Shown here: positions 1-64,000 of the stretch, piece after piece
Layout: each line of letters opens with the position of its first letter
Numbering within the stretch: position 1 is the first letter of the stretch
Source: Psychrobacter fulvigenes
GTDB taxonomy: Bacteria; Pseudomonadota; Gammaproteobacteria; Pseudomonadales; Moraxellaceae
Reading direction: 5' to 3'
Assembly: GCF_904846155.1 (NCBI RefSeq)
Contig: NZ_CAJGZP010000001.1
Coordinates: 992,001 to 1,056,000, forward strand
Length of the DNA: 64,000 bases
Notes under the pieces: generated by a model
Told to the model about the DNA's origin: nothing
Database searches by the model: none
Seen by the model: the letters and a program-made list of their open reading frames with translations, nothing else
Made by a program: the position numbers and the translations under genes

Positions 1-758
1 GAGTGTTCGATTTGGCACAAGTTTTTAAGCTCTCCAAACACCGTTTCAACCAAAGAGCGATGATTGAGTAGTGCCTCATCCATAGGCTCAAGTAATTGGG
101 GTTTCATATTACGCCGAAGTTTGGTTATCAACGTGGTATCACTGTGTTTTGTGAGCCACTCGTTTAGGGCTTTACTGATATAGCCTCTATCCCCAAACAC
201 CTTGCCAAACACAGGCGTTGCCATATCCTTAACAGGCACTCTGTCATCCGTATTACCCGCAGTGACTTTAACAGATACAAGCTCGCCCTTATGATTGATA
301 ATGGCGTGCAGCTTAAAGCCATAGAACCAGCCCATGCTGCTTTTGCCTCGGGTTGCAAGTCCCTTAAAGACTTTATGACGGTAGATACGCTTGTTATGAC
401 AAACTGCTATCTTGGTTGAATCAATATAGCTGATACCCGTACAGTCGCCCATCATGCTTTGCAAGTAGCTGCACAGTGGCATGATACTGCGCGGCACAAG
501 CTCTATAAATCGCGAGTAGCTCGGCAGATTTGGAAACTCCCGTTTCATCATGCCAAGCATATGGTGGTAGTAAAACGCCTTAAACTGTCGATACCGCAGT
601 TGATGAAACAGTACCAAGATGGTCATAATCTCTGCTACACTTATCTGGCATGCTCTTAACCTTTGGTGTCCCGTTGCGATTAAATGAGCGTCAAACTCAG
701 GTTTGAATTGCTGATAAAAGTCGTCAATATGGCAGTATAGTTCGGTTAGGTTGTCCAT
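1..758 (-). CDS. IS982 family transposase, C-terminus beyond window
   Basis: DDE transposase that moves the surrounding element. The frame is open from ATG at 758 to the window edge (252 codons seen). Recognisable blocks are the first catalytic Asp in SYIDSTKIAVCHNKRIYRHK, the KGLATRGKSSMGWFYGFKLH stretch typical of IS982 transposases, the second Asp in VFGDRGYIS, and the Glu in SLVETVFGELKN near the visible end. All three catalytic residues are present and no frameshift is seen, so it may be active. Only the extreme C-terminus is missing. Confidence 0.9.
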   Translation of the reverse strand, partial: MDNLTELYCHIDDFYQQFKPEFDAHLIATGHQRLRACQISVAEIMTILVLFHQLRYRQFKAFYYHHMLGMMKREFPNLPSYSRFIELVPRSIMPLCSYLQSMMGDCTGISYIDSTKIAVCHNKRIYRHKVFKGLATRGKSSMGWFYGFKLHAIINHKGELVSVKVTAGNTDDRVPVKDMATPVFGKVFGDRGYISKALNEWLTKHSDTTLITKLRRNMKPQLLEPMDEALLNHRSLVETVFGELKNLCQIEH

Positions 759-859
759 GTAAGAAGTCCTTTTTGCTTAAGTGGTCTTGGTAAACTTACT
801 TTAGCAACTTCGGACTTCTTTTTTTATCTTTTTTTTGAGCCCTTATCCCGAACTGGGGT
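1..859 (-). mobile_element. IS982-family insertion sequence, partial (runs off left edge)
   Basis: The element contains a minus-strand IS982-type transposase. Its upstream terminus is placed near 859, because the minus strand from there reads ACCCCAGTTCGGGATAAGGG; IS982 ends typically begin with ACCC, and the sequence immediately beyond continues an unrelated transposase reading frame. The other end lies outside the window, so the inverted repeats cannot be compared and the boundary is inferred. A 9-bp inverted pair (aagaagtcc / ggacttctt, 761-822) lies between the start codon and the end. Confidence 0.7.
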
Positions 860-1129
860 TATCTCAGTGAACGTAGTACCAATGAGGATACGGGTAGAAC
901 TTGGTACACGCATAAGCGTCTTAGAAGTGCTTATCGTAGCCTGCGAACCAACAGTGATTGGTTGTTTACTTATCAAGAATATGAGCACTTAGATATACCA
1001 AATACAACCAATACGCTTGAAGGTTTATTTAGTAAGCTCAAGCGGCAATTACACAGTCATCATGGCTTAAATGAGCACCGTAAGTTACGGTTTATTAAAG
1101 ACTTTTTACTCTCAAAGTCACGCAAATAG
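860..1129 (+). pseudogene. Transposase C-terminal remnant, truncated by the IS982 element
   Basis: An open frame with no start codon continues out of the IS982 end and stops with TAG at 1127-1129. About 90 residues remain, including WYTHKRLRSAYRSLRTNSDW and TNTLEGLFSKLKRQLHSHHG, a C-terminal pattern with a catalytic-Glu-like NTLEG motif as in MULE/IS256-superfamily transposases. I cannot fix the family. The 5' part was removed or displaced by the IS982 insertion, so this is a dead relic. Confidence 0.65.
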
Positions 1130-1187
1130 CATGAATTATGTCCATTAGCGACTACCTTCTACTTTTTAGCATGAATTTTGTCCATTA
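1128..1187. repeat. Two 20-bp direct repeats at the end of the transposase relic
   Basis: AGCATGAATTATGTCCATTA (1128-1147) recurs with one mismatch as AGCATGAATTTTGTCCATTA (1168-1187), a 40-bp period starting in the stop codon of the transposase relic. It is probably the subterminal and terminal repeat of the old element, whose outer end would then lie just after 1187 (ACACCC). The partner end is not in the window. Confidence 0.5.
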
Positions 1188-1283
1188 CACCCCCAATTAG
1201 GTGTTTAAAGTATCAGTTAGCGTTGCATTTTGTGTACTAATCTAAAGAAAGCGTTCTTTGAGGTGTATATTTGTATTGACACA

Positions 1284-1312
1284 TTGACTAAGTAAATTTG
1301 GATTGATATGTT
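1284..1312 (+). promoter_or_regulatory. Sigma-70 type promoter candidate for the lysine-rich ORF
   Basis: TTGACT (1284-1289), a 17-bp spacer and TATGTT (1307-1312) sit about 70 bp upstream of the ATG at 1381. An overlapping TTGACA at 1276 lacks a good partner. Sequence-only prediction. Confidence 0.4.
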
Positions 1313-1380
1313 ATCTGTACAAGGATACTAATTTAGTATCACGACATTCCACACAATAATAGGATATAGGGTCATATAAT

Positions 1381-1770
1381 ATGTCAAATAAGCCTTTGAA
1401 TAACGATGAGATAGATAACATTCCATTGAGCAAGAAGGAACAAAAAAAGCAAGACAAGATAGATGCTGAGCGTAAAAAAGAACAAGATAAGATAGAGAAA
1501 GAGCGTCAAAAAGAGCAAGATAAAATAGATAAGAAGATTCAGAAAGAGCAAGACAAGATAGATAAGAAGCATCAAAAAGAGCTAGACAAGGTAGAGAAAA
1601 AACGTCAGAAAGAGCTGGATAAAATAGACAAAAAGATGCAAAAAATGCTGGATCAGATAAATCAAAAAGCTCAGAACAAGCAAGATAAAATAGATACTAT
1701 GGTTCAGAAAAGAAGATATAAGAAAAAAGGTAAGGTTGATAAACAACAAGATAAGAAATGGCAGTTCTAA
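1381..1770 (+). CDS. Lysine/glutamate-rich coiled-coil repeat protein, function unknown
   Basis: A 129-residue, extremely charged protein. After about 20 ordinary residues it consists of about eight tandem 11-residue units of the form K-x-x-Q-K-E-Q-D-K-I-D, with the variant LDKIDKK later. This predicts one long helical rod or coiled coil, and 11-residue periodicity favours a right-handed or hendecad coil. There is no signal peptide, cysteine or membrane segment. Codons are A-rich and the units are similar in DNA, so copy number may vary by slippage. A promoter candidate lies upstream, and the downstream terminator is now separated from the gene by the IS256 element. I cannot assign a function. 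Confidence 0.6.
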   Translation: MSNKPLNNDEIDNIPLSKKEQKKQDKIDAERKKEQDKIEKERQKEQDKIDKKIQKEQDKIDKKHQKELDKVEKKRQKELDKIDKKMQKMLDQINQKAQNKQDKIDTMVQKRRYKKKGKVDKQQDKKWQF

Positions 1771-1805
1771 AACCTCTAACAAATAACAAACTGTGAGCCA
1801 AAAAA

Positions 1806-3107
1806 GGAGCCCATCCCAGATTCTGTGTAACTGCCCTTTAGATTAAATGCTTACTAATACGGTCATCAAACATAATCATAAAGCGATTCAAAGCAGACGT
1901 CCAGTTACGGATTGGCATCGACCACTTTTTGGATGCCTGCTGAGTTGCTAAGTACACCACCTTGAATGCTGCCTGATCGGAGGGAAACACCTTACGCTTA
2001 TTCATCGCTGTCCGAATTACGCTGTTTAGCGACTCTATCGCATTGGTGGTGTAAATGACTTTTCTGATGTCTTTAGGGTACTCAAAGAACGCCGTTAAGC
2101 CCTCCCAGTTATTGCGCCACGACTTAACTACGTGCGGGTACTGTGTACCCCAAGTCTCATCGAACCTCTCAAGGTTAGCTTGTGCAAGCTCTATAGTATT
2201 AGCATCGTAGATGGCTTTTAAATCAGCGGCTACCGCCCTTTTATCCGTCCACGGTACGAACTTCATTGAATAGCGCACCATATGCACGATACACAGCTGA
2301 ACCTTGGCTTTGGGGTAAACGGTGTTGATGGCATCAGGAAAGCCCTTTAGACCGTCAACACAAGCGATTAAGATGTCTTGTACCCCACGGTTTTGTAGCT
2401 CAGTGAGAACGCCTAGCCAGAACTTAGCGCCTTCATTCTCTGAGAGCCACATGCCAAGCAGCTCTTTTTTACCATCAAGTCCCACACCCAGCGCCAAATA
2501 GATCGCCTTGTTGATGATCTGCTTGTCTTGACGTATCTTCACAACGATGCAGTCCAAATAGACGATAGGATAGACACTGCTCAGCGGACGGTTCTGCCAA
2601 GCGGTGATGTCCTCTAATATGTTGTCCGTGACTCTTGAAACCAAGCTGCTTGAAATGTCAACATCGTAGAGCTTTTTGATACTCTCTACAATCTCGGTGG
2701 TGGTTTGACCTTTGGCGTAAAGGAATATGATCTTGTCATCAAGGCCACTAATACGGGTTTGATGCTTACGCACTAAGGCAGGTTCAAAAGCGCCATCACG
2801 GTCTCTTGGGGTGGATATCTCAAGATCGCCTGTGTCACTGCGGACGGTCTTTTTAGTGTGCCCGTTGCGCTTATTAGGTTTATCCGCCTTCTCATGTTTG
2901 GGATAGCCAAGATGGTCTTCCATCTCGGCTTCAAGAGCGGTGTCGATAAACGACTGCATGAGCTGCTTCTGAAAGTCTTTGATGTCATCGAAGCTTTTCA
3001 TGCTACCAGCCATTTGCTCGGCCAGTTTCTTGATATCAGATTGGGTAGTCATTGCTTATTCTCCTGTTAGTGGATTATAAGCAGTTACACAGTTTTTAGG
3101 AAACTCC
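1806..3107 (-). mobile_element. IS256-family insertion sequence, complete
   Basis: About 1.3 kb, holding one intact transposase. Inner inverted repeats CTGTGTAACTGC (1823-1834) and GCAGTTACACAG (3081-3092) match perfectly, with weaker similarity out to the tips (GGAG... / ...CTCC). The sequence outside is CCAAAAAA at 1798-1805 and CCAAAAAA at 3107-3114, consistent with the 8-bp target duplication known for this family, although the A-tract makes the exact tip ambiguous by one or two bases. It sits between the lysine-rich ORF and a bidirectional terminator. Confidence 0.85.
1838..3052 (-). CDS. IS256 family transposase
   Basis: 404 residues, full length for the family. Catalytic residues are visible: Asp in YPIVYLDCIVVKIR, Asp in ILIACVDGLKGFPDAI, and Glu in YTTNAIESLNSVIR. 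The Cys-His pair in VQLCIVHMVR, typical of IS256 (LCxVHxxR), is also present. The N-terminal part (GNGHTKKTVR-like region, then STPRDRDG) is the DNA-binding portion. The frame is uninterrupted, so the enzyme is likely functional. The next minus-strand gene, at 3197-4396, lies upstream of it and is separate. Confidence 0.95.
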   Translation of the reverse strand: MTTQSDIKKLAEQMAGSMKSFDDIKDFQKQLMQSFIDTALEAEMEDHLGYPKHEKADKPNKRNGHTKKTVRSDTGDLEISTPRDRDGAFEPALVRKHQTRISGLDDKIIFLYAKGQTTTEIVESIKKLYDVDISSSLVSRVTDNILEDITAWQNRPLSSVYPIVYLDCIVVKIRQDKQIINKAIYLALGVGLDGKKELLGMWLSENEGAKFWLGVLTELQNRGVQDILIACVDGLKGFPDAINTVYPKAKVQLCIVHMVRYSMKFVPWTDKRAVAADLKAIYDANTIELAQANLERFDETWGTQYPHVVKSWRNNWEGLTAFFEYPKDIRKVIYTTNAIESLNSVIRTAMNKRKVFPSDQAAFKVVYLATQQASKKWSMPIRNWTSALNRFMIMFDDRISKHLI

Positions 3108-3108
3108 C

Positions 3109-3147
3109 AAAAAAAGAGCTGCTAGATTATTCTAGCAGCTCTTTTTT
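3109..3147. terminator. Bidirectional rho-independent terminator
   Basis: AGAGCTGCTAGA (3115-3126) and TCTAGCAGCTCT (3131-3142) form a 12-bp stem with a 4-nt loop, with an A-run before and a T-run after, so it works on both strands. It ends the minus-strand flavoenzyme gene. Before the IS256 insertion it would also have ended the plus-strand lysine-rich gene: joining 1805 to 3115 recreates the flank of the stem. Confidence 0.85.
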
Positions 3148-3196
3148 ATCGTTTAGATTTGAGGGTTATTAAGTCAATTCAACTCTATAACATCGA

Positions 3197-4396
3197 TTAA
3201 CCATTGTAGGTGTCAAATTTTTCATTCTCACCCACGATATCGATATAGCTTGCATTTAAATCAGACAGCTTGGCCGCACCCGCTAACAACATGGTTGATT
3301 TCAGATCATTACTCAAGTGCTCAATAACCGACTGCACGCCTTGTGCGCCACCCAAACCCAAACCATACATCATCGGACGACCGACTGCTACGGCATCTGC
3401 GCCCATGGCAATCGCACGCACGATATCAATACCTCGGCGAATACCACCATCTAAGATAATGGGCACGCGATTATTGACTACTTTGACGATAGGTGGCAGT
3501 GCAGTGATACTGGCAGGTACGCCATCGATTTGACGACCGCCGTGGTTAGAAACCTGTATGGCATCAGCACCTGCACGGATAAATCTGTCGGCATCGTCTG
3601 GGCGAAGGATGCCTTTGACGATAACAGGCAAGCCCGTGAAGCGTTTGATAAATTGAATGTTTTCAGGGGTCAAAGAAGTCTTTTGATCAAAAAAGTTACC
3701 AAAGCCCCCTTTCTTAGGATCATGATTGGCGAAGTTTGCATCTGGGCGGAATGGACTGCCCATCGCTTTAAAATCTTCAGGCATACCAGGTCCTAAAGCA
3801 TCAGCGGTTAGGATAATCGCTGTATAGCCCGCTTCTTTTGCACGAGTCAGTAGTGAGCGTGTTACCGCATCATCATTATTCCAATACAACTGAAACCACT
3901 TCGGGCCGCTAGTCGCTTTGGCAATTTCCTCAAGCGTGGTGTTTGATGCGCCTGATGAGCAATATAAAGTCTTGGCAAGACCAGCACCACGTGCAGTGTC
4001 TTTTTCGCCTTGCTCGTGCACCATCATGTGTGCTCCCATTGGCGCAACCATGATAGGTGAGGGCATATCTAGGCCTAACAAGCGCGTTTTGATATCGATA
4101 TCATCATTAGACAAACCAACTAAGCGTTTGGCTGCGATACGATAATCATTAAATGCACGACGGTTTTCGCGCAATGTCCACTCATCACCTGCACCGCCTG
4201 ATACAAACTCATAGCCTGCTTTTGGAATAGCGCCGCGCGCTTCGACTTCTAAGCGCTCGAGACTGATAATGTTAATTTTCTTTTCTGCGGTACTGGCGAG
4301 GTAGGGCGTTGGTGGTCTGGTGGCGTCGTTTGCCGCTGCAAACACTTGCGTGCTCATCAAGGGTAATGCACTAAGACCGATGCCAGCTGCGCCTAG
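3197..4396 (-). pseudogene. FMN-dependent alpha-hydroxy-acid (lactate) oxidase, cut off from its Tat signal by IS630
   Basis: About 400 residues of an LldD/lactate-oxidase-type TIM barrel that oxidises 2-hydroxy acids to 2-keto acids. Visible are the N-terminal YEFVSGGAGDEWTLRENRRA block, PIMVAPMG, the active-site Lys in PVIVKGIL, the catalytic His-Arg in QVSNHGGRQIDG, and the phosphate-binding ILDGGIRRG and AVGRPMMYGLGLGG. The reading frame can be opened from a TTG at 4414, but that codon and the following MLGLVL lie in the IS630 terminal repeat. The true 5' end is the fragment at 5485-5535. Excising 4400-5484 plus one TAA restores one frame, giving SRRKLLGAAGIGLSALPL, a Tat signal. As it stands, export and probably expression are lost. 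Confidence 0.85.
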
Positions 4397-4414
4397 TAAT
4401 ACCAAACCCAACAA

Positions 4415-4936
4415 TTAAAGTTGCGCCCAGGTACGAGTAGTTAAAGACCGAATCCTTTGTGGCTGTTTAAGTAGATTATTCCAAGCCAAGCATGCGGCAT
4501 CGACAATAGCCTCATAACTGTCATAACAACGGTTAGATAGCTCATTTTGCTTAAGGTACTGCCATACTCTCTCAGAGGGATTGAGCTCAGGTGAATAAGG
4601 CGCTAGTTTAAGCATAGTGACATTAGCCTGATTCAAGCTTGGTGGATGCCATAATGCGCCATCCATCACCACCACCGCATGACGTCCTTTTGGAACGGCT
4701 TTACTAATCTCTTGCATATGCAATAACATGGTGTGTTTATTAACGAAAGGCAGTACTAAGCCGACAGCCTTCTTTGTCGCTGGACAAAAGGCACCAAACA
4801 GATAAGCGGAATGAAACTGTTGCTGCTTGATCAGTCGAGGTCGGCCACCGCGGTAATGCCAAACTCTGGTCAATGAGCCTTGTTGTCCTATTCGAGTTTC
4901 ATCTTGAAACCAGATGTCCACTTGATCTAGGCTCAC
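4415..4936 (-). CDS. IS630 transposase, C-terminal (DDE) half, orfB
   Basis: This carries the catalytic core: Asp in VDIWFQDETRIG, Asp in HAVVVMDGALWHPP and Glu in LAPYSPELNPSERVWQYLK, the D-D-E set of IS630. It has no good start of its own. After a -1 shift on the A7 run (4974-4980), the upstream orfA frame reads FKKNFIAQVKASLPTD and continues into this ORF, so the active enzyme is probably the fusion spanning 4415-5451. Stop TAA at 4415, 15 bp inside the element end. Confidence 0.9.
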   Translation of the reverse strand: MSLDQVDIWFQDETRIGQQGSLTRVWHYRGGRPRLIKQQQFHSAYLFGAFCPATKKAVGLVLPFVNKHTMLLHMQEISKAVPKGRHAVVVMDGALWHPPSLNQANVTMLKLAPYSPELNPSERVWQYLKQNELSNRCYDSYEAIVDAACLAWNNLLKQPQRIRSLTTRTWAQL

Positions 4937-4965
4937 ATCAGTAGGCAGTGACGCCTTAACCTGTG

Positions 4966-5451
4966 CTATAAAGTTTTTTTAAAAGCGTCTTGAGCTTGTG
5001 GGTCGGCTTTTGGATGCTGACTACGAGCACTTATCCAACTCATATCAATACGCTTGAGTAGCTCGTAGATACCGTTAACGGTGTAGTGAGCGTTGTAGTG
5101 TTCTTTAGCCAATTGCTGAATGTCTTTGCCGGTTAGACGACCGCCAGCGCGCTTTTCTTGTTCAGAGACTATCATGGCTTTAAAAGCGGCTGTGTCTGCT
5201 TCTGCCAATTTGCTGCGACGACCTCGACGATGACGATCGTAGAGACTCTCAAGTCCTCGTTCATAATATCGCTTCAATGTCCGTCTGGCAGTTTCAGGAT
5301 GTATGCAGAGGTCTTTGGCAATATCGTTGGTGGCTTTGCCTATACTATATTGGTATAAGATGAGCAGGCGTAGTCGGGCTCTGGGATTGCGCTCAGTCTT
5401 TGAGTGTTTGCCAAAGTCATGGTCTTCTAGGTTATGTATTGGTATAGTCAT
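4966..5451 (-). CDS. IS630 transposase, N-terminal (DNA-binding) half, orfA
   Basis: 161 residues. Two helix-turn-helix regions are visible: SIGKATNDIAKDLCIHPETARRTLKRYYERG with the following GLESLYDRHRRGRRSKL linker, and GRLTGKDIQQLAKEHYNAHYTVNGIYELLKR. It ends KKTL-stop if read without shifting. The end of the gene reads TTT AAA AAA ACT TTA TAG; slipping back by one base on the seven A residues enters orfB, giving a transposase of about 340 residues. Programmed -1 frameshifting is known for some IS630 members; here it is inferred from the sequence. Confidence 0.88.
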   Translation of the reverse strand: MTIPIHNLEDHDFGKHSKTERNPRARLRLLILYQYSIGKATNDIAKDLCIHPETARRTLKRYYERGLESLYDRHRRGRRSKLAEADTAAFKAMIVSEQEKRAGGRLTGKDIQQLAKEHYNAHYTVNGIYELLKRIDMSWISARSQHPKADPQAQDAFKKTL

Positions 5452-5484
5452 AAGTGGATTATACTATATATTTTGGGTTTGGTA

Positions 5485-5535
5485 TAACTTACGTCTTGAG
5501 ATAGTTTTTTTGGTTAACGTATCAGATGATGTCAT
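5485..5535 (-). pseudogene. Detached 5' end of the hydroxy-acid oxidase: start codon and Tat motif
   Basis: ATG at 5535, preceded by AAGGAATTAAA (ribosome site), encodes MTSSDTLTKKTISRRKL and then meets the IS630 end. Joined to 4396 it continues in frame as LGAAGIGLSALPLMSTQVFAA, so the full signal is S-R-R-K-L-L, a hydrophobic stretch and a cleavage-like AxA-type site. This identifies the original protein as a Tat-exported flavoenzyme, which fits a cofactor loaded before export. Confidence 0.85.
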
Positions 5536-5868
5536 TTTAATTCCTTAAATAGTTAATAATTAACGATAAGATAAATTAATAAAATGATATAAGCTTAGCC
5601 ATGCTAGCGATCACTTAGACCATCATTAGTGAATTATAATAAATAATAGACGTAAATTATATATAAAATTTAAACAATAATAACAAGTTTATATTAAAGC
5701 TATCTATTCGCCTATAATATATTGTGCCGCAATAGTAATTTTTACTTCTGTTTTTCTAATGTTACTGTTTGTGGTCTGTTGATTAATGACACTGCTTATA
5801 GGCAGATACCAGCTGTATGGCAATATTACATTTAGATCAGAAATAAAGAGAAGACAAGTTTTAGTATT
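5536..5868. other. AT-rich intergenic region, divergent promoters
   Basis: 333 bp, very AT-rich, between the start of the broken oxidase gene (minus) and the pirin gene (plus). It should hold both promoters, but no single -35/-10 pair stands out. A weakly palindromic TTAATAATTAA stretch lies near 5550. No gene is supported; the minus-strand ORF at 5704-6027 is a shadow. Confidence 0.5.
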
Positions 5869-6579
5869 ATGAAAACCATTCATCATCCAGCAAATGAACG
5901 CGGTGGCTCGCATCACGGTTGGCTCAGGAGCAAGCACACCTTTAGCTTTGCCGACTACTACGATCGCGCGCGGGTAGGGTTTGGAGTCCTCAAGGTGATT
6001 AATGATGATCATATAGAGGGTGGTCAAGGCTTAAGCTCACACTCACACCGTAATATGGAGATTATCAGTATCCCATTGTCAGGTACGTTGTTGCACAAAG
6101 ACGATATGGGCAATGAAAGTCTCATCACTAGCGGTGAGATTCAGATTATGTCCGCAGGCACAGGAATCGTGCATTCTGAGATGAATGCCAGTTTGGATAC
6201 ACCTGTTAAGTTTCTACAAATATGGATTGAGCCCAATAAAAAGAATGTCACACCGCGCTATCAGCAGGTCAGCATCATTGACTTGCTAAACCAAAATGCG
6301 TTTAATCAAGTGCTATCCCCAAATGCAGATGACGCTGGCATGTGGATTCATCAAAACGCGTGGTTTAGTGTCGGCGAATTTGATCAAGGTGCGACCCAAA
6401 CTTATACGCTCAACGATACTGATAATGGCGTTTACGTATTTGTCATTTCAGGCAGTGTGGTCATTGATGGTAAAGTCTTACAGTCGCGCGATGGATTGGG
6501 TATTACCGAGACTGATAAGTTTACAATGGACGTGATTGCCAATGCGCAAGTATTGGTGATGGAAGTACCAGTTGGGTGA
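5869..6579 (+). CDS. Pirin family protein (YhaK-like bicupin)
   Basis: 236 residues, normal length for pirins. The N-terminal cupin has the metal-binding pattern: His pair in LSSHSHRNMEIISIPLSG, His in LLHKDDMGN, and the Glu/His in MSAGTGIVHSEMNAS. The opening HHPANERGGSHHGWLRSKHT matches the start of the family. Pirins are cytosolic metal-binding proteins; some have quercetin dioxygenase activity in vitro, and the natural role here is unknown. The ribosome site is weak (AGAGAAG upstream). The gene is monocistronic, followed by a very strong terminator. Confidence 0.9.
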   Translation: MKTIHHPANERGGSHHGWLRSKHTFSFADYYDRARVGFGVLKVINDDHIEGGQGLSSHSHRNMEIISIPLSGTLLHKDDMGNESLITSGEIQIMSAGTGIVHSEMNASLDTPVKFLQIWIEPNKKNVTPRYQQVSIIDLLNQNAFNQVLSPNADDAGMWIHQNAWFSVGEFDQGATQTYTLNDTDNGVYVFVISGSVVIDGKVLQSRDGLGITETDKFTMDVIANAQVLVMEVPVG

Positions 6580-6642
6580 TGGTTGTCAGCAATTTCCAAA
6601 GTGTCGCGGTGTGGTGAATATCAATCAAAAATAGAACCCAAT

Positions 6643-6706
6643 AAAGCATTGTCCTAAGTAATCAATCACTACGTTTGGTGATTGATTACTTAGGACAATG
6701 CTTTTT
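6643..6706 (+). terminator. Long perfect-stem rho-independent terminator
   Basis: A 27-nt arm (6643-6669) pairs perfectly with 6678-6704 around an 8-nt loop TACGTTTG, then a T-run. The first bases of the arm are AAAGCATTGTCC. It is unusually long for a simple terminator and may double as a transcription barrier between pirin and the next gene. Confidence 0.85.
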
Positions 6707-6814
6707 TGAAATTCAAAAACAGTATATAATTATATATAATGTTATTTATCGAATTTAGGGGGCTAGCAACATCAGCCTATTTTTATAATATTATATTTGA
6801 TCTATAGGAAAGTC

Positions 6815-7036
6815 ATGAATTTTAAATTTAGAGTCGTTAACACCGCCATAATGTCTACATTATTATCATTTCTGATGACGATGTTTATTACATTTATCAA
6901 TTTAGGGTCGTCAGAGGACTTTTTTATAAACTTTCTCAATGCATGGAAAGTTGCTTTGCCAACAGCATTCGTCGCTGTCTTAATCATCGGTCAACCCGTG
7001 CAAAAGTTAACCAAGCGCATTTTAGAGCCACAATAA
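6815..7036 (+). CDS. DUF2798-type small membrane protein
   Basis: 73 residues from ATG at 6815, chosen because AGGAAAG lies seven bases upstream; the frame also opens at a TTG at 6797. There are two predicted membrane helices, VVNTAIMSTLLSFLMTMFIT and VALPTAFVAVLIIG, and the ending VQKLTKRILEPQ is typical of DUF2798 proteins. Inner-membrane, function unknown. It stands alone between a terminator and the convergent GMC gene. Confidence 0.75.
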   Translation: MNFKFRVVNTAIMSTLLSFLMTMFITFINLGSSEDFFINFLNAWKVALPTAFVAVLIIGQPVQKLTKRILEPQ

Positions 7037-7107
7037 AAGGCTATTATAATAAACGCACTTAATGAATAGTCCATAGCAGATCTGTCATCCCAACTATTAT
7101 TTTTGTG

Positions 7108-8738
7108 CTAACTTTGACCATGCTCAGCTTTAATCCTGTCAGCCATTTTTTCAGCGATCATAATAGTAGGTGCATTGGTATTGCCGCTGATTAAGGTTGG
7201 CATGACTGAGGCATCGATGACACGCAGTCCGCTTACACCGCGCACTTTTAACTCCAGATCTACGACCGAGCGATCATCTGAGCCCATGCGGCAAGTACCA
7301 ACAGGGTGATAGATGGTATCTGATCTATTACGAATATAACCAAGCATGCCGTCTTTTTCAATATACGGAGCAGGGTAGTCTTCGGTGATGTATTTTGCGA
7401 TTGGGGCTTCTTGCATGATCGCTCGGGTACGCTCTGCACCAGCCACCATGTATTCTACGTCTTTAGGGTGAGATAGGTAGTTTGGGTCAATCAGCACTGC
7501 GTCAGAAGGGTCAGCGGAGTTGAGTCTGACAGTGCCGCGACTTTCGGGCGCAGATAGCAGCTGTGACAAGAGATGGCGTAGCCGCGTTTGAGCTCACGAC
7601 CATGATTCACCACTCGTGAGATGACAAAGTGTAGTTGGGTATTTGGCCACTCTTTTGGGGCGTCACCAACGCTAAAGAACGCACCAGCTTCGGCGTAGTT
7701 GGTAGATAGTAGCCCTGTGCCATCTTTTCTCCATTGGCGAATGCTTTTAGACAAGGTTGAGAGCGTTGCCATACCAATACCGATCACATCGGTAGTATTG
7801 ACCTCGTAATCAAATACCACGTCTAAATGGTCTTGTAGATTACCGCCAACCTCGGGCGCATCGACCAATACATCGATACCGTGCGCCTGCAAGTGCTCGG
7901 CAGGACCAATACCAGATAGCATCAAAACTTTCGGCGAACCAAAAGCGCCACCTGACAAAATAATTTCCTGACGTGCCATTACTGTATGCTCGACGCCGTC
8001 TTTTTCATAAGCGACGCCAACGGCTTGTTTGTCTTCAAAGATGACACGGTTGGCTTGGGCGTGGGTGATAACGGTTAAATTTGGCCGACTTTTTTGTACG
8101 GGGTGTAAATAGGCGGCGGCCGCAGAGCAGCGTTGACCTTGTTTTTCACCATAAAAATGGGTGACTTGATATAGTCCTGCGCCGTCTTGTTTTTTACCAT
8201 TAAAGTCTTGATTGTGCTCCAAGCCATTAGCGACAGCCGCTTCTACAAATGCTTTTGAGATTTCACGCGGGCTTAATAAATTACTGACGTGCAAAGGGCC
8301 GCTATCGCCATGCAGTTCATCCGCGCCGTGGACATTGTTTTCTGACTTGATGAAGTAGGGCAGGACATCATCAAATCCCCAACCTTCGCAGCCTTGCTCA
8401 ACCCAGCGCTGATAATCAAGCGCGCTGCCGCGAGTATAAATCATCGCATTAATGGCTGATGAGCCACCCAAACACTGCCCACGAGGTTGGAAGCCGCGCC
8501 GGTTATTCAGATGCGCTTGCGGGGTAGTATGAAAGCACCAATTGTTCAATTTTAGCGGCTTGCCTGGGACTAGGAGAATCAAACCTGCAGGGACACGAAC
8601 CGCAAGGTCTTTGCCTTCACCGCCGTATTCTAATAGGCAGACACTGATATCTGGATTTTCTGTCAGCCGGCTAGCGAGCACACAACCTGCAGAACCGCCA
8701 CCAACGATGACGTAATCAAATTTTGCGTCAAATTCCAT
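7108..8738 (-). pseudogene. GMC oxidoreductase (choline/alcohol dehydrogenase type), one-base frameshift
   Basis: A flavin-dependent alcohol dehydrogenase of about 540 residues in two frames. The N-part starts at ATG 8738 (AAGGA upstream) with MEFDAKFDYVIVGGGSAGCV, the FAD-binding motif, followed by LGGSSAINAMIYTRG and GAFGSPKVLMLSGIGP. The C-part carries [19 protein letters not shown], with the catalytic His, and [25 protein letters not shown]. At 7542-7544 the run is three A on the coding strand (CCGAAAGTCGC); a fourth A would join CHSCYLRP to [10 protein letters not shown], the normal family sequence. It is either a recent mutation or a sequencing error. It lies with ADH and ALDH genes, so alcohol oxidation is the likely role. 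Confidence 0.85.
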
Positions 8739-8847
8739 TTTTATATTCCTTATAGCTTCCATGCCAATCAAACTGGAGAGCTAGCTTTCCAGTATATAGG
8801 TGATTGATTAGTATAGACCTAACAGAATACTGACGCTAGGCATTCAT

Positions 8848-9180
8848 TCAATCTTCAATGGCGCATATTTCAGAGCGCACAATAAAGCGTTTGCCTTCAG
8901 GTATTTCCAGTGAAAAGCTCGCACCGCGACCATCGACTACATCGATAGTTAAGTCAGTATGTTGCCAGAGTTTATACTGAGCTTTACCCATATAAAATGG
9001 ACAGCCAGCAAGTTCACCGACGAGTACGTCTTGACCGCCAACTTTGAACTCACCCAGCGGATAACACATCGGTGAGCTGCCATCGCAGCAGCCGCCAGAT
9101 TGATGGAACATCAGATCACCGTGTTTGGACTTTAATAACTCAATTAACGCAACGCAGGCTTCTGTCGCTTCAAGTTTCAT
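8848..9180 (-). CDS. DUF779 family protein
   Basis: 110 residues, matching DUF779: MKLEATEACVALIELLK, the cysteine-rich HQSGGCCDGSSPMCYP, then VGELAGCPFYMGKAQYKLWQ and the C-terminal GKRFIVRSEICAIED. The clustered cysteines suggest metal or redox chemistry, but no activity is established. DUF779 genes are known to sit beside aldehyde dehydrogenases, as here (same strand as ADH and ALDH), so an accessory role in aldehyde oxidation is inferred. Confidence 0.85.
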   Translation of the reverse strand: MKLEATEACVALIELLKSKHGDLMFHQSGGCCDGSSPMCYPLGEFKVGGQDVLVGELAGCPFYMGKAQYKLWQHTDLTIDVVDGRGASFSLEIPEGKRFIVRSEICAIED

Positions 9181-9355
9181 ATCGTGCTCCTTGTTTTTAA
9201 ACTTTTACCCAAACTAATTGGTAAAAAATATAAAAGGTCGTATCATCTTCACTCACATCATTCATAGCATGTGGCTGAAAACGATACGACCTAGCGTTAG
9301 TGATTAAGTGATGTTTTGTGACTAAACGTACCAATCACTAAGATGATTGCAATGT

Positions 9356-10384
9356 CTACATAGAGTAGTCAATCACGATACGTCCCTCAATCTTGCCATC
9401 ACGCATACGATCAAGAATATCATTGATATTCTCAAGCGGCTCAGCGGCAACGGTCGCTTTTACTTTACCTTCCGCCGCCATATCTAGCGACTCTTGTAGG
9501 TCCAGGCGTGTACCAACGATTGAGCCACGAATGGTAATACCATTTAGTACCGTATCAAAGATAGAGACAGGGAAGTCGCCTGTTGGCAGACCATTACAGA
9601 CTAAAGTACCACCGCGGCGTAGCATGGTTAGTGCTTGATCAAAGGCCTTAGAGGAGACGGCTGTCACTAGCACACCATGAGCACCGCCGATCTCTTCTTG
9701 CAGATACTCACCAGGATCGGTGTTTTTGGCATTGACGGTGACTTTTGCCCCCAGTTTTTTGGCAAAATCGAGCTTTTCATCGTCAATATCGACGGCAGCA
9801 ACGTTCAGTCCCATGGCAATGGCGTACTGTACCGCCATGTGACCAAGTCCACCGATACCTGAAATGACGACCCAATCACCTGGTTTGGTGTCTGTCATTT
9901 TCAGACCTTTATATACCGTCACACCCGCACATAGAACTGGTGCAATCTCAACAGAGTCAACGCTCTCAGGAATAATGCCAACATAGTCAGCATCTGCCAA
10001 TACGTATTCTGCAAAGCTACCATTCACTGAATAACCAGAGTTCTCTTGACTTAGGCACAGGGTTTCCCAGCCACCTAGACAGTGCGTACAGTGACCACAG
10101 GCAGAGTAGAGCCAAGGCACACCGACACGGTCGCCTTCTTTGACATGCTTAACACCTTCACCCACAGCAGTGATCAGGCCGACACCTTCATGACCAGGGA
10201 TAAACGGGGGGCTTGGTTTGACTGGCCAATCGCCTTCGACAGCATGCAGGTCGGTATGACAGACACCTGATGCCTGCATTTTTACTACAATTTGACCAGG
10301 ACCTGGGGTAGGGATATCAACTTCTTCAATCTGCAGAGGTTGGTTGAACTCGTGCAGAACCGCAGCTTTCATTTTATTACTCAT
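9356..10384 (-). CDS. adhP: Zinc-dependent alcohol dehydrogenase (AdhP type)
   Basis: 342 residues, NAD-dependent medium-chain dehydrogenase interconverting alcohols and aldehydes in the cytosol. The catalytic zinc site is visible in [15 protein letters not shown] and IPGHEGVG. The structural zinc cysteines are in [18 protein letters not shown], the Rossmann motif is [13 protein letters not shown], and VDIDDEKL is the NAD-preferring end of beta-2. Length and motifs fit AdhP. It precedes DUF779 and follows ALDH on the same strand, forming an alcohol to acid pathway. A strong ribosome site (AAGGAG, 10387-10400 region) precedes the ATG. Confidence 0.9.
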
Positions 10385-10521
10385 GGTATAACTCCTTATT
10401 ACTAGCAGTCACTAATGCTCGACTTAGTCTTTTAAACTGCCAATTATTTTACATGTAGATGCTTAGTAAGCATCGAGTTTGCACCTTACGCTTCCTTGTA
10501 AGGTGCTTTAGCAAATAGTGT

Positions 10522-12048
10522 TTAAAAGAACCCCATCGCTTTTGGACTATACGATAACAGCATGTTTTTGGTTTGCTGATAATGATCAAGCATCATTAGA
10601 TGGTTTTCGCGGCCGATACCCGATTGCTTGTAGCCGCCAAGTGCGGAATGCGAAGGATAGATGTGGTAGCAGTTGGTCCACACGCGACCTGCTTGGATGC
10701 CACGTCCGAAGCGATAGGCTTTGTGTACACTGCGTGTCCAGACTCCAGCACCAAGACCATATAAGGTATCATTGGCAATGCTCATGGCCTCTTCGTCGTC
10801 TTTAAATTTCGTGACGGCAAGTACTGGTCCAAAGATTTCCTCTTGGAACACGCGCATGTCGTTAGTGCCTTCAAAGATAGTGGGCTGCACATAGTAGCCA
10901 TCTGCAAGGTCGCCGTCATGCTTGGCTTGTTCTCCACCGACCAATACTTTGGCCCCTTCTTTTTTGCCAATATCCAGATAAGAGAGGATTTTTTCTAACT
11001 GGTCTGTGCTGGCTTGGGCGCCAATCATGGTATCAGTATCTAATGGGTTACCCATTTTGATGGCTTTGACGCGCTCGATACAGCGCTTCATAAACTCATC
11101 ATAAATGCTCTCGTGTACTAATGCGCGCGACGGACAAGTACAGACTTCACCTTGGTTAAGCGCAAACATCACTAGACCTTCGACCGCTTTGTCCAAGAAA
11201 TCATCGTCTTCGTCCATGACATCAGCAAAGAAGATATTTGGACTCTTACCACCCAGCTCTAGGGTCACTGGAATGATGTTTTCACTGGCGTACTGCATGA
11301 TTAGGCGACCAGTAGTCGTCTCACCAGTAAAGGCAACTTTATTGATACGTGGATTGGAGGCAAGCGGCTTACCAGCTTCAACTCCGAAACCGTTGACCAC
11401 GTTGAGGACACCTTTTGGTAAGATATCAGCAATCCCGATCGTCTCTAGCATAAATAGGATAGAGGCAGGCGTTTGCTCTGCAGGCTTGAGTACTATACAG
11501 TTACCAGCAGCAAGCGCAGGGGCTAGCTTCCATACTGCCATGAGGATCGGAAAGTTCCATGGGATAATTTGGCCGACGACACCAAGTGGCTCATGGAAGT
11601 GATAAGCAACCGTGTCATCATCAATTTGACTGATGCCGCCTTCTTGTGCACGAATGGCACTGGCAAAATAGCGAAAGTGATCGACAGCTAATGGAATGTC
11701 TGCTGCTAGGGTTTCACGTACAGGCTTGCCGTTTTCATACGTTTCGGCAATGGCGATGGCTTCTAAATTGGCTTCCATCTTATCTGCAATTTTGAGCAGT
11801 AGATTGGCACGTTCAGCGACACTGGTTTTGCCCCAAGCGTCTTTGGCAGCATGAGCAGCGTCTAAGGCTTTTTCAATATCGGCTTCTTTTGAACGGGCGA
11901 CTTGGCAGATGACTTTACCGTCAATGGGGCTGGTGTTGTCAAAGTATTCTCCATCGGCTGGTGCGACCCACTCACCATTGATAAAGTTGTCATATTTTTC
12001 GCGGAATTGGACGGGGCTGTTTTCTGTATTGGGATAGGCGTGTAGCAT
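10522..12048 (-). CDS. NAD-dependent aldehyde dehydrogenase (AldB/ExaC type)
   Basis: 508 residues; oxidises aldehydes, probably acetaldehyde, to carboxylic acids. Seen: [20 protein letters not shown], the cofactor region [12 protein letters not shown], the general-base Glu in [11 protein letters not shown], and the catalytic Cys in [14 protein letters not shown]. The C-terminal [15 protein letters not shown] and the ending [12 protein letters not shown] are typical of ExaC/AldB/AcoD enzymes. It is first in a minus-strand group with ADH and DUF779, and its promoter must lie in 12049-12370. AAGGAGTCGTTA precedes the start. Confidence 0.92.
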
Positions 12049-12370
12049 TAACGACTCCTTGTTGTATTAATTTATAAAGCAAATAAACGTTCAAGCCTTT
12101 GATATATGATCTTTTGAGGTCATATCTATAAAGTCACTTGCACGGCTTTTCTGGATCCTCCTGATCAGGTTGTCAGTCTATCCTACTGAACTTTTATACA
12201 TATAGATAGGTACTTTTAGTAAAGCAAATCAGGTTGTTTCATAAATTTAGGTTATGCATAAGTATCTGCTTAAATTGGTTCGAAAACTTGGTACAGCTGT
12301 TATAATTGCTACCATTATGATGCTACGACGGTAGTTTCCTTTTTCTTATGTTATTGGTTGGTTTGGATAT
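12049..12370. other. Divergent intergenic region between ALDH and helicase
   Basis: 322 bp containing the promoters of the minus-strand ALDH group and the plus-strand helicase gene. A TATAAT lies at 12300-12305, upstream of the helicase start, with no convincing -35. I looked for a sigma-54 type GG/GC element upstream of the ALDH gene and found none. No coding sequence is supported. Confidence 0.4.
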
Positions 12371-14314
12371 ATGCGTCAATCTTCTGCTCTTGATATCTTA
12401 AAAACAGGTCAAAATGTGTTTTTGACTGGCTCAGCAGGCTCAGGTAAAACTTATACTCTCAACCAGTACATCAATTACTTACGCGCGCGCCGTGTGCCAG
12501 TTGCTGTGACTGCTAGTACGGGTATCGCGGCGACACACATGAACGGCACGACTATCCATAGTTGGTCAGGTATAGGCATCAAAGACGAGTTGTCTGATCG
12601 TGATTTGACCAATTTATCGCGTAAGCAGTTTTTAGCAGACAGATTAAAAGACACGGCGGTATTGATCATCGATGAGATTTCCATGCTGCATGCCAAGCAG
12701 CTTAACCTAGTCAACCAAGTGCTCAAGCATGTGCGAAAAAACGATGCGGCATTTGGTGGTATACAAGTGGTGGTTGCAGGGGACTTTTTTCAGTTACCAC
12801 CGATTGGAAGTAAGGGTGAGAGTAACCGAGAAAAGTTTGCTTTTATGTCTGAGGCCTGGCTCGATGCTAAGTTCCATATTTGTTATTTATCCGAGCAGCA
12901 TCGGCAAGTCAGTGAGGCCGCTAATGGTGGTCTCGATTTGGATGATATTCTCAATCAGATTCGCAGACAAGAAGTCACTTTTGAGGCGATTGCGGCATTG
13001 GAAGCTACCTTTGATCAAAACGTCGATATCAATCGCACCCGTCTTTATACCCATAATCTCAACGTTAATAAAATCAATGATAAAGAGCTGGCCGCCTTAG
13101 ATGGGGATATGATGCGTTTTGAGGCCACCTCGACTGGCGATAGTAAATTGGTTGAGACCCTCAAAAAAACGGTACGCACTCAAGATGAGCTGATTCTAAA
13201 AGTTGGTGCTAAGGTAATGTTTATCAAAAACAACACTGAGCTTGGTGTGTCCAACGGTACCATGGGTGAATTGATAGGCTTTGCTGCTGTCAAAGTTGAT
13301 GACAGTCAGAATGATAGTAATGCCTTAATCGACAATGAGGATGGTGTCGATACAGACAACACTACCGACAGTGAGACAGATACTGCTAAGAGTGACAAAG
13401 ACAACGCTAAAAAAGATCAAAAAAACCCAAAGAGTAAGAAAGCCGTCACACAAAAAATGCCAGTGGTCAGGCTCAATTCAGGCCGCGAGGTCATCGCTGA
13501 GCCTGAAGAGTGGATCATCGAAGATGAGACTGGAGATGTGCTAGCAAGTTACCTGCAAGTGCCGCTCTGTCTGGCATGGGCGATTACCATTCATAAATCG
13601 CAAGGCATGACGCTTGATGCGGCTGAGATTGATTTATCGCGTACTTTTGAGCTTGGGCAAGGCTACGTGGCACTATCACGGCTCAAATCGCTGGCAGGTT
13701 TGCAGCTGCTTGGTATGAATAAAATGAGCTTGCAACTTGATCCATTGGCGCGGGGCGCTGATAAGCGCTTTTTGGAGTTGTCGGAAGACGCTGATGCCAA
13801 CTATGCGATGCTCGATGAAAAAAGCATGACGCAGGCTCATGATAAGTTTATTTTAAAATCAGGTGGCACGCTCAGTAAGTCAGTCATTGAGGCCTATGCC
13901 AGTCTACAGAAAAGACGCCATGAGCGCCTGCAAGCGCAGCAAGAAAAGAAGCAAAAGCGTGGTAATCAGGTTGCTGATAAATCTGAGAGTACATTGGTTG
14001 CGACGCGTTTACTATTAGAAGAGAGTCTGTCTATCGCTGATATTGCACAGACGCGTGAGCTTGCGCAGTCGACGATTATGCGCCATATTAGTGAGCTTAA
14101 ACGCCAAGACCCAAGCCTTGCATGCGATCATCTGCGCCCTGAAGATGAGGTAATGACAGCTGTTGGTAATGCTTATGTGGCGATTAAAGTGGCCAATAAC
14201 CCCAATGACTTCAATGATGATGGCAGCGTAAAAATTAAGCCTATTTACGAGAGTCTCAAACAAAGCGTTGATTATAATACTATTCGTTTGGCGCTGATCT
14301 TTATTACCCCTTAA
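12371..14314 (+). CDS. PIF1-like superfamily 1 DNA helicase with C-terminal helix-turn-helix
   Basis: 647 residues. Walker A is VFLTGSAGSGKTYTLNQYIN near residue 20 and Walker B is AVLIIDEISMLHAKQL near 100. Further motifs are VVVAGDFFQLPPIG (motif III), AITIHKSQGMTLDAAEIDLS and GYVALSRLKSLAGLQL, as in PIF1/RRM3 helicases. An acidic and Lys-rich spacer (about residues 315-365, many D, N, K) interrupts the 2B-like region. The C-terminus, ESLSIADIAQTRELAQSTIMRHI, is the HTH_40 domain seen after RecQ and related helicases. It probably unwinds DNA in replication or repair. It is monocistronic, and the ATG is preceded by a poor ribosome site. Confidence 0.88.
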   Translation: MRQSSALDILKTGQNVFLTGSAGSGKTYTLNQYINYLRARRVPVAVTASTGIAATHMNGTTIHSWSGIGIKDELSDRDLTNLSRKQFLADRLKDTAVLIIDEISMLHAKQLNLVNQVLKHVRKNDAAFGGIQVVVAGDFFQLPPIGSKGESNREKFAFMSEAWLDAKFHICYLSEQHRQVSEAANGGLDLDDILNQIRRQEVTFEAIAALEATFDQNVDINRTRLYTHNLNVNKINDKELAALDGDMMRFEATSTGDSKLVETLKKTVRTQDELILKVGAKVMFIKNNTELGVSNGTMGELIGFAAVKVDDSQNDSNALIDNEDGVDTDNTTDSETDTAKSDKDNAKKDQKNPKSKKAVTQKMPVVRLNSGREVIAEPEEWIIEDETGDVLASYLQVPLCLAWAITIHKSQGMTLDAAEIDLSRTFELGQGYVALSRLKSLAGLQLLGMNKMSLQLDPLARGADKRFLELSEDADANYAMLDEKSMTQAHDKFILKSGGTLSKSVIEAYASLQKRRHERLQAQQEKKQKRGNQVADKSESTLVATRLLLEESLSIADIAQTRELAQSTIMRHISELKRQDPSLACDHLRPEDEVMTAVGNAYVAIKVANNPNDFNDDGSVKIKPIYESLKQSVDYNTIRLALIFITP

Positions 14315-14397
14315 TGCTTTTTTATCAGTACTAATTATCAGTACTAACCTTCTATGTTCACTTACATCACTTCCTACCTTTATAGCGATACCTTGTC

Positions 14398-15555
14398 ATG
14401 CCTGATTTTTCTAGCGCCACCTACCGACTTACGTCAGATCCTGCTGTAGCGGCGGCAGGGCTTCATGCAACCAGCGAGCACACGCAGCCGCTGAGAGTCG
14501 CCATTAATGGTTTCGGGCGTATAGGGCGAAATGTCCTGCGCGCGCTGCTAGAGCGTTTTGAGGTGTTAGGCCGCGCCATTCATGTAGTCGCCATCAATGA
14601 CTTGGCACCAGCCGATATTTTATTGCATTTACTAAAGTTTGACAGTACTCATGGCCGATTGAGTCGTCTTGGCGTCAGTGCAGACATAGTAGACAGTATG
14701 GCTGATGAATATAGCCAAACCCAACTGTGCTTGACCAAAAATAACCACACCTACTGTATCCGTATGCTTTCAGAGCCAGATCCCAAGCAGTTGCCTTGGC
14801 AGACGCTAGGAATCGATGTGGTATTGGAGTGTACAGGATATTTTCGTTCTTACGACCAAGCGCATCAGCATATCGAAGCGGGTGCTCAGCAAGTTATCAT
14901 TGGCGCCGCGCCTTTTGACGATGTAGACGCTTGCATTGTGATGGGCGTTAATACCGAGCTACTGACATGTGATCTACCGATAATTTCAAGCGTATCTTGT
15001 ACTACGCAGGCATTGGTACCGCTGATAGATACGCTTGATAAGGCTTTCGGTGTGCAGTCGGCCATGATGACCGAAATTCATGCGGTGACCGCTGATCAAA
15101 CGGTACTGGATCAGGCGCATCGTGATCCAAGAAGAGCGCGGGCGTCAGGGCATAATATCATTCCTACTACTTCTAGCAGTATTGCAGCGACAGAGCGTGT
15201 ATTGCCAAGCATGGTAGGTAAGATTAACGGTCATTCTATTCGTGTGCCAACCATCAACGTCGCCGCTATTGATGTGACCTTTGTATTCAACGCGCCAGAT
15301 GTCAGTGTCGATGCGATGCGAGAAGTGCTTATATCTGCGAGCCAAGCGCATTTGCTCGATATCATGACCTATACTGAGGAACCATTGGTCTCAAGTGATT
15401 TCATTCATCAGTCTGAGTCGCTTATCATCGATGGTCAGCAGCTTATGCAGGTGGGCAATCAATATAAGGTTTTTGCGTGGTATGATAATGAGTGGGGCTA
15501 TGCCAATAGGCTGCTTGATATGTGTTTGCATCTGGCCTCTAGCAAGCAAGTATGA
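14398..15555 (+). CDS. Glyceraldehyde-3-phosphate / erythrose-4-phosphate dehydrogenase family
   Basis: 385 residues. After a family-unusual N-terminal extension of about 35 residues comes the NAD fold VAINGFGRIGRNVLRALL. The catalytic Cys lies in SSVSCTTQALVPL near residue 201 and the His in EIHAVTADQT near 228. DPRRARASGHNIIPTTSSS, VRVPTINVAAID-like and WYDNEWGYANRLLDM complete the fold. SCTTQ instead of SCTTN, together with the LVSSDFIHQSESLIIDGQQ stretch, resembles Epd (vitamin B6 pathway) more than glycolytic GapA, but activity cannot be settled from sequence. The start may lie further in, since the first 30 residues are unlike the family. Confidence 0.8.
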   Translation: MPDFSSATYRLTSDPAVAAAGLHATSEHTQPLRVAINGFGRIGRNVLRALLERFEVLGRAIHVVAINDLAPADILLHLLKFDSTHGRLSRLGVSADIVDSMADEYSQTQLCLTKNNHTYCIRMLSEPDPKQLPWQTLGIDVVLECTGYFRSYDQAHQHIEAGAQQVIIGAAPFDDVDACIVMGVNTELLTCDLPIISSVSCTTQALVPLIDTLDKAFGVQSAMMTEIHAVTADQTVLDQAHRDPRRARASGHNIIPTTSSSIAATERVLPSMVGKINGHSIRVPTINVAAIDVTFVFNAPDVSVDAMREVLISASQAHLLDIMTYTEEPLVSSDFIHQSESLIIDGQQLMQVGNQYKVFAWYDNEWGYANRLLDMCLHLASSKQV

Positions 15556-15605
15556 CCCAAAAAACGCTTAGTGATAAAATAATTAAAGTTTTTTTAGATA
15601 TGCGC

Positions 15606-15633
15606 TTGCATTCTTATTTCATATCGCTATAAT
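15606..15633 (+). promoter_or_regulatory. Promoter of tRNA-Ser
   Basis: TTGCAT (15606-15611), a 16-bp spacer and a perfect TATAAT (15628-15633), placing the start of transcription about 5-7 bases before the mature tRNA. Confidence 0.75.
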
Positions 15634-15644
15634 GATGCACAAAT

Positions 15645-15735
15645 GGAGACGTGGCAGAGCGGTTGAATGCACCGGTCTTGAAAACCGACAAGGGTTCATA
15701 GCCCTTCGAGAGTTCGAATCTCTCCGTCTCCGCCA
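15645..15735 (+). tRNA. tRNA-Ser (anticodon TGA)
   Basis: 91 nt including an encoded CCA. Acceptor GGAGACG pairs with CGTCTCC, the anticodon loop is CTTGAAA with TGA in the centre, and the long variable arm (AAGGGTTCATAGCCCTT) is diagnostic of the serine class. The T-arm is GAGAGTTCGAATCTCTC. Its own promoter lies just upstream and a terminator just downstream. Confidence 0.96.
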
Positions 15736-15740
15736 AATTC

Positions 15741-15776
15741 AAAAAGCCCCAATCAGTCAATGATTGGGGCTTTTTT
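15741..15776 (+). terminator. Rho-independent terminator of tRNA-Ser
   Basis: AAAAAGCCCCAATCA and TGATTGGGGCTTTTTT form a 15-bp stem with a 5-nt loop and T-run, six bases after the tRNA. Confidence 0.92.
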
Positions 15777-15853
15777 ATGTCTTTAATAACTGTCCAAACC
15801 AACGCACATTAACTAAAAGTAAAAGGGATGATTGGCTGTAATTTGCGAATTTA

Positions 15854-15910
15854 TTCTGCACTAATTTGAATCTCATTCTGCACTAGGTTTTTGTAACTCG
15901 TTCTGCACTA
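15854..15910. repeat. Three MuA-type end-binding site candidates, prophage right end
   Basis: TTCTGCACTA occurs at 15854-15863, 15876-15885 and 15901-15910. On the minus strand the sites extend to about 20 bp, for example TAGTGCAGAACGAGTTACAA. They match the sites at the other end (50923-51120) in inverse orientation, as expected for R1-R3 against L1-L3 of Mu. Assignment as transposase sites is by analogy. Confidence 0.75.
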
Positions 15911-15946
15911 ATGACCATCAAGCCGCAGTTGTTTAGACACTCATCA

Positions 15947-16675
15947 TTACGCCGTGCGTTTCCAGCAATCTAACGTGGTCGACGGTTGCATATTATTATG
16001 CGATTTCGAACCTCCCGCTTCACCAGTGCTATGCGGACCTTGATTAACTCCTTTACCAGCTTCACCATAGTGCATTGTTGGACCTGTACGATCTCCATTG
16101 ATATCTGGGGTGTCATAATCAGTCTTTGTATGTACGTGCTTAGGCATCTCATCAATAGTCAGTGTATGCTCACGTTCACCATATTCTTTACCGTGCGTGC
16201 GAAAGTCGATATGATCTTCTGGGTTATCAGAGAAACCAACCGCCACACGACCTTGTAGCGCGCGCTCCCACGTGCCGTAACCCTTGTAGGTCGTTACTGC
16301 TTCAGGTGTGAGGAAGTGCTCTGTCGTCCAGAACAACTCACCTATCTGTGTATCCTCGTAGGTTCGTAGTTCAAGCTCATCTATTCGTTGGCGCTCAGTC
16401 TTAATGAGGTCTTTATATTCCTTAATAGCATCCGTCAGCATTTTCTTTTCGCCAAACTGCTGTACTAGCGCCTTAAGTAACTGGCCGTTGTCAGATTTAT
16501 CAAGCGTCAATCCCAAACCCTCAATGACGCCTGCCACCTCCTCTTGTAGCGCATTGGCCCAGTCAGGGGTGAAGTAAGTAGCGTCTTGATTCGGTAAGTC
16601 GCCATTGTCATGAAAGCCTGTCTTGCCTTCGCCATTGACGTTGGCACGTGCTGTGGCTGAGTCTATACGATGCAT
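15947..16675 (-). CDS. Phage tail fibre / collar-like protein
   Basis: 242 residues, last gene of the late tail operon. The N-terminus MHRIDSATARANVNGEGKTG with DLPNQDATYFTPDWANALQEEV is the conserved attachment part of Mu-type tail fibres. A short helical stretch (about 75-105) follows, then a collar-like domain and the ending GGSKSHNNMQPSTTLDCWKRT, typical of fibre tips. It probably binds the host surface. No separate receptor-binding cassette or assembly chaperone follows before the phage end, so this is a compact fibre system. It follows the gp48 homologue by 9 bp. Confidence 0.82.
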   Translation of the reverse strand: MHRIDSATARANVNGEGKTGFHDNGDLPNQDATYFTPDWANALQEEVAGVIEGLGLTLDKSDNGQLLKALVQQFGEKKMLTDAIKEYKDLIKTERQRIDELELRTYEDTQIGELFWTTEHFLTPEAVTTYKGYGTWERALQGRVAVGFSDNPEDHIDFRTHGKEYGEREHTLTIDEMPKHVHTKTDYDTPDINGDRTGPTMHYGEAGKGVNQGPHSTGEAGGSKSHNNMQPSTTLDCWKRTA

Positions 16676-16684
16676 GGTGTGTCC

Positions 16685-17215
16685 TTATTTAATATCTAGT
16701 CTTAAAGAGGCGGGTAGGTAGTGGCGTGATAAGCACGCAAAGTCGGCAGTGATTGGCTTGGCTAACGTCAGTGTGACGCGGAAGCGCAAGCGGTCAGTAT
16801 TGAGTGGGTCAACGCACGTGCCAAGGCACTGCATGGGCACGTAAGTTTGGATAGCTAGTACTGACTGGTTGTAGCGTGCAAATAGATTATTCAAACCGTC
16901 AAGGTTAAGCACGACATGGCCTTCACGCTTGACGCGCTCTATCTCTTGCTTACGTTCAGAGACACTGTCACCGACGCTGTTTTGACCGCAGAGCAGTGGT
17001 AAGCCATACTCACGCTCAAACTCATCTATCAGCTCATCAGGTATGCCATTTATAACGGCAAAAATCCGTGCAGCAGATGTTTTTACTAGATTTAGCGCCT
17101 TTGTATGTGCTATAATGTCCTTATATATAACTGTTTTATGGCTATGGTCATAAGCACCGTATGACAGATGATGCATGAGCACGTCTGCCATTTTGCTGTC
17201 TACTGCATCACTCAT
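16685..17215 (-). CDS. Mu gp48-like baseplate wedge protein (DUF2313)
   Basis: 176 residues. The start MSDAVDSKMADVLMHHLSYG, with AINGIPDELIDEFEREYGLPLLCG in the middle, is the DUF2313/YmfQ pattern. It is a structural part of the baseplate between the gpJ-like wedge and the tail fibre. It overlaps the upstream baseplate gene by 4 bp (ATGA), indicating coupled translation. Confidence 0.85.
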   Translation of the reverse strand: MSDAVDSKMADVLMHHLSYGAYDHSHKTVIYKDIIAHTKALNLVKTSAARIFAVINGIPDELIDEFEREYGLPLLCGQNSVGDSVSERKQEIERVKREGHVVLNLDGLNNLFARYNQSVLAIQTYVPMQCLGTCVDPLNTDRLRFRVTLTLAKPITADFACLSRHYLPASLRLDIK

Positions 17216-18258
17216 AGCGTCACCGTGATATTAGCAGGTCTTATCCAGCCGACTTGTTCCATGTTGACCGTGGGATTTAGGTTTTGGTTAGGCGTAAGTT
17301 GCACGTCGATCATGCCCGGTACCGCCATTATCAGGCTAGACAATACCGACTCTTTGTAGCTTTCCGCTGGTATTAATGCCGTCAGATAATCTTTAATAAT
17401 GGCGCTGATCTCACCTGAGTTAATATTGATCCCCGTTACTTTTGCATCGACATTCAGCGCAACGACAGTCGGCTTAAAGGTACGCACGTCTTCCCAAAAT
17501 GCCGCCGCATCTTTTAGCGCTTGTTCTGCTTGCGCGAGTAAGCTGTCACTGGGTAACGTTGCACCATTAGCGCCTTGTGCGGTAATAGCGACATCGACAC
17601 TACCAGCGCCGCGGCGTATCGGATAAACATAAGCGTCAGCCACACCCGCCACGCCCAATACTGCTTGGCGCAAGTCATCGACGCGTGACAAGCTTTTCCC
17701 TAACTTCTTTTTATTCCACAAGCGTCCACGCCACCGCTCAAGGCTTTCGCCATCTGAGCCGCCACTAATCACATCCACTTGTGCGATACTCTGCATACCT
17801 GCTACTGGCGATACCCAGCGCAGTGTGCCAGTCGCATTAAACGCAGCGCCATCATCGCTTGCTTGTACAGGCACCAAAACCGCTTTTGTAGTAGATAAAG
17901 TTGCCGTGGATGTCGTCTGCCAGTAATGACCAAACCCATCGGTCAGCTTGCTACCAATCGGCAGTATGACGCCGTCAGTAGTACCGCTTGCCCATACTTG
18001 GCCTGTCGCTGTTGAGCCATCCAGACGAGGCAAACCCAGCTCCTCGCTATGTATATATAGGTATGGTTCGTCAGCTGTCTGTACAAATAACTGCTTGAGT
18101 ATGTGCTCTTGATGGCTATACAAGCCCTCAGCCACAGCAGCGGTACCGCTTGCGCGCACTGACGCATCAGAATCACGCTTGGGCAGTATGCCTGTTTGAT
18201 TGACATACTCTTGCATGATAATAGATTTGATATCACTATAACTGGGTGTCTGATACAT
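17212..18258 (-). CDS. Mu gp47-like baseplate J protein
   Basis: 348 residues. Baseplate_J signature regions are visible: RDSDASVRASGTAAVAEGLY, GSKLTDGFGHYWQT, SGGSDGESLERWRGRLWNKK and GVADAYVYPIRRGAGSVDVAI. It forms the baseplate wedge around the tail hub. It overlaps its neighbours on both sides by a few bases within the tail operon. Confidence 0.9.
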   Translation of the reverse strand: MYQTPSYSDIKSIIMQEYVNQTGILPKRDSDASVRASGTAAVAEGLYSHQEHILKQLFVQTADEPYLYIHSEELGLPRLDGSTATGQVWASGTTDGVILPIGSKLTDGFGHYWQTTSTATLSTTKAVLVPVQASDDGAAFNATGTLRWVSPVAGMQSIAQVDVISGGSDGESLERWRGRLWNKKKLGKSLSRVDDLRQAVLGVAGVADAYVYPIRRGAGSVDVAITAQGANGATLPSDSLLAQAEQALKDAAAFWEDVRTFKPTVVALNVDAKVTGININSGEISAIIKDYLTALIPAESYKESVLSSLIMAVPGMIDVQLTPNQNLNPTVNMEQVGWIRPANITVTL

Positions 18259-18632
18259 TAGCCTGCTACCTGTACGTTAATAGATGTAGTGGTTTGACTG
18301 CCATCGGCTTGGGTTAGTACTGCCTGCATAGGTAAATATCCTGACTTAGACATAAGGCCGATATTTACGCTAATATCCGTTAGATAGTATGGTGCTCGTA
18401 ATGGCTCTAACGCTTCACGCACCCACGCCAGTGCCTGACGGCGCATACGTGGCACATCTTTGCTACGCTTAAGCTTATATAGCTCACTACCCAGCTCGCT
18501 GTCTGCAAAGTAGGAGCCTTTTGGGGTCAGCAGTCGTAAGTAAGCCGCTTCAGCAAGGGCTTGACTGCCTGTATAAGGCGGGGTGTTAATACCCTCTAGC
18601 GTGTAGTCGTTAATCGTTTGATCAAAGCGCAT
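18258..18632 (-). CDS. Mu gp46-like baseplate wedge protein (gpW/gp25 family)
   Basis: 124 residues from ATG at 18632, chosen because GGGAGTATAAA precedes it and it follows directly on the gp45 stop; the frame extends further upstream to 18686 without need. MRFDQTINDYTLEGINTPPY and SKDVPRMRRQALAWVREALE match the GPW/gp25 fold of Mu gp46. A structural baseplate component linking hub and wedge. Confidence 0.85.
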   Translation of the reverse strand: MRFDQTINDYTLEGINTPPYTGSQALAEAAYLRLLTPKGSYFADSELGSELYKLKRSKDVPRMRRQALAWVREALEPLRAPYYLTDISVNIGLMSKSGYLPMQAVLTQADGSQTTTSINVQVAG

Positions 18633-18633
18633 T

Positions 18634-19101
18634 TTATACTCCCATCTTATTAGCAGGTGGCGCTGTACCTTCAGCGGCGTGTCCATGACCGTTATATGTT
18701 TGGCGCATTGCTTGCATCGTGCCAGTTTTGTCGGCTACATCACCAGTGGCTTTAATATCACCATCGACCTCTAAGCTTGTATTGATTTTGACCTTATCTT
18801 TTAAGAGTCGCAGCTCCACGCCATGTTGGTTATAGACCACGGTTTCACCCTCTGCCAGCTCAATCGCCACTGCATCACGACCAGCAACGATGACGAAGTT
18901 ACGCGCCTTACCTGACATCGGTAGCATCACCACCTCAGCATCCTTGGGCAACCAACTGGCAAACCCTACTTGCTGATACAGTGGCACATCATCGACCAGC
19001 TCACCGCTGAGGCCCAGTACTTGCAAGGCTTTATTACCAGTACGCTTAATCGTACCGATAAGCGCCTGGCGCATCATAGGGGCTTTATTAAAAGGGTTCA
19101 T
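18634..19101 (-). CDS. Mu gp45-like baseplate assembly protein V (tail spike)
   Basis: 155 residues. The OB-fold region includes VGFASWLPKDAEVVMLPMSG and VEVRL-like repeats (GVELRLLKDKVKINTSLEVDGDI), ending in a glycine/histidine patch YNGHGHAAEGTAPP. GHxH-type ends of gpV spikes bind an iron ion at the needle tip. It is the membrane-piercing spike of a contractile tail. Eight bases separate it from the gpP homologue. Confidence 0.85.
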   Translation of the reverse strand: MNPFNKAPMMRQALIGTIKRTGNKALQVLGLSGELVDDVPLYQQVGFASWLPKDAEVVMLPMSGKARNFVIVAGRDAVAIELAEGETVVYNQHGVELRLLKDKVKINTSLEVDGDIKATGDVADKTGTMQAMRQTYNGHGHAAEGTAPPANKMGV

Positions 19102-19108
19102 TGCACAC

Positions 19109-20182
19109 TCACTTTTTCATCATTTTTTTTATCAGGTCGGCATATTTGACAGGCTGCATCCAGTCTTCAAGACGCTTGAGTCTCAGCTCAGTAGTCTTGG
19201 CATTATTACGTGATAACAGAAGCGTACGGCCGTATATCACCCAGTCGCCAGACGCTCTAGGCATGACATTGCTGTCAAAGCTGACCTGCCACCCTGTACG
19301 CCACGGCTGACCGTTATGCGTCCAGCCTGATACTGGTAGCGTTAAGTCGCTGGCTGCAAGCCAAGCATCAGCCATTGCTTTGGCGGCAAACTTCTCCGCT
19401 TCCGCCTGAGTATCTGAGCGGCTATCACTGATTATCTTCTGCCGTTTAAGCGTCATGCGGTCGCTTTTGACAGTTGCCTTAAAGTTTTTGCCTTTATCAT
19501 TTTGACCGACAATCTCCATGCTGCTAAAAGCGTTAGAGATGTCGTATTGATAGTCCGCATCTAACACATTGTTTTGCTCGTATCTATCATCGTTATACAG
19601 ATAAAACTCAGGCTTAATAGCAGGCTGAGGCACATCAAACGGATTGCCAATCATCAGTGCACCGTCAGCCGATAGCCAGACATACTGCCCAGACGCTTGC
19701 GCTGCTGCGGTCAGCACATCCCAGATGGACTCGCCGATATCCACGCCTGTCTTGCCTTTGAGCCAGTCCTCTTGCACCTTACCAATAGTAATGGGCAAGT
19801 TTGCCAAGTCGCCACCAGTCACATAACGCTTAATCAGCTCGGACAAGCTTAGATTAGTCGCTGCATCGATCGGTGCTGAGCAGTCTATGAGTTGCCCAGC
19901 CAGATCACGGCCTGACAGATTGGTCATCAGTCCGCTACGACCCACCCGCTGGGTAATATTATCCAAAATACCCGTCAATACCGTCTCACCGTTACAGGTC
20001 ACCTGACAAGTGGAGCCGCCACTGACATAGTCGGGCAGCACATCATGCTCAGCATCAAACCAGCTAAAGCTAAACGCATCGGCAGGCACACCGATATCAC
20101 TATCGACACTCAGGTCATCCCACGTCGAGCACACCACGCCATCGATATGCAGCGCCATCTTGTCGTCAGTATCACCTTGCAT
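19109..20182 (-). CDS. Mu gpP-like baseplate hub / tail protein (gp44)
   Basis: 357 residues. It resembles gpD/gpP hub proteins: FSFSWFDAEHDVLPDYVSGG, then ETVLTGILDNITQRV and LSGRDLAGQLIDCSAP, the late-control gpD-like segment, with QVSFDSNVMPRASGDWVIYG near the end. It forms the central hub on which the spike sits. It overlaps the gpN gene by 11 bp. An internal ATG (MALHIDGV) with AAGGTGA ahead is an alternative start. Confidence 0.85.
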   Translation of the reverse strand: MQGDTDDKMALHIDGVVCSTWDDLSVDSDIGVPADAFSFSWFDAEHDVLPDYVSGGSTCQVTCNGETVLTGILDNITQRVGRSGLMTNLSGRDLAGQLIDCSAPIDAATNLSLSELIKRYVTGGDLANLPITIGKVQEDWLKGKTGVDIGESIWDVLTAAAQASGQYVWLSADGALMIGNPFDVPQPAIKPEFYLYNDDRYEQNNVLDADYQYDISNAFSSMEIVGQNDKGKNFKATVKSDRMTLKRQKIISDSRSDTQAEAEKFAAKAMADAWLAASDLTLPVSGWTHNGQPWRTGWQVSFDSNVMPRASGDWVIYGRTLLLSRNNAKTTELRLKRLEDWMQPVKYADLIKKMMKK

Positions 20183-21383
20183 AAGCGGCTACCTGCGTAC
20201 CTGGCATGATGTTAGACGCATCGACCAGACCACGATTGAGACGAGCAAGCTCATCAGCACGGTCTTCATCACCATAGAGCAGGTGCGCCAATAGTCGCCA
20301 GGTGCAAGGCACGGTGACGCTATGAGTAATAAGGGGTGGACGGCTATTGATAGTCGCGTCAGTCAGCATTTGCAGCTGTGCAGCCGCTTGCTTTAGATCA
20401 CGGATGATAGGCGTGACATCCGTATTGATAATAGGCAAGCTCTGATCTGTTTGTTCGGCCTGATCGCCGCGTACAGCATCGATGGCGTCCTGAATCTGTA
20501 GCCTAGCCTCATCATTAATGGCGATGAGATCATTAGGGGTTAAATTGGGGTTACGCTGCTCACCCTCTAATATGCTAATCACACCGCGGCTGATCATGGC
20601 AGCTGGCAGTACTTGCCCGACACGGCGTAGCGGGGTGATATCGCTGTCATTAAACACATCACCAATGGCCTTAATACGATTAAACAGCCTGCGCCAGTTG
20701 GACATAGGGTCATAATCTAGCGGTAACATCTTAACGATGCTATCTACATCGCCGACGATACTACCGAGCCAGATGGGCGGACTCAGTAGATTATCCATGC
20801 GCACTAGGTTGGTACCGAGGACGGTACGCACGGTGCGCAGCTTGCTACGTATGGTCTCAGGGATACTACGTGCTTGGGTAGCAGCGACTTCAGAACCGAT
20901 CGCTATTAGCTGCTCTTGGTAGATGGTCAGCTCATCGCTTGGCGTTGACAATATAATACTGTCTGCCTGTGCCGCGCCTTCAGGCATAGGCTCTGGCGTG
21001 AAGTACTGGATATCACGTTTTGGGCTTTGAGTGACAAACTGCATCTCAACGGTACAGCCATCGACGATCTCGCTGTCATGTTTGACTCTATAGCTGGCAC
21101 AGATGGCGTCTTGTTCGCCAAAGACGGGATGCACCAGTTCACCGACACCTTTGGCATCGAGTGCAGAGAGTAGCGACTCAAGCGCTTGCTCGTAGTCCAC
21201 ACCATCTACGATGGCGGTCATGCTTATGTTTTTGGGGTTGTTCCCCATGTCGTGAATCGTAGCATCATTGGCATACGGCGCTTGATGGGTCGCAAGCGCT
21301 TTGTCTTGGCTGTCATCGACGCCAAAGTACTCAAACTCGACGCCACGGAACGACGCATCATACAACGTATCTTGCCATGCCAT
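20172..21383 (-). CDS. Mu gpN-like DNA circularisation / tail protein
   Basis: 403 residues with the DNA_circ N-terminal domain: MAWQDTLYDASFRGVEFEYF, ISMTAIVDGVDYEQALESLL and LVHPVFGEQDAICASYRVKH. The remainder is alpha-helical. In Mu, gpN is a tail component needed for DNA injection. The gene begins just after the divergent membrane-protein gene, whose promoter lies in the short gap 21384-21462. Confidence 0.88.
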   Translation of the reverse strand: MAWQDTLYDASFRGVEFEYFGVDDSQDKALATHQAPYANDATIHDMGNNPKNISMTAIVDGVDYEQALESLLSALDAKGVGELVHPVFGEQDAICASYRVKHDSEIVDGCTVEMQFVTQSPKRDIQYFTPEPMPEGAAQADSIILSTPSDELTIYQEQLIAIGSEVAATQARSIPETIRSKLRTVRTVLGTNLVRMDNLLSPPIWLGSIVGDVDSIVKMLPLDYDPMSNWRRLFNRIKAIGDVFNDSDITPLRRVGQVLPAAMISRGVISILEGEQRNPNLTPNDLIAINDEARLQIQDAIDAVRGDQAEQTDQSLPIINTDVTPIIRDLKQAAAQLQMLTDATINSRPPLITHSVTVPCTWRLLAHLLYGDEDRADELARLNRGLVDASNIMPGTQVAAYAR

Positions 21384-21462
21384 AATTGACTCAAAGGTAT
21401 ATTGATAATGAGTGATTGTGGCATACTAAGGGCTTAATACACTGGGGATAAGGTTCCGAATT

Positions 21463-22038
21463 ATGAGCAAAAGCTTTAAAATAACAATGACGTTAATAGC
21501 TTTAATCGTAGGCGTGTTTGCTATATTTGTGGCAAAGGCTGTGAATGATGCGCCGCCCAAACCAGACAGTATAGTAGTCGTAGAGCCTGTAGCGGAAGAG
21601 CCAGTTGTAGAGGAAACTGTAATACAACCCTACACTCAACCGCCAAAAACAAAAGAGATGGCGCATAAGTTTGCTAATAAGATATATGCAGAGATATATG
21701 AAAACGATATTTATATGTTTGATGCCTATAGTCATGGTGAAGTTGAGACCTTACAAAAACTAACGTACAACTTTAATAGAGTAGTTAGCTCATTTAAAAG
21801 TTATGGCGATGACCCTAATTGGACTCTAGCGCCTTACTACGATTGCGAAAGCGCACAGTTTGAACAGCGTAACTTATTATTTGCTCTAGAGCGCGACTTA
21901 CGAGCAAATGATGCGGACAGCCGTAAGCAAATTCGTTATCGCCAAGGTCGGTTTGATAAAGCATTTGAAAAGTGTCAGTCAAGAGTAGAAATGACTCCTG
22001 AGCAAGCGCAAGAGTCATACGATATTGAACAATCTTAA
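21463..22038 (+). CDS. Plus-strand membrane-anchored protein inside the tail operon (moron candidate)
   Basis: 191 residues, not recognised. An N-terminal membrane helix (KITMTLIALIVGVFAIFVAK) is followed by a Pro/Glu/Val linker (EPVAEEPVVEETV) and a soluble domain of about 140 residues with two cysteines, probably periplasmic. It is the only plus-strand gene among the late genes. A candidate promoter TTGATA / TACTAA lies at about 21400-21430, and its stop codon overlaps the stop of the tape-measure gene. The sequence is more AT-rich than its neighbours. This arrangement is typical of morons expressed in lysogens; a role in superinfection exclusion or envelope modification is inference only. 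Confidence 0.7.
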   Translation: MSKSFKITMTLIALIVGVFAIFVAKAVNDAPPKPDSIVVVEPVAEEPVVEETVIQPYTQPPKTKEMAHKFANKIYAEIYENDIYMFDAYSHGEVETLQKLTYNFNRVVSSFKSYGDDPNWTLAPYYDCESAQFEQRNLLFALERDLRANDADSRKQIRYRQGRFDKAFEKCQSRVEMTPEQAQESYDIEQS

Positions 22039-24071
22039 TTTCTATAAGGCCCATACTTCCCGCGCTTTGACTGCTTATCTATCTCGCTCATCATATTCAT
22101 CGCCGTTGAGTGCCCACCAATAGTGATAGTAGGATTAAACGTCGGCACGGGTTTGGCTGCGATAGCAGACAGATGCGATATCATAATGCTTTGCTGTGAC
22201 GCCATTTGTGACTGTATCTGCTTAGTCTGACTCTGCTCTCTGACCATCTCATCTTGTTTAGCTTTGGTCTGCTGTTGCTCGGCAATTAGCTGATCAGTTT
22301 TAGCGTTAGCATCGAGGGCGGCTTGTGCAGTGTCGTTACCAAACAGTGCAAGCGCTTGAGCGACTTTTTCACCGATACCATCACCAAGGGCGGTACCAGC
22401 GATGAGTTTGTCATTGATGACAGTACCAACTCCATAACCTGCTACACCCGCTGCACCTACCAATCCCGCTTTACCTGCAAACTTTGCAGCCCCCTTTGCT
22501 GCACCAGCTGCGCCGCCTGTGCCACCTAACAAACCACCAATTGCACCAGCTGCGCCAATAGCAGCAAGTGCTGTACCAGCAGCATAGGCCGCCGTTGCCA
22601 GCCCTTCATGCCTTTCCATAAAACCACCAAGCGACTGATTAAACCCACTCAGCTGCTCATTGACCTGTTTATATAATCCATAGTTGATATTGAGCTGCTC
22701 TTGCTGACGGCTCATTGCCGTTGCCCACTCATCACCCTTAAACACTTCATACAGATCATCAATCGTACCATCAGCTTTATCTAAGCCACTTTTAATACGC
22801 TCATTCTCAGCGCCATTGGTACTGATAGCCAATGCCGCCATAAGCGCCTGACGGTCAGCGATTACCTCACCAAGATTTGAGCCTTCGAGCATCTCACTCA
22901 TCTGCTCGTAGAGTGCCTGCGCTTCTTTACCTTTGGCGCTACCAGCTTGTTGCTTCAGTGCTTGATACTGACTATCGCCTGAAAGTTGGCGCTCAAGCAA
23001 GCTAACAAACGCATCGACTTGATCGACGCCTTGCGCCTTTTGCTGACGTGCATATGCAGGCCAATCCAGACCGCCTCCTTGTGCCTTGGGTATTGTTGGA
23101 TCCCCTGCTTGCGGTTCGATTTTTTTATTAATCGACATACGGAACTCACGCGAGTTCAGCTTTTGCAGTAGATTGACTACGTTGTTACCCGCTTCATCCT
23201 GATTACCTGCGGTGTTGATAGCGACTTGGTTCATGGCGACGATTTTTCTTAGGCCATCAAGCCCACCATAACCTGCACTTTTGGCAAGCGGTAGCTGACG
23301 ACTCAGATACTGTGCCATCGTGTCGTATTCAAACCCACCCATCTGTCCACCAGCCACTGCAATATCTTGACCTCGGGCGATATCTTGGGGATTTAGCCCA
23401 AAGTTACGCAGTTGCAATGTTACCGCTGCCGCATCAGTCGATTGCGCATCCGTGACAAATGACGCGCGCTGTGTCGCGCCCAGCACCTCTTTAACTGATG
23501 ACAGGTCGTACTGACCGCTGGCAATGAGCGTATCCGCCGCGGCGATAGCACCCTCACGAGTTCCGCCACCTGATCGCACCGCATCCATGACTGTTTTATC
23601 CAGCTCTACCTTAATCAGCTTACGCTCAGCGACACTCATGCCCTGACCATAAGTTGCAGTAGCAGCAGCACGTGCCACTTGTTCATCATAGGTTCGTGCA
23701 GGCTTAATCTGACTATTCACCACAGCAGCGCCAGCTACCACACCACCAACGACAGCGCCAGCCGTTTGCATCTTACCCATCAGACTGCCTGACGTGCGCA
23801 GCTCACCATTCAGCCGTCGCACCTCCTCCCGCATCGCCCGATGAGCGCGGCGGATATCATTGGCCGATGCCACACCCGAGTCACGCAGGCGGCGATACGA
23901 GCGCTGCTGATTGCGGATTTCCCGATCGATCTGCCGCTGAGTCCGCAGCCCTAGCCGATTCATATCATTAATAGATCGCGTGTCACGGATGTTTTGTTGC
24001 GCGATACGGCGCAGCTCAGGGCCAGCATTGCCAGTCAGTTGTAGGCGCAGACTAACGGTTTGAGTAGACAT
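22035..24071 (-). CDS. Tail tape measure protein (Mu gp42-like)
   Basis: 678 residues. The N-terminal half is long, charged helix (RRIAQQNIRDTRSINDMNRL and following Arg-rich stretch). A hydrophobic Gly/Ala segment at about 490-570 contains AAIGAAGAIGGLLGGTGG and AGLVGAAGVAGYGVG, and a Gln/Lys-rich coil follows (about 595-645). The protein sets tail length and is ejected through the tail. Position after the frameshifted chaperone genes is classical. Confidence 0.9.
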   Translation of the reverse strand: MSTQTVSLRLQLTGNAGPELRRIAQQNIRDTRSINDMNRLGLRTQRQIDREIRNQQRSYRRLRDSGVASANDIRRAHRAMREEVRRLNGELRTSGSLMGKMQTAGAVVGGVVAGAAVVNSQIKPARTYDEQVARAAATATYGQGMSVAERKLIKVELDKTVMDAVRSGGGTREGAIAAADTLIASGQYDLSSVKEVLGATQRASFVTDAQSTDAAAVTLQLRNFGLNPQDIARGQDIAVAGGQMGGFEYDTMAQYLSRQLPLAKSAGYGGLDGLRKIVAMNQVAINTAGNQDEAGNNVVNLLQKLNSREFRMSINKKIEPQAGDPTIPKAQGGGLDWPAYARQQKAQGVDQVDAFVSLLERQLSGDSQYQALKQQAGSAKGKEAQALYEQMSEMLEGSNLGEVIADRQALMAALAISTNGAENERIKSGLDKADGTIDDLYEVFKGDEWATAMSRQQEQLNINYGLYKQVNEQLSGFNQSLGGFMERHEGLATAAYAAGTALAAIGAAGAIGGLLGGTGGAAGAAKGAAKFAGKAGLVGAAGVAGYGVGTVINDKLIAGTALGDGIGEKVAQALALFGNDTAQAALDANAKTDQLIAEQQQTKAKQDEMVREQSQTKQIQSQMASQQSIMISHLSAIAAKPVPTFNPTITIGGHSTAMNMMSEIDKQSKRGKYGPYRN

Positions 24072-24085
24072 AGAGCCGCCTTATA

Positions 24086-24630
24086 TTATGCAGTGGTTTT
24101 TGACTTACGCCGTGCAGCGACGAGCTTGCGCGGCGCATTGGCAGTAACAGAGGGGTTGGGTTTATTCGCAGTCGCTGCTGGAGTATCTTTTTTGTGTTTA
24201 GACTTAGCGTTATGTGGAGAGATACCCAGCATATCTAACGCCATATCGACGGGCATGTCCCATGCATCAGAGTAGGGCACACCCATCTTGACCAGTAGCC
24301 CGACTAAGCGGACTTGGTCGCCACATCGCGCTCTTTTTTTTCCAGCAGCATGCGGGCGATTTCTAGCTCACGGCCGTCTTGACGACTGGCAGTGTCTAGC
24401 TCATCATATGTCAAGCTACGACCAAGCGCGGGCACATGTGTCATGGCCGCCAGGTCCACCAGTACTTGCAAGTCGGTCTCACGGGCATTCATCGATGCCG
24501 CATAGCTTTGACCCACCGTGATAGGCGTCAGCTCGACGTCTTTATAGCGCGTGCCATCGACCACGATACCGACAGGCAGTGTGACAAACTCACACAGAGT
24601 CGCGGATTGCTTTTCTTTTGCTTTGGTCAT
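24086..24630 (-). CDS. Tail assembly chaperone -1 frameshift product (G-GT type)
   Basis: The second part of the chaperone pair (24086-24286: MGVPYSDAWDMPVDMALDML and a Lys/Ala-rich tail) has an upstream frame without its own start. It joins the first chaperone if ribosomes slip back one base on the coding-strand A8 run at 24334-24341 (GGAAAAAAAAGAG); the shifted frame then reads LVGLLVKMGVPYSDAW. The product would be about 180 residues. Programmed -1 shifting at this place is conserved in long-tailed phages; here it is inferred from the slippery run and the overlapping frames. Confidence 0.7.
24304..24630 (-). CDS. Tail assembly chaperone, unshifted form (Mu gp41-like)
   Basis: 108 residues. 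CEFVTLPVGIVVDGTRYKDV and VELTPITVGQSYAASM are the family start, and the ending is LEKKERDVATKSA. It lies between the tube gene and the tape measure, the standard chaperone position, and binds the tape measure during tail assembly. The LEKK codons are the slippery A8 run used to make the longer form. Confidence 0.82.
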   Translation of the reverse strand: MTKAKEKQSATLCEFVTLPVGIVVDGTRYKDVELTPITVGQSYAASMNARETDLQVLVDLAAMTHVPALGRSLTYDELDTASRQDGRELEIARMLLEKKERDVATKSA

Positions 24631-24672
24631 GATTACCTCTACTCTTTACAATGGTTTATGATTTACGATCGA

Positions 24673-25059
24673 CTACGCCTCAGGTTGGCCTTCCTCGATC
24701 TTATCGAGAGCAAACATCTCGATAGAGCGCACCGCCTCACCGTCGAGCTTGTAGCTCTCTGACACATCGGTGGCTTCACAGCCTGTATACGTTGTCCGAT
24801 GGCCGCCATCGAGCGACTCAATAGTGACACGACCATCTTCGATTGCTCCCCAGTTGATATCACCTGTTTCTGGGATGATGACCTCGACCGACAGCGTGAT
24901 AGAGCTTGTCGTCTTGGTCTTCTTCCGCGTGCGCCCTTGACGGTTCATCGTTGCCACAGGCTTTTTACCTGTCATAAACTTGGGGCTAGCGCTGGTACAG
25001 TCATACTCTACGCCATCCACCGTTAGCACGATAGTACCTACTACATCTGCATCACTCAT
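24673..25059 (-). CDS. Phage tail tube protein (Mu gpM-like)
   Basis: 128 residues, all-beta composition: GTIVLTVDGVEYDCTSAS, SSITLSVEVIIPETGDINW, EDGRVTIESLDGG. It forms the inner tube inside the sheath and is normally encoded just after the sheath, as here. 260 bp of repeats separate it from the sheath stop, which is unusual. Confidence 0.8.
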   Translation of the reverse strand: MSDADVVGTIVLTVDGVEYDCTSASPKFMTGKKPVATMNRQGRTRKKTKTTSSITLSVEVIIPETGDINWGAIEDGRVTIESLDGGHRTTYTGCEATDVSESYKLDGEAVRSIEMFALDKIEEGQPEA

Positions 25060-25093
25060 GATTTTATCCTTTTGTTTTTAGTTTTGATTTGCC

Positions 25094-25114
25094 GTAGGCT
25101 GGGCTTTTAGCCCT
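25094..25114. repeat. Copy of the GTAGGCTGGGC...GCCC palindromic repeat
   Basis: GTAGGCTGGGCTTTTAGCCCT, one of at least seven copies in the window. It lies 35 bp upstream of the tail tube gene. Confidence 0.75.
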
Positions 25115-25145
25115 GAGAGCCGTATAAAAATTGCATGTCAATTTT

Positions 25146-25366
25146 AGGCTCGCAAGGGAAATCCTTTAAATAGGATTTCTAATAGCTCTGCCCTAGTACA
25201 CATCCAAAGTCGTATTAATCACATGCATACCACGTACCTGAGGAGCGTTTAAAAAAAGCACTGCTTTTTTAGCTCCGCAAGAGAAAATTCCTTAAAGGGA
25301 ATTTTCTAATAGCTCTGCCCTAATACACATCCAGCGTCGTATTAATCACGTGCATACCACGCACCC
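25146..25366. repeat. Direct repeat of the sheath 3' end with hairpin elements (two copies)
   Basis: Copy 1 (about 25146-25239) and copy 2 (about 25271-25366) share the order: CTCCGCAAG-type start, a hairpin (AAATCCTTTAAATAGGATTT in copy 1; AAAATTCCTTAAAGGGAATTTT in copy 2), TAGCTCTGCCCTA, then the reverse complement of the last sheath codons. Both copies encode V-R-G-M-H-V-I-N-T-T-L-D-V-Y-stop on the minus strand. Copy 2 is the functional sheath end; copy 1 is a detached duplicate. Together they fill most of the gap before the tube gene, with AAAAAAAGCACTGCTTTTTT as a further hairpin between them. Confidence 0.85.
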
Positions 25367-26117
25367 AGTGTGAAGGAATACGCGCATCCACCGCTGTCTT
25401 ATCAAGCTTGGACTGACTGACGGTCAGCTGCTCTTTGGTCGCTTGTACGTGCTCCAGTATCTCCGCATCGTCCATTTTGAGACAGCGATCGAGCATCAGA
25501 CTACGCAGATCACGACGACTCGCAGCAGTATTCTTACGGCGCGGATTGGCACCGACGGCACTACGCAGGTCACGGCGCACATAGCGCAGTACCAGCGCCC
25601 CATTGATGTCGAGTAGTAGATCATCATCAGCGCCCGTTACCGCATTGGTACGGTACGTGCTGATAAGACGCACAATCTCAGGCTTGCTGTCATGACCGAC
25701 AGTGACCATCGCCACGCCATCGTTGAGCGCTTGCTCGATGCGCGTCTTAGTCAAGCGCAGACTACCTTCGACGACTGGCAGCGCAGGCAGTTTGCAGCCG
25801 TTAAATGGCAGCGCGGGGTCGGCCTCAGATGCGATGGTCGCAGCGATAGACGCTGATAGCTCTGGCTCATAGCCGATAGCACCGTGATAGCAGACCGCCA
25901 CGATGCGGTAGCACGACTTGACCGCAGGATAGGCCGCAAAGGCAGTGGCGGCGTCCACATCGTCAAACGGCACGATGAGGATCGCGTCATTTTGCTCGGT
26001 TTTGCTCGATACAAACTCTAAGTGCTCGACCCAGCTGTTTGCTGTGGCCTCGTCGGCGATAGGGGCGTCTAGGACGATGAGTGAGTGCCCGTGCGGGGCT
26101 AGGGTTTGGTTTGGCAT
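25320..26117 (-). CDS. Tail sheath protein, C-terminal part (Mu gpL-like)
   Basis: 265 residues. SEADPALPFNGCKLPALPVV, TKTRIEQALNDGVAMVTVGH and SKPEIVRLISTYRTNAV correspond to the conserved core of Mu-type sheaths, and the C-terminal AASRRDLRSLMLDRCLKMDD is the part that contacts the tube. Full Mu sheaths have close to 500 residues, so this lacks the N-terminal third, part of which lies in the upstream ORF 26207-27010. The ATG at 26117 has GGAAACCCC ahead. Whether a contractile sheath assembles from two chains is unproven. Confidence 0.8.
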   Translation of the reverse strand: MPNQTLAPHGHSLIVLDAPIADEATANSWVEHLEFVSSKTEQNDAILIVPFDDVDAATAFAAYPAVKSCYRIVAVCYHGAIGYEPELSASIAATIASEADPALPFNGCKLPALPVVEGSLRLTKTRIEQALNDGVAMVTVGHDSKPEIVRLISTYRTNAVTGADDDLLLDINGALVLRYVRRDLRSAVGANPRRKNTAASRRDLRSLMLDRCLKMDDAEILEHVQATKEQLTVSQSKLDKTAVDARIPSHWVRGMHVINTTLDVY

Positions 26118-26133
26118 TGGGGTTTCCTTGTGC

Positions 26134-26187
26134 TTAGTGGGCGCGTAGAGCGGCGATCACGGCGATGATTGGAGTTGATTGGGTCAT
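26134..26187 (-). CDS. 17-codon mini-ORF between the two sheath pieces
   Basis: ATG at 26187 preceded by AAAAGGAACCAAA, a better ribosome site than that of the following sheath ORF, encoding MTQSTPIIAVIAALRAH then TAA. Translation may serve re-initiation at the sheath ORF 17 bp downstream, or this may be the residue of a former reading frame. No homology is recognised. Confidence 0.3.
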   Translation of the reverse strand: MTQSTPIIAVIAALRAH

Positions 26188-26206
26188 TTTGGTTCCTTTT
26201 GTTGAC

Positions 26207-27010
26207 TTATACAGATAATGCTTGCCACGCGGCGAATGCACATGAATACACTGTCTCGTCTTTACCAAACATCGCATAAACGAGGTCATTACTACTATTC
26301 TCAGTCACGACAAATTCAACTTTGGTGGGCTGATTACTTATAATTTTGTCAATATTTGGATGTTGGTCGACAGATGCGTTATTATCGATTAACGACCTAG
26401 AGACACCTCGTATGCTTGTATCTCCAAACCGTGCGTTAAAGGCAGTCACTGGATTATGAGCTATAGTATTAAACAAGCGAATACCCCCAAGTGCTCCTAG
26501 GTCTCCAAGATTATCGACATCCAGTAAGTCTGATTCCTGAATCCTAATTGATGATAAAAAATCCAGTATTTCGTCAGATAAAGGCGCGGGAGTGTGGATT
26601 AAATCATTAATATAATCGACCCACTCACCATTGTTAACGCGGTATCTGGCATGAACACTACTGCTATCAAGCTCTTCAGGCGTTTCTAATGTAGCGAGAG
26701 TCGTAGTCGGCGTACATTCTGGCAACACCACGATGCCGTCACCACCGCCCGAACCATCGGACGGCTCACCCTTTCCCACAGTATCAACGCGCACCCCCTG
26801 CGACACACTTAGCGCAGCCGCCATCATACGGCCAGCGTTAGAGTTAGCACCGCTAACAGTATCAGCCGTGGCCGTATCATAGATAGGTGTCGGGGTTGCA
26901 GGTGCTTGCGCGTCACTAGTAATCAGTACGATACTATGGCTTTGATTGGGCAGGCCTGTGCGCTGCGTCTGTGTATTGATTTCGGTATACATACCTGGCG
27001 TACGTTGCAT
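26207..27010 (-). CDS. Sheath N-terminal-like protein with an inserted unknown domain
   Basis: 267 residues. The first 80 (MQRTPGMYTEINTQTQRTGL, PNQSHSIVLITSDAQ, SNAGRMMAAALSVSQGVRVD) look like the start of a phage tail sheath. After a Gly/Ser hinge (SDGSGGGDGIVVLPEC), about 175 residues follow that are not sheath-like and are richer in AT, including HARYRVNNGEWVDYINDLIH. The protein ends TVYSCAFAAWQALSV. It looks like a sheath gene cut after its first domain by another coding segment; the remaining sheath continues in 25320-26117. It could also be a genuine separate tail protein such as a surface-decorating one. Confidence 0.6.
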   Translation of the reverse strand: MQRTPGMYTEINTQTQRTGLPNQSHSIVLITSDAQAPATPTPIYDTATADTVSGANSNAGRMMAAALSVSQGVRVDTVGKGEPSDGSGGGDGIVVLPECTPTTTLATLETPEELDSSSVHARYRVNNGEWVDYINDLIHTPAPLSDEILDFLSSIRIQESDLLDVDNLGDLGALGGIRLFNTIAHNPVTAFNARFGDTSIRGVSRSLIDNNASVDQHPNIDKIISNQPTKVEFVVTENSSNDLVYAMFGKDETVYSCAFAAWQALSV

Positions 27011-27029
27011 GGTGTGTCCTTTTTAAAAA

Positions 27030-27650
27030 TTAAGGTTTTAAATTGATTTGATCAGATACCAGCACACGCGGATCATCGACAGCGTTGCCGGCATCATCAA
27101 AATAGATATAATCCACCTCGACCGTCTCGATATACGGCACATCTGCATCACGGTCAGGGTCGGCTATGGTGGCGCTCGTATGGAAATCATACGCCAGTAC
27201 CGAGACCACTTGATCACGGGTCTTGGAGTTGAACAGCATGGCAACCTCGCCATCTTCCAGCGGGGTGATTGCCAGTCCCATCCGATTACCTTGCAAGGCA
27301 TTCTCGACCAGCTCAAGCAGCTGATAACTACCGATGTTAAGCATCGTACCATCCGCTTTAAATGCGCCTTGACGACTCGTTTCCTCACGGCGGCCAGAGT
27401 TTGCAGCCACCAGTACCGTAAACACATACGGCCGTTCCCTTTTTTTAGCGCCCACCTTTTTCGGCTTGGACGATGATTTAAACGTCACCCAGATAGCAGG
27501 GAATGACGCCACGACCTGCGCAAACTCGTCAGGAGACTCAGCATCAAAGTCGCCCGCGTAGCTTTTGATAGCGCGGACAAACCCGCCACCATGAGCTTGG
27601 TTATACGCGTGTAGCGTGTCCTTGATACCTTGTTCGATGGCTGCGAGCAT
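27030..27650 (-). CDS. Mu gp37-like tail terminator protein (DUF1834)
   Basis: 206 residues. MLAAIEQGIKDTLHAYNQAH, FPAIWVTFKSS, SYQLLELVENALQGNRMGL and VEVDYIYFD follow the DUF1834 pattern. It probably caps the tail before joining the head, judged by position between gp36 and the sheath. The start has an AGGTGACA ribosome site. Confidence 0.82.
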   Translation of the reverse strand: MLAAIEQGIKDTLHAYNQAHGGGFVRAIKSYAGDFDAESPDEFAQVVASFPAIWVTFKSSSKPKKVGAKKRERPYVFTVLVAANSGRREETSRQGAFKADGTMLNIGSYQLLELVENALQGNRMGLAITPLEDGEVAMLFNSKTRDQVVSVLAYDFHTSATIADPDRDADVPYIETVEVDYIYFDDAGNAVDDPRVLVSDQINLKP

Positions 27651-27682
27651 GTTGTCACCTTTTACTTAATTCCGTAGCTATT

Positions 27683-27707
27683 CGTAGGCTGTGGCTTTAG
27701 CCCAGCA
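27683..27707. repeat. Copy of the palindromic repeat, upstream of the DUF1834 gene
   Basis: CGTAGGCTGTGGCTTTAGCC followed by CAGCA, an imperfect copy of the family, in the 63-bp gap between gp36 and gp37 homologues. Confidence 0.7.
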
Positions 27708-27713
27708 CAAAGG

Positions 27714-28145
27714 CTAATACTGACTATTGCCAAACACACTAGGGCGACCATTAGTCATCTGCGCCAGATTGATACTGGGCTGCACATTGGTTTCAGCCGT
27801 ACCTGCACCGATACCGATCTTACCTTCGTTGACCATCTTTAGATTTTTGACCGCCAACTCATAGCGCTTTTCATCACGCTCAGAGACCCGCGCATTGCCC
27901 AGCGCCACATGATAGCGAGCGACATCACAGGCCATCATCTGTACAAAGGGCGATGACAGCACAGTCGGCACGTGCAGCTGCTTAGACAGATACGCATCGA
28001 CCTCAGCATTAGCAGAGCTAATAGCCGCTTGCAGCTTGCTGATATTAATCTCGCCCGTGTACGGCACTTCAGTATCGGTAATCTCTACCAAATCCTCATT
28101 GCCAAAGCGCGTAATCATCGCTTCTATCGTTGCATAACTGCCCAT
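27714..28145 (-). CDS. Mu gp36-like head-tail protein (DUF1320)
   Basis: 143 residues. MGSYATIEAMITRFGNEDLV and SSANAEVDAYLSKQLHVPTV with MACDVARYHVALG are characteristic of DUF1320, the Mu gp36 family. It is probably a head completion or adaptor protein located between the major head and tail genes. Confidence 0.85.
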   Translation of the reverse strand: MGSYATIEAMITRFGNEDLVEITDTEVPYTGEINISKLQAAISSANAEVDAYLSKQLHVPTVLSSPFVQMMACDVARYHVALGNARVSERDEKRYELAVKNLKMVNEGKIGIGAGTAETNVQPSINLAQMTNGRPSVFGNSQY

Positions 28146-28223
28146 GTGTCACCTATGTTTAGAATTGTGCTGCTAAATTGATTATCTAACGCCAGCGTTT
28201 ATGCATAGCGTTAGCGTGCTAGC

Positions 28224-29132
28224 TTATGCGTAGCCTTTTAGCATCAACTGCCAAAATCCATAACCTGCACCATAGCGAGCTTCCGCGCCAAACTTATAGG
28301 TCGCACGCATAAACACATCAGGCGCATTCAGGTCAGTTTGCGAGACAAACACAGGCTTTTTGCGCTCTTGCAAGATAAGCGCTTTGACGGGCATAGACGT
28401 ATCTTGCAAGTACCAAGTACCCGCTGTTAGGTCATCAATGACCAATAACTCTGCGGTGTTCTTATAGATATTCTGATCGCCGTCTTCTAACTTATCAGCG
28501 GTCAATAGCGTACGTGCGGTATCTTCGAGGTCTGGGCCGACAATCAGCATATTAGGCTTAACTTTGAGGTTACGGCCCTCGTAGTCGGTCAATGCCCGCA
28601 TTTTAGTACGACCGACACCATAGCTTGCTTTGGCATCGGCAAGCGTGGCAGCAGACAGCGCTTTGTTGTGTACGTTACTCATGGTTTTCTCTTCACCATT
28701 CACTGTGACAGGATGAGTACTTGAAAAAAACGGCTTGCCGTCATAGCACAGCTCGGTTTGACCGTTATTGATCAGCTCAGCGACTAGCTCATCAGGCAGC
28801 TGCTTAGCTGACCAGCCTGCTTGCTGACTCATGTTGTTGTACTGACCGATATTGTCATCTTCAATATCATTGCGCTTCACTTCGACAGTGACTTCAAAAT
28901 CATCATTGACGATACTATAGCCTTGCTTAGAGAGCTTGTTGATGACTTTATCGCCGATCCACTTGCGCATTCGCGGCATGTTTTGTAGCCAGGCATACGT
29001 CTCTTGCGAGTTTGAGCTTGGCACCACCATAGCGACTTTGGTATAGAAACTTTCTGTTTTATCAAACGTATCGTTATAGACCTTTTTTAGACCAGCAGCG
29101 ATAGCGTTAAGAGTTGCGGCAGTTACTTTCAT
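28224..29132 (-). CDS. Major capsid protein (Mu gpT-like)
   Basis: 302 residues, standard size for gpT. Visible are KVYNDTFDKTESFYTKVAMV, NMPRMRKWIGDKVINKLSKQ, KPFFSSTHPVTVNGEE, KPNMLIVGPDLEDTARTLL and TWYLQDTSMPVKALILQERK, ending in GYGFWQLMLKG. It forms the icosahedral shell, cleaved and assembled with the upstream protease/scaffold. Confidence 0.93.
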   Translation of the reverse strand: MKVTAATLNAIAAGLKKVYNDTFDKTESFYTKVAMVVPSSNSQETYAWLQNMPRMRKWIGDKVINKLSKQGYSIVNDDFEVTVEVKRNDIEDDNIGQYNNMSQQAGWSAKQLPDELVAELINNGQTELCYDGKPFFSSTHPVTVNGEEKTMSNVHNKALSAATLADAKASYGVGRTKMRALTDYEGRNLKVKPNMLIVGPDLEDTARTLLTADKLEDGDQNIYKNTAELLVIDDLTAGTWYLQDTSMPVKALILQERKKPVFVSQTDLNAPDVFMRATYKFGAEARYGAGYGFWQLMLKGYA

Positions 29133-29166
29133 GTTATGTCCTTGATTTTTAATTTAGAGTTAAGCC

Positions 29167-29240
29167 GTAGGCTGGGCTTTTAGTTTGTAGGGTGGGTTAG
29201 CGTAACCCGCCTTTTAGTTTTGTAGGCTTTTAGCCCAGCA
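29167..29240. repeat. Composite palindromic repeat: one repeat nested in another
   Basis: GTAGGCTGGGCTTTTAG (29167-29183) and GTAGGCTTTTAGCCCAGCA (29222-29240) are the two halves of one palindrome, interrupted by a different palindrome, GTAGGGTGGGTTAGCGTAAC followed by CCGCC (29187-29211). It lies between the capsid gene and the upstream head gene. Confidence 0.7.
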
Positions 29241-29250
29241 TGCCATGTGT

Positions 29251-29682
29251 TTACAGCTCATTACCCAGCATACCGAGTGGCGCACCGCCAACCTCAACCC
29301 AGACCTGACCGTTATAGTCGACACCCATCAGCACCCCGACACCCAGAGCAGCAGCATCACCAGTGGTAAACTTGCCGACCGTGTTTTGTGCTCTCAGCAC
29401 CACAGGCGAGCCGATATCAGCGGCCGTCACTGGCGTACTGGCATCATTGGCGAGCAAAAACTGACGATTACGAGTGACTATCACAGCATTATTAGGCGCA
29501 GGCAGCTCAGGGCTGACGCTCAGCTCAGCACGTCCCATCAGATTTTTGGCGCCAGCATCGGTAGCAGGTACAGCATTGCCGTCAGCATCGACAGCGACCA
29601 GCTCGCCTTCAGCGATAGTGACGCCAGCAGCGATAGTTAAGGGGATGGCGATACCATCGCGGTAAGGAGTATTTATTAGCAT
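29251..29682 (-). CDS. Capsid decoration/cement-like head protein
   Basis: 143 residues, beta-rich: DGIAIPLTIAAGVTIAEGEL, VAVDADGNAVPATDAGAKNL, GVLMGVDYNGQVWVEVGG. This pattern and the place before the major capsid gene resemble DUF2190-type decoration proteins that stabilise phage heads. Assignment is by pattern and position. A strong ribosome site (AAAGGATAAACCC) precedes the ATG. Confidence 0.7.
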   Translation of the reverse strand: MLINTPYRDGIAIPLTIAAGVTIAEGELVAVDADGNAVPATDAGAKNLMGRAELSVSPELPAPNNAVIVTRNRQFLLANDASTPVTAADIGSPVVLRAQNTVGKFTTGDAAALGVGVLMGVDYNGQVWVEVGGAPLGMLGNEL

Positions 29683-29720
29683 GGGTTTATCCTTTTGTTT
29701 ATAAGCAGTAAGTTATGACT

Positions 29721-29766
29721 GTAGGCTATGGCTTTAGTTGTCGTAGGCTGGGCATTTTGCCCAGCA
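29721..29766. repeat. Two copies of the palindromic repeat (one half, one full)
   Basis: GTAGGCTATGGCTTTAG (29721-29737), then the full CGTAGGCTGGGCATTTTGCC with CAGCA (29742-29766), in the gap between the protease and decoration genes. Confidence 0.75.
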
Positions 29767-29783
29767 TTAATATAGGTAAACAG

Positions 29784-30971
29784 TTAAGCGTTAAGCTGTG
29801 CGATCATATCCGCCTCAGATAACCCCATTGCCGTCGCTACCTCTTGTTGCTCAGCGGATAGGGCAGTGATTTTGTCGCCAGCCACAGGGTCAGGCTTACC
29901 AGCGGTTTGCTTAGCGTTTAATGCCGCGATGACGGGTGCATTATCCAGATACGTCTTAAATCCAGCAGGATCTTGTTTAGCATAGGACTTTGCCCACGCT
30001 TCTTGTGCAGGCAACAGGCGACCGTCGGACAGGGCAGCGGTTAGCAGCTCAGCAGTAGGGTCGATTTGATTCCCTTGCAATGTGGTGATTTGTGCATTGA
30101 GCGCCGCGACCGTTTGCGTCATCGTCTCGACTGGCACGTACTTAGCAGGGTCAGGCGTAGCATTATTAGCATCAACAGTGGTAAAGACGCTAGACAATGC
30201 CGCTAGTGGCTTATCAGCATCAATAGGGGCATTGGCGTCAGTAGCTTTAGTCTTAAACTCATCAACTTGCGCTGTGAGTGCAACTAATGCCTCGTCTTCG
30301 GTGGTGGTCTCTTTAAGACCAAGTGCGGCGATGACATAAGCAAGTAAAGGCTTCATAGAGTTGTCCTGTGCGATTTGATTGGTTGTAGATTCGGTTGCAT
30401 AACGAGCTGACAGTGCCGTCAGCTCATCGAGCGTCAATAGGGCGGGCTGATTAGTGATAGCGACATTCATCACATCTGTGACATTGCCATCCGTGTCATA
30501 CGCGATGACAGGCGACTTATAGCGGTATTCACGCTCCGCGATAGACTTCGTGCCCTTGGGCGTCCAGCTTGGCGCTTTATTACAGAGACCCAAGCCAGCC
30601 ACATACTCCCACTGACCAGCCGCCAGCCAACCAGCCGCAGGTGCTGGTTGACCGTTACGCTCTTTTGATAGAGTTTGGTGCTCATAGTCGATGACCATAT
30701 CTAGCGGACGGGCGTTCAAACGACTAGCAAGCGAGTAGCCAGTACTGGCGTCCAGCTTCCAGCTATCACACTCCGTCGGACGCCCAGAGCCATCACCTGA
30801 GCGCGTTTCACCTTCAGGAAACACCAAAAAGTAGCCATCAGGCGTTTTGGGGTTACTGACAATCTCAAGCGACAGCGCCGCGATATGCGACTGCGCGGTA
30901 GCGACAGCACTTAATGCAGCGGTATAGATACGCGCGTCGCCTTTGTGTGGTTTGTTTTTGACTGTGCTCAT
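29784..30971 (-). CDS. Head maturation protease and scaffold (Mu gpI-like)
   Basis: 395 residues. The N-terminal half is the protease: YFLVFPEGETRSGDGSGRP, DMVIDYEHQTLSKERNGQPA, AAGWLAAGQWEYVAGLGLC and EREYRYKSPVIAYDTDG. The His in DYEHQ and a Ser such as YKSPV are likely catalytic. The C-terminal half is Ala/Thr/Asp-rich helix, serving as scaffold, ending KITALSAEQQEVATAMGLSE. It is first gene after a late-promoter-like module and terminator, as in Mu where a C-dependent promoter precedes I. Confidence 0.9.
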   Translation of the reverse strand: MSTVKNKPHKGDARIYTAALSAVATAQSHIAALSLEIVSNPKTPDGYFLVFPEGETRSGDGSGRPTECDSWKLDASTGYSLASRLNARPLDMVIDYEHQTLSKERNGQPAPAAGWLAAGQWEYVAGLGLCNKAPSWTPKGTKSIAEREYRYKSPVIAYDTDGNVTDVMNVAITNQPALLTLDELTALSARYATESTTNQIAQDNSMKPLLAYVIAALGLKETTTEDEALVALTAQVDEFKTKATDANAPIDADKPLAALSSVFTTVDANNATPDPAKYVPVETMTQTVAALNAQITTLQGNQIDPTAELLTAALSDGRLLPAQEAWAKSYAKQDPAGFKTYLDNAPVIAALNAKQTAGKPDPVAGDKITALSAEQQEVATAMGLSEADMIAQLNA

Positions 30972-31046
30972 AGCAACTCTTATCGGTTTTGATTTGTCTT
31001 AGATGACATCTGGGTTTATGATAGGGATTCACGTCATCATCAAAGC

Positions 31047-31100
31047 CTCATAATCGCAAATCTCGCAAGCCTGACGCACGGGACACAATTCCGAGTTACT
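31047..31100 (-). promoter_or_regulatory. Late promoter-like module upstream of the protease gene
   Basis: The 50 bp 31051-31100 align without gaps to 39131-39180 upstream of the lysozyme gene. Conserved blocks on the plus strand are ATCGCAAA (31053-31060), CGCACGGG (31075-31082) and ATTCCGA (31088-31094), separated by variable sequence of equal length. In Mu, activator-C-dependent promoters precede lys and I, the same two genes. This is therefore probably the Mor/C-activated late promoter P-I. No experimental support. Confidence 0.6.
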
Positions 31101-31122
31101 CCCCTTAATTTCAGACAGGCAC

Positions 31123-31148
31123 AAAAAACGCCCATTTAAGGGCGTTTA
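31123..31148 (-). terminator. Rho-independent terminator between gpG and protease genes
   Basis: On the minus strand, AAACGCCC / GGGCGTTT form the stem (31127-31147) followed by TTTTTTG. It ends transcripts arriving from the packaging and portal genes just before the second late promoter module. Confidence 0.8.
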
Positions 31149-31247
31149 ATAATTAAGTGGTGCAATGACCACGTTTTAAGATTTGCGTTCAATCTGGCTC
31201 ACTCTAAATGGGGTCTAACGCTATGCAACAGGTATAGATGCAGTGCA

Positions 31248-31730
31248 TTATCTAAAGCTACGCTGTAGATAAGTCATTGTTACCTGATGTAGTCCCTCTA
31301 CTGCCTCATTTTGTAGATTGCCGTCTTTATCGATTGGTAAATAGGGACGCGCGGGTATTTTGACTTTACGGTTTTTACCTGCCATGCCGCCAAAGTGTTG
31401 TATCCTAGCGTACGCGCCAGACTGATTACCACCGCCTGCACTGATGGTGGCGCTATTCATATCACTAAAAGTCTGAATGCTGTCATATAGCGAGTTTGAG
31501 CGTCTGAGCAGCCCAGCCGTGCTGATACCAAGCCGCTCATAGCTTTTGATCGTAGACGCTGCTAGAGGCTTCCACTTAGGACGGCCTTGCGCACGGAAGT
31601 TCTGCTGGGTCTGACTGAGCATCTGCGCACGGATGAGTCGCATTAGCGGCGCGGTATTACTCGTTTGCCTTGCTGCTAGATTTAAGACACGCTGCAAGTC
31701 ATCAGTGATTAAAATAGTAGACACGGTCAT
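31248..31730 (-). CDS. Virion morphogenesis / tail completion protein (Mu gpG-like)
   Basis: 160 residues. SQTQQNFRAQGRPKWKPLAA, STIKSYERLGISTAGLLRRS and YARIQHFGGMAGKNRKVKIP with ARPYLPI are the signature of the phage virion morphogenesis family (gpG of Mu). It is involved in late head or tail joining. It is the last gene before a terminator. Confidence 0.88.
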   Translation of the reverse strand: MTVSTILITDDLQRVLNLAARQTSNTAPLMRLIRAQMLSQTQQNFRAQGRPKWKPLAASTIKSYERLGISTAGLLRRSNSLYDSIQTFSDMNSATISAGGGNQSGAYARIQHFGGMAGKNRKVKIPARPYLPIDKDGNLQNEAVEGLHQVTMTYLQRSFR

Positions 31731-31799
31731 ACAAGAGACTCACTTCTAATAAAAAAGGGAAATTGCAATATCAGCGCAGCGCTTGTACAATCGGATCAA

Positions 31800-31896
31800 G
31801 CATTGGTACTCATAATGGTACGAGGACGGTTGCATTGATGTCTATTAAGTACAAACATCAAGCCGTGTGTAGTGGGTTCGATTCCCACCCAATGCC
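31800..31896 (+). ncRNA. tRNA-like element with an enlarged middle arm
   Basis: Acceptor GCATTGG (31800-31806) pairs perfectly with CCAATGC (31889-31895). A D-arm follows as CTC-ATAATGGTAC-GAG, including the invariant GG of the D-loop. A perfect T-arm GTGGG-TTCGATT-CCCAC (31872-31888) carries the canonical TTCGATT loop. Between them, instead of a 17-nt anticodon arm, lie 41 nt (31826-31866) closing with ACGG/CCGT and an inner TGATGT/ACATCA stem. It is antisense to the phage genes and abuts the stop codon of the gpF homologue. It could be a degenerate or intron-bearing tRNA, or a tRNA mimic. No anticodon can be assigned. Confidence 0.6.
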
Positions 31897-33243
31897 CTAT
31901 TTTTTGCTACTATTGACAGTAGCTATCCAAGTGTAATTACTGCCTTTCTCCAGATTACTAGCTGTATCTAGCGTTATCGTGCGTATCACATTACCGATAT
32001 AATTTTGCTTAGCGTCAACCACGTCACGGCCTTTGATGCGCTCATTCAATTTTATGATGAGCTTGTAACTGATATCTGCTGTATCAAACACCAGCACAGG
32101 GGCGTGGGTTATATTATCCCAATACAAGTCATGCTTAGCCGTCAGGTTGCGCGCGATATTCTCCACCCACTCAGGGTCATGCCGCTTATGAGCACGATCA
32201 AGGTGCTGCAAGCTCACACGATCATGCAAGGTGACTACCGCGCTCTCAAGCTCAAGCCCCTTTTGCTCTGCCAGCGTTTGCACAAACTCAGGACGTATCG
32301 CACCCACATGACGAAACTCACCACGTGGGCGTGTTGGATCGACACTTGCGACCCACTTTTTAACATCCTCATTGAACCTACCCAGCACCGACTCCCGTGC
32401 CAGTACCGCTTGCATACTGTTAGCGCCCAGCATCGGCGGCACTTGCGCGGCTTTGTCTAGCATCGGCTGCATCGGCAGCGTATCGCCTGCATGTATCCAG
32501 CCAGGGTCGGTACGATAGACGGGCATATTAGGCAAGCGCATGACATTGACGGGTGCCGTATATGAGCCATTGCTGCCTTGGATAATCATCTGCTCAGTTG
32601 ACACATACTCACTGATATCCTCATGTGTCGTATAGCCGTCCTGTGCGCCATACTCTCCCGCTTGCTCAGATGTCAGTAGTATCTCATCACAGCGGCAGCC
32701 CCATGACTTGCGAGGTTTTATCGACTGATAGTAAGGGTCAGAACGCTTAAAGATCTGACCATCTAGCGCTTGATGACTGGGTCGTACTCGATTGTCACCA
32801 CGTGACATCCACATGGCATACGGGTAGATATCATAGTCACCATGATGCTCACGTGCCTTGTGATACGCTTGATTGACGTTAGTATCATAGATAGTCTTAA
32901 GCCTGTGGTCACTGCCCAGTTGTACCGACTTAACGCTACCATCAGGCATGATTTGCTCTTGACGTCCCCACCAGCCTTTTTCCTTCAGGTACGGCTCGAT
33001 AGACGCTTGCCACTCCTCAAACGACAAGCTTTTATCCATCGCATCGATGAGCGACTGCTGTACCTTGGCATTCATATCCATATCCGTCATCTTAGCAATG
33101 ACAAACGCATGATCATGTGCACGGCCTTGTACTTGTAAGTAATCGATTTGTGCAGTCGGCTTTTTGTCTTGCAGATACTTGATAGCCTCATCAGGACGAC
33201 GACCAAACAACCCTTCTAGCGTGACAGCGTTAGACTTAGCCAT
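31897..33243 (-). CDS. Head morphogenesis protein (Mu gpF/gp30-like) with C-terminal nuclease-like domain
   Basis: 448 residues. The SPP1-gp7/Mu-F type minor head region includes YDTNVNQAYHKAREHHGDYD, MSRGDNRVRPSHQALDGQIF and SWGCRCDEILLTS (the Cys-Arg-Cys pattern). The final 120 residues (LQHLDRAHKRHDPEWVENIA, AKHDLYWDNITHAPVLVFDT, YIGNVIRTITLDTASNL) look like the barnase/EndoU/RelE-type domains often fused to this protein. The conserved His pair could be catalytic, but I cannot confirm activity. It probably enters the cell with the DNA. It overlaps the portal gene junction directly. Confidence 0.82.
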   Translation of the reverse strand: MAKSNAVTLEGLFGRRPDEAIKYLQDKKPTAQIDYLQVQGRAHDHAFVIAKMTDMDMNAKVQQSLIDAMDKSLSFEEWQASIEPYLKEKGWWGRQEQIMPDGSVKSVQLGSDHRLKTIYDTNVNQAYHKAREHHGDYDIYPYAMWMSRGDNRVRPSHQALDGQIFKRSDPYYQSIKPRKSWGCRCDEILLTSEQAGEYGAQDGYTTHEDISEYVSTEQMIIQGSNGSYTAPVNVMRLPNMPVYRTDPGWIHAGDTLPMQPMLDKAAQVPPMLGANSMQAVLARESVLGRFNEDVKKWVASVDPTRPRGEFRHVGAIRPEFVQTLAEQKGLELESAVVTLHDRVSLQHLDRAHKRHDPEWVENIARNLTAKHDLYWDNITHAPVLVFDTADISYKLIIKLNERIKGRDVVDAKQNYIGNVIRTITLDTASNLEKGSNYTWIATVNSSKK

Positions 33244-34926
33244 TTAAACGTCTCCAGACTGATTATCTAACGTTTGGTCTAACGGTTGCGGCTCTGATTG
33301 ACGGTGCAGTGCACCCCACAGCCCAGCGGCAGTGAGATACTGCTCAAGATTGGCGGCCAGCTCATCGACTGCCACATTAGGCTCAGCGCTCATGAGCAAT
33401 CCTAGTGCCTCATCATAGCTACTAGCAGCAGTCAGCTTATCGACCAGCGCTTGCCCCAGCGTCGCGCTCATACCAGTGATATTTTGCGTGTAACCATCAT
33501 TAGCAGTCGCCTCATCGATACCGCGCTCAGCAGCATGGATATTTGCCCGCTCAGTAGCCACAGGGCTATCCTTGGCAGCTAGGGCAGCTCTATGCGCGCT
33601 TAGAGCCGCTGTCAGCGCTGTGGGCATGATAGAGTTACGTGTGGTGACGATAGCCTCATCTTCACCTGCCATCGGGATGTTCAGCTTGCCGTGTAGCCAA
33701 TCCGCGCCAATGCGCATGCCGTCCACAGCGGCCAGCTTCGGTATCGCCTCGCTAAAGGTGGTGATATCTTCAGGCTCAGACAAATCAAACACAAACTTCG
33801 GATAGCGCCTTGGATGCACGCTTGGATAGTTGATACGCATGAGCGATGCCACAAGGTCACGGCTAAAGCTGGACGCCAATTGTTTAGCATCGCTATTACG
33901 TATCTCAAGTCGCGCCACTTCGTGTATGGAGCCAAGCGCATTGGTACTACTCGCACCATCGGCTTGCGTCGTCAGCGTACCGCCTAGTATCGCTTTCGAC
34001 TGCGTCAACTCACACCACTTGATCATCGACTCAAACGGATCACTATTGCCCTTGGCAGCTTCTTTAAAGTCAATCTGCATGCCTTGCGGTACGATGCCTG
34101 CCGCTCTATGCCCGATCTCCATTACCGCACGCAATAGTGTGTACTTCTCATCGTCTGTAGCGCCAGCAGGATAAGTACCAAGACGCATCGGCAAGCCGTA
34201 AATCTCTAGGAACTCTGCCAAATCACGCACTGAGTAGTTTTTAAACACGTACGGCCATGCCAATATACGATGCAGACCGCCGCGTACGAGGTAACCTGAC
34301 TTTGCCTTGTGGGTATGCATCAGAAACATATGCTCCCACAGCGGCTCAGGCGCATCCATACCATTACCCAGCATCAGCGTCTTGTTATCTGATGCAATCA
34401 CAAACTTTTGCGGTATCACAAAATCAAGCGACTCCGCGTACCAAGTAGCCCCATCACGTACCCAGTTGATTTCTTGGCCGCTAAATCCTTTGCCGATCGC
34501 GTCCAGCGCGTCCTTGATGACCATATCAAAGTCATTGATTGCACGCATCAGCTCACTGATCATAGCCGCTTGCTGCTTTTCAGCGGCACTCGCCCCTTCA
34601 GGTGGGGTGATATGCCAGTCAAGAGACAGCAGGCTACGTTTACGCTTATCCAGCTCTGCAAAGATATGGCCGTCACGCTCTTCCATGTCCTCAAACAGCG
34701 CCAGCATATCGTTGATATTGCCAGATTCCGCGCCAGTCAGCAGCTGATGCAGCTTGGCAGGCGTCAGCCCTACAGCTGGATGGGACAGCTCTGGACGCTC
34801 CCAGATATGCGCACGCTCATCGACTTCTCTGACTTGGGAGCCGAGCAGGCGCTTGAGTTGTTTTTGTGCGATTGGCGTACTCATCAGCGCACTTGGCATC
34901 TGTTTGAGCGCAGCATAAAATGACAT
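33244..34926 (-). CDS. Portal protein (Mu gp29-like, DUF935)
   Basis: 560 residues. LLTGAESGNINDMLALFEDM, EERDGHIFAELDKRKRSLLS, WHITPPEG, EYGLPMRLGTYPAGATDDEK-like and KAILGGTLTTQADGASSTNA are DUF935 portal features. It forms the dodecameric DNA gate at one head vertex and docks the terminase encoded next to it. Confidence 0.93.
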   Translation of the reverse strand: MSFYAALKQMPSALMSTPIAQKQLKRLLGSQVREVDERAHIWERPELSHPAVGLTPAKLHQLLTGAESGNINDMLALFEDMEERDGHIFAELDKRKRSLLSLDWHITPPEGASAAEKQQAAMISELMRAINDFDMVIKDALDAIGKGFSGQEINWVRDGATWYAESLDFVIPQKFVIASDNKTLMLGNGMDAPEPLWEHMFLMHTHKAKSGYLVRGGLHRILAWPYVFKNYSVRDLAEFLEIYGLPMRLGTYPAGATDDEKYTLLRAVMEIGHRAAGIVPQGMQIDFKEAAKGNSDPFESMIKWCELTQSKAILGGTLTTQADGASSTNALGSIHEVARLEIRNSDAKQLASSFSRDLVASLMRINYPSVHPRRYPKFVFDLSEPEDITTFSEAIPKLAAVDGMRIGADWLHGKLNIPMAGEDEAIVTTRNSIMPTALTAALSAHRAALAAKDSPVATERANIHAAERGIDEATANDGYTQNITGMSATLGQALVDKLTAASSYDEALGLLMSAEPNVAVDELAANLEQYLTAAGLWGALHRQSEPQPLDQTLDNQSGDV

Positions 34927-34960
34927 CGTTAATCCTTATAAGTAATATTGTTCATCAAAC

Positions 34961-36541
34961 CTACCAACCACCACCACCCAAAAACCCACCGAGCGCTGCC
35001 ATTTTGTTAAACACATCACGCATACCGCGTGGCACCTCATTGCTGTCAATAGGCACAGGCGTCCACTCCAGCTCAGGCGTGGGGTATTTACTGGCATAGT
35101 CACAGAGCAGATGCGCGATACCACTGTCGCCATGGCGTTTGCTGCCTGACTTACTGGTGGTACGCTCCGCTGGTATCCTTGCCACGCCTTTGATTTTTTT
35201 AAACAATAAATGATCATCACGGATGTCACGATCAGCGGGCATATCCTCAATCGTGCCGTCCGTCAAGCACTTACCAAAATGCGGCGTATGCTCAGCGTAC
35301 CAACCCTCAGACAGATTGACAGCATCGATACGATGCGCGCCAAACTTGATTTGCAGCTGCTCAGCCAAAAACCCACCGTTACCCGTCGCATCATTAGCAC
35401 CTTTACTAAAGCGCGGTGTGCGCTCAATCACATAGATACAGATGCGTTTTTGCTGATTGTAGGGCGTCTTTTCCATCTCCAGCACATAGGGGCAGTAGCG
35501 CGTCGTATTTAGCTTCTCAGCCTGCCACCACATAGAGCTGGCATCACGCTTGCGCGCAAAATCCATACCGTAATAATGTGGATGGGTTTTATCCAGTGTC
35601 AGCAGCACAGGATCAACCGTCTCTTTTAGCCATAGATCGACATGCTCATTACGCGCGCTCTCAGTCCACAGCTCAAAGTCTTTAGGTGCAACAAAGCGTA
35701 TAACAGGGCGCTCTTTGTTTTGCAGCTTTTCTAGCTGTCCCATTGTCAGCCAGCGCCCAGAGCCTTGCGCGGGTATTACATCTAACTCTTCTTCAGCATC
35801 GTCGCCGTAGAATTTATAGACCTCTTTGACCCATGCCACCTCTTCGGCAGCGTCATACTCACGACCCAATCGCAGACACACACGCTTATACAGTCCTTGC
35901 TCGACGGCCTCGCTAAACGTCGTCTTATGCACCGTGCCGCTACGCTTCAGCGCGCGCACTTCCTGAATAAGATCATTAAAGGCATTTTCATCGCCGTTAT
36001 GCGTTGAGATAATACGTACTTTACCGCCCCAGATGAGCAGTGCCAACGCCGCCTTAATCAGTCCGGCAAGGTCTTCATGGAACGCTGCCTCATCGATGAC
36101 GACGATACCCTGCTTACCACGCAAGTTAGAGGGGCGACTGGATAGGGCAGTAATGCGATGCTTAGAATGTGGAAAGCGAATAGTAAAAGTCTTGATATGC
36201 TTATCGTCTTCCTCCCACAGCCCTTCCTCAATCTCAGAGGCGGCATGGTCAAACGAGCGCGCCCACATCGCACACGCCTCAATAAACTCCAGCGTCATGT
36301 CTTGGTTATAGCCGACATAGTAGACGTTTTGACCGCCAGACTTTTTATCAGAGGCTGCAATCAGCACATCATCCGCAGCCTCTGCCCAAGTCAGGCCGAT
36401 ACGCCGTGACTTCTCCGCTATCTTGAGCTGACTGTCATCGTCTATCCACGCCGCTTGATACGGCAAAAACACCGCAGGGGCGTCAAGCTCAGTATTAGCA
36501 TCAAGTAGCGGCGGCGCTTTTGGCTTTTTGATATCAGTCAT
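34961..36541 (-). CDS. Terminase large subunit (Mu gp28-like)
   Basis: 526 residues. ATPase motor: KIAEKSRRIGLTWAEAADDV (Walker A-like) and GIVVIDEAAFHEDLAGLI (Walker B with catalytic Glu), then KVRIISTHNGDENAFN (coupling motif). The nuclease half has HYYGMDFARKRDASSMWWQA, whose Asp begins the RNase H-like metal site. It packages DNA by the headful mode after transposition. It overlaps the small-subunit gene by one base. Confidence 0.93.
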   Translation of the reverse strand: MTDIKKPKAPPLLDANTELDAPAVFLPYQAAWIDDDSQLKIAEKSRRIGLTWAEAADDVLIAASDKKSGGQNVYYVGYNQDMTLEFIEACAMWARSFDHAASEIEEGLWEEDDKHIKTFTIRFPHSKHRITALSSRPSNLRGKQGIVVIDEAAFHEDLAGLIKAALALLIWGGKVRIISTHNGDENAFNDLIQEVRALKRSGTVHKTTFSEAVEQGLYKRVCLRLGREYDAAEEVAWVKEVYKFYGDDAEEELDVIPAQGSGRWLTMGQLEKLQNKERPVIRFVAPKDFELWTESARNEHVDLWLKETVDPVLLTLDKTHPHYYGMDFARKRDASSMWWQAEKLNTTRYCPYVLEMEKTPYNQQKRICIYVIERTPRFSKGANDATGNGGFLAEQLQIKFGAHRIDAVNLSEGWYAEHTPHFGKCLTDGTIEDMPADRDIRDDHLLFKKIKGVARIPAERTTSKSGSKRHGDSGIAHLLCDYASKYPTPELEWTPVPIDSNEVPRGMRDVFNKMAALGGFLGGGGW

Positions 36542-37089
36542 CAGTCTGCAATCCCTAGTATCGCTTTACGTATCTCTTGTACCGTCTTACCAGTCAGACC
36601 GCCTTTATTAGCGAGCTGCTCGACCTTATCAGCGGCAGCAGTGGCTTTATCACGTACCTCTATCTGATGCTTTTTTTGATTGACTGCGGCTTTGGACAGC
36701 TCAGAGATACCCTTACCGATTTTGGACAGCGCTTGCATACGCTCCATGGGATCGACATCTTTACCATCATCGATGCTCTGTAGCTGTACCAAGGCGTTAA
36801 AAAACTCTGACTGCATCATCGTAATGACACTAGACGACAGCGCCCCTGCATCATCGGGATTGCGCTCCGCCATGTAGATAGCAGCCTGCGTACTTAGGCT
36901 CACCGCCTGCATCTTTTGCTCATGCTTTTTACCAAACCGATGCACGCTAGATTTGCTAATCTCATAGCCCAGATCCGTCAGCCAATCAGTCAGCTGTTGG
37001 TAGTCTTGAAATCCAGAGTCCTCAAGTCGCACTTTAAGCAGCTCAAGGTGCTCAGGACTGAGTTGATCTATTGCACTCATCCGCGCCAT
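36541..37089 (-). CDS. Terminase small subunit-like protein (Mu gp27-like, DUF3486)
   Basis: 182 residues. An N-terminal helix-turn-helix (SGFQDYQQLTDWLTDLGYEI, SKSSVHRFGKKHEQKM) is followed by an oligomerising helical part, matching DUF3486. It should recognise phage ends for packaging, together with the large subunit next to it. ATGA-type junction. Confidence 0.88.
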   Translation of the reverse strand: MARMSAIDQLSPEHLELLKVRLEDSGFQDYQQLTDWLTDLGYEISKSSVHRFGKKHEQKMQAVSLSTQAAIYMAERNPDDAGALSSSVITMMQSEFFNALVQLQSIDDGKDVDPMERMQALSKIGKGISELSKAAVNQKKHQIEVRDKATAAADKVEQLANKGGLTGKTVQEIRKAILGIAD

Positions 37090-37098
37090 AACGACCTC

Positions 37099-37410
37099 CT
37101 AACCCCAATACTTAGCAGGGCGAGCAATACCAGCAGGGCAGTCCACGGTATACTCAACCATATCCACGCCATTGCTATTCAAACAACCATGCCAATGCCC
37201 ATCAGGCCGCTTATCGAGCACCACCAATGCTTTGTTATCGAGATAATCTAGCTGACTGTGTAGCTCTTTTACCGTCGTATCAGGATAGATACAGCGCACC
37301 ACGTCTAGCAGTAGCGTATCGATAGCGCCAAGCGGACGCGCCTTATCCATCGCATTGAGCAGATGCCAGCGCATACCCTCGCGGCGAGACTTGACCATAT
37401 CAACAGGCAT
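37099..37410 (-). CDS. Mu gp26-like protein
   Basis: 103 residues. GMRWHLLNAMDKARPLGAID and DTTVKELHSQLDYLDNKALV suggest a small winged-helix fold of the Mu gp26 type. It is located between the gp25-like coiled-coil and the terminase genes as in Mu. Function unknown. Confidence 0.7.
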   Translation of the reverse strand: MPVDMVKSRREGMRWHLLNAMDKARPLGAIDTLLLDVVRCIYPDTTVKELHSQLDYLDNKALVVLDKRPDGHWHGCLNSNGVDMVEYTVDCPAGIARPAKYWG

Positions 37411-37412
37411 AG

Positions 37413-37745
37413 TTATTCCTTATTTTTTTGCTTAATAATTAAATTATAGACGGCATCTAACTTGCCCTCGACTACCGTAAACGAGCGGATAAAATCAGCC
37501 TTAGCGACATACTCACGCGGTAGCTCTGCTTTTAGCTCTAGCATCTCTCGGTCGAGCTTGCGGATGGCTTCGGATTCTGACGCCATCTGATTTGACAGCT
37601 TGCCCAGCTCATCTTTTAGACTATCATCACGCTCACGCAATGACGCATCAAACCGAGCAAACAGCGCCTTACCCGCACCGAATATCGACCCTGCCACTGT
37701 CAGTAACACCCCGATCACTTGATAAGCCTCTAGCTCGAGTATCAT
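37413..37745 (-). CDS. Mu gp25-like membrane/coiled-coil protein
   Basis: 110 residues from ATG at 37745, which overlaps the upstream zinc-finger gene stop by 4 bp; a longer frame to 37775 is less likely. One N-terminal membrane helix (YQVIGVLLTVAGSIFGAGKA) is followed by a long coiled coil (RERDDSLKDELGKLSNQMAS and onward). It may take part in lysis as a spanin-like protein, as proposed for its Mu counterpart; inferred. Confidence 0.7.
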   Translation of the reverse strand: MILELEAYQVIGVLLTVAGSIFGAGKALFARFDASLRERDDSLKDELGKLSNQMASESEAIRKLDREMLELKAELPREYVAKADFIRSFTVVEGKLDAVYNLIIKQKNKE

Positions 37746-37945
37746 CTTGTTTCCTTGTCGTAGTAGTCCGCACACTCCACACAGCGCACCGCATAGGGGG
37801 CAGCTTGCTTGCGCTTGGCTCCGATGGCATCACCACAGTCAATACAGACTGTGACATTGTTGGCGGGGCGTGTCTTGATATGCGACAGCGCCGCGTTTAG
37901 ATGCACGGCTGCCGTTTTATTGGCATCGTCTATGATGTCACCCAC
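37742..37945 (-). CDS. TraR/DksA-type C4 zinc finger protein
   Basis: 67 residues. The finger VCIDCGDAIGAKRKQAAPYA with RCVECADYY gives C-x2-C-x17-C-x2-C, the signature of TraR/DksA. TraR-type proteins bind RNA polymerase through its secondary channel and mimic DksA with ppGpp, so the phage may retune host transcription during lytic growth. Such genes are common near Mu-like lysis regions. Confidence 0.88.
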   Translation of the reverse strand: MGDIIDDANKTAAVHLNAALSHIKTRPANNVTVCIDCGDAIGAKRKQAAPYAVRCVECADYYDKETR

Positions 37946-38323
37946 TTATGCACCGCCTGACTTTATAGGCCGACCCGTGACCAAGCGCAGCACCGCATTA
38001 ACAAATGCCACAAAGCTCGCAATCACCGCATACACCTCAGCACTCATAAACGACTCAAGCGCAGGGGTTGCCGACGTTGCCAAAGACACAGCGACAACAA
38101 TCGCGTTAAACCAAATGGTCTTGGACTCATACCACTGCTTGGGCGGCGGTGTGACCTTGCCTGTTTGCGCAATAAAAAACCCTGCGTCATCTACATATTG
38201 CACGCCGCGCGGCTCATAGCTATTATCGTGCTTTGGCAACTCATCAACACTCAGCACATGCTCGTAGCGTGTAGGCTGGGCTTTTAGCCCAGCACCGACA
38301 TCATCACTATAGTCATCACTCAT
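37946..38323 (-). CDS. Holin-like membrane protein with a repeat-encoded insertion
   Basis: 125 residues. The C-terminal half has two hydrophobic helices (KTIWFNAIVVAVSLATSATP and YAVIASFVAFVNAVLRLVTG) and a small basic/polar end, as in phage holins that permeabilise the membrane for lysozyme. Near the N-terminus, residues GAGLKAQPTRY are encoded by a copy of the palindromic repeat (38271-38294), read in frame. Ribosome site AGAGGTAAG. It lies directly downstream of lysozyme. Confidence 0.75.
   Translation of the reverse strand: MSDDYSDDVGAGLKAQPTRYEHVLSVDELPKHDNSYEPRGVQYVDDAGFFIAQTGKVTPPPKQWYESKTIWFNAIVVAVSLATSATPALESFMSAEVYAVIASFVAFVNAVLRLVTGRPIKSGGA
38271..38294. repeat. Palindromic repeat copy inside the holin gene
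   Basis: GTAGGCTGGGCTTTTAGCCC followed by AGCA, identical in core to the intergenic copies, but within the 5' part of the holin-like gene and read in frame as GAGLKAQPT. Confidence 0.8.
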
Positions 38324-38418
38324 AACTTACCTCTATTTATTTTGGCCAAACGCACCAGCAGCCTTATCAACCACCTAATCACCACCAGCGCATTTTTTAG
38401 TTTTTTGTATAGACTCAT
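38320..38418 (-). CDS. 32-residue basic amphipathic peptide between lysozyme and holin
   Basis: ATG at 38418, five bases after the lysozyme stop, encoding MSLYKKLKNALVVIRWLIRL and a further LVRLAKINRGKL. Its TGA overlaps the holin ATG (ATGA), which argues for coupled translation. One hydrophobic helix is flanked by lysines and arginines, so it could be a membrane-active lysis accessory or only a coupling leader. No homologue is recognised. Confidence 0.4.
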   Translation of the reverse strand: MSLYKKLKNALVVIRWLIRLLVRLAKINRGKL

Positions 38419-38422
38419 AGTA

Positions 38423-39079
38423 TTACGCCAAAAACAGCACCCGCTCTTTATGACGTCGCGTGACCAATCCATCGATGACCTCTAATCGACCATTGATACG
38501 GCCTTTGTTGTATAACAAAAAGCTATCAGCAGCAGCATCGTAGCGACCCGCCTTGATATTGCGATAGATACTAGAGGCCTTTAGCCCCATAACACCGATG
38601 TTGTAGACCAGCGATATCAGCGCATCGAACATATTTTGTGTGATTGCGCCAGATTCAATCTCATCGGCAAACATCATATTCACCGCAGGGGAGAAGTCTT
38701 GATTAAGCACCGCTTGCTTGATACTGGCAGCTTCGCTACGAGTCACAGGCTTATCACTCATACGCACAGGCGTACCATCTGGGTAGTAAGTCGTACCCCA
38801 ACCGATAGTAGGCTTGCCGACAGAATCACGGTACGGCTTAGCACGGAAACCCTCAAACTCATTGAGCAGCGCCATACCAGCCTCAGACAGCTGCATCTCC
38901 TCGCCATCAGACCAGCCATTTACTCTGATTAAGATATCTTGCAGCTCATGAGTATCAATCAGCGCCAGCAGCTCAAGCGCACCGTTCACTTGCGCTTGCG
39001 TCAGACGTTTATTGTCTTGCATGGATCGCATCCAGTTAAAAAAATCTTCTTCGGTCAATACCGCTTTGCTTTGCGTCAT
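38423..39079 (-). CDS. Endolysin: glycoside hydrolase 24 phage lysozyme
   Basis: 218 residues. The catalytic Glu lies in AGMALLNEFEGFRAKPYRDS, followed by VGKPTIGWGTTYYPDG (catalytic Asp/Thr region as in T4 lysozyme), then FDALISLVYNIGV and YNKGRINGRLEVIDGLVTRR. It cleaves peptidoglycan at lysis. A non-catalytic N-terminal segment of about 65 residues, EEDFFNWMRSMQDNKRLTQA, precedes the enzyme and may bind the wall. It is first gene behind a late promoter-like module, as for Mu lys. Confidence 0.9.
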   Translation of the reverse strand: MTQSKAVLTEEDFFNWMRSMQDNKRLTQAQVNGALELLALIDTHELQDILIRVNGWSDGEEMQLSEAGMALLNEFEGFRAKPYRDSVGKPTIGWGTTYYPDGTPVRMSDKPVTRSEAASIKQAVLNQDFSPAVNMMFADEIESGAITQNMFDALISLVYNIGVMGLKASSIYRNIKAGRYDAAADSFLLYNKGRINGRLEVIDGLVTRRHKERVLFLA

Positions 39080-39126
39080 AATCAGCTCATCAATCAGATA
39101 ATAGATAGGTAAAGTCGTGCAATGTC

Positions 39127-39180
39127 TTCATCATCGCAAAAACACTCAAACATCCGCACGGGTCTCATTTCCGATTGTCC
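39127..39180 (-). promoter_or_regulatory. Late promoter-like module upstream of lysozyme
   Basis: Shares, in identical register, ATCGCAAA (39133-39140), CGCACGGG (39155-39162) and ATTTCCGA (39167-39174) with the module upstream of the protease gene. Both stand immediately downstream of a terminator carrying GGCACAAAAAA. It is probably the activator-dependent promoter corresponding to Mu P-lys. Inferred. Confidence 0.6.
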
Positions 39181-39199
39181 ACCCTCAAACCCCAGGCAC

Positions 39200-39233
39200 A
39201 AAAAAGCCGCTAGATATTGGCGTATCTAGCGGC
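39200..39233 (-). terminator. Rho-independent terminator after mor
   Basis: On the minus strand GCCGCTAGATA / TATCTAGCGGC (39206-39233) form an 11-bp stem followed by TTTTTT. It separates the mor transcript from the late lysis promoter. Confidence 0.88.
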
Positions 39234-39403
39234 TCTCTCTGGTCGTAGCGTGACTTAATCGGTCGGCTCACATAGTGGAGGTTAGCTTGGTAGCTTACTA
39301 CGCACCGACTGCCAGTGTTTTTCATATGCAGCGCACCGCTGGTCTGACGCTGTTCACTTATCCGCAAGCGGCCCCAGTGAAAGGGGTTTAGTTTTTATAT
39401 AAA

Positions 39404-39814
39404 TTAGTGATCAAACAACTGATACTGCATCCGTGCATAAGCCTGTTTTGCCTGCTCATTATTATATTTCTCTACAATTTTACGCACCGTGCGCACATGC
39501 AGCCCGTACTCAGTCGCCAGTAGCGACTTATCGATACCCGCCTTATGCTTACGCACGATGCTGGCATTACGCTTAGCGATTTTTTTGGCTTGCTGCATGG
39601 GCAGTGTTAGTATGCCGCCTTGCCAGTAGTGACACAGACGCTTTGCGACATCCATGCCCAGTAGTCGCACCAGCTTGTGATTGTCGGACATTTTTGCAGG
39701 CTCAGGGATATACAGCTCCTGCCCACGATATGCCGCCACGACCTTATCAGCAGCGTCATGACCGAGTAGCATCTCAAGCTCTTGATAGGTCTTGGTATTA
39801 TGATGATTAGGCAT
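39404..39814 (-). CDS. mor: Mor/C-type transcription activator
   Basis: 136 residues. KLVRLLGMDVAKRLCHYWQG is the dimerisation part of the Mor family, and KHKAGIDKSLLATEYGLHVR with TVRKIVEKY is the helix-turn-helix. It activates phage middle or late promoters by binding upstream of a weak -10. Only one family member is visible, so it probably fulfils the roles of both Mor and C and would drive the two late modules at 39127-39180 and 31047-31100. It overlaps gemA by 8 bp. Confidence 0.9.
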   Translation of the reverse strand: MPNHHNTKTYQELEMLLGHDAADKVVAAYRGQELYIPEPAKMSDNHKLVRLLGMDVAKRLCHYWQGGILTLPMQQAKKIAKRNASIVRKHKAGIDKSLLATEYGLHVRTVRKIVEKYNNEQAKQAYARMQYQLFDH

Positions 39815-40262
39815 CAGCGCTAGCCTTTGCCGCCAGTGCCGCCATTTTTTGATTGTGCTTAGTCAGTGCTGTCACGATACCGCGCAGCTGACGACCATCA
39901 CAGAACGTCAGCGCATCCACTTTATACATATGCTTTGCCATGCTTGAAGCGTACTCCCACGGCTTAGCACCATCGGTCAATAGCGCTTCGATTTTATCCA
40001 TTAGCGCTTGCTTGGACTTGGCCGCGTCTGGCTTTTTAGACTGATGCTTTTTGGCAGGTGTCACTTTGAACCCGAGCGTCTCCATATGGTCAATGACTTT
40101 GCGCAAGCTAGCGGCGGTACAATCCTTGCTGGACGTTTTACCCGTCACATGCCAAAGCATCTCGCGGTAGGTGCTATCATCAAGCTTTAGCTGGTTTTTA
40201 CCGATATGCACCAGCTGCATCATCTTCTTTTTTTGGGGAGAGTGTTTACTGCTAGTCGCCAT
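39807..40262 (-). CDS. gemA: GemA family regulator (Mu gp16, DUF1018)
   Basis: 151 residues from ATG at 40262, chosen because GAGGTCTGAT lies just ahead; the longer frame to 40370 runs through a terminator. MMQLVHIGKNQLKLDDSTYR, EMLWHVTGKTSSKDCTAASL and RKVIDHMETLGF are GemA features, and WEYASSMAKHMYKVDALTFC is also conserved. In Mu, GemA alters host DNA supercoiling-dependent gene expression. It is cotranscribed with mor. Confidence 0.9.
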   Translation of the reverse strand: MATSSKHSPQKKKMMQLVHIGKNQLKLDDSTYREMLWHVTGKTSSKDCTAASLRKVIDHMETLGFKVTPAKKHQSKKPDAAKSKQALMDKIEALLTDGAKPWEYASSMAKHMYKVDALTFCDGRQLRGIVTALTKHNQKMAALAAKASADA

Positions 40263-40321
40263 ATCAGACCTCACATAAGCATATGATAAATAGATGTTTA
40301 GTATTATAGCGACAAAGCCGT

Positions 40322-40354
40322 GTTTAGAGTTATGAGCACAAAATAACTTTAGAC
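40322..40354. promoter_or_regulatory. Dyad upstream of the gemA promoter
   Basis: GTTTAGAGTTAT (40322-40333) and ATAACTTTAGAC (40343-40354) are inverted repeats with two mismatches around 9 bp. On the minus strand a perfect TATAAT follows downstream (40303-40308 complement), so this looks like an operator or activator site for a gemA-mor promoter needed because terminators isolate the cargo unit upstream. Confidence 0.4.
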
Positions 40355-40366
40355 CTTTTTCTAAAC

Positions 40367-40400
40367 ACAAAAAACCCGCTAACGGGTAGCGGGTTTTTTT
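40367..40400 (-). terminator. Terminator downstream of the NdpA/membrane-protein unit
   Basis: AACCCGCTA / TAGCGGGTT with a 5-nt loop, flanked by A-run and T-run so it can act both ways. It lies nine bases after the stop of the membrane-protein gene. Confidence 0.88.
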
Positions 40401-40408
40401 AAAAGATT

Positions 40409-41680
40409 CTAGATAGGGTTTTGTACTTTAGGTTTTATTTTCCTATATATAGCAACGCCCAATATAGCAACCAAAATAAACAGCATCGCAGACCAAAACA
40501 CTGTCATAGCACTAGAAATGTTATAAAGACTATATACAACGGCTAAATATACAACAGCTATCATAACCCAGTATAAATGTGTTTGTTTTTCAATAAGATC
40601 ATAGATTTTACCTCTTTCAATAACCCACCGATCTTTTAGACTTTGTGGTAGTTTGCCTTCGCTTTCAAAGCCTTCCACCTCTGAGCTTAGGTTGTCAAGT
40701 ACAGCTTTCTGAGTAGATAGAGCAAAACTACAGATAATTGCGTACACCAATAATGCAACATAAACAATTAATTGATTATCGGAGTTGCTACCCTTTAGTA
40801 TTACTGGCGCTGCGGCTGCAATAGGTAGTGCTAGTATCTGAGAGAGAACCTTAGAGATACTATCATTTACCCTACTAATGAACCTTTCACTGTTCTCCTC
40901 TAGCTTCTTAACAAATTTTTCGTACTTGAAGTCTTCAAGGTAATTATCAAACTGTCCTTGTGCAGCTCTATATACACGGTCAATATTTTCAATAATTGCG
41001 TGTATCTCAAGAGGCTGCGAACCAGTTTGTATATCGGACAATACTGAAGCTAAAATTGACTTTTTCTCATTAGCGTGTGTACCAGCATCATCAATACTTA
41101 ACCAAATACAGAACTCTCCTATAACCTTTAGGTTATGTTCTAAATTCTTGGTAAGGTTTTCTAAGGCTACCTTAAAAGCATCTAAATTTTTGCTGACGTC
41201 GTAATGAAGTTCAAATGTACGCTTAGTTACAAAAATGATTTTTCTTTTAGAGTGATCAAGATACGATGACATGCTTTCAAGATGAATTAATAATCCCCTT
41301 ACTGCATTATAAGCGGCAATTATTTCAGGGGTATCAACATCTTGAGAGTAATACCCTATATCCTTAATGTAATAAGGCTTACTGTCTGCTTTATCATTAG
41401 GTAGGCTACGAACAAAGTCACCTTTCATGAACCGATCAACATCATCGTAAAGCCATCCTAAAGTCAATTCAGGTTGACGTATTTGTAATTTTACAGTTTC
41501 TCCAACCTTTAGTTCACCTTCTAATACTTCTACACGAGTTGCTACAGAGTTGTCACCTAACGCTAAATTGTTGATTAATGACAACGTTGCATCATTTTCG
41601 ATGCAACATTCAGCCTGAGCAGATTCTATGAAATCCACTTTGCGATATAGTGTCACTAAGTCTGAAAACGTTATAGTCAT
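40409..41680 (-). CDS. Four-helix membrane protein with large soluble N-terminal part, cargo gene
   Basis: 423 residues, not recognised. About 285 N-terminal residues are soluble and mainly helical (HSKRKIIFVTKRTFELHYDV, FKVALENLTKNLEHNLKVIG, KFVKKLEENSERFISRVNDS). Then come four membrane helices: ILALPIAAAAPVIL, LIVYVALLVYAIICSFAL, LYWVMIAVVYLAVVYSLY and VFWSAMLFILVAILGVAIY. The start lies two bases after the NdpA-like stop, so the pair is translationally coupled. Composition is markedly AT-rich compared with flanking phage genes. A sensor-plus-membrane-effector arrangement is inferred; holin-like or channel activity is untested. Confidence 0.75.
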   Translation of the reverse strand: MTITFSDLVTLYRKVDFIESAQAECCIENDATLSLINNLALGDNSVATRVEVLEGELKVGETVKLQIRQPELTLGWLYDDVDRFMKGDFVRSLPNDKADSKPYYIKDIGYYSQDVDTPEIIAAYNAVRGLLIHLESMSSYLDHSKRKIIFVTKRTFELHYDVSKNLDAFKVALENLTKNLEHNLKVIGEFCIWLSIDDAGTHANEKKSILASVLSDIQTGSQPLEIHAIIENIDRVYRAAQGQFDNYLEDFKYEKFVKKLEENSERFISRVNDSISKVLSQILALPIAAAAPVILKGSNSDNQLIVYVALLVYAIICSFALSTQKAVLDNLSSEVEGFESEGKLPQSLKDRWVIERGKIYDLIEKQTHLYWVMIAVVYLAVVYSLYNISSAMTVFWSAMLFILVAILGVAIYRKIKPKVQNPI

Positions 41681-41682
41681 AT

Positions 41683-42711
41683 TTACTCTGAACCACCTTT
41701 GTCATAAGCATCCAAAATGTCTTTTGGAGGGTGATGAAAAATAACTTTTCCACCTTCAACTGTAACCTCATCATTGCTGATCGCTTCATCATCAAATGAA
41801 AAAGCCCAATGTTTCTCTCTATGAAATTGGACTGCCAATCCTCTTAAAGAGCCCTTATGAGGCACAAATCCATCTGAAATCGGACAATCATTCTCTTCTC
41901 CATATTGTTCAAAAAAATCTACCAAATCTTGCGGTTCATCTGGCCAAACTCTGTTAGTGAAAGAACTCATAGAAAACTGGAGCGGATGAGGTTTATTATT
42001 GGCTAACTCTTTTAGATATCCATTAGCATTTGAGAGTAGGTGAGCACGTTCCTCTAGTTTAAGGTTTTTGCTAGTAGCAAAAGCCTTAATTTGAGTTACT
42101 AAATCTTTAGTTTCTTGGCTAGCCATTGGTACATTACTGCAACCCATAAATCTTTTGAAATAATTTGAAACCTCACCTTGTCCTTTCAAAAAGCTAATAT
42201 ACCGTCGACTTTTTTCATTTTTCGATCTCCAACTGCTAATATTAATACGACCAGCAAAACGTACATTTTCAAAATTTAAAACATCATTTTGAGTTAAAGT
42301 CCAATTTTTAGCTGTTAACCCTACTTTTTCTGTCAGAATGGCAACTAAGAAATACTCTTGTCCACCTTCTGAATAGTGAATAAAAGCAACCTTACCACCT
42401 TTTGCTCCTGCTTCGTGTTTACTTTCTGCCATGAGGTGATTCATAAGACGTTCAGTACAGGAGTGAAAGTCATCTAAAATATCTTCATCAAGATAGTCAT
42501 TAATAATAGTTGAAGTAGGGTAACTATCTGTATTTTCTTCGAAAACCCCGTAGCCTTTACCAGCTCTACCACGATAACGCTCTGTTAAATTGGTTAGTAA
42601 TTTATCCGCAGAGTCATCTACAGGTAGCAAGTCAGGATTGATAATAACTCTTACATTTTCTGTACTCTTGTGTTCCTTCACTAATATGTGGTACGTACTG
42701 TTATGAATCAT
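41683..42711 (-). CDS. NdpA/YejK family nucleoid-associated protein (NA37), cargo gene
   Basis: 342 residues, close to YejK in size and motif order. GGKVAFIHYSEGGQEYFLVA aligns with the YejK core GGFVLFCHY...EYLLVAVL. NFENVRFAGRINISSW follows, and SRRYISFLKGQGEVSNYFKR with FMGC matches the YejK YLTFLKG...FFMDFLG stretch. YejK binds the nucleoid; its role is unclear. Here it is phage-borne, AT-rich, first of two coupled genes, preceded by its own control region and isolated by terminators. It is therefore not a housekeeping gene. The start is at 42711 with AAAAGGTAAAAT ahead. Confidence 0.85.
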   Translation of the reverse strand: MIHNSTYHILVKEHKSTENVRVIINPDLLPVDDSADKLLTNLTERYRGRAGKGYGVFEENTDSYPTSTIINDYLDEDILDDFHSCTERLMNHLMAESKHEAGAKGGKVAFIHYSEGGQEYFLVAILTEKVGLTAKNWTLTQNDVLNFENVRFAGRINISSWRSKNEKSRRYISFLKGQGEVSNYFKRFMGCSNVPMASQETKDLVTQIKAFATSKNLKLEERAHLLSNANGYLKELANNKPHPLQFSMSSFTNRVWPDEPQDLVDFFEQYGEENDCPISDGFVPHKGSLRGLAVQFHREKHWAFSFDDEAISNDEVTVEGGKVIFHHPPKDILDAYDKGGSE

Positions 42712-42738
42712 ATTTTACCTTTTATAGCCGAAAATTAT

Positions 42739-42773
42739 TTGTATACAAGACAAATATACGACAATATATGTCG
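42739..42773. promoter_or_regulatory. Palindromic operator candidates of the NdpA unit
   Basis: TTGTATACAA (42739-42748) is a perfect 10-bp palindrome. CGACAATATATGTCG (42759-42773) has 5-bp perfect arms CGACA/TGTCG. They stand 20 bp apart centre to centre, about two helix turns, just upstream of the start codon at 42711, in an AT-rich stretch. This suggests repression of the cargo unit by a dimeric protein. Confidence 0.5.
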
Positions 42774-42863
42774 CATACACACTGTTACATTAGGTTATCT
42801 TTGCTTCATCATAACTGTACTCATCATAACTTTAAAGCATTTTATGAACTTAGTTTTATATAT

Positions 42864-42888
42864 AAAAAAGACCCGCCGCGGCGAGTCT
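42864..42888 (-). terminator. Terminator at the end of the early operon
   Basis: On the minus strand AGACTCGCCGCGGCGGGTCT folds on itself and is followed by TTTTTT. It stands between the DUF3164 gene and the NdpA unit, stopping early-operon transcripts before the cargo. Confidence 0.75.
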
Positions 42889-42959
42889 CTATATTTAATT
42901 ATGATTTACAGCTGTATTAGTTTATTGCCTCTTTTAGCCCAGCGCACGGGTATTACTCT

Positions 42960-43625
42960 TCACACATTACTAAAATCAAGCGAGATTTGATAATAAGCGC
43001 CTTCGCTATCACGCTCATAAAAGCGGATATACTGTTTAGTATCAGTCACTTGTATCGCATCACTGATAGCATCCATTGCTTTATCCCACTTACTATCGCT
43101 AATATCCAAGCCGCGCAAGGCGAGTACGCGACCAGTCGAGATGTTACCCTCCTTGTCAACTTGGAAGGCTTGATTAATCAGCGCTTTGATATTGTCATTG
43201 CTGTCTTGCGTCCAGTCCGTCAAACACTCATCAATCAACGACTTAGCGACTTGCAGACGCTCATCAAAAACGATGTTTTCAGAGACTGCCAGCTGTATCT
43301 TAAGCTTGCCGTCGTAACTCAGCAGCGTCGTATTGCCTTTTTTACCACCCATTTGTACGTCATACTCTTGCGCAGACAACGCGACAAAATCATTAAACGT
43401 GTCAAACAGCTGAGACTTAGCAGTACGCATCTGAGCACGTAGCTCGACAGCAATAGCGACCATGTCCTTGACAACTTCGTCACGCAGCTTATCGACTGGT
43501 TTTACTTTGTCGACAGGGATTAGATGGCCTTTAGCGTTGGTCATATAGCCGTCTGGTGTGACAGGGGCGCTTTCAGTGGTTGGGTTTGACATGGCTTTTA
43601 ATTCCTCTTCTGAGTAGTTCATCAT
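42960..43625 (-). CDS. DUF3164 family phage early protein
   Basis: 221 residues. MTNAKGHLIPVDKVKPVDKL, LRDEVVKDMVAIAVELRAQM and LSYDGKLKIQLAVSENIVFD are typical of DUF3164, widespread in the early operons of Mu-like phages. Function unknown. AAGGAAAGTA precedes the tandem ATG ATG at 43625. Confidence 0.85.
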   Translation of the reverse strand: MMNYSEEELKAMSNPTTESAPVTPDGYMTNAKGHLIPVDKVKPVDKLRDEVVKDMVAIAVELRAQMRTAKSQLFDTFNDFVALSAQEYDVQMGGKKGNTTLLSYDGKLKIQLAVSENIVFDERLQVAKSLIDECLTDWTQDSNDNIKALINQAFQVDKEGNISTGRVLALRGLDISDSKWDKAMDAISDAIQVTDTKQYIRFYERDSEGAYYQISLDFSNV

Positions 43626-43819
43626 TACTTTCCTTTTGGGTTGATTTTGTTAATTTCAGCGGTTACGTGATTAAAATCTTTTTCAAGCTGAATTTTATTT
43701 ACTGCACTCAATGGCGCATATTCTGTAGCGATTTGCTCACGTGCGCGTGTTATACGGGCTTTAGCGTCGGGTATATCTGCAAAAGCGCGACAAAGCATGT
43801 TAGTAGCAACTTCTGACAT
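43625..43819 (-). CDS. Small early phage protein, unknown
   Basis: 64 residues from ATG at 43819, where AAGGAGAAGTATTG precedes it and the TGA of the upstream gene overlaps. MSEVATNMLCRAFADIPDAK and a Lys-rich helical C-terminus; no family recognised. It sits in a tightly packed early operon. Confidence 0.6.
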   Translation of the reverse strand: MSEVATNMLCRAFADIPDAKARITRAREQIATEYAPLSAVNKIQLEKDFNHVTAEINKINPKGK

Positions 43820-44397
43820 CAATACTTCTCCTTTATTCTCTCGTAAGCCTCATCAGCCGTTTCACCAGGGTTTTGCTCCTGCATCACGATATCCCACGTC
43901 TCGCGCTGGGTCTTACCTGCTAGCACAGGCTTGCGCAGACCATTCAGCATCACAGTAGCGCCGCTGGTTGTCGTTCCAGACCAAGCCTTCGCGGCTTCGT
44001 CACCCTCTACAGAGTGCTTGCGATGGTCATAGCCTTGCACGATGCGATACAGATAGTTATGCGTCGTCAGCGGCAGCTTAAGCGTACCCGCATCACGCGC
44101 AGCCAGTACTTGATTAATACCCCAGCTCCATGCGCCCACAGGCGCATCCGTGGTTTGACGATCAAACGTCAGCTTCCCTGCATTCACAAACGGATTGACC
44201 TCGCTTAGCAGAGTCGTAGCCCGCCCAAAGGCCAGCTCACGATTAGCAGGACGAAACAGCCCCAGATACTTAAGCATCAGCGGGGCAAGAGGTGCAGGGA
44301 CGTTAAACGCCTCTGCAAAGGCTCTTCCTGCTGCGTTGGTACTGACCAGCAAGTCGAGACTGGCCGTAGTACCGCAGTTATGACAGCGTGTTTTCAT
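43819..44397 (-). CDS. Early phage protein with N-terminal CxxC zinc motif, unknown
   Basis: 192 residues. It begins MKTRCHNCGTTASLDLLVST, a single CxxC knuckle, then YLGLFRPANRELAFGRATTL, LAARDAGTLKLPLTTHNYLY and RIVQGYDHRKHSVEGDEAAK. It is conserved-looking among Mu-like early regions, but I cannot name a function; DNA binding is possible. Translationally coupled to the next small gene. Confidence 0.65.
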   Translation of the reverse strand: MKTRCHNCGTTASLDLLVSTNAAGRAFAEAFNVPAPLAPLMLKYLGLFRPANRELAFGRATTLLSEVNPFVNAGKLTFDRQTTDAPVGAWSWGINQVLAARDAGTLKLPLTTHNYLYRIVQGYDHRKHSVEGDEAAKAWSGTTTSGATVMLNGLRKPVLAGKTQRETWDIVMQEQNPGETADEAYERIKEKY

Positions 44398-44412
44398 ACT
44401 TCCCCCTGATAC

Positions 44413-44739
44413 TTATACAAATCGCAAAAAAGTCAGCAAAATAACGACAGACGCAATCATCCAAAACTGCATCACGACCTTAAAGTTCAGCTGACGCACT
44501 TCATCAAACAGCTCATCATTCTGACAGTTGATCACCTGCTCTTGACCCTTGATGATATCGCCTTGCACCTCGACCAGACGCTCAAGGATAGCCTTATGCT
44601 TACGCATTTGACGCAGCTCACGCTCATTCTTGGTGGGCGCGGGCGTGGGCAGACCGCTCCAATCAAACTCGCGCAGCTCTTGTTGTAGCGCAGCATCGAC
44701 AGCGACAGGACTGGCAGCGTTTACTTTGGTATTACTCAT
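44413..44739 (-). CDS. Tail-anchored coiled-coil early protein
   Basis: 108 residues from ATG at 44739 (GGTGAAAGTT ahead; an in-frame ATG at 44748 is less good). The middle is a charged helix (NERELRQMRKHKAILERLVE), and the very C-terminus is one membrane helix (VVMQFWMIASVVILLTFLRF). No family is recognised. Topology suggests a cytosolic domain anchored in the inner membrane. Confidence 0.6.
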   Translation of the reverse strand: MSNTKVNAASPVAVDAALQQELREFDWSGLPTPAPTKNERELRQMRKHKAILERLVEVQGDIIKGQEQVINCQNDELFDEVRQLNFKVVMQFWMIASVVILLTFLRFV

Positions 44740-44793
44740 AACTTTCACCTTTTATTTATCTTATTAGTCAATTACTTATGTTTAGATTGATAT

Positions 44794-45213
44794 TCAATCG
44801 CCAGGCCGATGCTCGCAGCCCTGACACGCACGCCAGTGGCGTAGAGCCGCAGGATTATGAGTAGGCGCAGCGCCCAGCGCATGCCGAGTGCAGGTCTGAC
44901 GGCTGACCGTCGTTTGCGTATAAGGGCACAGCACTTGCTTACGGTAGTTGACGTATGCCGTGCCGATGGTGTCCGTATTACCTGTATAACCACCAGACAG
45001 TGCTAGAGATAGGCTAGGGCGGGCATAGCCGATACGGCGGGCGATTTCAGCATAAGAGATACCGCGTTTTTGTTTTTCCTCATGACAGGCAGCGACCCAG
45101 TTGTCTAGCGTCACAGGGTAGTGCACCCAGTGCGGCTGCCAGTTGCAATCAGCATCATCAGCCGAGGCATCAATAGTTAGAGTGTCGATAATTAGAGTGT
45201 CGATAGCAGACAT
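44794..45213 (-). CDS. Early phage protein with helix-turn-helix and C-terminal cysteine motif
   Basis: 139 residues. ISYAEIARRIGYARPSLSLA followed by LSGGYTGNT is a helix-turn-helix like those of transcription regulators. The end HWRACQGCEHRP, together with an upstream VLCPYTQTTVSRQTC, gives four cysteines that could bind zinc. Probably a DNA-binding regulator of the early region. It overlaps the preceding gene by 22 bp. Confidence 0.65.
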   Translation of the reverse strand: MSAIDTLIIDTLTIDASADDADCNWQPHWVHYPVTLDNWVAACHEEKQKRGISYAEIARRIGYARPSLSLALSGGYTGNTDTIGTAYVNYRKQVLCPYTQTTVSRQTCTRHALGAAPTHNPAALRHWRACQGCEHRPGD

Positions 45214-45458
45214 AGCGCACCTCCCATAGCAGCGATAGCCAGCAGCAGCACCATGATCAGCGTCAGCAGGCGATACAGCTTGCCGACGTCTTGGCGCAGT
45301 AGCGCAATATCAGCCTCAGTCGCTTGCTCAAAGCTCGGCAGACGAGTCAGAGCCGCACGTTGACGCTCTTGACTCAGGTAATGACTGACGCTCTTATCAC
45401 GAGCGAGAGCGTCCGCCTTGACCGTGTCAAACACCGTATTATTATTTTTATTAAGCAT
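45192..45458 (-). CDS. Small tail-anchored early protein
   Basis: 88 residues from ATG at 45458, overlapping the end of the upstream gene. The helix DIALLRQDVGKLYRLLTLIM runs into a C-terminal membrane segment, MVLLLAIAAMGGALCLLSTL. The architecture resembles the 44413-44739 protein, so the two may act together. Function unknown. Confidence 0.55.
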   Translation of the reverse strand: MLNKNNNTVFDTVKADALARDKSVSHYLSQERQRAALTRLPSFEQATEADIALLRQDVGKLYRLLTLIMVLLLAIAAMGGALCLLSTL

Positions 45459-46131
45459 GACGCGCTCCCTTATTGGTTTGTTTAGCAGTGTCTTTTTCGG
45501 CTTGATGCGACGGTGGCAAAGGCGTTTCGGGGTCATACACGATCATATCCAGATTGCCGTCATAGACCTTCTTACCGCGCTTGACTTGTGGCGCTTTGGG
45601 GCCAGTGTCTTGCAGTAGTTGATAGACTGCCAGTTGCTTGGCTTGACCTGCGACGCGCAGTTGTAGGTATCCTGCCAGATAGAGCTGACGCAGATACTGA
45701 CGCACACCGCTAGGCTTAAGCACCATGTCAGGCGTGTTGCCAGAGGCGATGATTTGATTGGCATTGAATGTTTTTAGGATGCGAGCCGTACGCCACACCA
45801 CCTCATTCATCGATTGTCCGCGGGCAGCGCCCTTGCTGTCGATACGGGGTGGCTCTTGTCCGATATCACGGATGAGCGTATAGCGATAGGTTGGCAGTTT
45901 ACGAGTCAGCTTTATTTGCTTGCGAGACACATAGCCTGCGCTGTCGAGCGCCGCAAGCCATGCTTTTGCCTTATCGTAGCTGATACTAGGGATAGTGCGT
46001 GGCACATCACGAACGATGATGCCATCTTCAGCATGACGCAGCATATCCCAGAGTTTTTCGTAGTCGCTGCGCTTGATAGCAGTGCCTTTGCTAGGCTTTA
46101 GCAGCGGGTTTTCAAAGTGATTATTACTCAT
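45451..46131 (-). CDS. Early phage protein with two winged-helix-like regions, unknown
   Basis: 226 residues from ATG at 46131 (MSNNHFENPLLKPSKGTAIK); the longer frame to 46266 overlaps the MuB-like gene without a ribosome site. Two stretches look like winged-helix DNA-binding domains: ISYDKAKAWLAALDSAGYVS with RKLPTYRYTLIRD, and LKPSGVRQYLRQLYLAGYLQ with KQLAVYQLLQD. It ends in a Lys-rich tail. It follows MuB; a role in phage replication or regulation is likely but unproven. Confidence 0.6.
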   Translation of the reverse strand: MSNNHFENPLLKPSKGTAIKRSDYEKLWDMLRHAEDGIIVRDVPRTIPSISYDKAKAWLAALDSAGYVSRKQIKLTRKLPTYRYTLIRDIGQEPPRIDSKGAARGQSMNEVVWRTARILKTFNANQIIASGNTPDMVLKPSGVRQYLRQLYLAGYLQLRVAGQAKQLAVYQLLQDTGPKAPQVKRGKKVYDGNLDMIVYDPETPLPPSHQAEKDTAKQTNKGARHA

Positions 46132-46192
46132 ACAGTCACTTTCGATAGAGTTTTGATAAGCAGTTTTTTGACAACAACACATAATGATTATC

Positions 46193-46966
46193 CTAAATAG
46201 CAAATGAGCGCGGTTTTGGTGATTGACCAGTGATAAAGCCTTGCGGTAGCAGGGTCGCAAGATCATTCATAGTGACCGAGCGCATACCGCACTCCAGCGC
46301 GCGCTGTCCGAGCATCTCAAGGTTAGTACAAGTTCGACGAGTGGAGCCGCGTACTGCACCGACCAGCTGCTCTAGCACCTGCGACTCGATAGTGATTTTT
46401 GGCGCATATACTTTTGCCAGTAGCGCTGCATCATTAGCCGTCGCTGGCTGTGCAGGCACCCAGCTGTGCACGCGGCCATGAAACCGCTCCCAGCGCTCAA
46501 GCTTCTTCGGCAGCATCTCCTCACCGATGATCAATATCGTCCCCTGACTGCTCTCGTAGATATCACGCACCAGCTCGATTTTATTCCCCTTCACCAGATG
46601 GTCGGCCTCATCGATGATGAGTGGACGGCCCGACTTGGCCAGCTCCTCCGCGATTTGTCCCAGCATCTCACTTGCCGTTTTGGCAGGCGGTATCGTCATC
46701 TCCCGCAGCACCGACTCAAGGAAGCTTTTCTTCGTCCCGATACTCGTCGCTTGCACATAATAAGCGCGGGTACGGTTGGCGATATAGCCCGCGGCTACTG
46801 ACTTACCATCACCGCTACGACCATAAAACACCCCAATACCTGGCAAGCTTGGATGACGGCTTTGGATACGCTCGATCGCCTCAAAGCACACCGCCACATT
46901 CGTGACTTGCGCCACACCGACCGCGCCTATAGCGCCACTATTGACATTATTACTATCGTGATTCAT
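46193..46966 (-). CDS. MuB-like AAA ATPase, transposition target selector
   Basis: 257 residues from ATG at 46966, preceded by AAAGGAGATTCAATC; the frame reaches 47017 but lacks a site there. Walker A is GIGVFYGRSGDGKSVAAGYI and Walker B is SGRPLIIDEADHLVKG, with the sensor region GTILIIGEE. MuB-type proteins bind target DNA with ATP, stimulate MuA and give target immunity. The C-terminal helices (RTCTNLEMLGQRALECGMRS) fit. It directly follows the MuA gene. Confidence 0.92.
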   Translation of the reverse strand: MNHDSNNVNSGAIGAVGVAQVTNVAVCFEAIERIQSRHPSLPGIGVFYGRSGDGKSVAAGYIANRTRAYYVQATSIGTKKSFLESVLREMTIPPAKTASEMLGQIAEELAKSGRPLIIDEADHLVKGNKIELVRDIYESSQGTILIIGEEMLPKKLERWERFHGRVHSWVPAQPATANDAALLAKVYAPKITIESQVLEQLVGAVRGSTRRTCTNLEMLGQRALECGMRSVTMNDLATLLPQGFITGQSPKPRSFAI

Positions 46967-47054
46967 GATTGAATCTCCTTTGATTGAGTCTGATGACTCG
47001 ATTAAGACGGCGGTCACTCCACATGACCGTCGTCACCTTTTGAGCTAATTAAAG

Positions 47055-49343
47055 CTAGCCCAACTTAAAAAACACTCTGGTACCATGCTCATCTTCATGA
47101 GCCGCCTGATACGCCTTCATTTTTATCTTAAAAATATTAGAGTCTGGATACAGCTCATAAAAATCCTGATCCGCTGTATCCAGTACAATCCCAGTCTTTA
47201 CCTGCTCAGCCAGACCAAGCCAACGCTCAAACCGCTCATCCTGCGTCGGCTGTGCACTTTGCTCAGATTTCACCTTTGGCGTAGGCTGAGGCTGTGTTGT
47301 AGGCTGTGGCTTTAGCCCAGCATCTAACTTATTCAACTTATCAAACGTCGCCTGATTTGCCGTTGCTGCACTTGGCACACTCTCAACGACCTGTGCATCT
47401 TCCATCGCCAGCCGCTCAGACAGCAGACTTTGCGCACGCTCAATATCAGCCATCGGCATCATCTGGTCTTGCACATGTTCCAGCACTCGGTGCGGACGCA
47501 TATTTTCCAGCGCGGCATCCACATGCACTTGCGCCCGTTTCACCTGATTCTTAGCACGGTTTTCACGCGCATCACCCAGTGCCGACTGTGCAAAATAACC
47601 CTTCTTATTCGCTTCAAACTCAGCGATACAGATCAGTCGATGCGTCGTATCACGCACCCAAATCTTAGAGCCGTCATGGATGTCATAGCCGACCAGCATC
47701 GTCTCACCGTGGTATTGTTCCAGCGCGCGGCTGAAGTACTTATTACTAAACAAATTGATCTCACCGCGCAGACATTTACGCTCAAGATAAGGACGATACA
47801 AATCATCACGCTCATGCTCTGACACCGTCACCAGACCAGTGCCAGCGTTAGACATAGCCGTCACTTGCTCATTCCACATCATTTGTGGCGTCAGATGCTC
47901 GCGGCGACCAGTGGTAGCGTTATAGCGTCTAGGCAGACCACTGTGTGGCTCATTGTTGTAGGCTTCTACGGCATCATGAGCGACTTGCAAAAACTCATTC
48001 CAGCCGATCAATGCCTTCGACTCACCGAATTCTCTAATCTCTTTCCGCGTTTTCTTAAACACCGCTTGTTTCGCTTGGCTATCCATATCTGCCCCTATAT
48101 AAGTAGGCAGCTTTTTAGCCAGGCGTATCCATACCGTTTGATGCACCCGCTCAATCATCCCGCGTGCCTGTGAGTTATAGGCAATAGAGTGCTTTACCTC
48201 AGTGCCCATCCGCGTCATCACCCCCACAGATTCATCCTTCATCATCGCGTTTTTATAACCCGAGCCGTTATCCACATAAAATATCGCAGGGATACCATAG
48301 TCAGAGGCCGCGCTCGATATCGCGTCTAACACCGCAAGGCCACTCTCTGCCAGATCTACGCTATACCCCACGATCATACGAGTATGCACATCCATCACCG
48401 TCGTGATCTCAGGACGGAACGGCTTGCCTGTATCAGGGTGTGCCACCTCCGCATCAAACGTATGCCCATCTGCCGTATACACATCAGACGGCAGCAGTAC
48501 TGACGCATCACGGCGCACAAACGGCTTAATATTCTTAATCTCACGGCTACCCATACGGCCGCGCGCGCGTTCAACATTACCGATATGATTTTCTAGGAAA
48601 TATCTAGCCTGATGGTAGCTTGGCACCTCCACATCACTATCAGCATAGGCCGCTTCGATACGGCGCATCACCTCAGCCAGCTCAGGCTTAGCAGGATCAC
48701 TCCATAGCTTGAGCAATATGCCAGCCCATGGCGGTATCTCAGTCGTACGTGACTTAGGTGCCAGTAGCGCCACCGCGCTAGCATTGCCATCAGCCTCCGC
48801 AGTCTCAAACGCCTTTACCCAATCAAACAGCGTGCGACGGCTCACATTACCGCGCCCATCCTTACCACCTGATTTTGCATTGGCACGTTTGATAGTGGTG
48901 ATCAGCGTATCGTCTAAGCGTTTTTCCTTACTCGCTTTCGCAAACGCTTCAATAGCTTTGGTTTTACCCGTCAGCTCAGCTGCCTTTAGCACATAACGCA
49001 CCACAGCCAATCTTGCGATAGCACAGTCACGCTGCCAGTCAGCCAGTAGTGCGGCATTGGCAACGGCGTGAGTAGTCGTGGTCACCAGTTCAGTTGATGC
49101 AGGTTTTACAGCATCTGGTACCACCGCCGCGTCCGCTAACTTTTGCAGCGCTTGCAGCTTGACAGTCTCAAACAGCTCAGCAGGTAATACATACTCACGG
49201 CGCACACCGCCACGACCTGAGCTAGGCACTTCTACAAATTGCCAGCCATTCTTATCAGCATACTTATCCATACCACGGCGTGATTTTGGCAGCCCTGATA
49301 GTTCGAAGTTCATAATTTCAGACATAGTGAACTGATTTTTCAT
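47055..49343 (-). CDS. MuA-like DDE transposase
   Basis: 762 residues. N-terminal DNA-binding region begins MSEIMNFELSGLPKSRRGMD. The catalytic core has Asp near 290 (DVYTADGHTFDAEVAHPDTG), Asp near 358 (IPAIFYVDNGSGYKNAMMKD) and Glu near 397 (ARGMIERVHQTVWIRLAKKL), in agreement with Mu spacing. A beta-barrel follows (MLVGYDIHDGSKIWVRDTTH), then a C-terminal region that contacts MuB and ClpX. Near residue 680, DAGLKPQPTTQPQPTPK contains a translated palindromic repeat copy. It overlaps the Ner-like gene by 4 bp. Confidence 0.95.
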   Translation of the reverse strand: MKNQFTMSEIMNFELSGLPKSRRGMDKYADKNGWQFVEVPSSGRGGVRREYVLPAELFETVKLQALQKLADAAVVPDAVKPASTELVTTTTHAVANAALLADWQRDCAIARLAVVRYVLKAAELTGKTKAIEAFAKASKEKRLDDTLITTIKRANAKSGGKDGRGNVSRRTLFDWVKAFETAEADGNASAVALLAPKSRTTEIPPWAGILLKLWSDPAKPELAEVMRRIEAAYADSDVEVPSYHQARYFLENHIGNVERARGRMGSREIKNIKPFVRRDASVLLPSDVYTADGHTFDAEVAHPDTGKPFRPEITTVMDVHTRMIVGYSVDLAESGLAVLDAISSAASDYGIPAIFYVDNGSGYKNAMMKDESVGVMTRMGTEVKHSIAYNSQARGMIERVHQTVWIRLAKKLPTYIGADMDSQAKQAVFKKTRKEIREFGESKALIGWNEFLQVAHDAVEAYNNEPHSGLPRRYNATTGRREHLTPQMMWNEQVTAMSNAGTGLVTVSEHERDDLYRPYLERKCLRGEINLFSNKYFSRALEQYHGETMLVGYDIHDGSKIWVRDTTHRLICIAEFEANKKGYFAQSALGDARENRAKNQVKRAQVHVDAALENMRPHRVLEHVQDQMMPMADIERAQSLLSERLAMEDAQVVESVPSAATANQATFDKLNKLDAGLKPQPTTQPQPTPKVKSEQSAQPTQDERFERWLGLAEQVKTGIVLDTADQDFYELYPDSNIFKIKMKAYQAAHEDEHGTRVFFKLG
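47281..47322. repeat. Palindromic repeat copies inside the MuA gene
   Basis: GTAGGCTGAGGCTGTGTT (half copy), then TGTAGGCTGTGGCTTTAGCC with CAGCA. Both read in frame in the transposase linker as GLKPQPTTQPQPT, between the catalytic part and the C-terminal domain. Confidence 0.75.
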
Positions 49344-49657
49344 GACAACATCTCCGCAACCGTGGTATATTTGTCGGCATACCTTGGTCTAACGCGCTTT
49401 TTGTCCACCGTCCAGCGCGTGGGGAACAGCAATTGCACTGGTACCTCAAGGTATTGCGCAATAGCGATTTCGCCTTGAGTAAAGGGTTCAGCCAGCGCCT
49501 TACTAGCCGAGCTTTTAGGTACACCCACTGCTTGACACAGCTCAGCCATCGTCACCCCAGTTTTACGGATAGCAGTTTTGATATCCTCTGGGTGCCAGCT
49601 ACCATCAGGCAGGCGTTCAAACTGTTTAAATAATGGATACTGCTCAAAGCTCAACAT
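49340..49657 (-). CDS. Ner/Nlp-like winged-helix regulator
   Basis: 105 residues. DGSWHPEDIKTAIRKTGVTM, AELCQAVGVPKSSASKALAE and IAIAQYLEVPVQLLFPTRW match Ner/SfsB-type helix-turn-helix proteins. In Mu, Ner is the first early gene and lowers early and repressor transcription. Position at the start of the early operon supports this. The last 25 residues (KKRVRPRYADKYTTVAEMLS) extend beyond the usual Ner length. Confidence 0.88.
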   Translation of the reverse strand: MLSFEQYPLFKQFERLPDGSWHPEDIKTAIRKTGVTMAELCQAVGVPKSSASKALAEPFTQGEIAIAQYLEVPVQLLFPTRWTVDKKRVRPRYADKYTTVAEMLS

Positions 49658-49733
49658 AGTAATAACTCCAATCAGTCCTGCTGATTTATTTTTATAGGGT
49701 TCGATTTAGAGTTCGCCCTTTCAACTTGTAAAC

Positions 49734-49790
49734 ATCTTAGTTCATAATTGGTTCAATGTAAACAGTTCATAATAGAAATATTGAACTTTT
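49734..49790. promoter_or_regulatory. Early operator/promoter region between Ner-like and repressor genes
   Basis: The early minus-strand promoter reads TTTACA (complement of 49757-49762), 17-bp spacer and TAAGAT (complement of 49734-49739). Repeats AGTTCATAAT at 49739-49748 and 49764-49773, and the inverse half ATTGAACT at 49780-49787, overlap it and the presumed repressor promoter TTGGTT / TAATAG on the plus strand. They are likely repressor operators. Confidence 0.55.
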
Positions 49791-49860
49791 TTATAACTAT
49801 TTTAATTTAACTATATATATCAACGGCTTATGAATATGGAACTAAATAGGAGTATTTGGC

Positions 49861-50385
49861 ATGAGTTCCGAATTAAACGAAAATAATATGGAACTGGATA
49901 CGCCACTTAAAAAACGGCTATACCAGCTTATGACCGACGAAGAGAAACGACAGCCATTTTCTTTTGCTACTCGCATTGATATAGGCAAGTCCACTTTTCA
50001 TAACATCTGGACAAAGGGCAGCACCAGCATTCATAGAGGCACAGCCAAAAAAATAGCCGACGCTACAGGAGTAGACGTCGACTGGTTACACAAGGGTATT
50101 GGTGAGCCATATAAGAGTAGCGATACAGCAGAGAAGGGTATTGACCATAACGTTGAGAGTCAGCCGCAGCCAGTCACGCCCTCGCTTGCGACAGTAGACA
50201 CAGACGGTATCGACATGCAGATGATGATAGAAGCCCTGACTATAGTGGACAACTATCTGAGTGAGCACCAGAAGCGCATGGCACCTGAGCGCAAAGCCGA
50301 GCTGGTAGTCGCCATCTATGACCTGCTTTGTAAAAGCCCCGAGGCAGGCAGCACCATTGCCACCATGCTCAAATTTGCAGTTTAA
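49861..50385 (+). CDS. Phage repressor-like protein (helix-turn-helix)
   Basis: 174 residues. PFSFATRIDIGKSTFHNIWT followed by KGSTSIHRGTAKKIADATGV and DVDWLHKGIGEPY is a CI-like helix-turn-helix domain. The C-terminal part (MMIEALTIVDNYLSEHQKRM, LVVAIYDLLCKSPEAGSTIA) is helical and lacks a LexA-type protease, so induction may be ClpX- or temperature-linked as in Mu rather than RecA-driven. It is divergent from the early operon. AGGAG lies nine bases before the ATG. Confidence 0.82.
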   Translation: MSSELNENNMELDTPLKKRLYQLMTDEEKRQPFSFATRIDIGKSTFHNIWTKGSTSIHRGTAKKIADATGVDVDWLHKGIGEPYKSSDTAEKGIDHNVESQPQPVTPSLATVDTDGIDMQMMIEALTIVDNYLSEHQKRMAPERKAELVVAIYDLLCKSPEAGSTIATMLKFAV

Positions 50386-50498
50386 GGGCACCACGACAAG
50401 CACTGTCGCATGTTTTGCCAATCCCTATTGTTGATAGTGATTTAAGCAGTTACCATAGCAGCCTCATCACTCAACCCAATAGAGGAGGACAACACAGC

Positions 50499-50735
50499 AT
50501 GACCCTATCATTCCCAAAGCCCATTGATCAGCCCTGTAGCAGCACCAATGCCACCAGCGCTGATTTTCAGGCACAAAAAAAGGGCATAGCCGCCTTATTA
50601 AGCAACCATACCCAACCCAATCACAATACGACTGTCACCCTGTCTGACCGCTCAGGCAAGACCGTCAGCATCAACTGCAACACTGACGACCCAGCCCAGC
50701 TGCTGACCTTAGCCATAGACTACCTAAGGATATAG
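50499..50735 (+). CDS. Small protein downstream of the repressor, unknown
   Basis: 78 residues from ATG at 50499, chosen because AGAGGAGG lies ahead; the frame extends further upstream without a site. MTLSFPKPIDQPCSSTNATS, NHNTTVTLSDRSGKTVSINC, and the ending LTLAIDYLRI. Expressed with the repressor in the lysogen. Function unknown. Confidence 0.6.
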   Translation: MTLSFPKPIDQPCSSTNATSADFQAQKKGIAALLSNHTQPNHNTTVTLSDRSGKTVSINCNTDDPAQLLTLAIDYLRI

Positions 50736-50922
50736 CACCTCTCAGAGCCGACGCATAGTATAGATACCGATAATAATAGCCAAAAAACCACTATATCAGC
50801 GAAACAATAATTCTAGCCAAATACCATCTATACTATTTGCACTATATATAGGTATCGATATCGCGATTCTATATCACCCAGCGCCCGAGCTTTGCACATT
50901 CAACCAAACCCACTCGTTCCGA
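50736..50922. other. Non-coding prophage end region, inner part
   Basis: AT-rich. AGATACCGATA (about 50765) recurs in inverse form within ATAGGTATCGATATCGCG (about 50855), but not close enough for a terminator. No gene is supported. Confidence 0.4.
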
Positions 50923-51120
50923 TTTAGTGCAGAATAACTTACAACTATCTTTAAATCCTACTTGCACCACCATTTTAGTGCAGAATAACTTACAAACAGC
51001 CCTTTTTAATCCCAACCAACTTCAAACCGTCTTATCCCTTGTCATTACTGACCTTCATCCCACTCCAGCCCGTTTTATCTCATCTAGTCTCACTTCCTTC
51101 TAGTGCAATATAAAGTACTA
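50923..51120. repeat. Three MuA-type end-binding site candidates, prophage left end
   Basis: TTTAGTGCAGAATAACTTAC continuing AA at 50923-50944 and again at 50974-50995, identical over 22 bp, plus a diverged TAGTGCAATATAAAGTACTA at 51101-51120 next to the terminus. Spacing of two inner sites and one terminal site resembles Mu L1-L3. Confidence 0.75.
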
Positions 51121-51188
51121 ACTCACATTGGCTTCTGTAGAGACTGCTTATTCATAGAAGCGACTGATATAAATATTGCCTGCAAATG

Positions 51189-51923
51189 CTACTTCGAAAG
51201 GTTGTTGGTGAATTTAATCTTTTGACCATCAGCTAAGGTGATGACACCGTCGCTGATTTCTATTTTCACGTCTTGTGCATTTCTAATGGCACGCATGACG
51301 TTAATATCTTCAATACTGCTTTCAATCACAATCTTACCTGATTGTTCAGGCGCTATGGGCGGTTCGAACCTTGTGAGCGGTATATTGAAACGTTTGCCTT
51401 TGGTCAGCTTGGCATCCTTCATCAGCAGTGAACCTCTAAAGCTGTTAATGGCAACCGTGCCATCATTAGACAGCATAAATTGTAACTTCACTTGATTCAA
51501 ACTATCACTACTGCTGGTCTTCACGGGAAGTAGAGCGACAGAATAGGTTTGTGCCTGATTAGTACCAGTTTGTTGATTGATGATGACGGGGCTTTTTTTA
51601 CCGGTTGGATTGTTAGGGTGCCGGCGTTCATATTCACGCTGTTGTATCAACGCTTGCTTGATAGTGATGCGCGGCATCGCTCCTGACTCGTATGCACCGC
51701 TAAGCTTCATACGCAGCATATAGCGGCTAAGAAGCTGTCTGTCGCTCTCAGGTAGCTGCTCAAAAGTATCCCCTAGCTTTTTTTGCCAGTGATCAGAGTC
51801 AGTGGGTATGGTTCTTTTGCTAGGATCAACTTGAGGCTGTGAGCAGCCATGCACGATCGGCAGAGCTGCTAACATGATCGTTAATAATAAAGCCTTATGA
51901 AAACGCTGATACAAACCCGCCAT
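51189..51923 (-). CDS. Predicted lipoprotein, unknown
   Basis: 244 residues. A lipoprotein signal with lipobox is visible: FHKALLLTIMLAALPIVHGC (Cys at residue 27). The mature part holds LPESDRQLLSRYMLRMKLSG and a C-terminal beta-rich domain, VKLQFMLSNDGTVAINSFRG, RFEPPIAPEQSGKIVIESS and VITLADGQKIKFTNNL. This is the first chromosomal gene right of the prophage, 57 bp from its end, and is intact. Envelope location; function not recognised. Confidence 0.75.
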   Translation of the reverse strand: MAGLYQRFHKALLLTIMLAALPIVHGCSQPQVDPSKRTIPTDSDHWQKKLGDTFEQLPESDRQLLSRYMLRMKLSGAYESGAMPRITIKQALIQQREYERRHPNNPTGKKSPVIINQQTGTNQAQTYSVALLPVKTSSSDSLNQVKLQFMLSNDGTVAINSFRGSLLMKDAKLTKGKRFNIPLTRFEPPIAPEQSGKIVIESSIEDINVMRAIRNAQDVKIEISDGVITLADGQKIKFTNNLSK

Positions 51924-52117
51924 CGTATACCTCCTTGTATACTCATTAACAACAACGACTGCTTTGTTAATATACCTCGTTTGATAGCATGTTGGGTTTA
52001 ATTATAGCTAAATATAGTCTTAAACTTAATGTAGGGTGAGAGACAGTTATATTTGAGCATAAAAAAAAGGGCTAATAAGTAGAGAAATGATAAATAAGAG
52101 AATATAAAAATAACAAA

Positions 52118-52151
52118 AAAGACCAAGCGCAATTAAGCAAACTTGGTCTTT
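52118..52151. terminator. Rho-independent terminator of the RHH gene
   Basis: AAAGACCAAG and CTTGGTCTTT (52118-52127, 52142-52151) form a 10-bp stem with A- and T-runs. It lies downstream of the minus-strand gene at 52185-52514. The rest of 51924-52184 is AT-rich sequence with the lipoprotein promoter. Confidence 0.82.
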
Positions 52152-52184
52152 CAATATTGGAGCGTGTTCTAAAAATAAAAAGTT

Positions 52185-52514
52185 TTAATCGTTGTTTTGA
52201 AGTTCAGACAATGGGTGAGTAATGCTATTGTCGTGTGTCACTACGATAGCTTTATCGATGATATGCTGGCTAACACCGCTTTTGCGCAGGGTCTCAATGA
52301 ATAGCTCATCATGCGCTAAGGTATAGTCTTGATGGTCACGGTCGAGACCTTGACGAATGTAGAGGCGGATTAGGCCTTGAATGCGTTTGAAACCAAGCTC
52401 TGATGAGGTTGATTCTAGTAACTCAATCATCTCTTCAGAAAGACGAATACTAACTGGGCGCGTGACTTTTTGCGGATGATCAGAAAATTTATTTTTTATG
52501 CGTACAGGTATCAT
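52185..52514 (-). CDS. Ribbon-helix-helix-like small protein
   Basis: 109 residues. VTRPVSIRLSEEMIELLEST followed by SSELGFKRIQGLIRLYIRQG is the strand-helix-helix pattern of CopG/Arc regulators. The C-terminal half (DYTLAHDELFIETLRKSGVS, QHIIDKAIVV) is not recognised. No toxin partner is adjacent, so it is more likely a stand-alone regulator than an antitoxin. Confidence 0.6.
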   Translation of the reverse strand: MIPVRIKNKFSDHPQKVTRPVSIRLSEEMIELLESTSSELGFKRIQGLIRLYIRQGLDRDHQDYTLAHDELFIETLRKSGVSQHIIDKAIVVTHDNSITHPLSELQNND

Positions 52515-52712
52515 AGTAAACCATTACTTATAGTGAGTAGGAATAAAGGGTTTTGATAAAAATGATGGGCAACCTGTCATATGTCTTTATGATACGAATG
52601 ATTGCTCAAGAGTATTCTAGATAAGTACTATAAACTGGAATTTATCAACACCTCTTACCATACAACAAAATCGTCTAAAAGAATACCAGCGCCCGCAAAA
52701 ACAGTTAGCCAT

Positions 52713-52748
52713 AAAAAAACCTTCATCAATATAGATGAAGGCTTTTTA
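52713..52748 (-). terminator. Terminator of the first tRNA-Asn
   Basis: CCTTCATC / GATGAAGG stem (52720-52741) with A-run and T-run, six bases beyond the tRNA 3' end. Confidence 0.85.
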
Positions 52749-52753
52749 TAATA

Positions 52754-52829
52754 TGGCTCCCCAACCTGGGCTCGAACCAGGGACACACGGATTAACAGTC
52801 CGACGCTCTACCAACTGAGCTATTGGGGA
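52754..52829 (-). tRNA. tRNA-Asn (anticodon GTT), copy 1
   Basis: 76 nt with encoded CCA. On the minus strand the acceptor is TCCCCAA, the D-arm TAGCTCAGTTGGTAGAG, the anticodon loop CTGTTAA (GTT), and the T-arm CCTGGTTCGAGCCCAGG. Identical to copy 2. Confidence 0.96.
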
Positions 52830-52882
52830 ATAAATTGTTATAACGGTAAACTTGCTAAGCTTGTTTGCGTTATGTGGAGCGT

Positions 52883-52911
52883 ATTTTAGCCAAGTAGTTA
52901 GGGTCTGTCAA
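52883..52911 (-). promoter_or_regulatory. Promoter of tRNA-Asn copy 1
   Basis: Minus strand: TTGACA (complement of 52906-52911), 17-bp spacer and TAAAAT (complement of 52883-52888), followed by a GC-containing ACGCTCC start region that resembles a stringent discriminator. Confidence 0.75.
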
Positions 52912-53049
52912 CCTTAATAAGCGATTAAAGGCAGTTTTTTCTTTTAATGCCTTATTATCAGGTGTTTGGTGCTATTTATTAGCTCGTTAGTTGCCAGAGA
53001 CAGAGGGTTGGCTGATAAAAGACAGCGTCATGAAAGTGACAGACATAAA

Positions 53050-53078
53050 AAAACCCTCAACAAACTGATGAGGGTTTT
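53050..53078 (-). terminator. Terminator of the second tRNA-Asn
   Basis: AAAACCCTCA / TGAGGGTTTT (53050-53059, 53069-53078), a 10-bp stem with T-run on the minus strand, about 90 bp after the tRNA. Confidence 0.82.
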
Positions 53079-53169
53079 GGCAAATGCCATAATTGAATCT
53101 AAGATGATTCAAAGTACTTATGTTCGCAGAGATAGCTGAGCATATATAAGGCAGCTACTTGCTAAAATA

Positions 53170-53245
53170 TGGCTCCCCAACCTGGGCTCGAACCAGGGAC
53201 ACACGGATTAACAGTCCGACGCTCTACCAACTGAGCTATTGGGGA
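53170..53245 (-). tRNA. tRNA-Asn (anticodon GTT), copy 2
   Basis: Identical over 76 nt to the copy at 52754-52829, with flanks that differ, so the duplication is old or kept uniform by gene conversion. Own promoter and terminator. Confidence 0.96.
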
Positions 53246-53330
53246 ATAAGGCGTGAGGGTTAATAATCTCACAGTTACTTAACGTAGACGCTTGAGAATA
53301 GACTCTTCGAGTTGTTGCTAAGTGGGGCGT

Positions 53331-53358
53331 ATTCTAGCAAAGATAAAAAATACGTCAA
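53331..53358 (-). promoter_or_regulatory. Promoter of tRNA-Asn copy 2
   Basis: Minus strand: TTGACG (complement of 53353-53358), 16-bp spacer and TAGAAT (complement of 53331-53336), again followed by ACGCCCC. Confidence 0.75.
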
Positions 53359-53784
53359 GCCTTTTTTGTACAATCTCTTAAAATTAGAAGTTTTTGCTTA
53401 AATAAGCGCCATTAATAGCATATTTACTATTAGTAGACCTAAAAGAGCAGACCTAAAAGTTGTGTAAAAAGACGACTATGATAAAAGTGGTGAATTAGAA
53501 GTGGGAAGGCAGTTTTTGGCTTTAAGTGCTTTTTAGCTTTAAATACTAAGCGTCAATCATGAAGGCTGTATGAAAATGGCACACTTACTTGCGAAGTCAC
53601 AACATTAATTATAGAGCGTTATATTATAATTATTTTGATTTTATCAATATAGATAACGTCAAGATAGCTAACGGAAAGGCGTATTAAATATGCACAAGAT
53701 AGCCCTCTGATTGCGAAAATTGATATCCGATAATTCTATGTCAAAACTATTCCTAATAGAACATTAATAAAAAGGACATTTCTA
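53359..53784. other. Intergenic region upstream of the fatty-acid-modification operon
   Basis: 426 bp, AT-rich. It should hold the promoter of the SDR-led operon. No clear -35/-10 pair or ECF-type element can be assigned with confidence. No gene is supported. Confidence 0.4.
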
Positions 53785-54525
53785 ATGACTGACTCTCCTG
53801 AAAAATCACACATCCTCATCACTGGCGCGACTTCTGGCATTGGTTATCAACTGGCTAAAGATTACTTAGCAGCAGGCCACGAGGTGTACGCGGTTGGCCG
53901 TGATGACGACGCCTTATCTGAGCTAAAAAAACTAGGCGCCATACCAATCGACTTGGATCTCATGGATCGTGACAAAGTCATTGAGGCCTTTGATAAAATC
54001 GACCAGATTGATTTAGCGATTTGTGGTGCGGGGATGTGCGAGTATTTAGACATGCCAAATTTTGATAGCAGTGTCTTTATGAAAGTGATGTCTGTCAATA
54101 TGGGCACGTTATCGCATGCCATTGAAGGGGTATTACCCAAGCTGATTGCGTCACAGGGGCGTTTGGTTGGCCTTGGCTCTGCATCGGCCTATGTCCCATT
54201 TGCTCGTGCCGAGGCCTATGGTAGCTCAAAGGCAGCGATTCATTATTTGATGAAAACCTTACAAATTAGCTTAGCGCCACATAACGTCGACGTCAGCCTG
54301 GTAGTGCCAGGGTTTGTAAAAACGCCAATGACCAAGCAAAACGACTTCCCAATGCCATTTATTCAAACCACCGAGCAGGCAAGCCAAGCCATTCGTGACG
54401 GCATCGAAAATGGTGATGAGGTGATTGAGTTTCCCAAAAAGCTTACCTTACCTCTTAAAACGCTGGGGCTGCTACCAGACCTGCTATGGCAGCAAGTCAG
54501 TGAAAAGCTTTATAAAGATAATTAA
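53785..54525 (+). CDS. Short-chain dehydrogenase/reductase, first gene of the CFA operon
   Basis: 246 residues. The NAD(P) motif ILITGATSGIGYQLAKDYLA and the catalytic set Ser in LGSASAYV and Tyr-x3-Lys in AEAYGSSKAAIHYLMKTL are visible. NAG-type motif is replaced by CGAGMCEY. Substrate unknown; the neighbours (FAD enzyme, DUF1365, CFA synthase, DUF2177) place it in lipid modification. AAAAGGACATTTCTA precedes the start. Confidence 0.88.
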   Translation: MTDSPEKSHILITGATSGIGYQLAKDYLAAGHEVYAVGRDDDALSELKKLGAIPIDLDLMDRDKVIEAFDKIDQIDLAICGAGMCEYLDMPNFDSSVFMKVMSVNMGTLSHAIEGVLPKLIASQGRLVGLGSASAYVPFARAEAYGSSKAAIHYLMKTLQISLAPHNVDVSLVVPGFVKTPMTKQNDFPMPFIQTTEQASQAIRDGIENGDEVIEFPKKLTLPLKTLGLLPDLLWQQVSEKLYKDN

Positions 54526-54537
54526 TAGATTTTTTGG

Positions 54538-54562
54538 CGTAGGCTGGGTTTTTAACCCAGCA
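54538..54562. repeat. Chromosomal copy of the palindromic repeat
   Basis: CGTAGGCTGGGTTTTTAACC followed by CAGCA, in the gap between SDR and FAD-enzyme genes. It shows that the repeat family is not confined to the prophage. Confidence 0.8.
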
Positions 54563-54601
54563 TTATTACTTGTAAACAACCAAATAGAAGAAGCTGCAAA
54601 T

Positions 54602-56425
54602 ATGTCATTCATCCGTCGTAAACATTCAGCAGATAAAAATAATAATCAAAATAGTAAGATTGCAAATGCTACTACCAATGCTGATGAAGTACCTGCCAAA
54701 AAACGCATCGCTATCATAGGCTCTGGTGTATCTGGATTGACTTGTGCCCATTATTTATCTAAGCCGCCTTTGGCCAGTCAATATGCAGTGACGATATTTG
54801 AGGCCAATGATTATATCGGTGGCCATGTAAATACCATCGATGTGACGCTGCAGTATGGTAAGAAGGCAAAAGCCAAACACGTAGAAAAGAGTGCGATAGA
54901 TACGGGGTTTATCGTTTTTAATGAGCGTACTTATCCTAACTTTTTTCGTCTGCTTGATGATTTGCAAATACCCTTTCAGGCAACGGACATGAGTTTTTCA
55001 GTTAAAAACAGCGCCCAAAAATTTGAATACAACGGACATACAATCAATACGCTGTTATCGCAGCGCAAAAATGTATTGAGTCCTAAGTTTTGGCGGTTTA
55101 TTAATGACATTTTGCAGTTTAATAAGCATATCAAACAGCTACGTCAAGAGTTTGAGACCGCGCGTATAGAAGGGCAAGACACCAGTGTTTTCACCGAGCA
55201 AACCCTTGGTCATTATTTGGCAAGTAAGCGTTATGGGCGGTTGTTTACCGATAACTATCTGCTACCCATGGTTTCCGCGATTTGGTCGACCAGCCTGGAA
55301 GAAGTACAAGACTTACCCTTGATATTCTTTGCACGATTCTTTGACAATCACGGTCTACTAGACATTGTCAATCGTCCGCAGTGGTTTACGATTAAAGGCG
55401 GCTCCAAGCAGTATGTCAATAAGCTCATTCCACGCTTTGTTAAGGCAGGGGGCACGGTTCGAGTCAATACTCCTGTGCAGTCGGTGGTGCGTCATGAGAG
55501 TCATGTCACACTAACCGTCACAGATAATAATATGACGACTGCTAAAGATAAGGTAGATGCGCAAGAGTTGATTTTTGATGAGGTTATCTTTGCTTGCCAT
55601 GCCGATATGGCGCTGAAGCTATTAAAAGATGCAAGTGTAGATGAGGCTGAAGTATTGGAGAAGTTTCGTTTTACTAAAAATACGGCGGTGCTACATACGG
55701 ATAGTAAGGTGTTACCGAAAAAGCCGTTGGCATGGGCAAGTTGGAACTACTTGCTTGATGATGAGCTGCTTGATGGCGAGCTGCTTAATAGTAAGTTGGA
55801 CAAAGAGCAGACGCTAAAAGATCAGCAACTAGCTTCAAAGCCAACAGCATCAAAACAAGCAGCTGCAAAGCAGACAGCGTCAAAGCCAGTACTGACGTAT
55901 CATATGAATATCTTGCAGCGTCTGACCAAGCAGCATAACTATCTGGTTACTCTCAATCCGTCTACACTCAACAGCAGTATTGACGAAGTACAAGCCATTA
56001 AAAGCATTCATTATAGTCATCCGATTTTTGATAAAGAGATGATTGCTGCGCAAAATGAGTGGTCACGCATCTCTGGCAATGGTTTACAGACGCATTTTTG
56101 TGGTGCATATTGGTTCAATGGCTTTCATGAAGATGGAGTGCGTAGCGGATTGCGAGTTTGTCAGGCGCTCGGTAGCGCAATTGACATCAAAGAGACAGTA
56201 GATCCAAGCCATTTGCCTGATGGCGATAGCGCACATACGCCATTTCGTTATAAAGATATGCCTGTCAAAGCAGACAGAAATACTCGTAAGCTGCAAAAGC
56301 GCCAAGTGATGAGTGCGACTACCAACCAAGGGCTCAATGACTATGTAGCTAGCTTGCAGCAGGAGCCACAGGCGCCGATCAAGCAAAAGCGTGGTCTCTT
56401 TGGTCGCCGTAAAGTGAAGAGTTAA
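54602..56425 (+). CDS. FAD-dependent amine-oxidase-like protein
   Basis: 607 residues from ATG at 54602 (AGAAGAAGCTGCAAAT ahead); the frame is open further upstream through the repeat but without a start signal. The FAD fold is RIAIIGSGVSGLTCAHYLSK with VTIFEANDYIGGHVNTIDV, then SAIDTGFIVFNERTYPNFFR. These proteins occur beside CFA synthase and DUF1365; relatives take part in furan-fatty-acid formation in alphaproteobacteria, which is only a hint here. A low-complexity insert of about 35 residues (many K, Q, A, S; encoded near 55795-55890) interrupts the substrate domain, and a basic tail ends the protein. Confidence 0.85.
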   Translation: MSFIRRKHSADKNNNQNSKIANATTNADEVPAKKRIAIIGSGVSGLTCAHYLSKPPLASQYAVTIFEANDYIGGHVNTIDVTLQYGKKAKAKHVEKSAIDTGFIVFNERTYPNFFRLLDDLQIPFQATDMSFSVKNSAQKFEYNGHTINTLLSQRKNVLSPKFWRFINDILQFNKHIKQLRQEFETARIEGQDTSVFTEQTLGHYLASKRYGRLFTDNYLLPMVSAIWSTSLEEVQDLPLIFFARFFDNHGLLDIVNRPQWFTIKGGSKQYVNKLIPRFVKAGGTVRVNTPVQSVVRHESHVTLTVTDNNMTTAKDKVDAQELIFDEVIFACHADMALKLLKDASVDEAEVLEKFRFTKNTAVLHTDSKVLPKKPLAWASWNYLLDDELLDGELLNSKLDKEQTLKDQQLASKPTASKQAAAKQTASKPVLTYHMNILQRLTKQHNYLVTLNPSTLNSSIDEVQAIKSIHYSHPIFDKEMIAAQNEWSRISGNGLQTHFCGAYWFNGFHEDGVRSGLRVCQALGSAIDIKETVDPSHLPDGDSAHTPFRYKDMPVKADRNTRKLQKRQVMSATTNQGLNDYVASLQQEPQAPIKQKRGLFGRRKVKS

Positions 56426-56488
56426 TGAGGTCAAATTGTTGGGTGTCGAAGGATGAGACCCAACAAATTATCCATAAAAGAGAACGTT

Positions 56489-57484
56489 ATGCCCACCAAA
56501 GAGCAGTCGTCTGACCCTACAAAAACTAAAACAGCAACCTTGATGCCGCATCAAATATTTCATGGCACGACATGGCATAGTCGTTTATTGCCAAGTGTGC
56601 ATAAGTTTGCGTATCCGTATCGCTACTGGGGCATCAATATCAGTGCTTTGGCAGCAGGGCAGGCATTACCTGAAGTGAATGCAGCAGTCGATAAAAGCAA
56701 GTTTCTAAAAAAACTGCCCTTTAATAAAATGCTAGCAAAAGCGTTGCCGCTGTTTTCTGCTCAGCATAAAGCTTTGCAGCAATTTTATCCTGATGACTAT
56801 TTGCAACAATTAGAGCAAAAGGATGTAGGTAGTACTGATGATACGACTAATGAAAGTAGGGTTAATCCAATCAATGACGACGTTAATCCTATGCAAGCTT
56901 TGCAGCAGCGGCTAATTCAGGCATTTATTGAGCAGACGGGTAGTGCGCCTACAGGTGATATGATCGGTATGATGGTTTGTCGCAATGCGGGCGTGTACTT
57001 TAGCCCAGTCAATTTTTATTTGGGCTTTGATAAGCAGCGAGTGCCGACTCATCTTTTGGCTGAGGTATCTAATACCCCTTGGGATAAGCGTCATTATTAT
57101 GGGTTTTTACTTGATGGCACGGACACAGAGTTTTGTCATGATAAAGACTTTCATGTATCACCCTTTAATCCTATAGACCAGCTATATCGCTGGCAGGTAA
57201 AAGTGACAAAACAAGCAGATGACTGCCTACAAGTCCGTATCGCCATCAATATCAGTGATGTGCGTGGTGAGGTGCTTAAAACAGGTATTAAGATGACAGG
57301 CGTACCCATGAGCGCGGATACGGTTCGTGACAGTCTACGGAAAAACCCGCTAATGAATATCACCTCACTGACACGAATCTATTGGCATGCGCTTAAGCTC
57401 TATGCGATTAAAAAAGTACCTTATATTAACTATGATGAAAAGCTGGTAGACAGTCAGCAGGATGACTCAAAAAGTCCCAGTTAG
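56489..57484 (+). CDS. DUF1365 family protein
   Basis: 331 residues from ATG at 56489 (AAAGAGAACGTT ahead). PHQIFHGTTWHSRLLPSVHK with FAYPYRYWGINI, then NFYLGFDKQR, LLAEVSNTPWDKRHYYGFLL and KDFHVSPFNPIDQLYRWQVK are DUF1365 landmarks. Unknown biochemistry; consistently coupled to the FAD enzyme and CFA synthase. A non-conserved acidic insert (about residues 110-140) is present. Confidence 0.88.
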   Translation: MPTKEQSSDPTKTKTATLMPHQIFHGTTWHSRLLPSVHKFAYPYRYWGINISALAAGQALPEVNAAVDKSKFLKKLPFNKMLAKALPLFSAQHKALQQFYPDDYLQQLEQKDVGSTDDTTNESRVNPINDDVNPMQALQQRLIQAFIEQTGSAPTGDMIGMMVCRNAGVYFSPVNFYLGFDKQRVPTHLLAEVSNTPWDKRHYYGFLLDGTDTEFCHDKDFHVSPFNPIDQLYRWQVKVTKQADDCLQVRIAINISDVRGEVLKTGIKMTGVPMSADTVRDSLRKNPLMNITSLTRIYWHALKLYAIKKVPYINYDEKLVDSQQDDSKSPS

Positions 57485-57552
57485 CTATTTGGTTTTAGCA
57501 TAGCAAGCGCAGTTAAGAGAGTTTTAAACAGCAGGTGAAGAAATAAAAACGT

Positions 57553-58989
57553 ATGAATAAGGATGTTAATACCATGCCAACTAGGCCAACCGACCGCACA
57601 CCTAACTCAAAGCTAGAGAAGCTTAGTGCTCATGTGAGCAAAACAGTGAATGACAGCGCTTTTGCCAAGCCTGTAAGTAACAGTGTGAACTATTTGGCGA
57701 GACAGGCGATATGTCGCGCATTAAAAAACTTACAGTTTGGGAGTTTGACTCTCATTGAGGCCTATGGCAAAGGTACTGCCAATCGTCAAACCTTTGGTGA
57801 GGACGTCAAAAAATCTAATGGAAAAACCCCCGCTCACCTTAGTAGCTCAGCGGTAGGCCGACATCCACTACATGTCACTATGAAAATTCATGATGCCAAT
57901 GTTTATCGCCGACTGTTATTTGGCGGCTCGATTGCGCTTGCCGATAGCTATATTGAGGGTGAGTGGGATACGGAAGATTTAACAGGTTTGATACGACTGG
58001 CTGCACGTAATCTAGCCGTGTTTAATGGTCTGGAGAATCGCTTCGCTGGGTTGAGTAAAGCTCTAGAAAAAGCCAAGCATCGACTGCGCGGCAATGACAA
58101 GGCAGGGTCAAAGTCCAATATATTAGCGCATTATGATTTGGGTAATGCCATGTACGAGCGTTTTTTGGATCCGACCATGATGTACTCATCAGCGGTCTAT
58201 GTAACGCCTGATACGTCTCTAGCGCAGGCACAGCAACATAAATTGGCGCTCATCTGTCAGCGCTTGCAGTTGAGGGAAAATGACCATGTCATAGAGATTG
58301 GTACTGGCTGGGGAGGCTTTGCTATTTATGCCGCCACCCATTATGGCTGTCAAGTAACCACGACGACCATCTCTGATGCACAGTATACTGAGGCGCAGCG
58401 CCGTATCGAAAAAGCAGGACTGTCGAGCAAAATCAGACTGCTCAAGCAAGACTATCGTGAACTAACAGGGCACTATGACAAACTGGTCAGTATTGAGATG
58501 ATTGAGGCCGTCGGTTATGAATATCTACCGACGTTCTTTGCAAAATGTAATAGTTTACTTAAACCAACAGGGCTGATGGTGCTGCAAGCCATCACCTTTA
58601 ACGATCAAAACTATGAAGACTATTTAAAGTCAGTGGACTTTATTCAGACGCATATTTTCCCTGGTGGCTGCTTACTGTCCAATCAAGAGCTAACTAAGCA
58701 GTTTACTGAGCAGACTGATATGGTTATCAAGCAACTACATGATTACGGCTTTGATTATGCTCATACCTTGCGTGATTGGCGTGCTGACTTTTTGGCACAG
58801 CGCGACGCTATCCGCGCCCTCGGTTATGATGAAGCCTTTATTCGTTTGTGGGCGTTTTATTTTGGCTACTGTGAAGGTGGGTTTTTGGAACGGACGATTG
58901 GCGTTGTACAAGTCACTGCGGTGAAGCCAGATAACACCGACACGCTGCATTTTTCTGATTTACCAGCTGCAGATACGTTGACCGCTTGA
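57553..58989 (+). CDS. cfa: Cyclopropane-fatty-acyl-phospholipid synthase
   Basis: 478 residues. Methylates unsaturated acyl chains of membrane lipids with S-adenosylmethionine. SAM motif VIEIGTGWGGFAIYAATHYG near residue 250 and KSNILAHYDLGNAMYERFLD with DPTMMYSSAVY before it; SIEMIEAVGYEYLPTFFAKC, QAITFNDQNYEDYLKSVDFI and FGYCEGGFLERTIGVVQV follow. ATG at 57553 has AGGTGAAG ahead; an in-frame ATG at 57586 is possible. Fourth gene of the operon. It probably adapts membranes to stress or stationary phase. Confidence 0.93.
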   Translation: MNKDVNTMPTRPTDRTPNSKLEKLSAHVSKTVNDSAFAKPVSNSVNYLARQAICRALKNLQFGSLTLIEAYGKGTANRQTFGEDVKKSNGKTPAHLSSSAVGRHPLHVTMKIHDANVYRRLLFGGSIALADSYIEGEWDTEDLTGLIRLAARNLAVFNGLENRFAGLSKALEKAKHRLRGNDKAGSKSNILAHYDLGNAMYERFLDPTMMYSSAVYVTPDTSLAQAQQHKLALICQRLQLRENDHVIEIGTGWGGFAIYAATHYGCQVTTTTISDAQYTEAQRRIEKAGLSSKIRLLKQDYRELTGHYDKLVSIEMIEAVGYEYLPTFFAKCNSLLKPTGLMVLQAITFNDQNYEDYLKSVDFIQTHIFPGGCLLSNQELTKQFTEQTDMVIKQLHDYGFDYAHTLRDWRADFLAQRDAIRALGYDEAFIRLWAFYFGYCEGGFLERTIGVVQVTAVKPDNTDTLHFSDLPAADTLTA

Positions 58990-59123
58990 TCAATGAATAA
59001 GTTAACTTAATGATAAGCATAAGTAGACAATAGATAGATAGGCAATAAGTAGGTGATAAACAGGTGCAACCGTCATCGATACTTAGCTGCCATTATAAAA
59101 CAATGTTGTAAAAGGAGACTGTC

Positions 59124-59534
59124 ATGGGTTATGTATTTGTCTATCTAGCAGCTGTCGTTATATTTTTGGGTATTGATGCGGTCTGGCTCAAAACTATGAC
59201 AGGGTTATTTTACGAAAAGCGCATCGGCCACTTGTTGGCTGATGAGCCAAACATGATAGCTGCAGGCGTGTTTTATATGTTTTATTTATTCGCTCTCTGC
59301 ATATTGATCTTGTATCCGCAAATAAAAGCAGGCAGTTCGATCGGTTATATATTTTTATTAGGCGGTTTGATAGGTTTGATGGCTTATGGCACTTATGACT
59401 TTACCAGCTTAGCATTATACAAAGGCTTTACTCTAGACACGGCACTAGTGGACTTTGTGTGGGGCGGACTGCTCACAGGGACGGTCAGTGCGGTTGTGGC
59501 ATGGTTGGCATATCAGTTTAACTGGCTCAACTAA
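59124..59534 (+). CDS. DUF2177 family membrane protein
   Basis: 136 residues, four predicted membrane helices (FVYLAAVVIFLGIDAVWLKT, AAGVFYMFYLFALCILILYP, IGYIFLLGGLIGLMAYGTYD, FVWGGLLTGTVSAVVAWLAY), matching DUF2177. It frequently closes CFA/DUF1365 operons and may handle a lipid intermediate; role unproven. AAAAGGAGACTGTC gives a strong ribosome site. Confidence 0.88.
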   Translation: MGYVFVYLAAVVIFLGIDAVWLKTMTGLFYEKRIGHLLADEPNMIAAGVFYMFYLFALCILILYPQIKAGSSIGYIFLLGGLIGLMAYGTYDFTSLALYKGFTLDTALVDFVWGGLLTGTVSAVVAWLAYQFNWLN

Positions 59535-59640
59535 ACCTTGTAAGCCTCTTTAGTATACTAATTACAGTCGGCTCACTAGTGCTGACTGGCGAATAATGAC
59601 CAACAAGACACTGTGATAAAATGCGTGATTCGCGCTACAC

Positions 59641-59813
59641 TAGGGCGTGTCCTCATTTTGAAAATGATGATAAAAATGAGATAAATTGAAGTCAAAAAAG
59701 GAAAATAACGCAGATAATATCGGGATATTAGCCAGTTATTTGACGCCGTTTGGCAAAATTTAGCCATTTTTAGCCCATTTAGATGCAATAGCTCAGATTG
59801 AGGACAGGCCCTA
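59641..59813. mobile_element. MITE, 173 bp, with TAGGGC(G/C)TGTCCTCA ends
   Basis: TAGGGCGTGTCCTCAT at the left and its near-perfect inverse TTGAGGACAGGCCCTA at the right, with TA at each tip as presumed target duplication. No coding capacity; the interior is AT-rich. It is a non-autonomous transposon whose transposase source is not in the window. It lies between the DUF2177 and thioesterase genes. Confidence 0.7.
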
Positions 59814-59865
59814 ATGATCTATCGTTTATACAGCCCTAACAGAGCACTGCTAAATAAGGAATACT

Positions 59866-60396
59866 ATGGCACAGTCCAACACTTCTTCAACCGCTAAAAA
59901 AGCCCCTCTAAACCACGAATTATATATGTCAATACTGATGACGCCTGACATGGCAAACTTCATTGGTAATGTCCATGGTGGCGATCTACTGAAAATGCTC
60001 GACCAAGTCGCTTATGCCTGTGCCAGTCGTTATAGTGGTAACTATGTAGTGACGCTATCGGTTGACCAAGTCATGTTTCGTGAGCCTATTTATGTCGGTG
60101 AATTGGTGACTTTTGCTGCCAGCGTCAACTATGTCGGTACGACATCGATGGAAGTAGGGATACGTGTTGAGGCCGAAGATGTGCGCGCGCGTACCATTCG
60201 CCACACCAATAGCTGCTATTTCACCATGGTCGCCATCGATGACAATGGTAAACCAACGCCTATTCCACCGCTAGATATCAAGACACCACTACAGCAATGC
60301 CGTGCTGATGCGGCACTTGAGCGTAAAAATATGCGTATGGGAAGCTCAAAGCGCCCCAGCTGTGATCTCGATAATGCAGATAATGAGCACGAGTGA
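59866..60396 (+). CDS. Acyl-CoA thioesterase (hot-dog fold, YciA/BFIT type)
   Basis: 176 residues. MTPDMANFIGNVHGGDLLKM followed by LDQVAYACASRYSGNYVVTL is the hot-dog core, with the catalytic Asp in DQVAY and Asn/His upstream; VDQVMFREPIYVGELVTFAA and TNSCYFTMVAID complete it. It hydrolyses acyl-CoA esters in the cytosol. The C-terminal 35 residues are polar and variable. Stands alone, ending in a terminator. Confidence 0.9.
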   Translation: MAQSNTSSTAKKAPLNHELYMSILMTPDMANFIGNVHGGDLLKMLDQVAYACASRYSGNYVVTLSVDQVMFREPIYVGELVTFAASVNYVGTTSMEVGIRVEAEDVRARTIRHTNSCYFTMVAIDDNGKPTPIPPLDIKTPLQQCRADAALERKNMRMGSSKRPSCDLDNADNEHE

Positions 60397-60502
60397 TGTT
60401 CTGAATAAGAGTCGATGCCAAAGATGCAAGCAGAGATTGAGGCGTTAGCGCTTGAGAACTGAGCATATCGTCTGGTTATTATTTATCCGATAGTGCACAA
60501 AC

Positions 60503-60530
60503 AAAAGCCACCTTCATGGTGGCTTTTTGG
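60503..60530 (+). terminator. Rho-independent terminator after the thioesterase
   Basis: AAAAGCCACC / GGTGGCTTTT with a 5-nt loop and a T-run. Confidence 0.9.
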
Positions 60531-60679
60531 TGGCATCTGCTGTTTTTATATTGGTTGTTAATAGGCTGAGATGAAGGATGAAACCTGCAATTATCCTTTA
60601 AAAAGAGCAGCTTGACCCCCATACTGTTGTAAACCTTACTTCATTATAACCTTTTATAAATACCAGGAAGAAAGCCATT

Positions 60680-62791
60680 ATGCGAATGCCTGAACCGCGC
60701 TCGTCGCGTCAGTTAAACCAATTGGCCACTCAGCTGCAAGACGAAGCTGAAATCAGTGGTGTCAATGCCTCAGGGACACAAATATCAAGTCGTGCTTTTG
60801 AGATGGTCACCGACTTTGAGCCAGCTGGTGATCAGCCGCAGGCGATAGAAAAGCTGGTAAAAGGTATCAATGCTGGCATGGATGAGCAGTTGCTGCTTGG
60901 GGTTACTGGCTCTGGTAAGACGTACACCATGGCAAAAGTCATCTCTGAAAGCCAACGTCCTACCATTATCATGGCGCACAACAAAACGCTTGCCGCGCAG
61001 TTATATGGTGAGTTCAAAGCCTTCTTTCCGAACAATGCGGTTGAGTACTTTGTCAGCTATTATGACTATTATCAGCCTGAAGCTTATGTCGCAGCCAGTG
61101 ATACCTTTATCGAAAAAGACAGTGCCATCAATGATCATATTGATCAAATGCGCCTATCAGCCACGCGGGCACTGTTAGAGCGCCGTGATGCCATTATCGT
61201 CGCATCGGTATCTTGTATTTACGGTCTGGGTGATCCAGAAAGCTATTTGAAAATGCTATTACATATCGTCGTCGGTGATCGCGTAGATCGCACGGCAATG
61301 ATTAAGCGCTTAGTTGAGATGCAGTATACGCGTAACGAGCTTGACTTTGGCCGTGGTACTTATCGTCTGCGTGGTGAGATTTTGGATATCTATCCAGCAG
61401 AGTCTGAGCAGCTGGCTGTCCGAGTGCATTTGTTTGATGATGAAGTCGAGAAGATCACTTGGTTTGATCCCTTAACTGGCAAAACAGTGCGTAGTGTGCC
61501 ACGTATCACCCTGTATCCGAAGTCGCACTATGTGACTCCGCGTAATAAGCTCGAGGCGGCAAGCCATACGATTCGTGATGAGCTTGAGCATCGTTTAGAG
61601 TATTTCCGTGACAATAATAAGCTGATTGAGGCGCAGCGTATCAAAGAGCGTACTCAATATGATCTCGAGATGATTCAACAGCTCGGCTACTGTAACGGCA
61701 TCGAAAACTATTCACAGCACCTGTCTGGCCGTCCGTCAGGAGAGGCGCCGCCGACCTTGTTTGACTATATTCCAGAGGATGCGCTGCTATTTATCGATGA
61801 GTCGCATGTCACTGTGTCACAAGTTGGGGCAATGTATAAAGGGGACAGATCGCGTAAAGAAAACCTCGTCAATTATGGCTTTCGTTTGCCAAGTGCCATG
61901 AATAATCGCCCAATGAAGTTTGAAGAATGGGAGCGTATCAGACCTGCCACGATTTATGTGAGCGCCACGCCAGCGTTATACGAGCTTGAACGTAGCGAGC
62001 AAGTCGTCGAGCAGGTCGTACGTCCGACGGGTTTGATTGATCCTGAGATTGAGATACGCCCTGTACTGACGCAGGTAGATGATGTGTTGTCTGAAATTAC
62101 CAAACGTCGTGAGCTCGATGAGCGCGTACTCATTACCACCTTGACCAAGCGCATGGCAGAGGATTTGACCAGCTATCTCAAAGAATATGATGTCAAAGTC
62201 GCTTATTTGCATTCAGACATCGATACCGTTGAGCGTATGCAGATTATTCATGAGCTGAGGACTGGCGTTCATGATGTATTGGTTGGCATTAACCTACTGC
62301 GTGAAGGTCTTGATATGCCTGAAGTGTCACTGGTTGCTATCTTTGATGCGGATAAGGAAGGCTTCTTGCGTTCTGAGCGTTCTTTGATTCAGACCATTGG
62401 CCGTGCAGCGCGGCATTTGAATGGTAAAGCCATTCTTTATGCTGATCGTATTACACCTAGCATGCAAAAAGCCATCGAGGAGACTGATCGTCGCCGTGAA
62501 AAGCAAGTCGCCTTTAACCTTGAACATGGCATTACGCCAAAAGGGGCGCGCCGAAATGTCACAGACAAAATCGATACTGGCGAAGACTTGGACGCCAACG
62601 ACAATCAAGCCATTCCAGTCAAAAGTCATCTGCCTGATGTCGATATTAGCATATTACGTAGCCCTGATTTGCTTGCCAAAGAGATTAATCGTCTTGAGAA
62701 GCTCATGAAACAGTTCTCACGCGATTTGAAGTTTGAGGATGCTGCTAAGACAAGGGATAAGGTGCTAGAGCTAAAGGCACATTTGCTTTAG
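60680..62791 (+). CDS. uvrB: Excinuclease ABC subunit B
   Basis: 703 residues. Damage-recognition helicase of nucleotide excision repair, working with UvrA and UvrC. Walker A is [20 protein letters not shown] and the beta-hairpin region is [20 protein letters not shown]; further motifs are [40 protein letters not shown] and [20 protein letters not shown]. The C-terminal UVR motif ([14 protein letters not shown], [20 protein letters not shown]) contacts UvrC. An N-terminal extension of about 35 residues precedes the usual start. AGGAAGAAAGCC lies before the ATG. Confidence 0.98.
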
Positions 62792-62821
62792 TCATAAATA
62801 ACTTAGACTCTCATGCATATT

Positions 62822-62862
62822 AAAAAGGTGGGTTGCATATTTTTTTGCAGCTCACCTTTTTT
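62822..62862 (+). terminator. Rho-independent terminator after uvrB
   Basis: AAAAGGTGGGTTGCA pairs with TGCAGCTCACCTTTT with two mismatches or wobbles, followed by T residues. The remaining sequence to 63023 is AT-rich and carries the promoter of the next gene. Confidence 0.82.
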
Positions 62863-63023
62863 ATTTGATTAGCGCTTGAAAAAAATAGCTTTTTATCTAT
62901 TCATATTAATAACTAATATTTGGCGTTTAGATAACTTGTAATTATAGTAAATGCCACTTAATATGATATCAATCAGCTGCATGGGCTTTATTACTCACGG
63001 ACGACTTAGGCGGATTATATATC

Positions 63024-64000
63024 ATGCTTACTAATACCAATAATAATACCAATAATAATACTGATAAATTACTCAAATTAGACTTCAATGAAAACTCCTT
63101 AGGCATGTCAGACTCTGCCAAAGCAGCCATCATCAACGCCTTAGGCAGCGCTGCTCGTTATCCAGATAAACAGCGTAGAAAACTATTGACCAAAGTAGCC
63201 GCTATAAATGGCGTGCCTGAAGAACAAGTTCTATTGGGTAATGGGTCCATTGAGAGTATCAGGGCTGTCGTACAAATGCTGCATGACAAAGCATTAAAGA
63301 CAAACGTAGCGTTCCAACTGGTCATTCCAGACCCAACCTTTGGGTGTGCAGCGCTGTATGCAGTTTCCCTTGGCGTACCAGTGGTAAAGGTACCGTTGAC
63401 TACCGATAACTATGATTTTGACTTTGAAAGATTGCAGGAAGCTGCCGATGAATTTGCCGGTATCAGCCTGTTTTATCTTTGTAATCCCAATAACCCAACA
63501 GCAATCATTACCGCAACGGATAAGCTGAAAAATTGGATAAAAAACGCCCCAGAAAACCATTACTTCTTACTGGATGAAGCCTACTTTGGATATGTCACAG
63601 ACCCAAGTTTTGAGAGTGGGGTTGAGTGGATAAAGCAGGAGTTGTCAGATAACCTGGTTGTCGTTCGTACCTTTTCAAAATTATTTGGGCTTGCAGGTTT
63701 GCGAGTAGGCTATGCGATTGCAAATCCGCAAACTATTTTAGAAATTGAATCCTTAATGTCTACGGATAATATTAATTTATCAGGTGCCGTTGCCGCGATA
63801 GCCACACTAGAAGATGAAGCGTTTTTGGCGCACAGTTTGCAAACCACCAATCAAGCAAGGCAGATGATGGAGGCGACACTCGATGAGTTGGGACTGCGTT
63901 ATTTGCCATCGCAAACTAACTTTATTTTTCATGAAATTAAAGGCGATGTACAGACATATATAGATAGAATGAGGGAGCATGGCATTGCGGTTGGTCGAGA
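63024..64000 (+). CDS. HisC-like class I/II aminotransferase, C-terminus beyond window
   Basis: 325 complete codons seen. It begins with an Asn/Thr-rich stretch encoded by a 12-bp tandem repeat (AATAATAATACC), then LKLDFNENSLGMSDSAKAAI, VLLGNGSIESIRAVVQML, FYLCNPNNPTAIITAT (Asn for PLP), YFLLDEAYFGYV (Asp for the PLP ring nitrogen) and VVRTFSKLFGLAGLRVGYAI, with the PLP Lys in SKL. Best fit is histidinol-phosphate aminotransferase or a close aromatic/cobyric-type relative. No his gene is visible nearby, so substrate is open. Confidence 0.82.
   Translation, partial: MLTNTNNNTNNNTDKLLKLDFNENSLGMSDSAKAAIINALGSAARYPDKQRRKLLTKVAAINGVPEEQVLLGNGSIESIRAVVQMLHDKALKTNVAFQLVIPDPTFGCAALYAVSLGVPVVKVPLTTDNYDFDFERLQEAADEFAGISLFYLCNPNNPTAIITATDKLKNWIKNAPENHYFLLDEAYFGYVTDPSFESGVEWIKQELSDNLVVVRTFSKLFGLAGLRVGYAIANPQTILEIESLMSTDNINLSGAVAAIATLEDEAFLAHSLQTTNQARQMMEATLDELGLRYLPSQTNFIFHEIKGDVQTYIDRMREHGIAVGR

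Follow-up and report, generated by a model that had tools for sequence, protein, structure and literature searches.

Among ten defined-function domains newly validated in defence by the DefensePredictor study is the YejK nucleoid-associated domain (PMC13092281). The YejK-domain system is one of 42 validated units in total and was validated in E. coli (2026); the sections of the paper on this system give no mechanism. To judge by their names, the DS1 models of NCBIfam derive from this YejK-domain system, and DS-1 is listed as a rare system in Providencia (PMC12935923). Among the papers found on YejK together with phage defence, the DefensePredictor study alone concerns defence, as far as titles and the beginnings of abstracts indicate. 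Outside defence, an action of E. coli YejK on gyrase and topoisomerase IV has been reported (PMC9927451, PMC10561277), and NdpA2 is reported to control the transfer of a conjugative element (PMC9927451). A second point of reference is RexAB of phage lambda, described as a system whose DNA-binding protein detects intermediates of phage DNA, with the opening of a membrane channel (PMC12894663, PMC11077077); RexA is reported to act on the lambda switch as well (PMC11077077).

The window analysed here, a stretch of 64,000 nucleotides from Psychrobacter fulvigenes, holds a Mu-like prophage in which two genes, A and B, occupy the slot between the DUF3164 gene and gemA:

42960..43625, minus strand, DUF3164 gene of the phage backbone, left neighbour of the pair (Pfam PF11363, E 9.3e-84)
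41683..42711, minus strand, gene A, 342 aa, YejK/NA37 nucleoid-associated family protein
40409..41680, minus strand, gene B, 423 aa, soluble N-terminal part and C-terminal membrane helices
39807..40370, minus strand, gemA of the phage backbone, right neighbour of the pair (Pfam PF06252, E 9.6e-26)

Gene A precedes gene B, and the two open reading frames are separated by a gap of 2 bp. Their GC content (0.362 for A, 0.359 for B) lies well below that of five phage genes (0.455-0.531), and so does their GC content at third codon positions (GC3 of 0.25 and 0.29, compared with 0.50-0.55 in the same five genes). The first-pass annotation had proposed two coupled genes next to gemA, more AT-rich than the phage core, and the reading frames, the Pfam matches of the neighbours and the composition all bear this out.

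Protein A matches Pfam PF04245 (NA37) over residues 8-317 (E 1.1e-56; 193.1 bits, above the gathering score of 24.6) and phrog_3767 (E 1.4e-65), and its family profile aligns end to end with the solved YejK structure 9be2. The Pfam match and the full-length alignment uphold its earlier assignment to YejK/NA37. Protein A thus belongs at full length to the same family as housekeeping YejK/NdpA and the lone NdpA proteins of phages. It differs from them in three respects: it falls below the cut-off of the YejK equivalog (NCBIfam PRK00378, 127.9 bits against 341), it is the sole NA37 protein found in its genome, and it is tied to B.

Protein B matched no Pfam family and gave weak matches alone against solved structures (best E 0.007); among phage protein families it matches phrog_5023 (E 4.5e-33). 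Four C-terminal membrane helices had been claimed for it. The window copy does have four hydropathy peaks, at residues 277-295 (weak), 304-322, 372-390 and 393-411, but just two of them are well conserved: among 23 B proteins the second and third segments exceed the threshold in 22 each, whereas 10 proteins have the weak first segment above it and 4 the last. The B protein of locus L046, outside this count, also seems to have the last segment. An AlphaFold2 model built from 12 sequences (mean pLDDT 74.6, pTM 0.50) predicts mixed strands and helices up to about residue 160 and helices thereafter, with long helices at 233-295, 300-340, 346-391 and 395-420 and a poorly predicted stretch at 281-290. 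At this pTM the model is modest, which counts against the reading favoured below.

The pair shares with DS-1 (NCBIfam NF053868, NF053869) the same two families, NA37 and DS1_2, and both models match. It differs in that both matches lie far below the equivalog cut-offs (DS1_1_antiphage for A: 75.8 bits, E 3.1e-21, cut-off 330; DS1_2_antiphage for B: 66.4 bits, E 2.4e-18, cut-off 315), in that the match of B is limited to residues 99-336, and in that this branch is known here from sequence alone. The general YejK model outscores DS1_1 on A (127.9 against 75.8 bits). It did so for all 10 A proteins in two further scans. In these scans all 10 B proteins were hit by DS1_2 and 9 of the 10 A proteins by DS1_1, always below the cut-off. 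A DS-1-like superfamily drawn by homology, as an NA37 gene immediately next to a same-strand homologue of DS1_2, takes in the window pair. Because both models match far below their cut-offs, and a YejK-domain system is reported as validated (PMC13092281), the pair is best classed, from its profile matches, as a divergent branch of the DS-1 kind. The remark that no system of this composition had been described is therefore outdated: the DS1_1 and DS1_2 models and the reported YejK-domain system (PMC13092281) are of this kind. PADLOC 2023 gave no confident match for A or B.

The likeness to RexAB and RexAB-type systems is one of layout, a prophage-borne protein of a DNA-binding family together with a membrane protein. 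RexA is reported to resemble RdgC (PMC11077077), whereas A is a YejK protein, and RexB has 144 aa, whereas B has 423 aa with a large soluble part. By sequence comparison alone, hhalign gave probabilities of 0.5% for A with RexA and 0.1% for B with RexB. Given a similar logic and no sequence relation, the pair may share the mode of action of RexAB although it does not belong to that group.

The A-B pair is a real, mobile and tightly paired cargo unit. With window B as the query, a match was found in 25 of 348 genomes of the bacterial family. In 24 of 25 loci examined (the window and L035-L058), A is the immediate upstream neighbour of B, in the same orientation. One of the 24 (L053) has A split in two frames; at the remaining locus (L035) B is broken and A is missing. 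Within the genus, NA37 occurs in 10 of 105 genomes, all of them among the 11 with B (hypergeometric P 3.8e-13, which assumes independent genomes, and they are not). Across the family it occurs in 32 of 348, with B adjoining in 26 (including G120 and G127, found by profile) and other partners in 6. In a draw from the phylum, 11 of 398 genomes had a match, the window's own included; the loci opened left out the weak match of G874, and among the nine further ones A adjoins B in 8 (one A is cut by a contig end and one B is shortened), the ninth being a B fragment alone. Spacing in 23 pairs varies between an overlap of 50 bp and a gap of 25 bp. The distances of A and B are strongly correlated (r 0.967 over 23 pairs, with 0 of 2000 permutations as high); this test covers 23 of the 24 pairs, with L053 left out for its split A, as it is from alignment A2, while alignment A1 leaves out L035 for its broken B. 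A tblastn search with window B found no phage record and 1 record in the plasmid collection; further matches required profile searches and a more closely related query. When a narrower alignment of B was used to scan whole genomes, 8 loci resulted, all in genera already seen.

The slots of the pair vary, comprising Mu-like prophages of Psychrobacter, Acinetobacter and E. coli and one lambdoid prophage. In L036 the pair sits in the same slot as in the window, with 46% protein identity for A and 42% for B; of 13 other matched genes, 11 are at 60-87% identity and two at 40% and 43%. In a Mu-like prophage of a second genus of the family, taken as Acinetobacter (L048), the pair lies between the terminase and portal genes. 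Among 5426 E. coli genomes, 35 have a match to the pair found in Klebsiella phage Kp4865-4; the match covers at least 80% of that pair in 14 of them and only 7% in 19. All three of the matches examined have A and B by profile. Two of these are transposable prophages (L128, L129) with the pair between a helix-turn-helix gene and the holin. The third, L127, is a lambdoid prophage with the pair at 8971-11173 between Q and the holin, on the strand opposite to its neighbours. The existing annotation of L127 gives the pair just as a nucleoid-associated protein and a hypothetical protein.

The slot between the DUF3164 gene and gemA also varies in content. DUF3164 was found at 10 places in 9 of 105 genomes of the genus; the pair is present at two of them (the window and L036), and the other 8 have no pair within the 13 kb taken. 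A related Mu-like prophage (L071, TnpA 74.5% identical) holds in the same slot an HU-like gene of 90 aa and an antisense gene of 653 aa (L071:7331-9292). The latter has a GC content of 0.36 and encodes a GHKL ATPase domain; it matches a restriction-enzyme model of PADLOC and, weakly, HSDR_N, and is a candidate defence gene. Around the pair itself, 114 neighbour genes from 21 loci include 4 with Methylase_S, a Type I specificity domain, and 3 with a phage integrase domain; these are raw counts with no background comparison, pooled over loci and taken from the best 25 of 144 and the best 25 of 87 families.

This distribution bears on whether the pair serves the prophage itself, A regulating lysogeny or transposition and B modulating A, with exclusion of other phages secondary or absent. 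There are reported parallels, in that RexA acts on the lambda switch too (PMC11077077) and NdpA2 governs the transfer of a conjugative element (PMC9927451). Yet unrelated phages carry the same pair, which also lies next to restriction genes and takes up several slots, and 8 of the 10 DUF3164-bearing Mu-like loci of the genus lack it within the 13 kb taken. A regulator of this prophage is therefore quite improbable.

NA37 genes were found in 65 phage records. In the seven examined, B adjoins NA37 in 4, including Klebsiella and Sinorhizobium phages, and NA37 stands without B in 3, among them Pseudomonas phage H66, where a lone NA37 gene lies among genes for ssDNA binding and recombination. NA37 itself is therefore not specific to defence. 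The H66 arrangement would also suit a replication accessory of this phage lineage. Such a role is very hard to reconcile with the sporadic occurrence of the pair in the Mu-like prophages of the genus, its form of an AT-rich cassette with edges of its own and its strict pairing with a membrane protein (24 of 25 loci), and has little to recommend it. The first-pass annotation had named as evidence against its own reading that the genes are found neither together nor in variable positions, or that they form a fixed core feature with a replication role. The co-occurrence check shows instead that other genomes and prophages also carry A and B as a pair, at positions that vary.

Comparison with the viral contig L022 delimits the transferred unit, and the regulatory signals around the pair can be placed relative to its edges:

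40530..42930 (edges approximate), minus strand, cassette exchanged between related phages, from sliding DNA identity, running from the upstream region of A to inside the last ~40 codons of B
42867..42890, minus strand, terminator-like hairpin upstream of A, 10-pair stem and T tail, inside the cassette block common to L022
42754..42778, no strand assigned, inverted repeat in front of A from the hairpin list, putative operator
40374..40387, minus strand, terminator-like hairpin after B, 5-pair stem and T tail, in a flank 90% identical in the L022 backbone

The cassette is 96.0% identical to L022 at the DNA level over 2413 bp, compared with 68-79% for the other matching pieces, and in L022 the left neighbour of the pair is a Mu Gam-like gene instead of the DUF3164 gene. 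Judged from these identities, the exchange between phages appears to be recent. One edge falls inside the B gene, since the last ~40 codons of window B (40409-40530), which encode the fourth hydrophobic segment, are unrelated to the end of L022 B. As L022 B stops at 392 aa and the DNA match ends ~40 codons before the stop codon of the window copy, the fourth helix is an add-on of that copy. The pair had been described as closed off by a terminator on each side. Both terminator-like hairpins are present, but the one at 40387-40374 belongs to the phage and not to the pair, because it lies outside the swapped cassette in the stretch that is 90% identical in the L022 backbone. Terminator-like sites in the scanned stretch show no clear excess, with 5 against 3.1 (sd 1.9) in shuffles. 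Of the palindromic operator candidates proposed in front of the pair, the inverted repeat at 42778-42754 exists and is also present in L022, but within the nearly identical block and so with no independent conservation; promoter-like matches in the scanned stretch equal those in shuffles (11 against 11.6).

Where B is absent, NA37 has other partners. In six genomes of the bacterial family without B (L104-L109), NA37 is paired with other genes. Two of these loci (L108:3888-5998, L109:3058-5129) have NA37 followed by a gene with a RelA/SpoT domain (Pfam E 3e-17 and 1e-14), possibly a second NA37-based conflict system. In three others (L104:3775-6818, L105:2871-4785, L107:1752-7799) an NA37-like gene is followed by a protein of ~310 aa, which in L104 and L107 is followed in turn by one of ~400 aa; a DrmD-like SNF2 helicase adjoins these genes in L107. 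In the last (L106:3874-6400) the partner is a 486-aa protein with two hydrophobic segments. This protein was tried as a distant B, at an hhalign probability of 1.8%, and is not claimed as one. The partner classes group together when 44 NA37 proteins are placed on a tree, with 2 label changes for three classes against a shuffled mean of 8.7 (0 of 200 as low); ten inner branches of the tree are open and several rows are long, and the clustering does not establish a single origin of the B-paired group. It can tentatively be suggested that NA37/YejK is a reusable immune sensor that guards the state of DNA or the nucleoid and is coupled to effectors that can be exchanged: a bundle of membrane helices (in the window pair and DS-1), nucleotide synthetases of the RelA/SpoT type, soluble partners encoded by two genes near helicases, or a different membrane protein. 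If so, the window pair would stand for the membrane type, with Mu-like phages as its carriers.

These partners also bear on which of the two proteins acts on the infected cell. In a defence pair with A as the effector, A would bind incoming DNA and block its replication or transcription, and B would anchor A to the membrane close to where DNA enters. Protein A belongs at full length to a family that binds DNA, an action of YejK on gyrase and topoisomerase IV has been reported (PMC9927451, PMC10561277), and the long predicted helices of B could serve as a tether. The pairing of NA37 with RelA/SpoT-domain proteins in loci without B points the other way: such enzymes are of a type able to act as effectors, so that A fits better as a sensor, and an effector role for A seems unlikely.

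The favoured reading takes the pair for an anti-phage system of the DS-1 kind that belongs to a divergent branch and travels as cargo in Mu-like prophages. In it A would be the sensor and B the membrane effector, and the lysogen would resist other phages by aborting infection; on balance this is probably correct. A defence role as such is likely. It is suggested by the matches to anti-phage models, the pairing and co-inheritance, the varied slots, the cassette exchange, the GHKL gene in a related slot, the Type I restriction neighbours and the two-gene logic known from RexAB (PMC12894663, PMC11077077). Against the favoured reading stand scores far below the DS-1 cut-offs, the higher score of the YejK model, the lack of a confident PADLOC match, the missing sequence relation to RexA and RexB and the occurrence of NA37 without B in 3 of 7 phage records. 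The earlier proposal of a defence module thus holds for the coupled cargo unit, its recurrence in variable slots and its anti-phage model matches, whereas its mechanism of a sensor and a membrane effector goes beyond these and is proposed by analogy.

In the proposed mechanism, A, as a YejK-type DNA-binding protein, would watch the state of DNA, either its topology or its replication intermediates, and contact B, an inner-membrane protein whose soluble part would face the cytoplasm. Once replication or reorganisation of DNA by an incoming phage sets in, A would change state and activate B. The helices of B would then permeabilise the membrane and infection would be aborted, as proposed for RexA and RexB. 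The chances that A senses the state of DNA are about even, and DNA topology is a plausible cue given the reported action of YejK on gyrase and topoisomerase IV (PMC9927451, PMC10561277). If the pair serves defence, B is fairly probably the membrane effector. The activity of this branch, the cue sensed by A and the membrane harm by B are all inferred.

A and B thus make up a module with close pairing and wide transfer, exchanged between phages in cassette form, and the NA37 family to which A belongs has other effector-like partners. The pair makes testable the idea that a DNA state is sensed by a relative of nucleoid proteins and signalled to a membrane protein, and the same question arises for RexAB.
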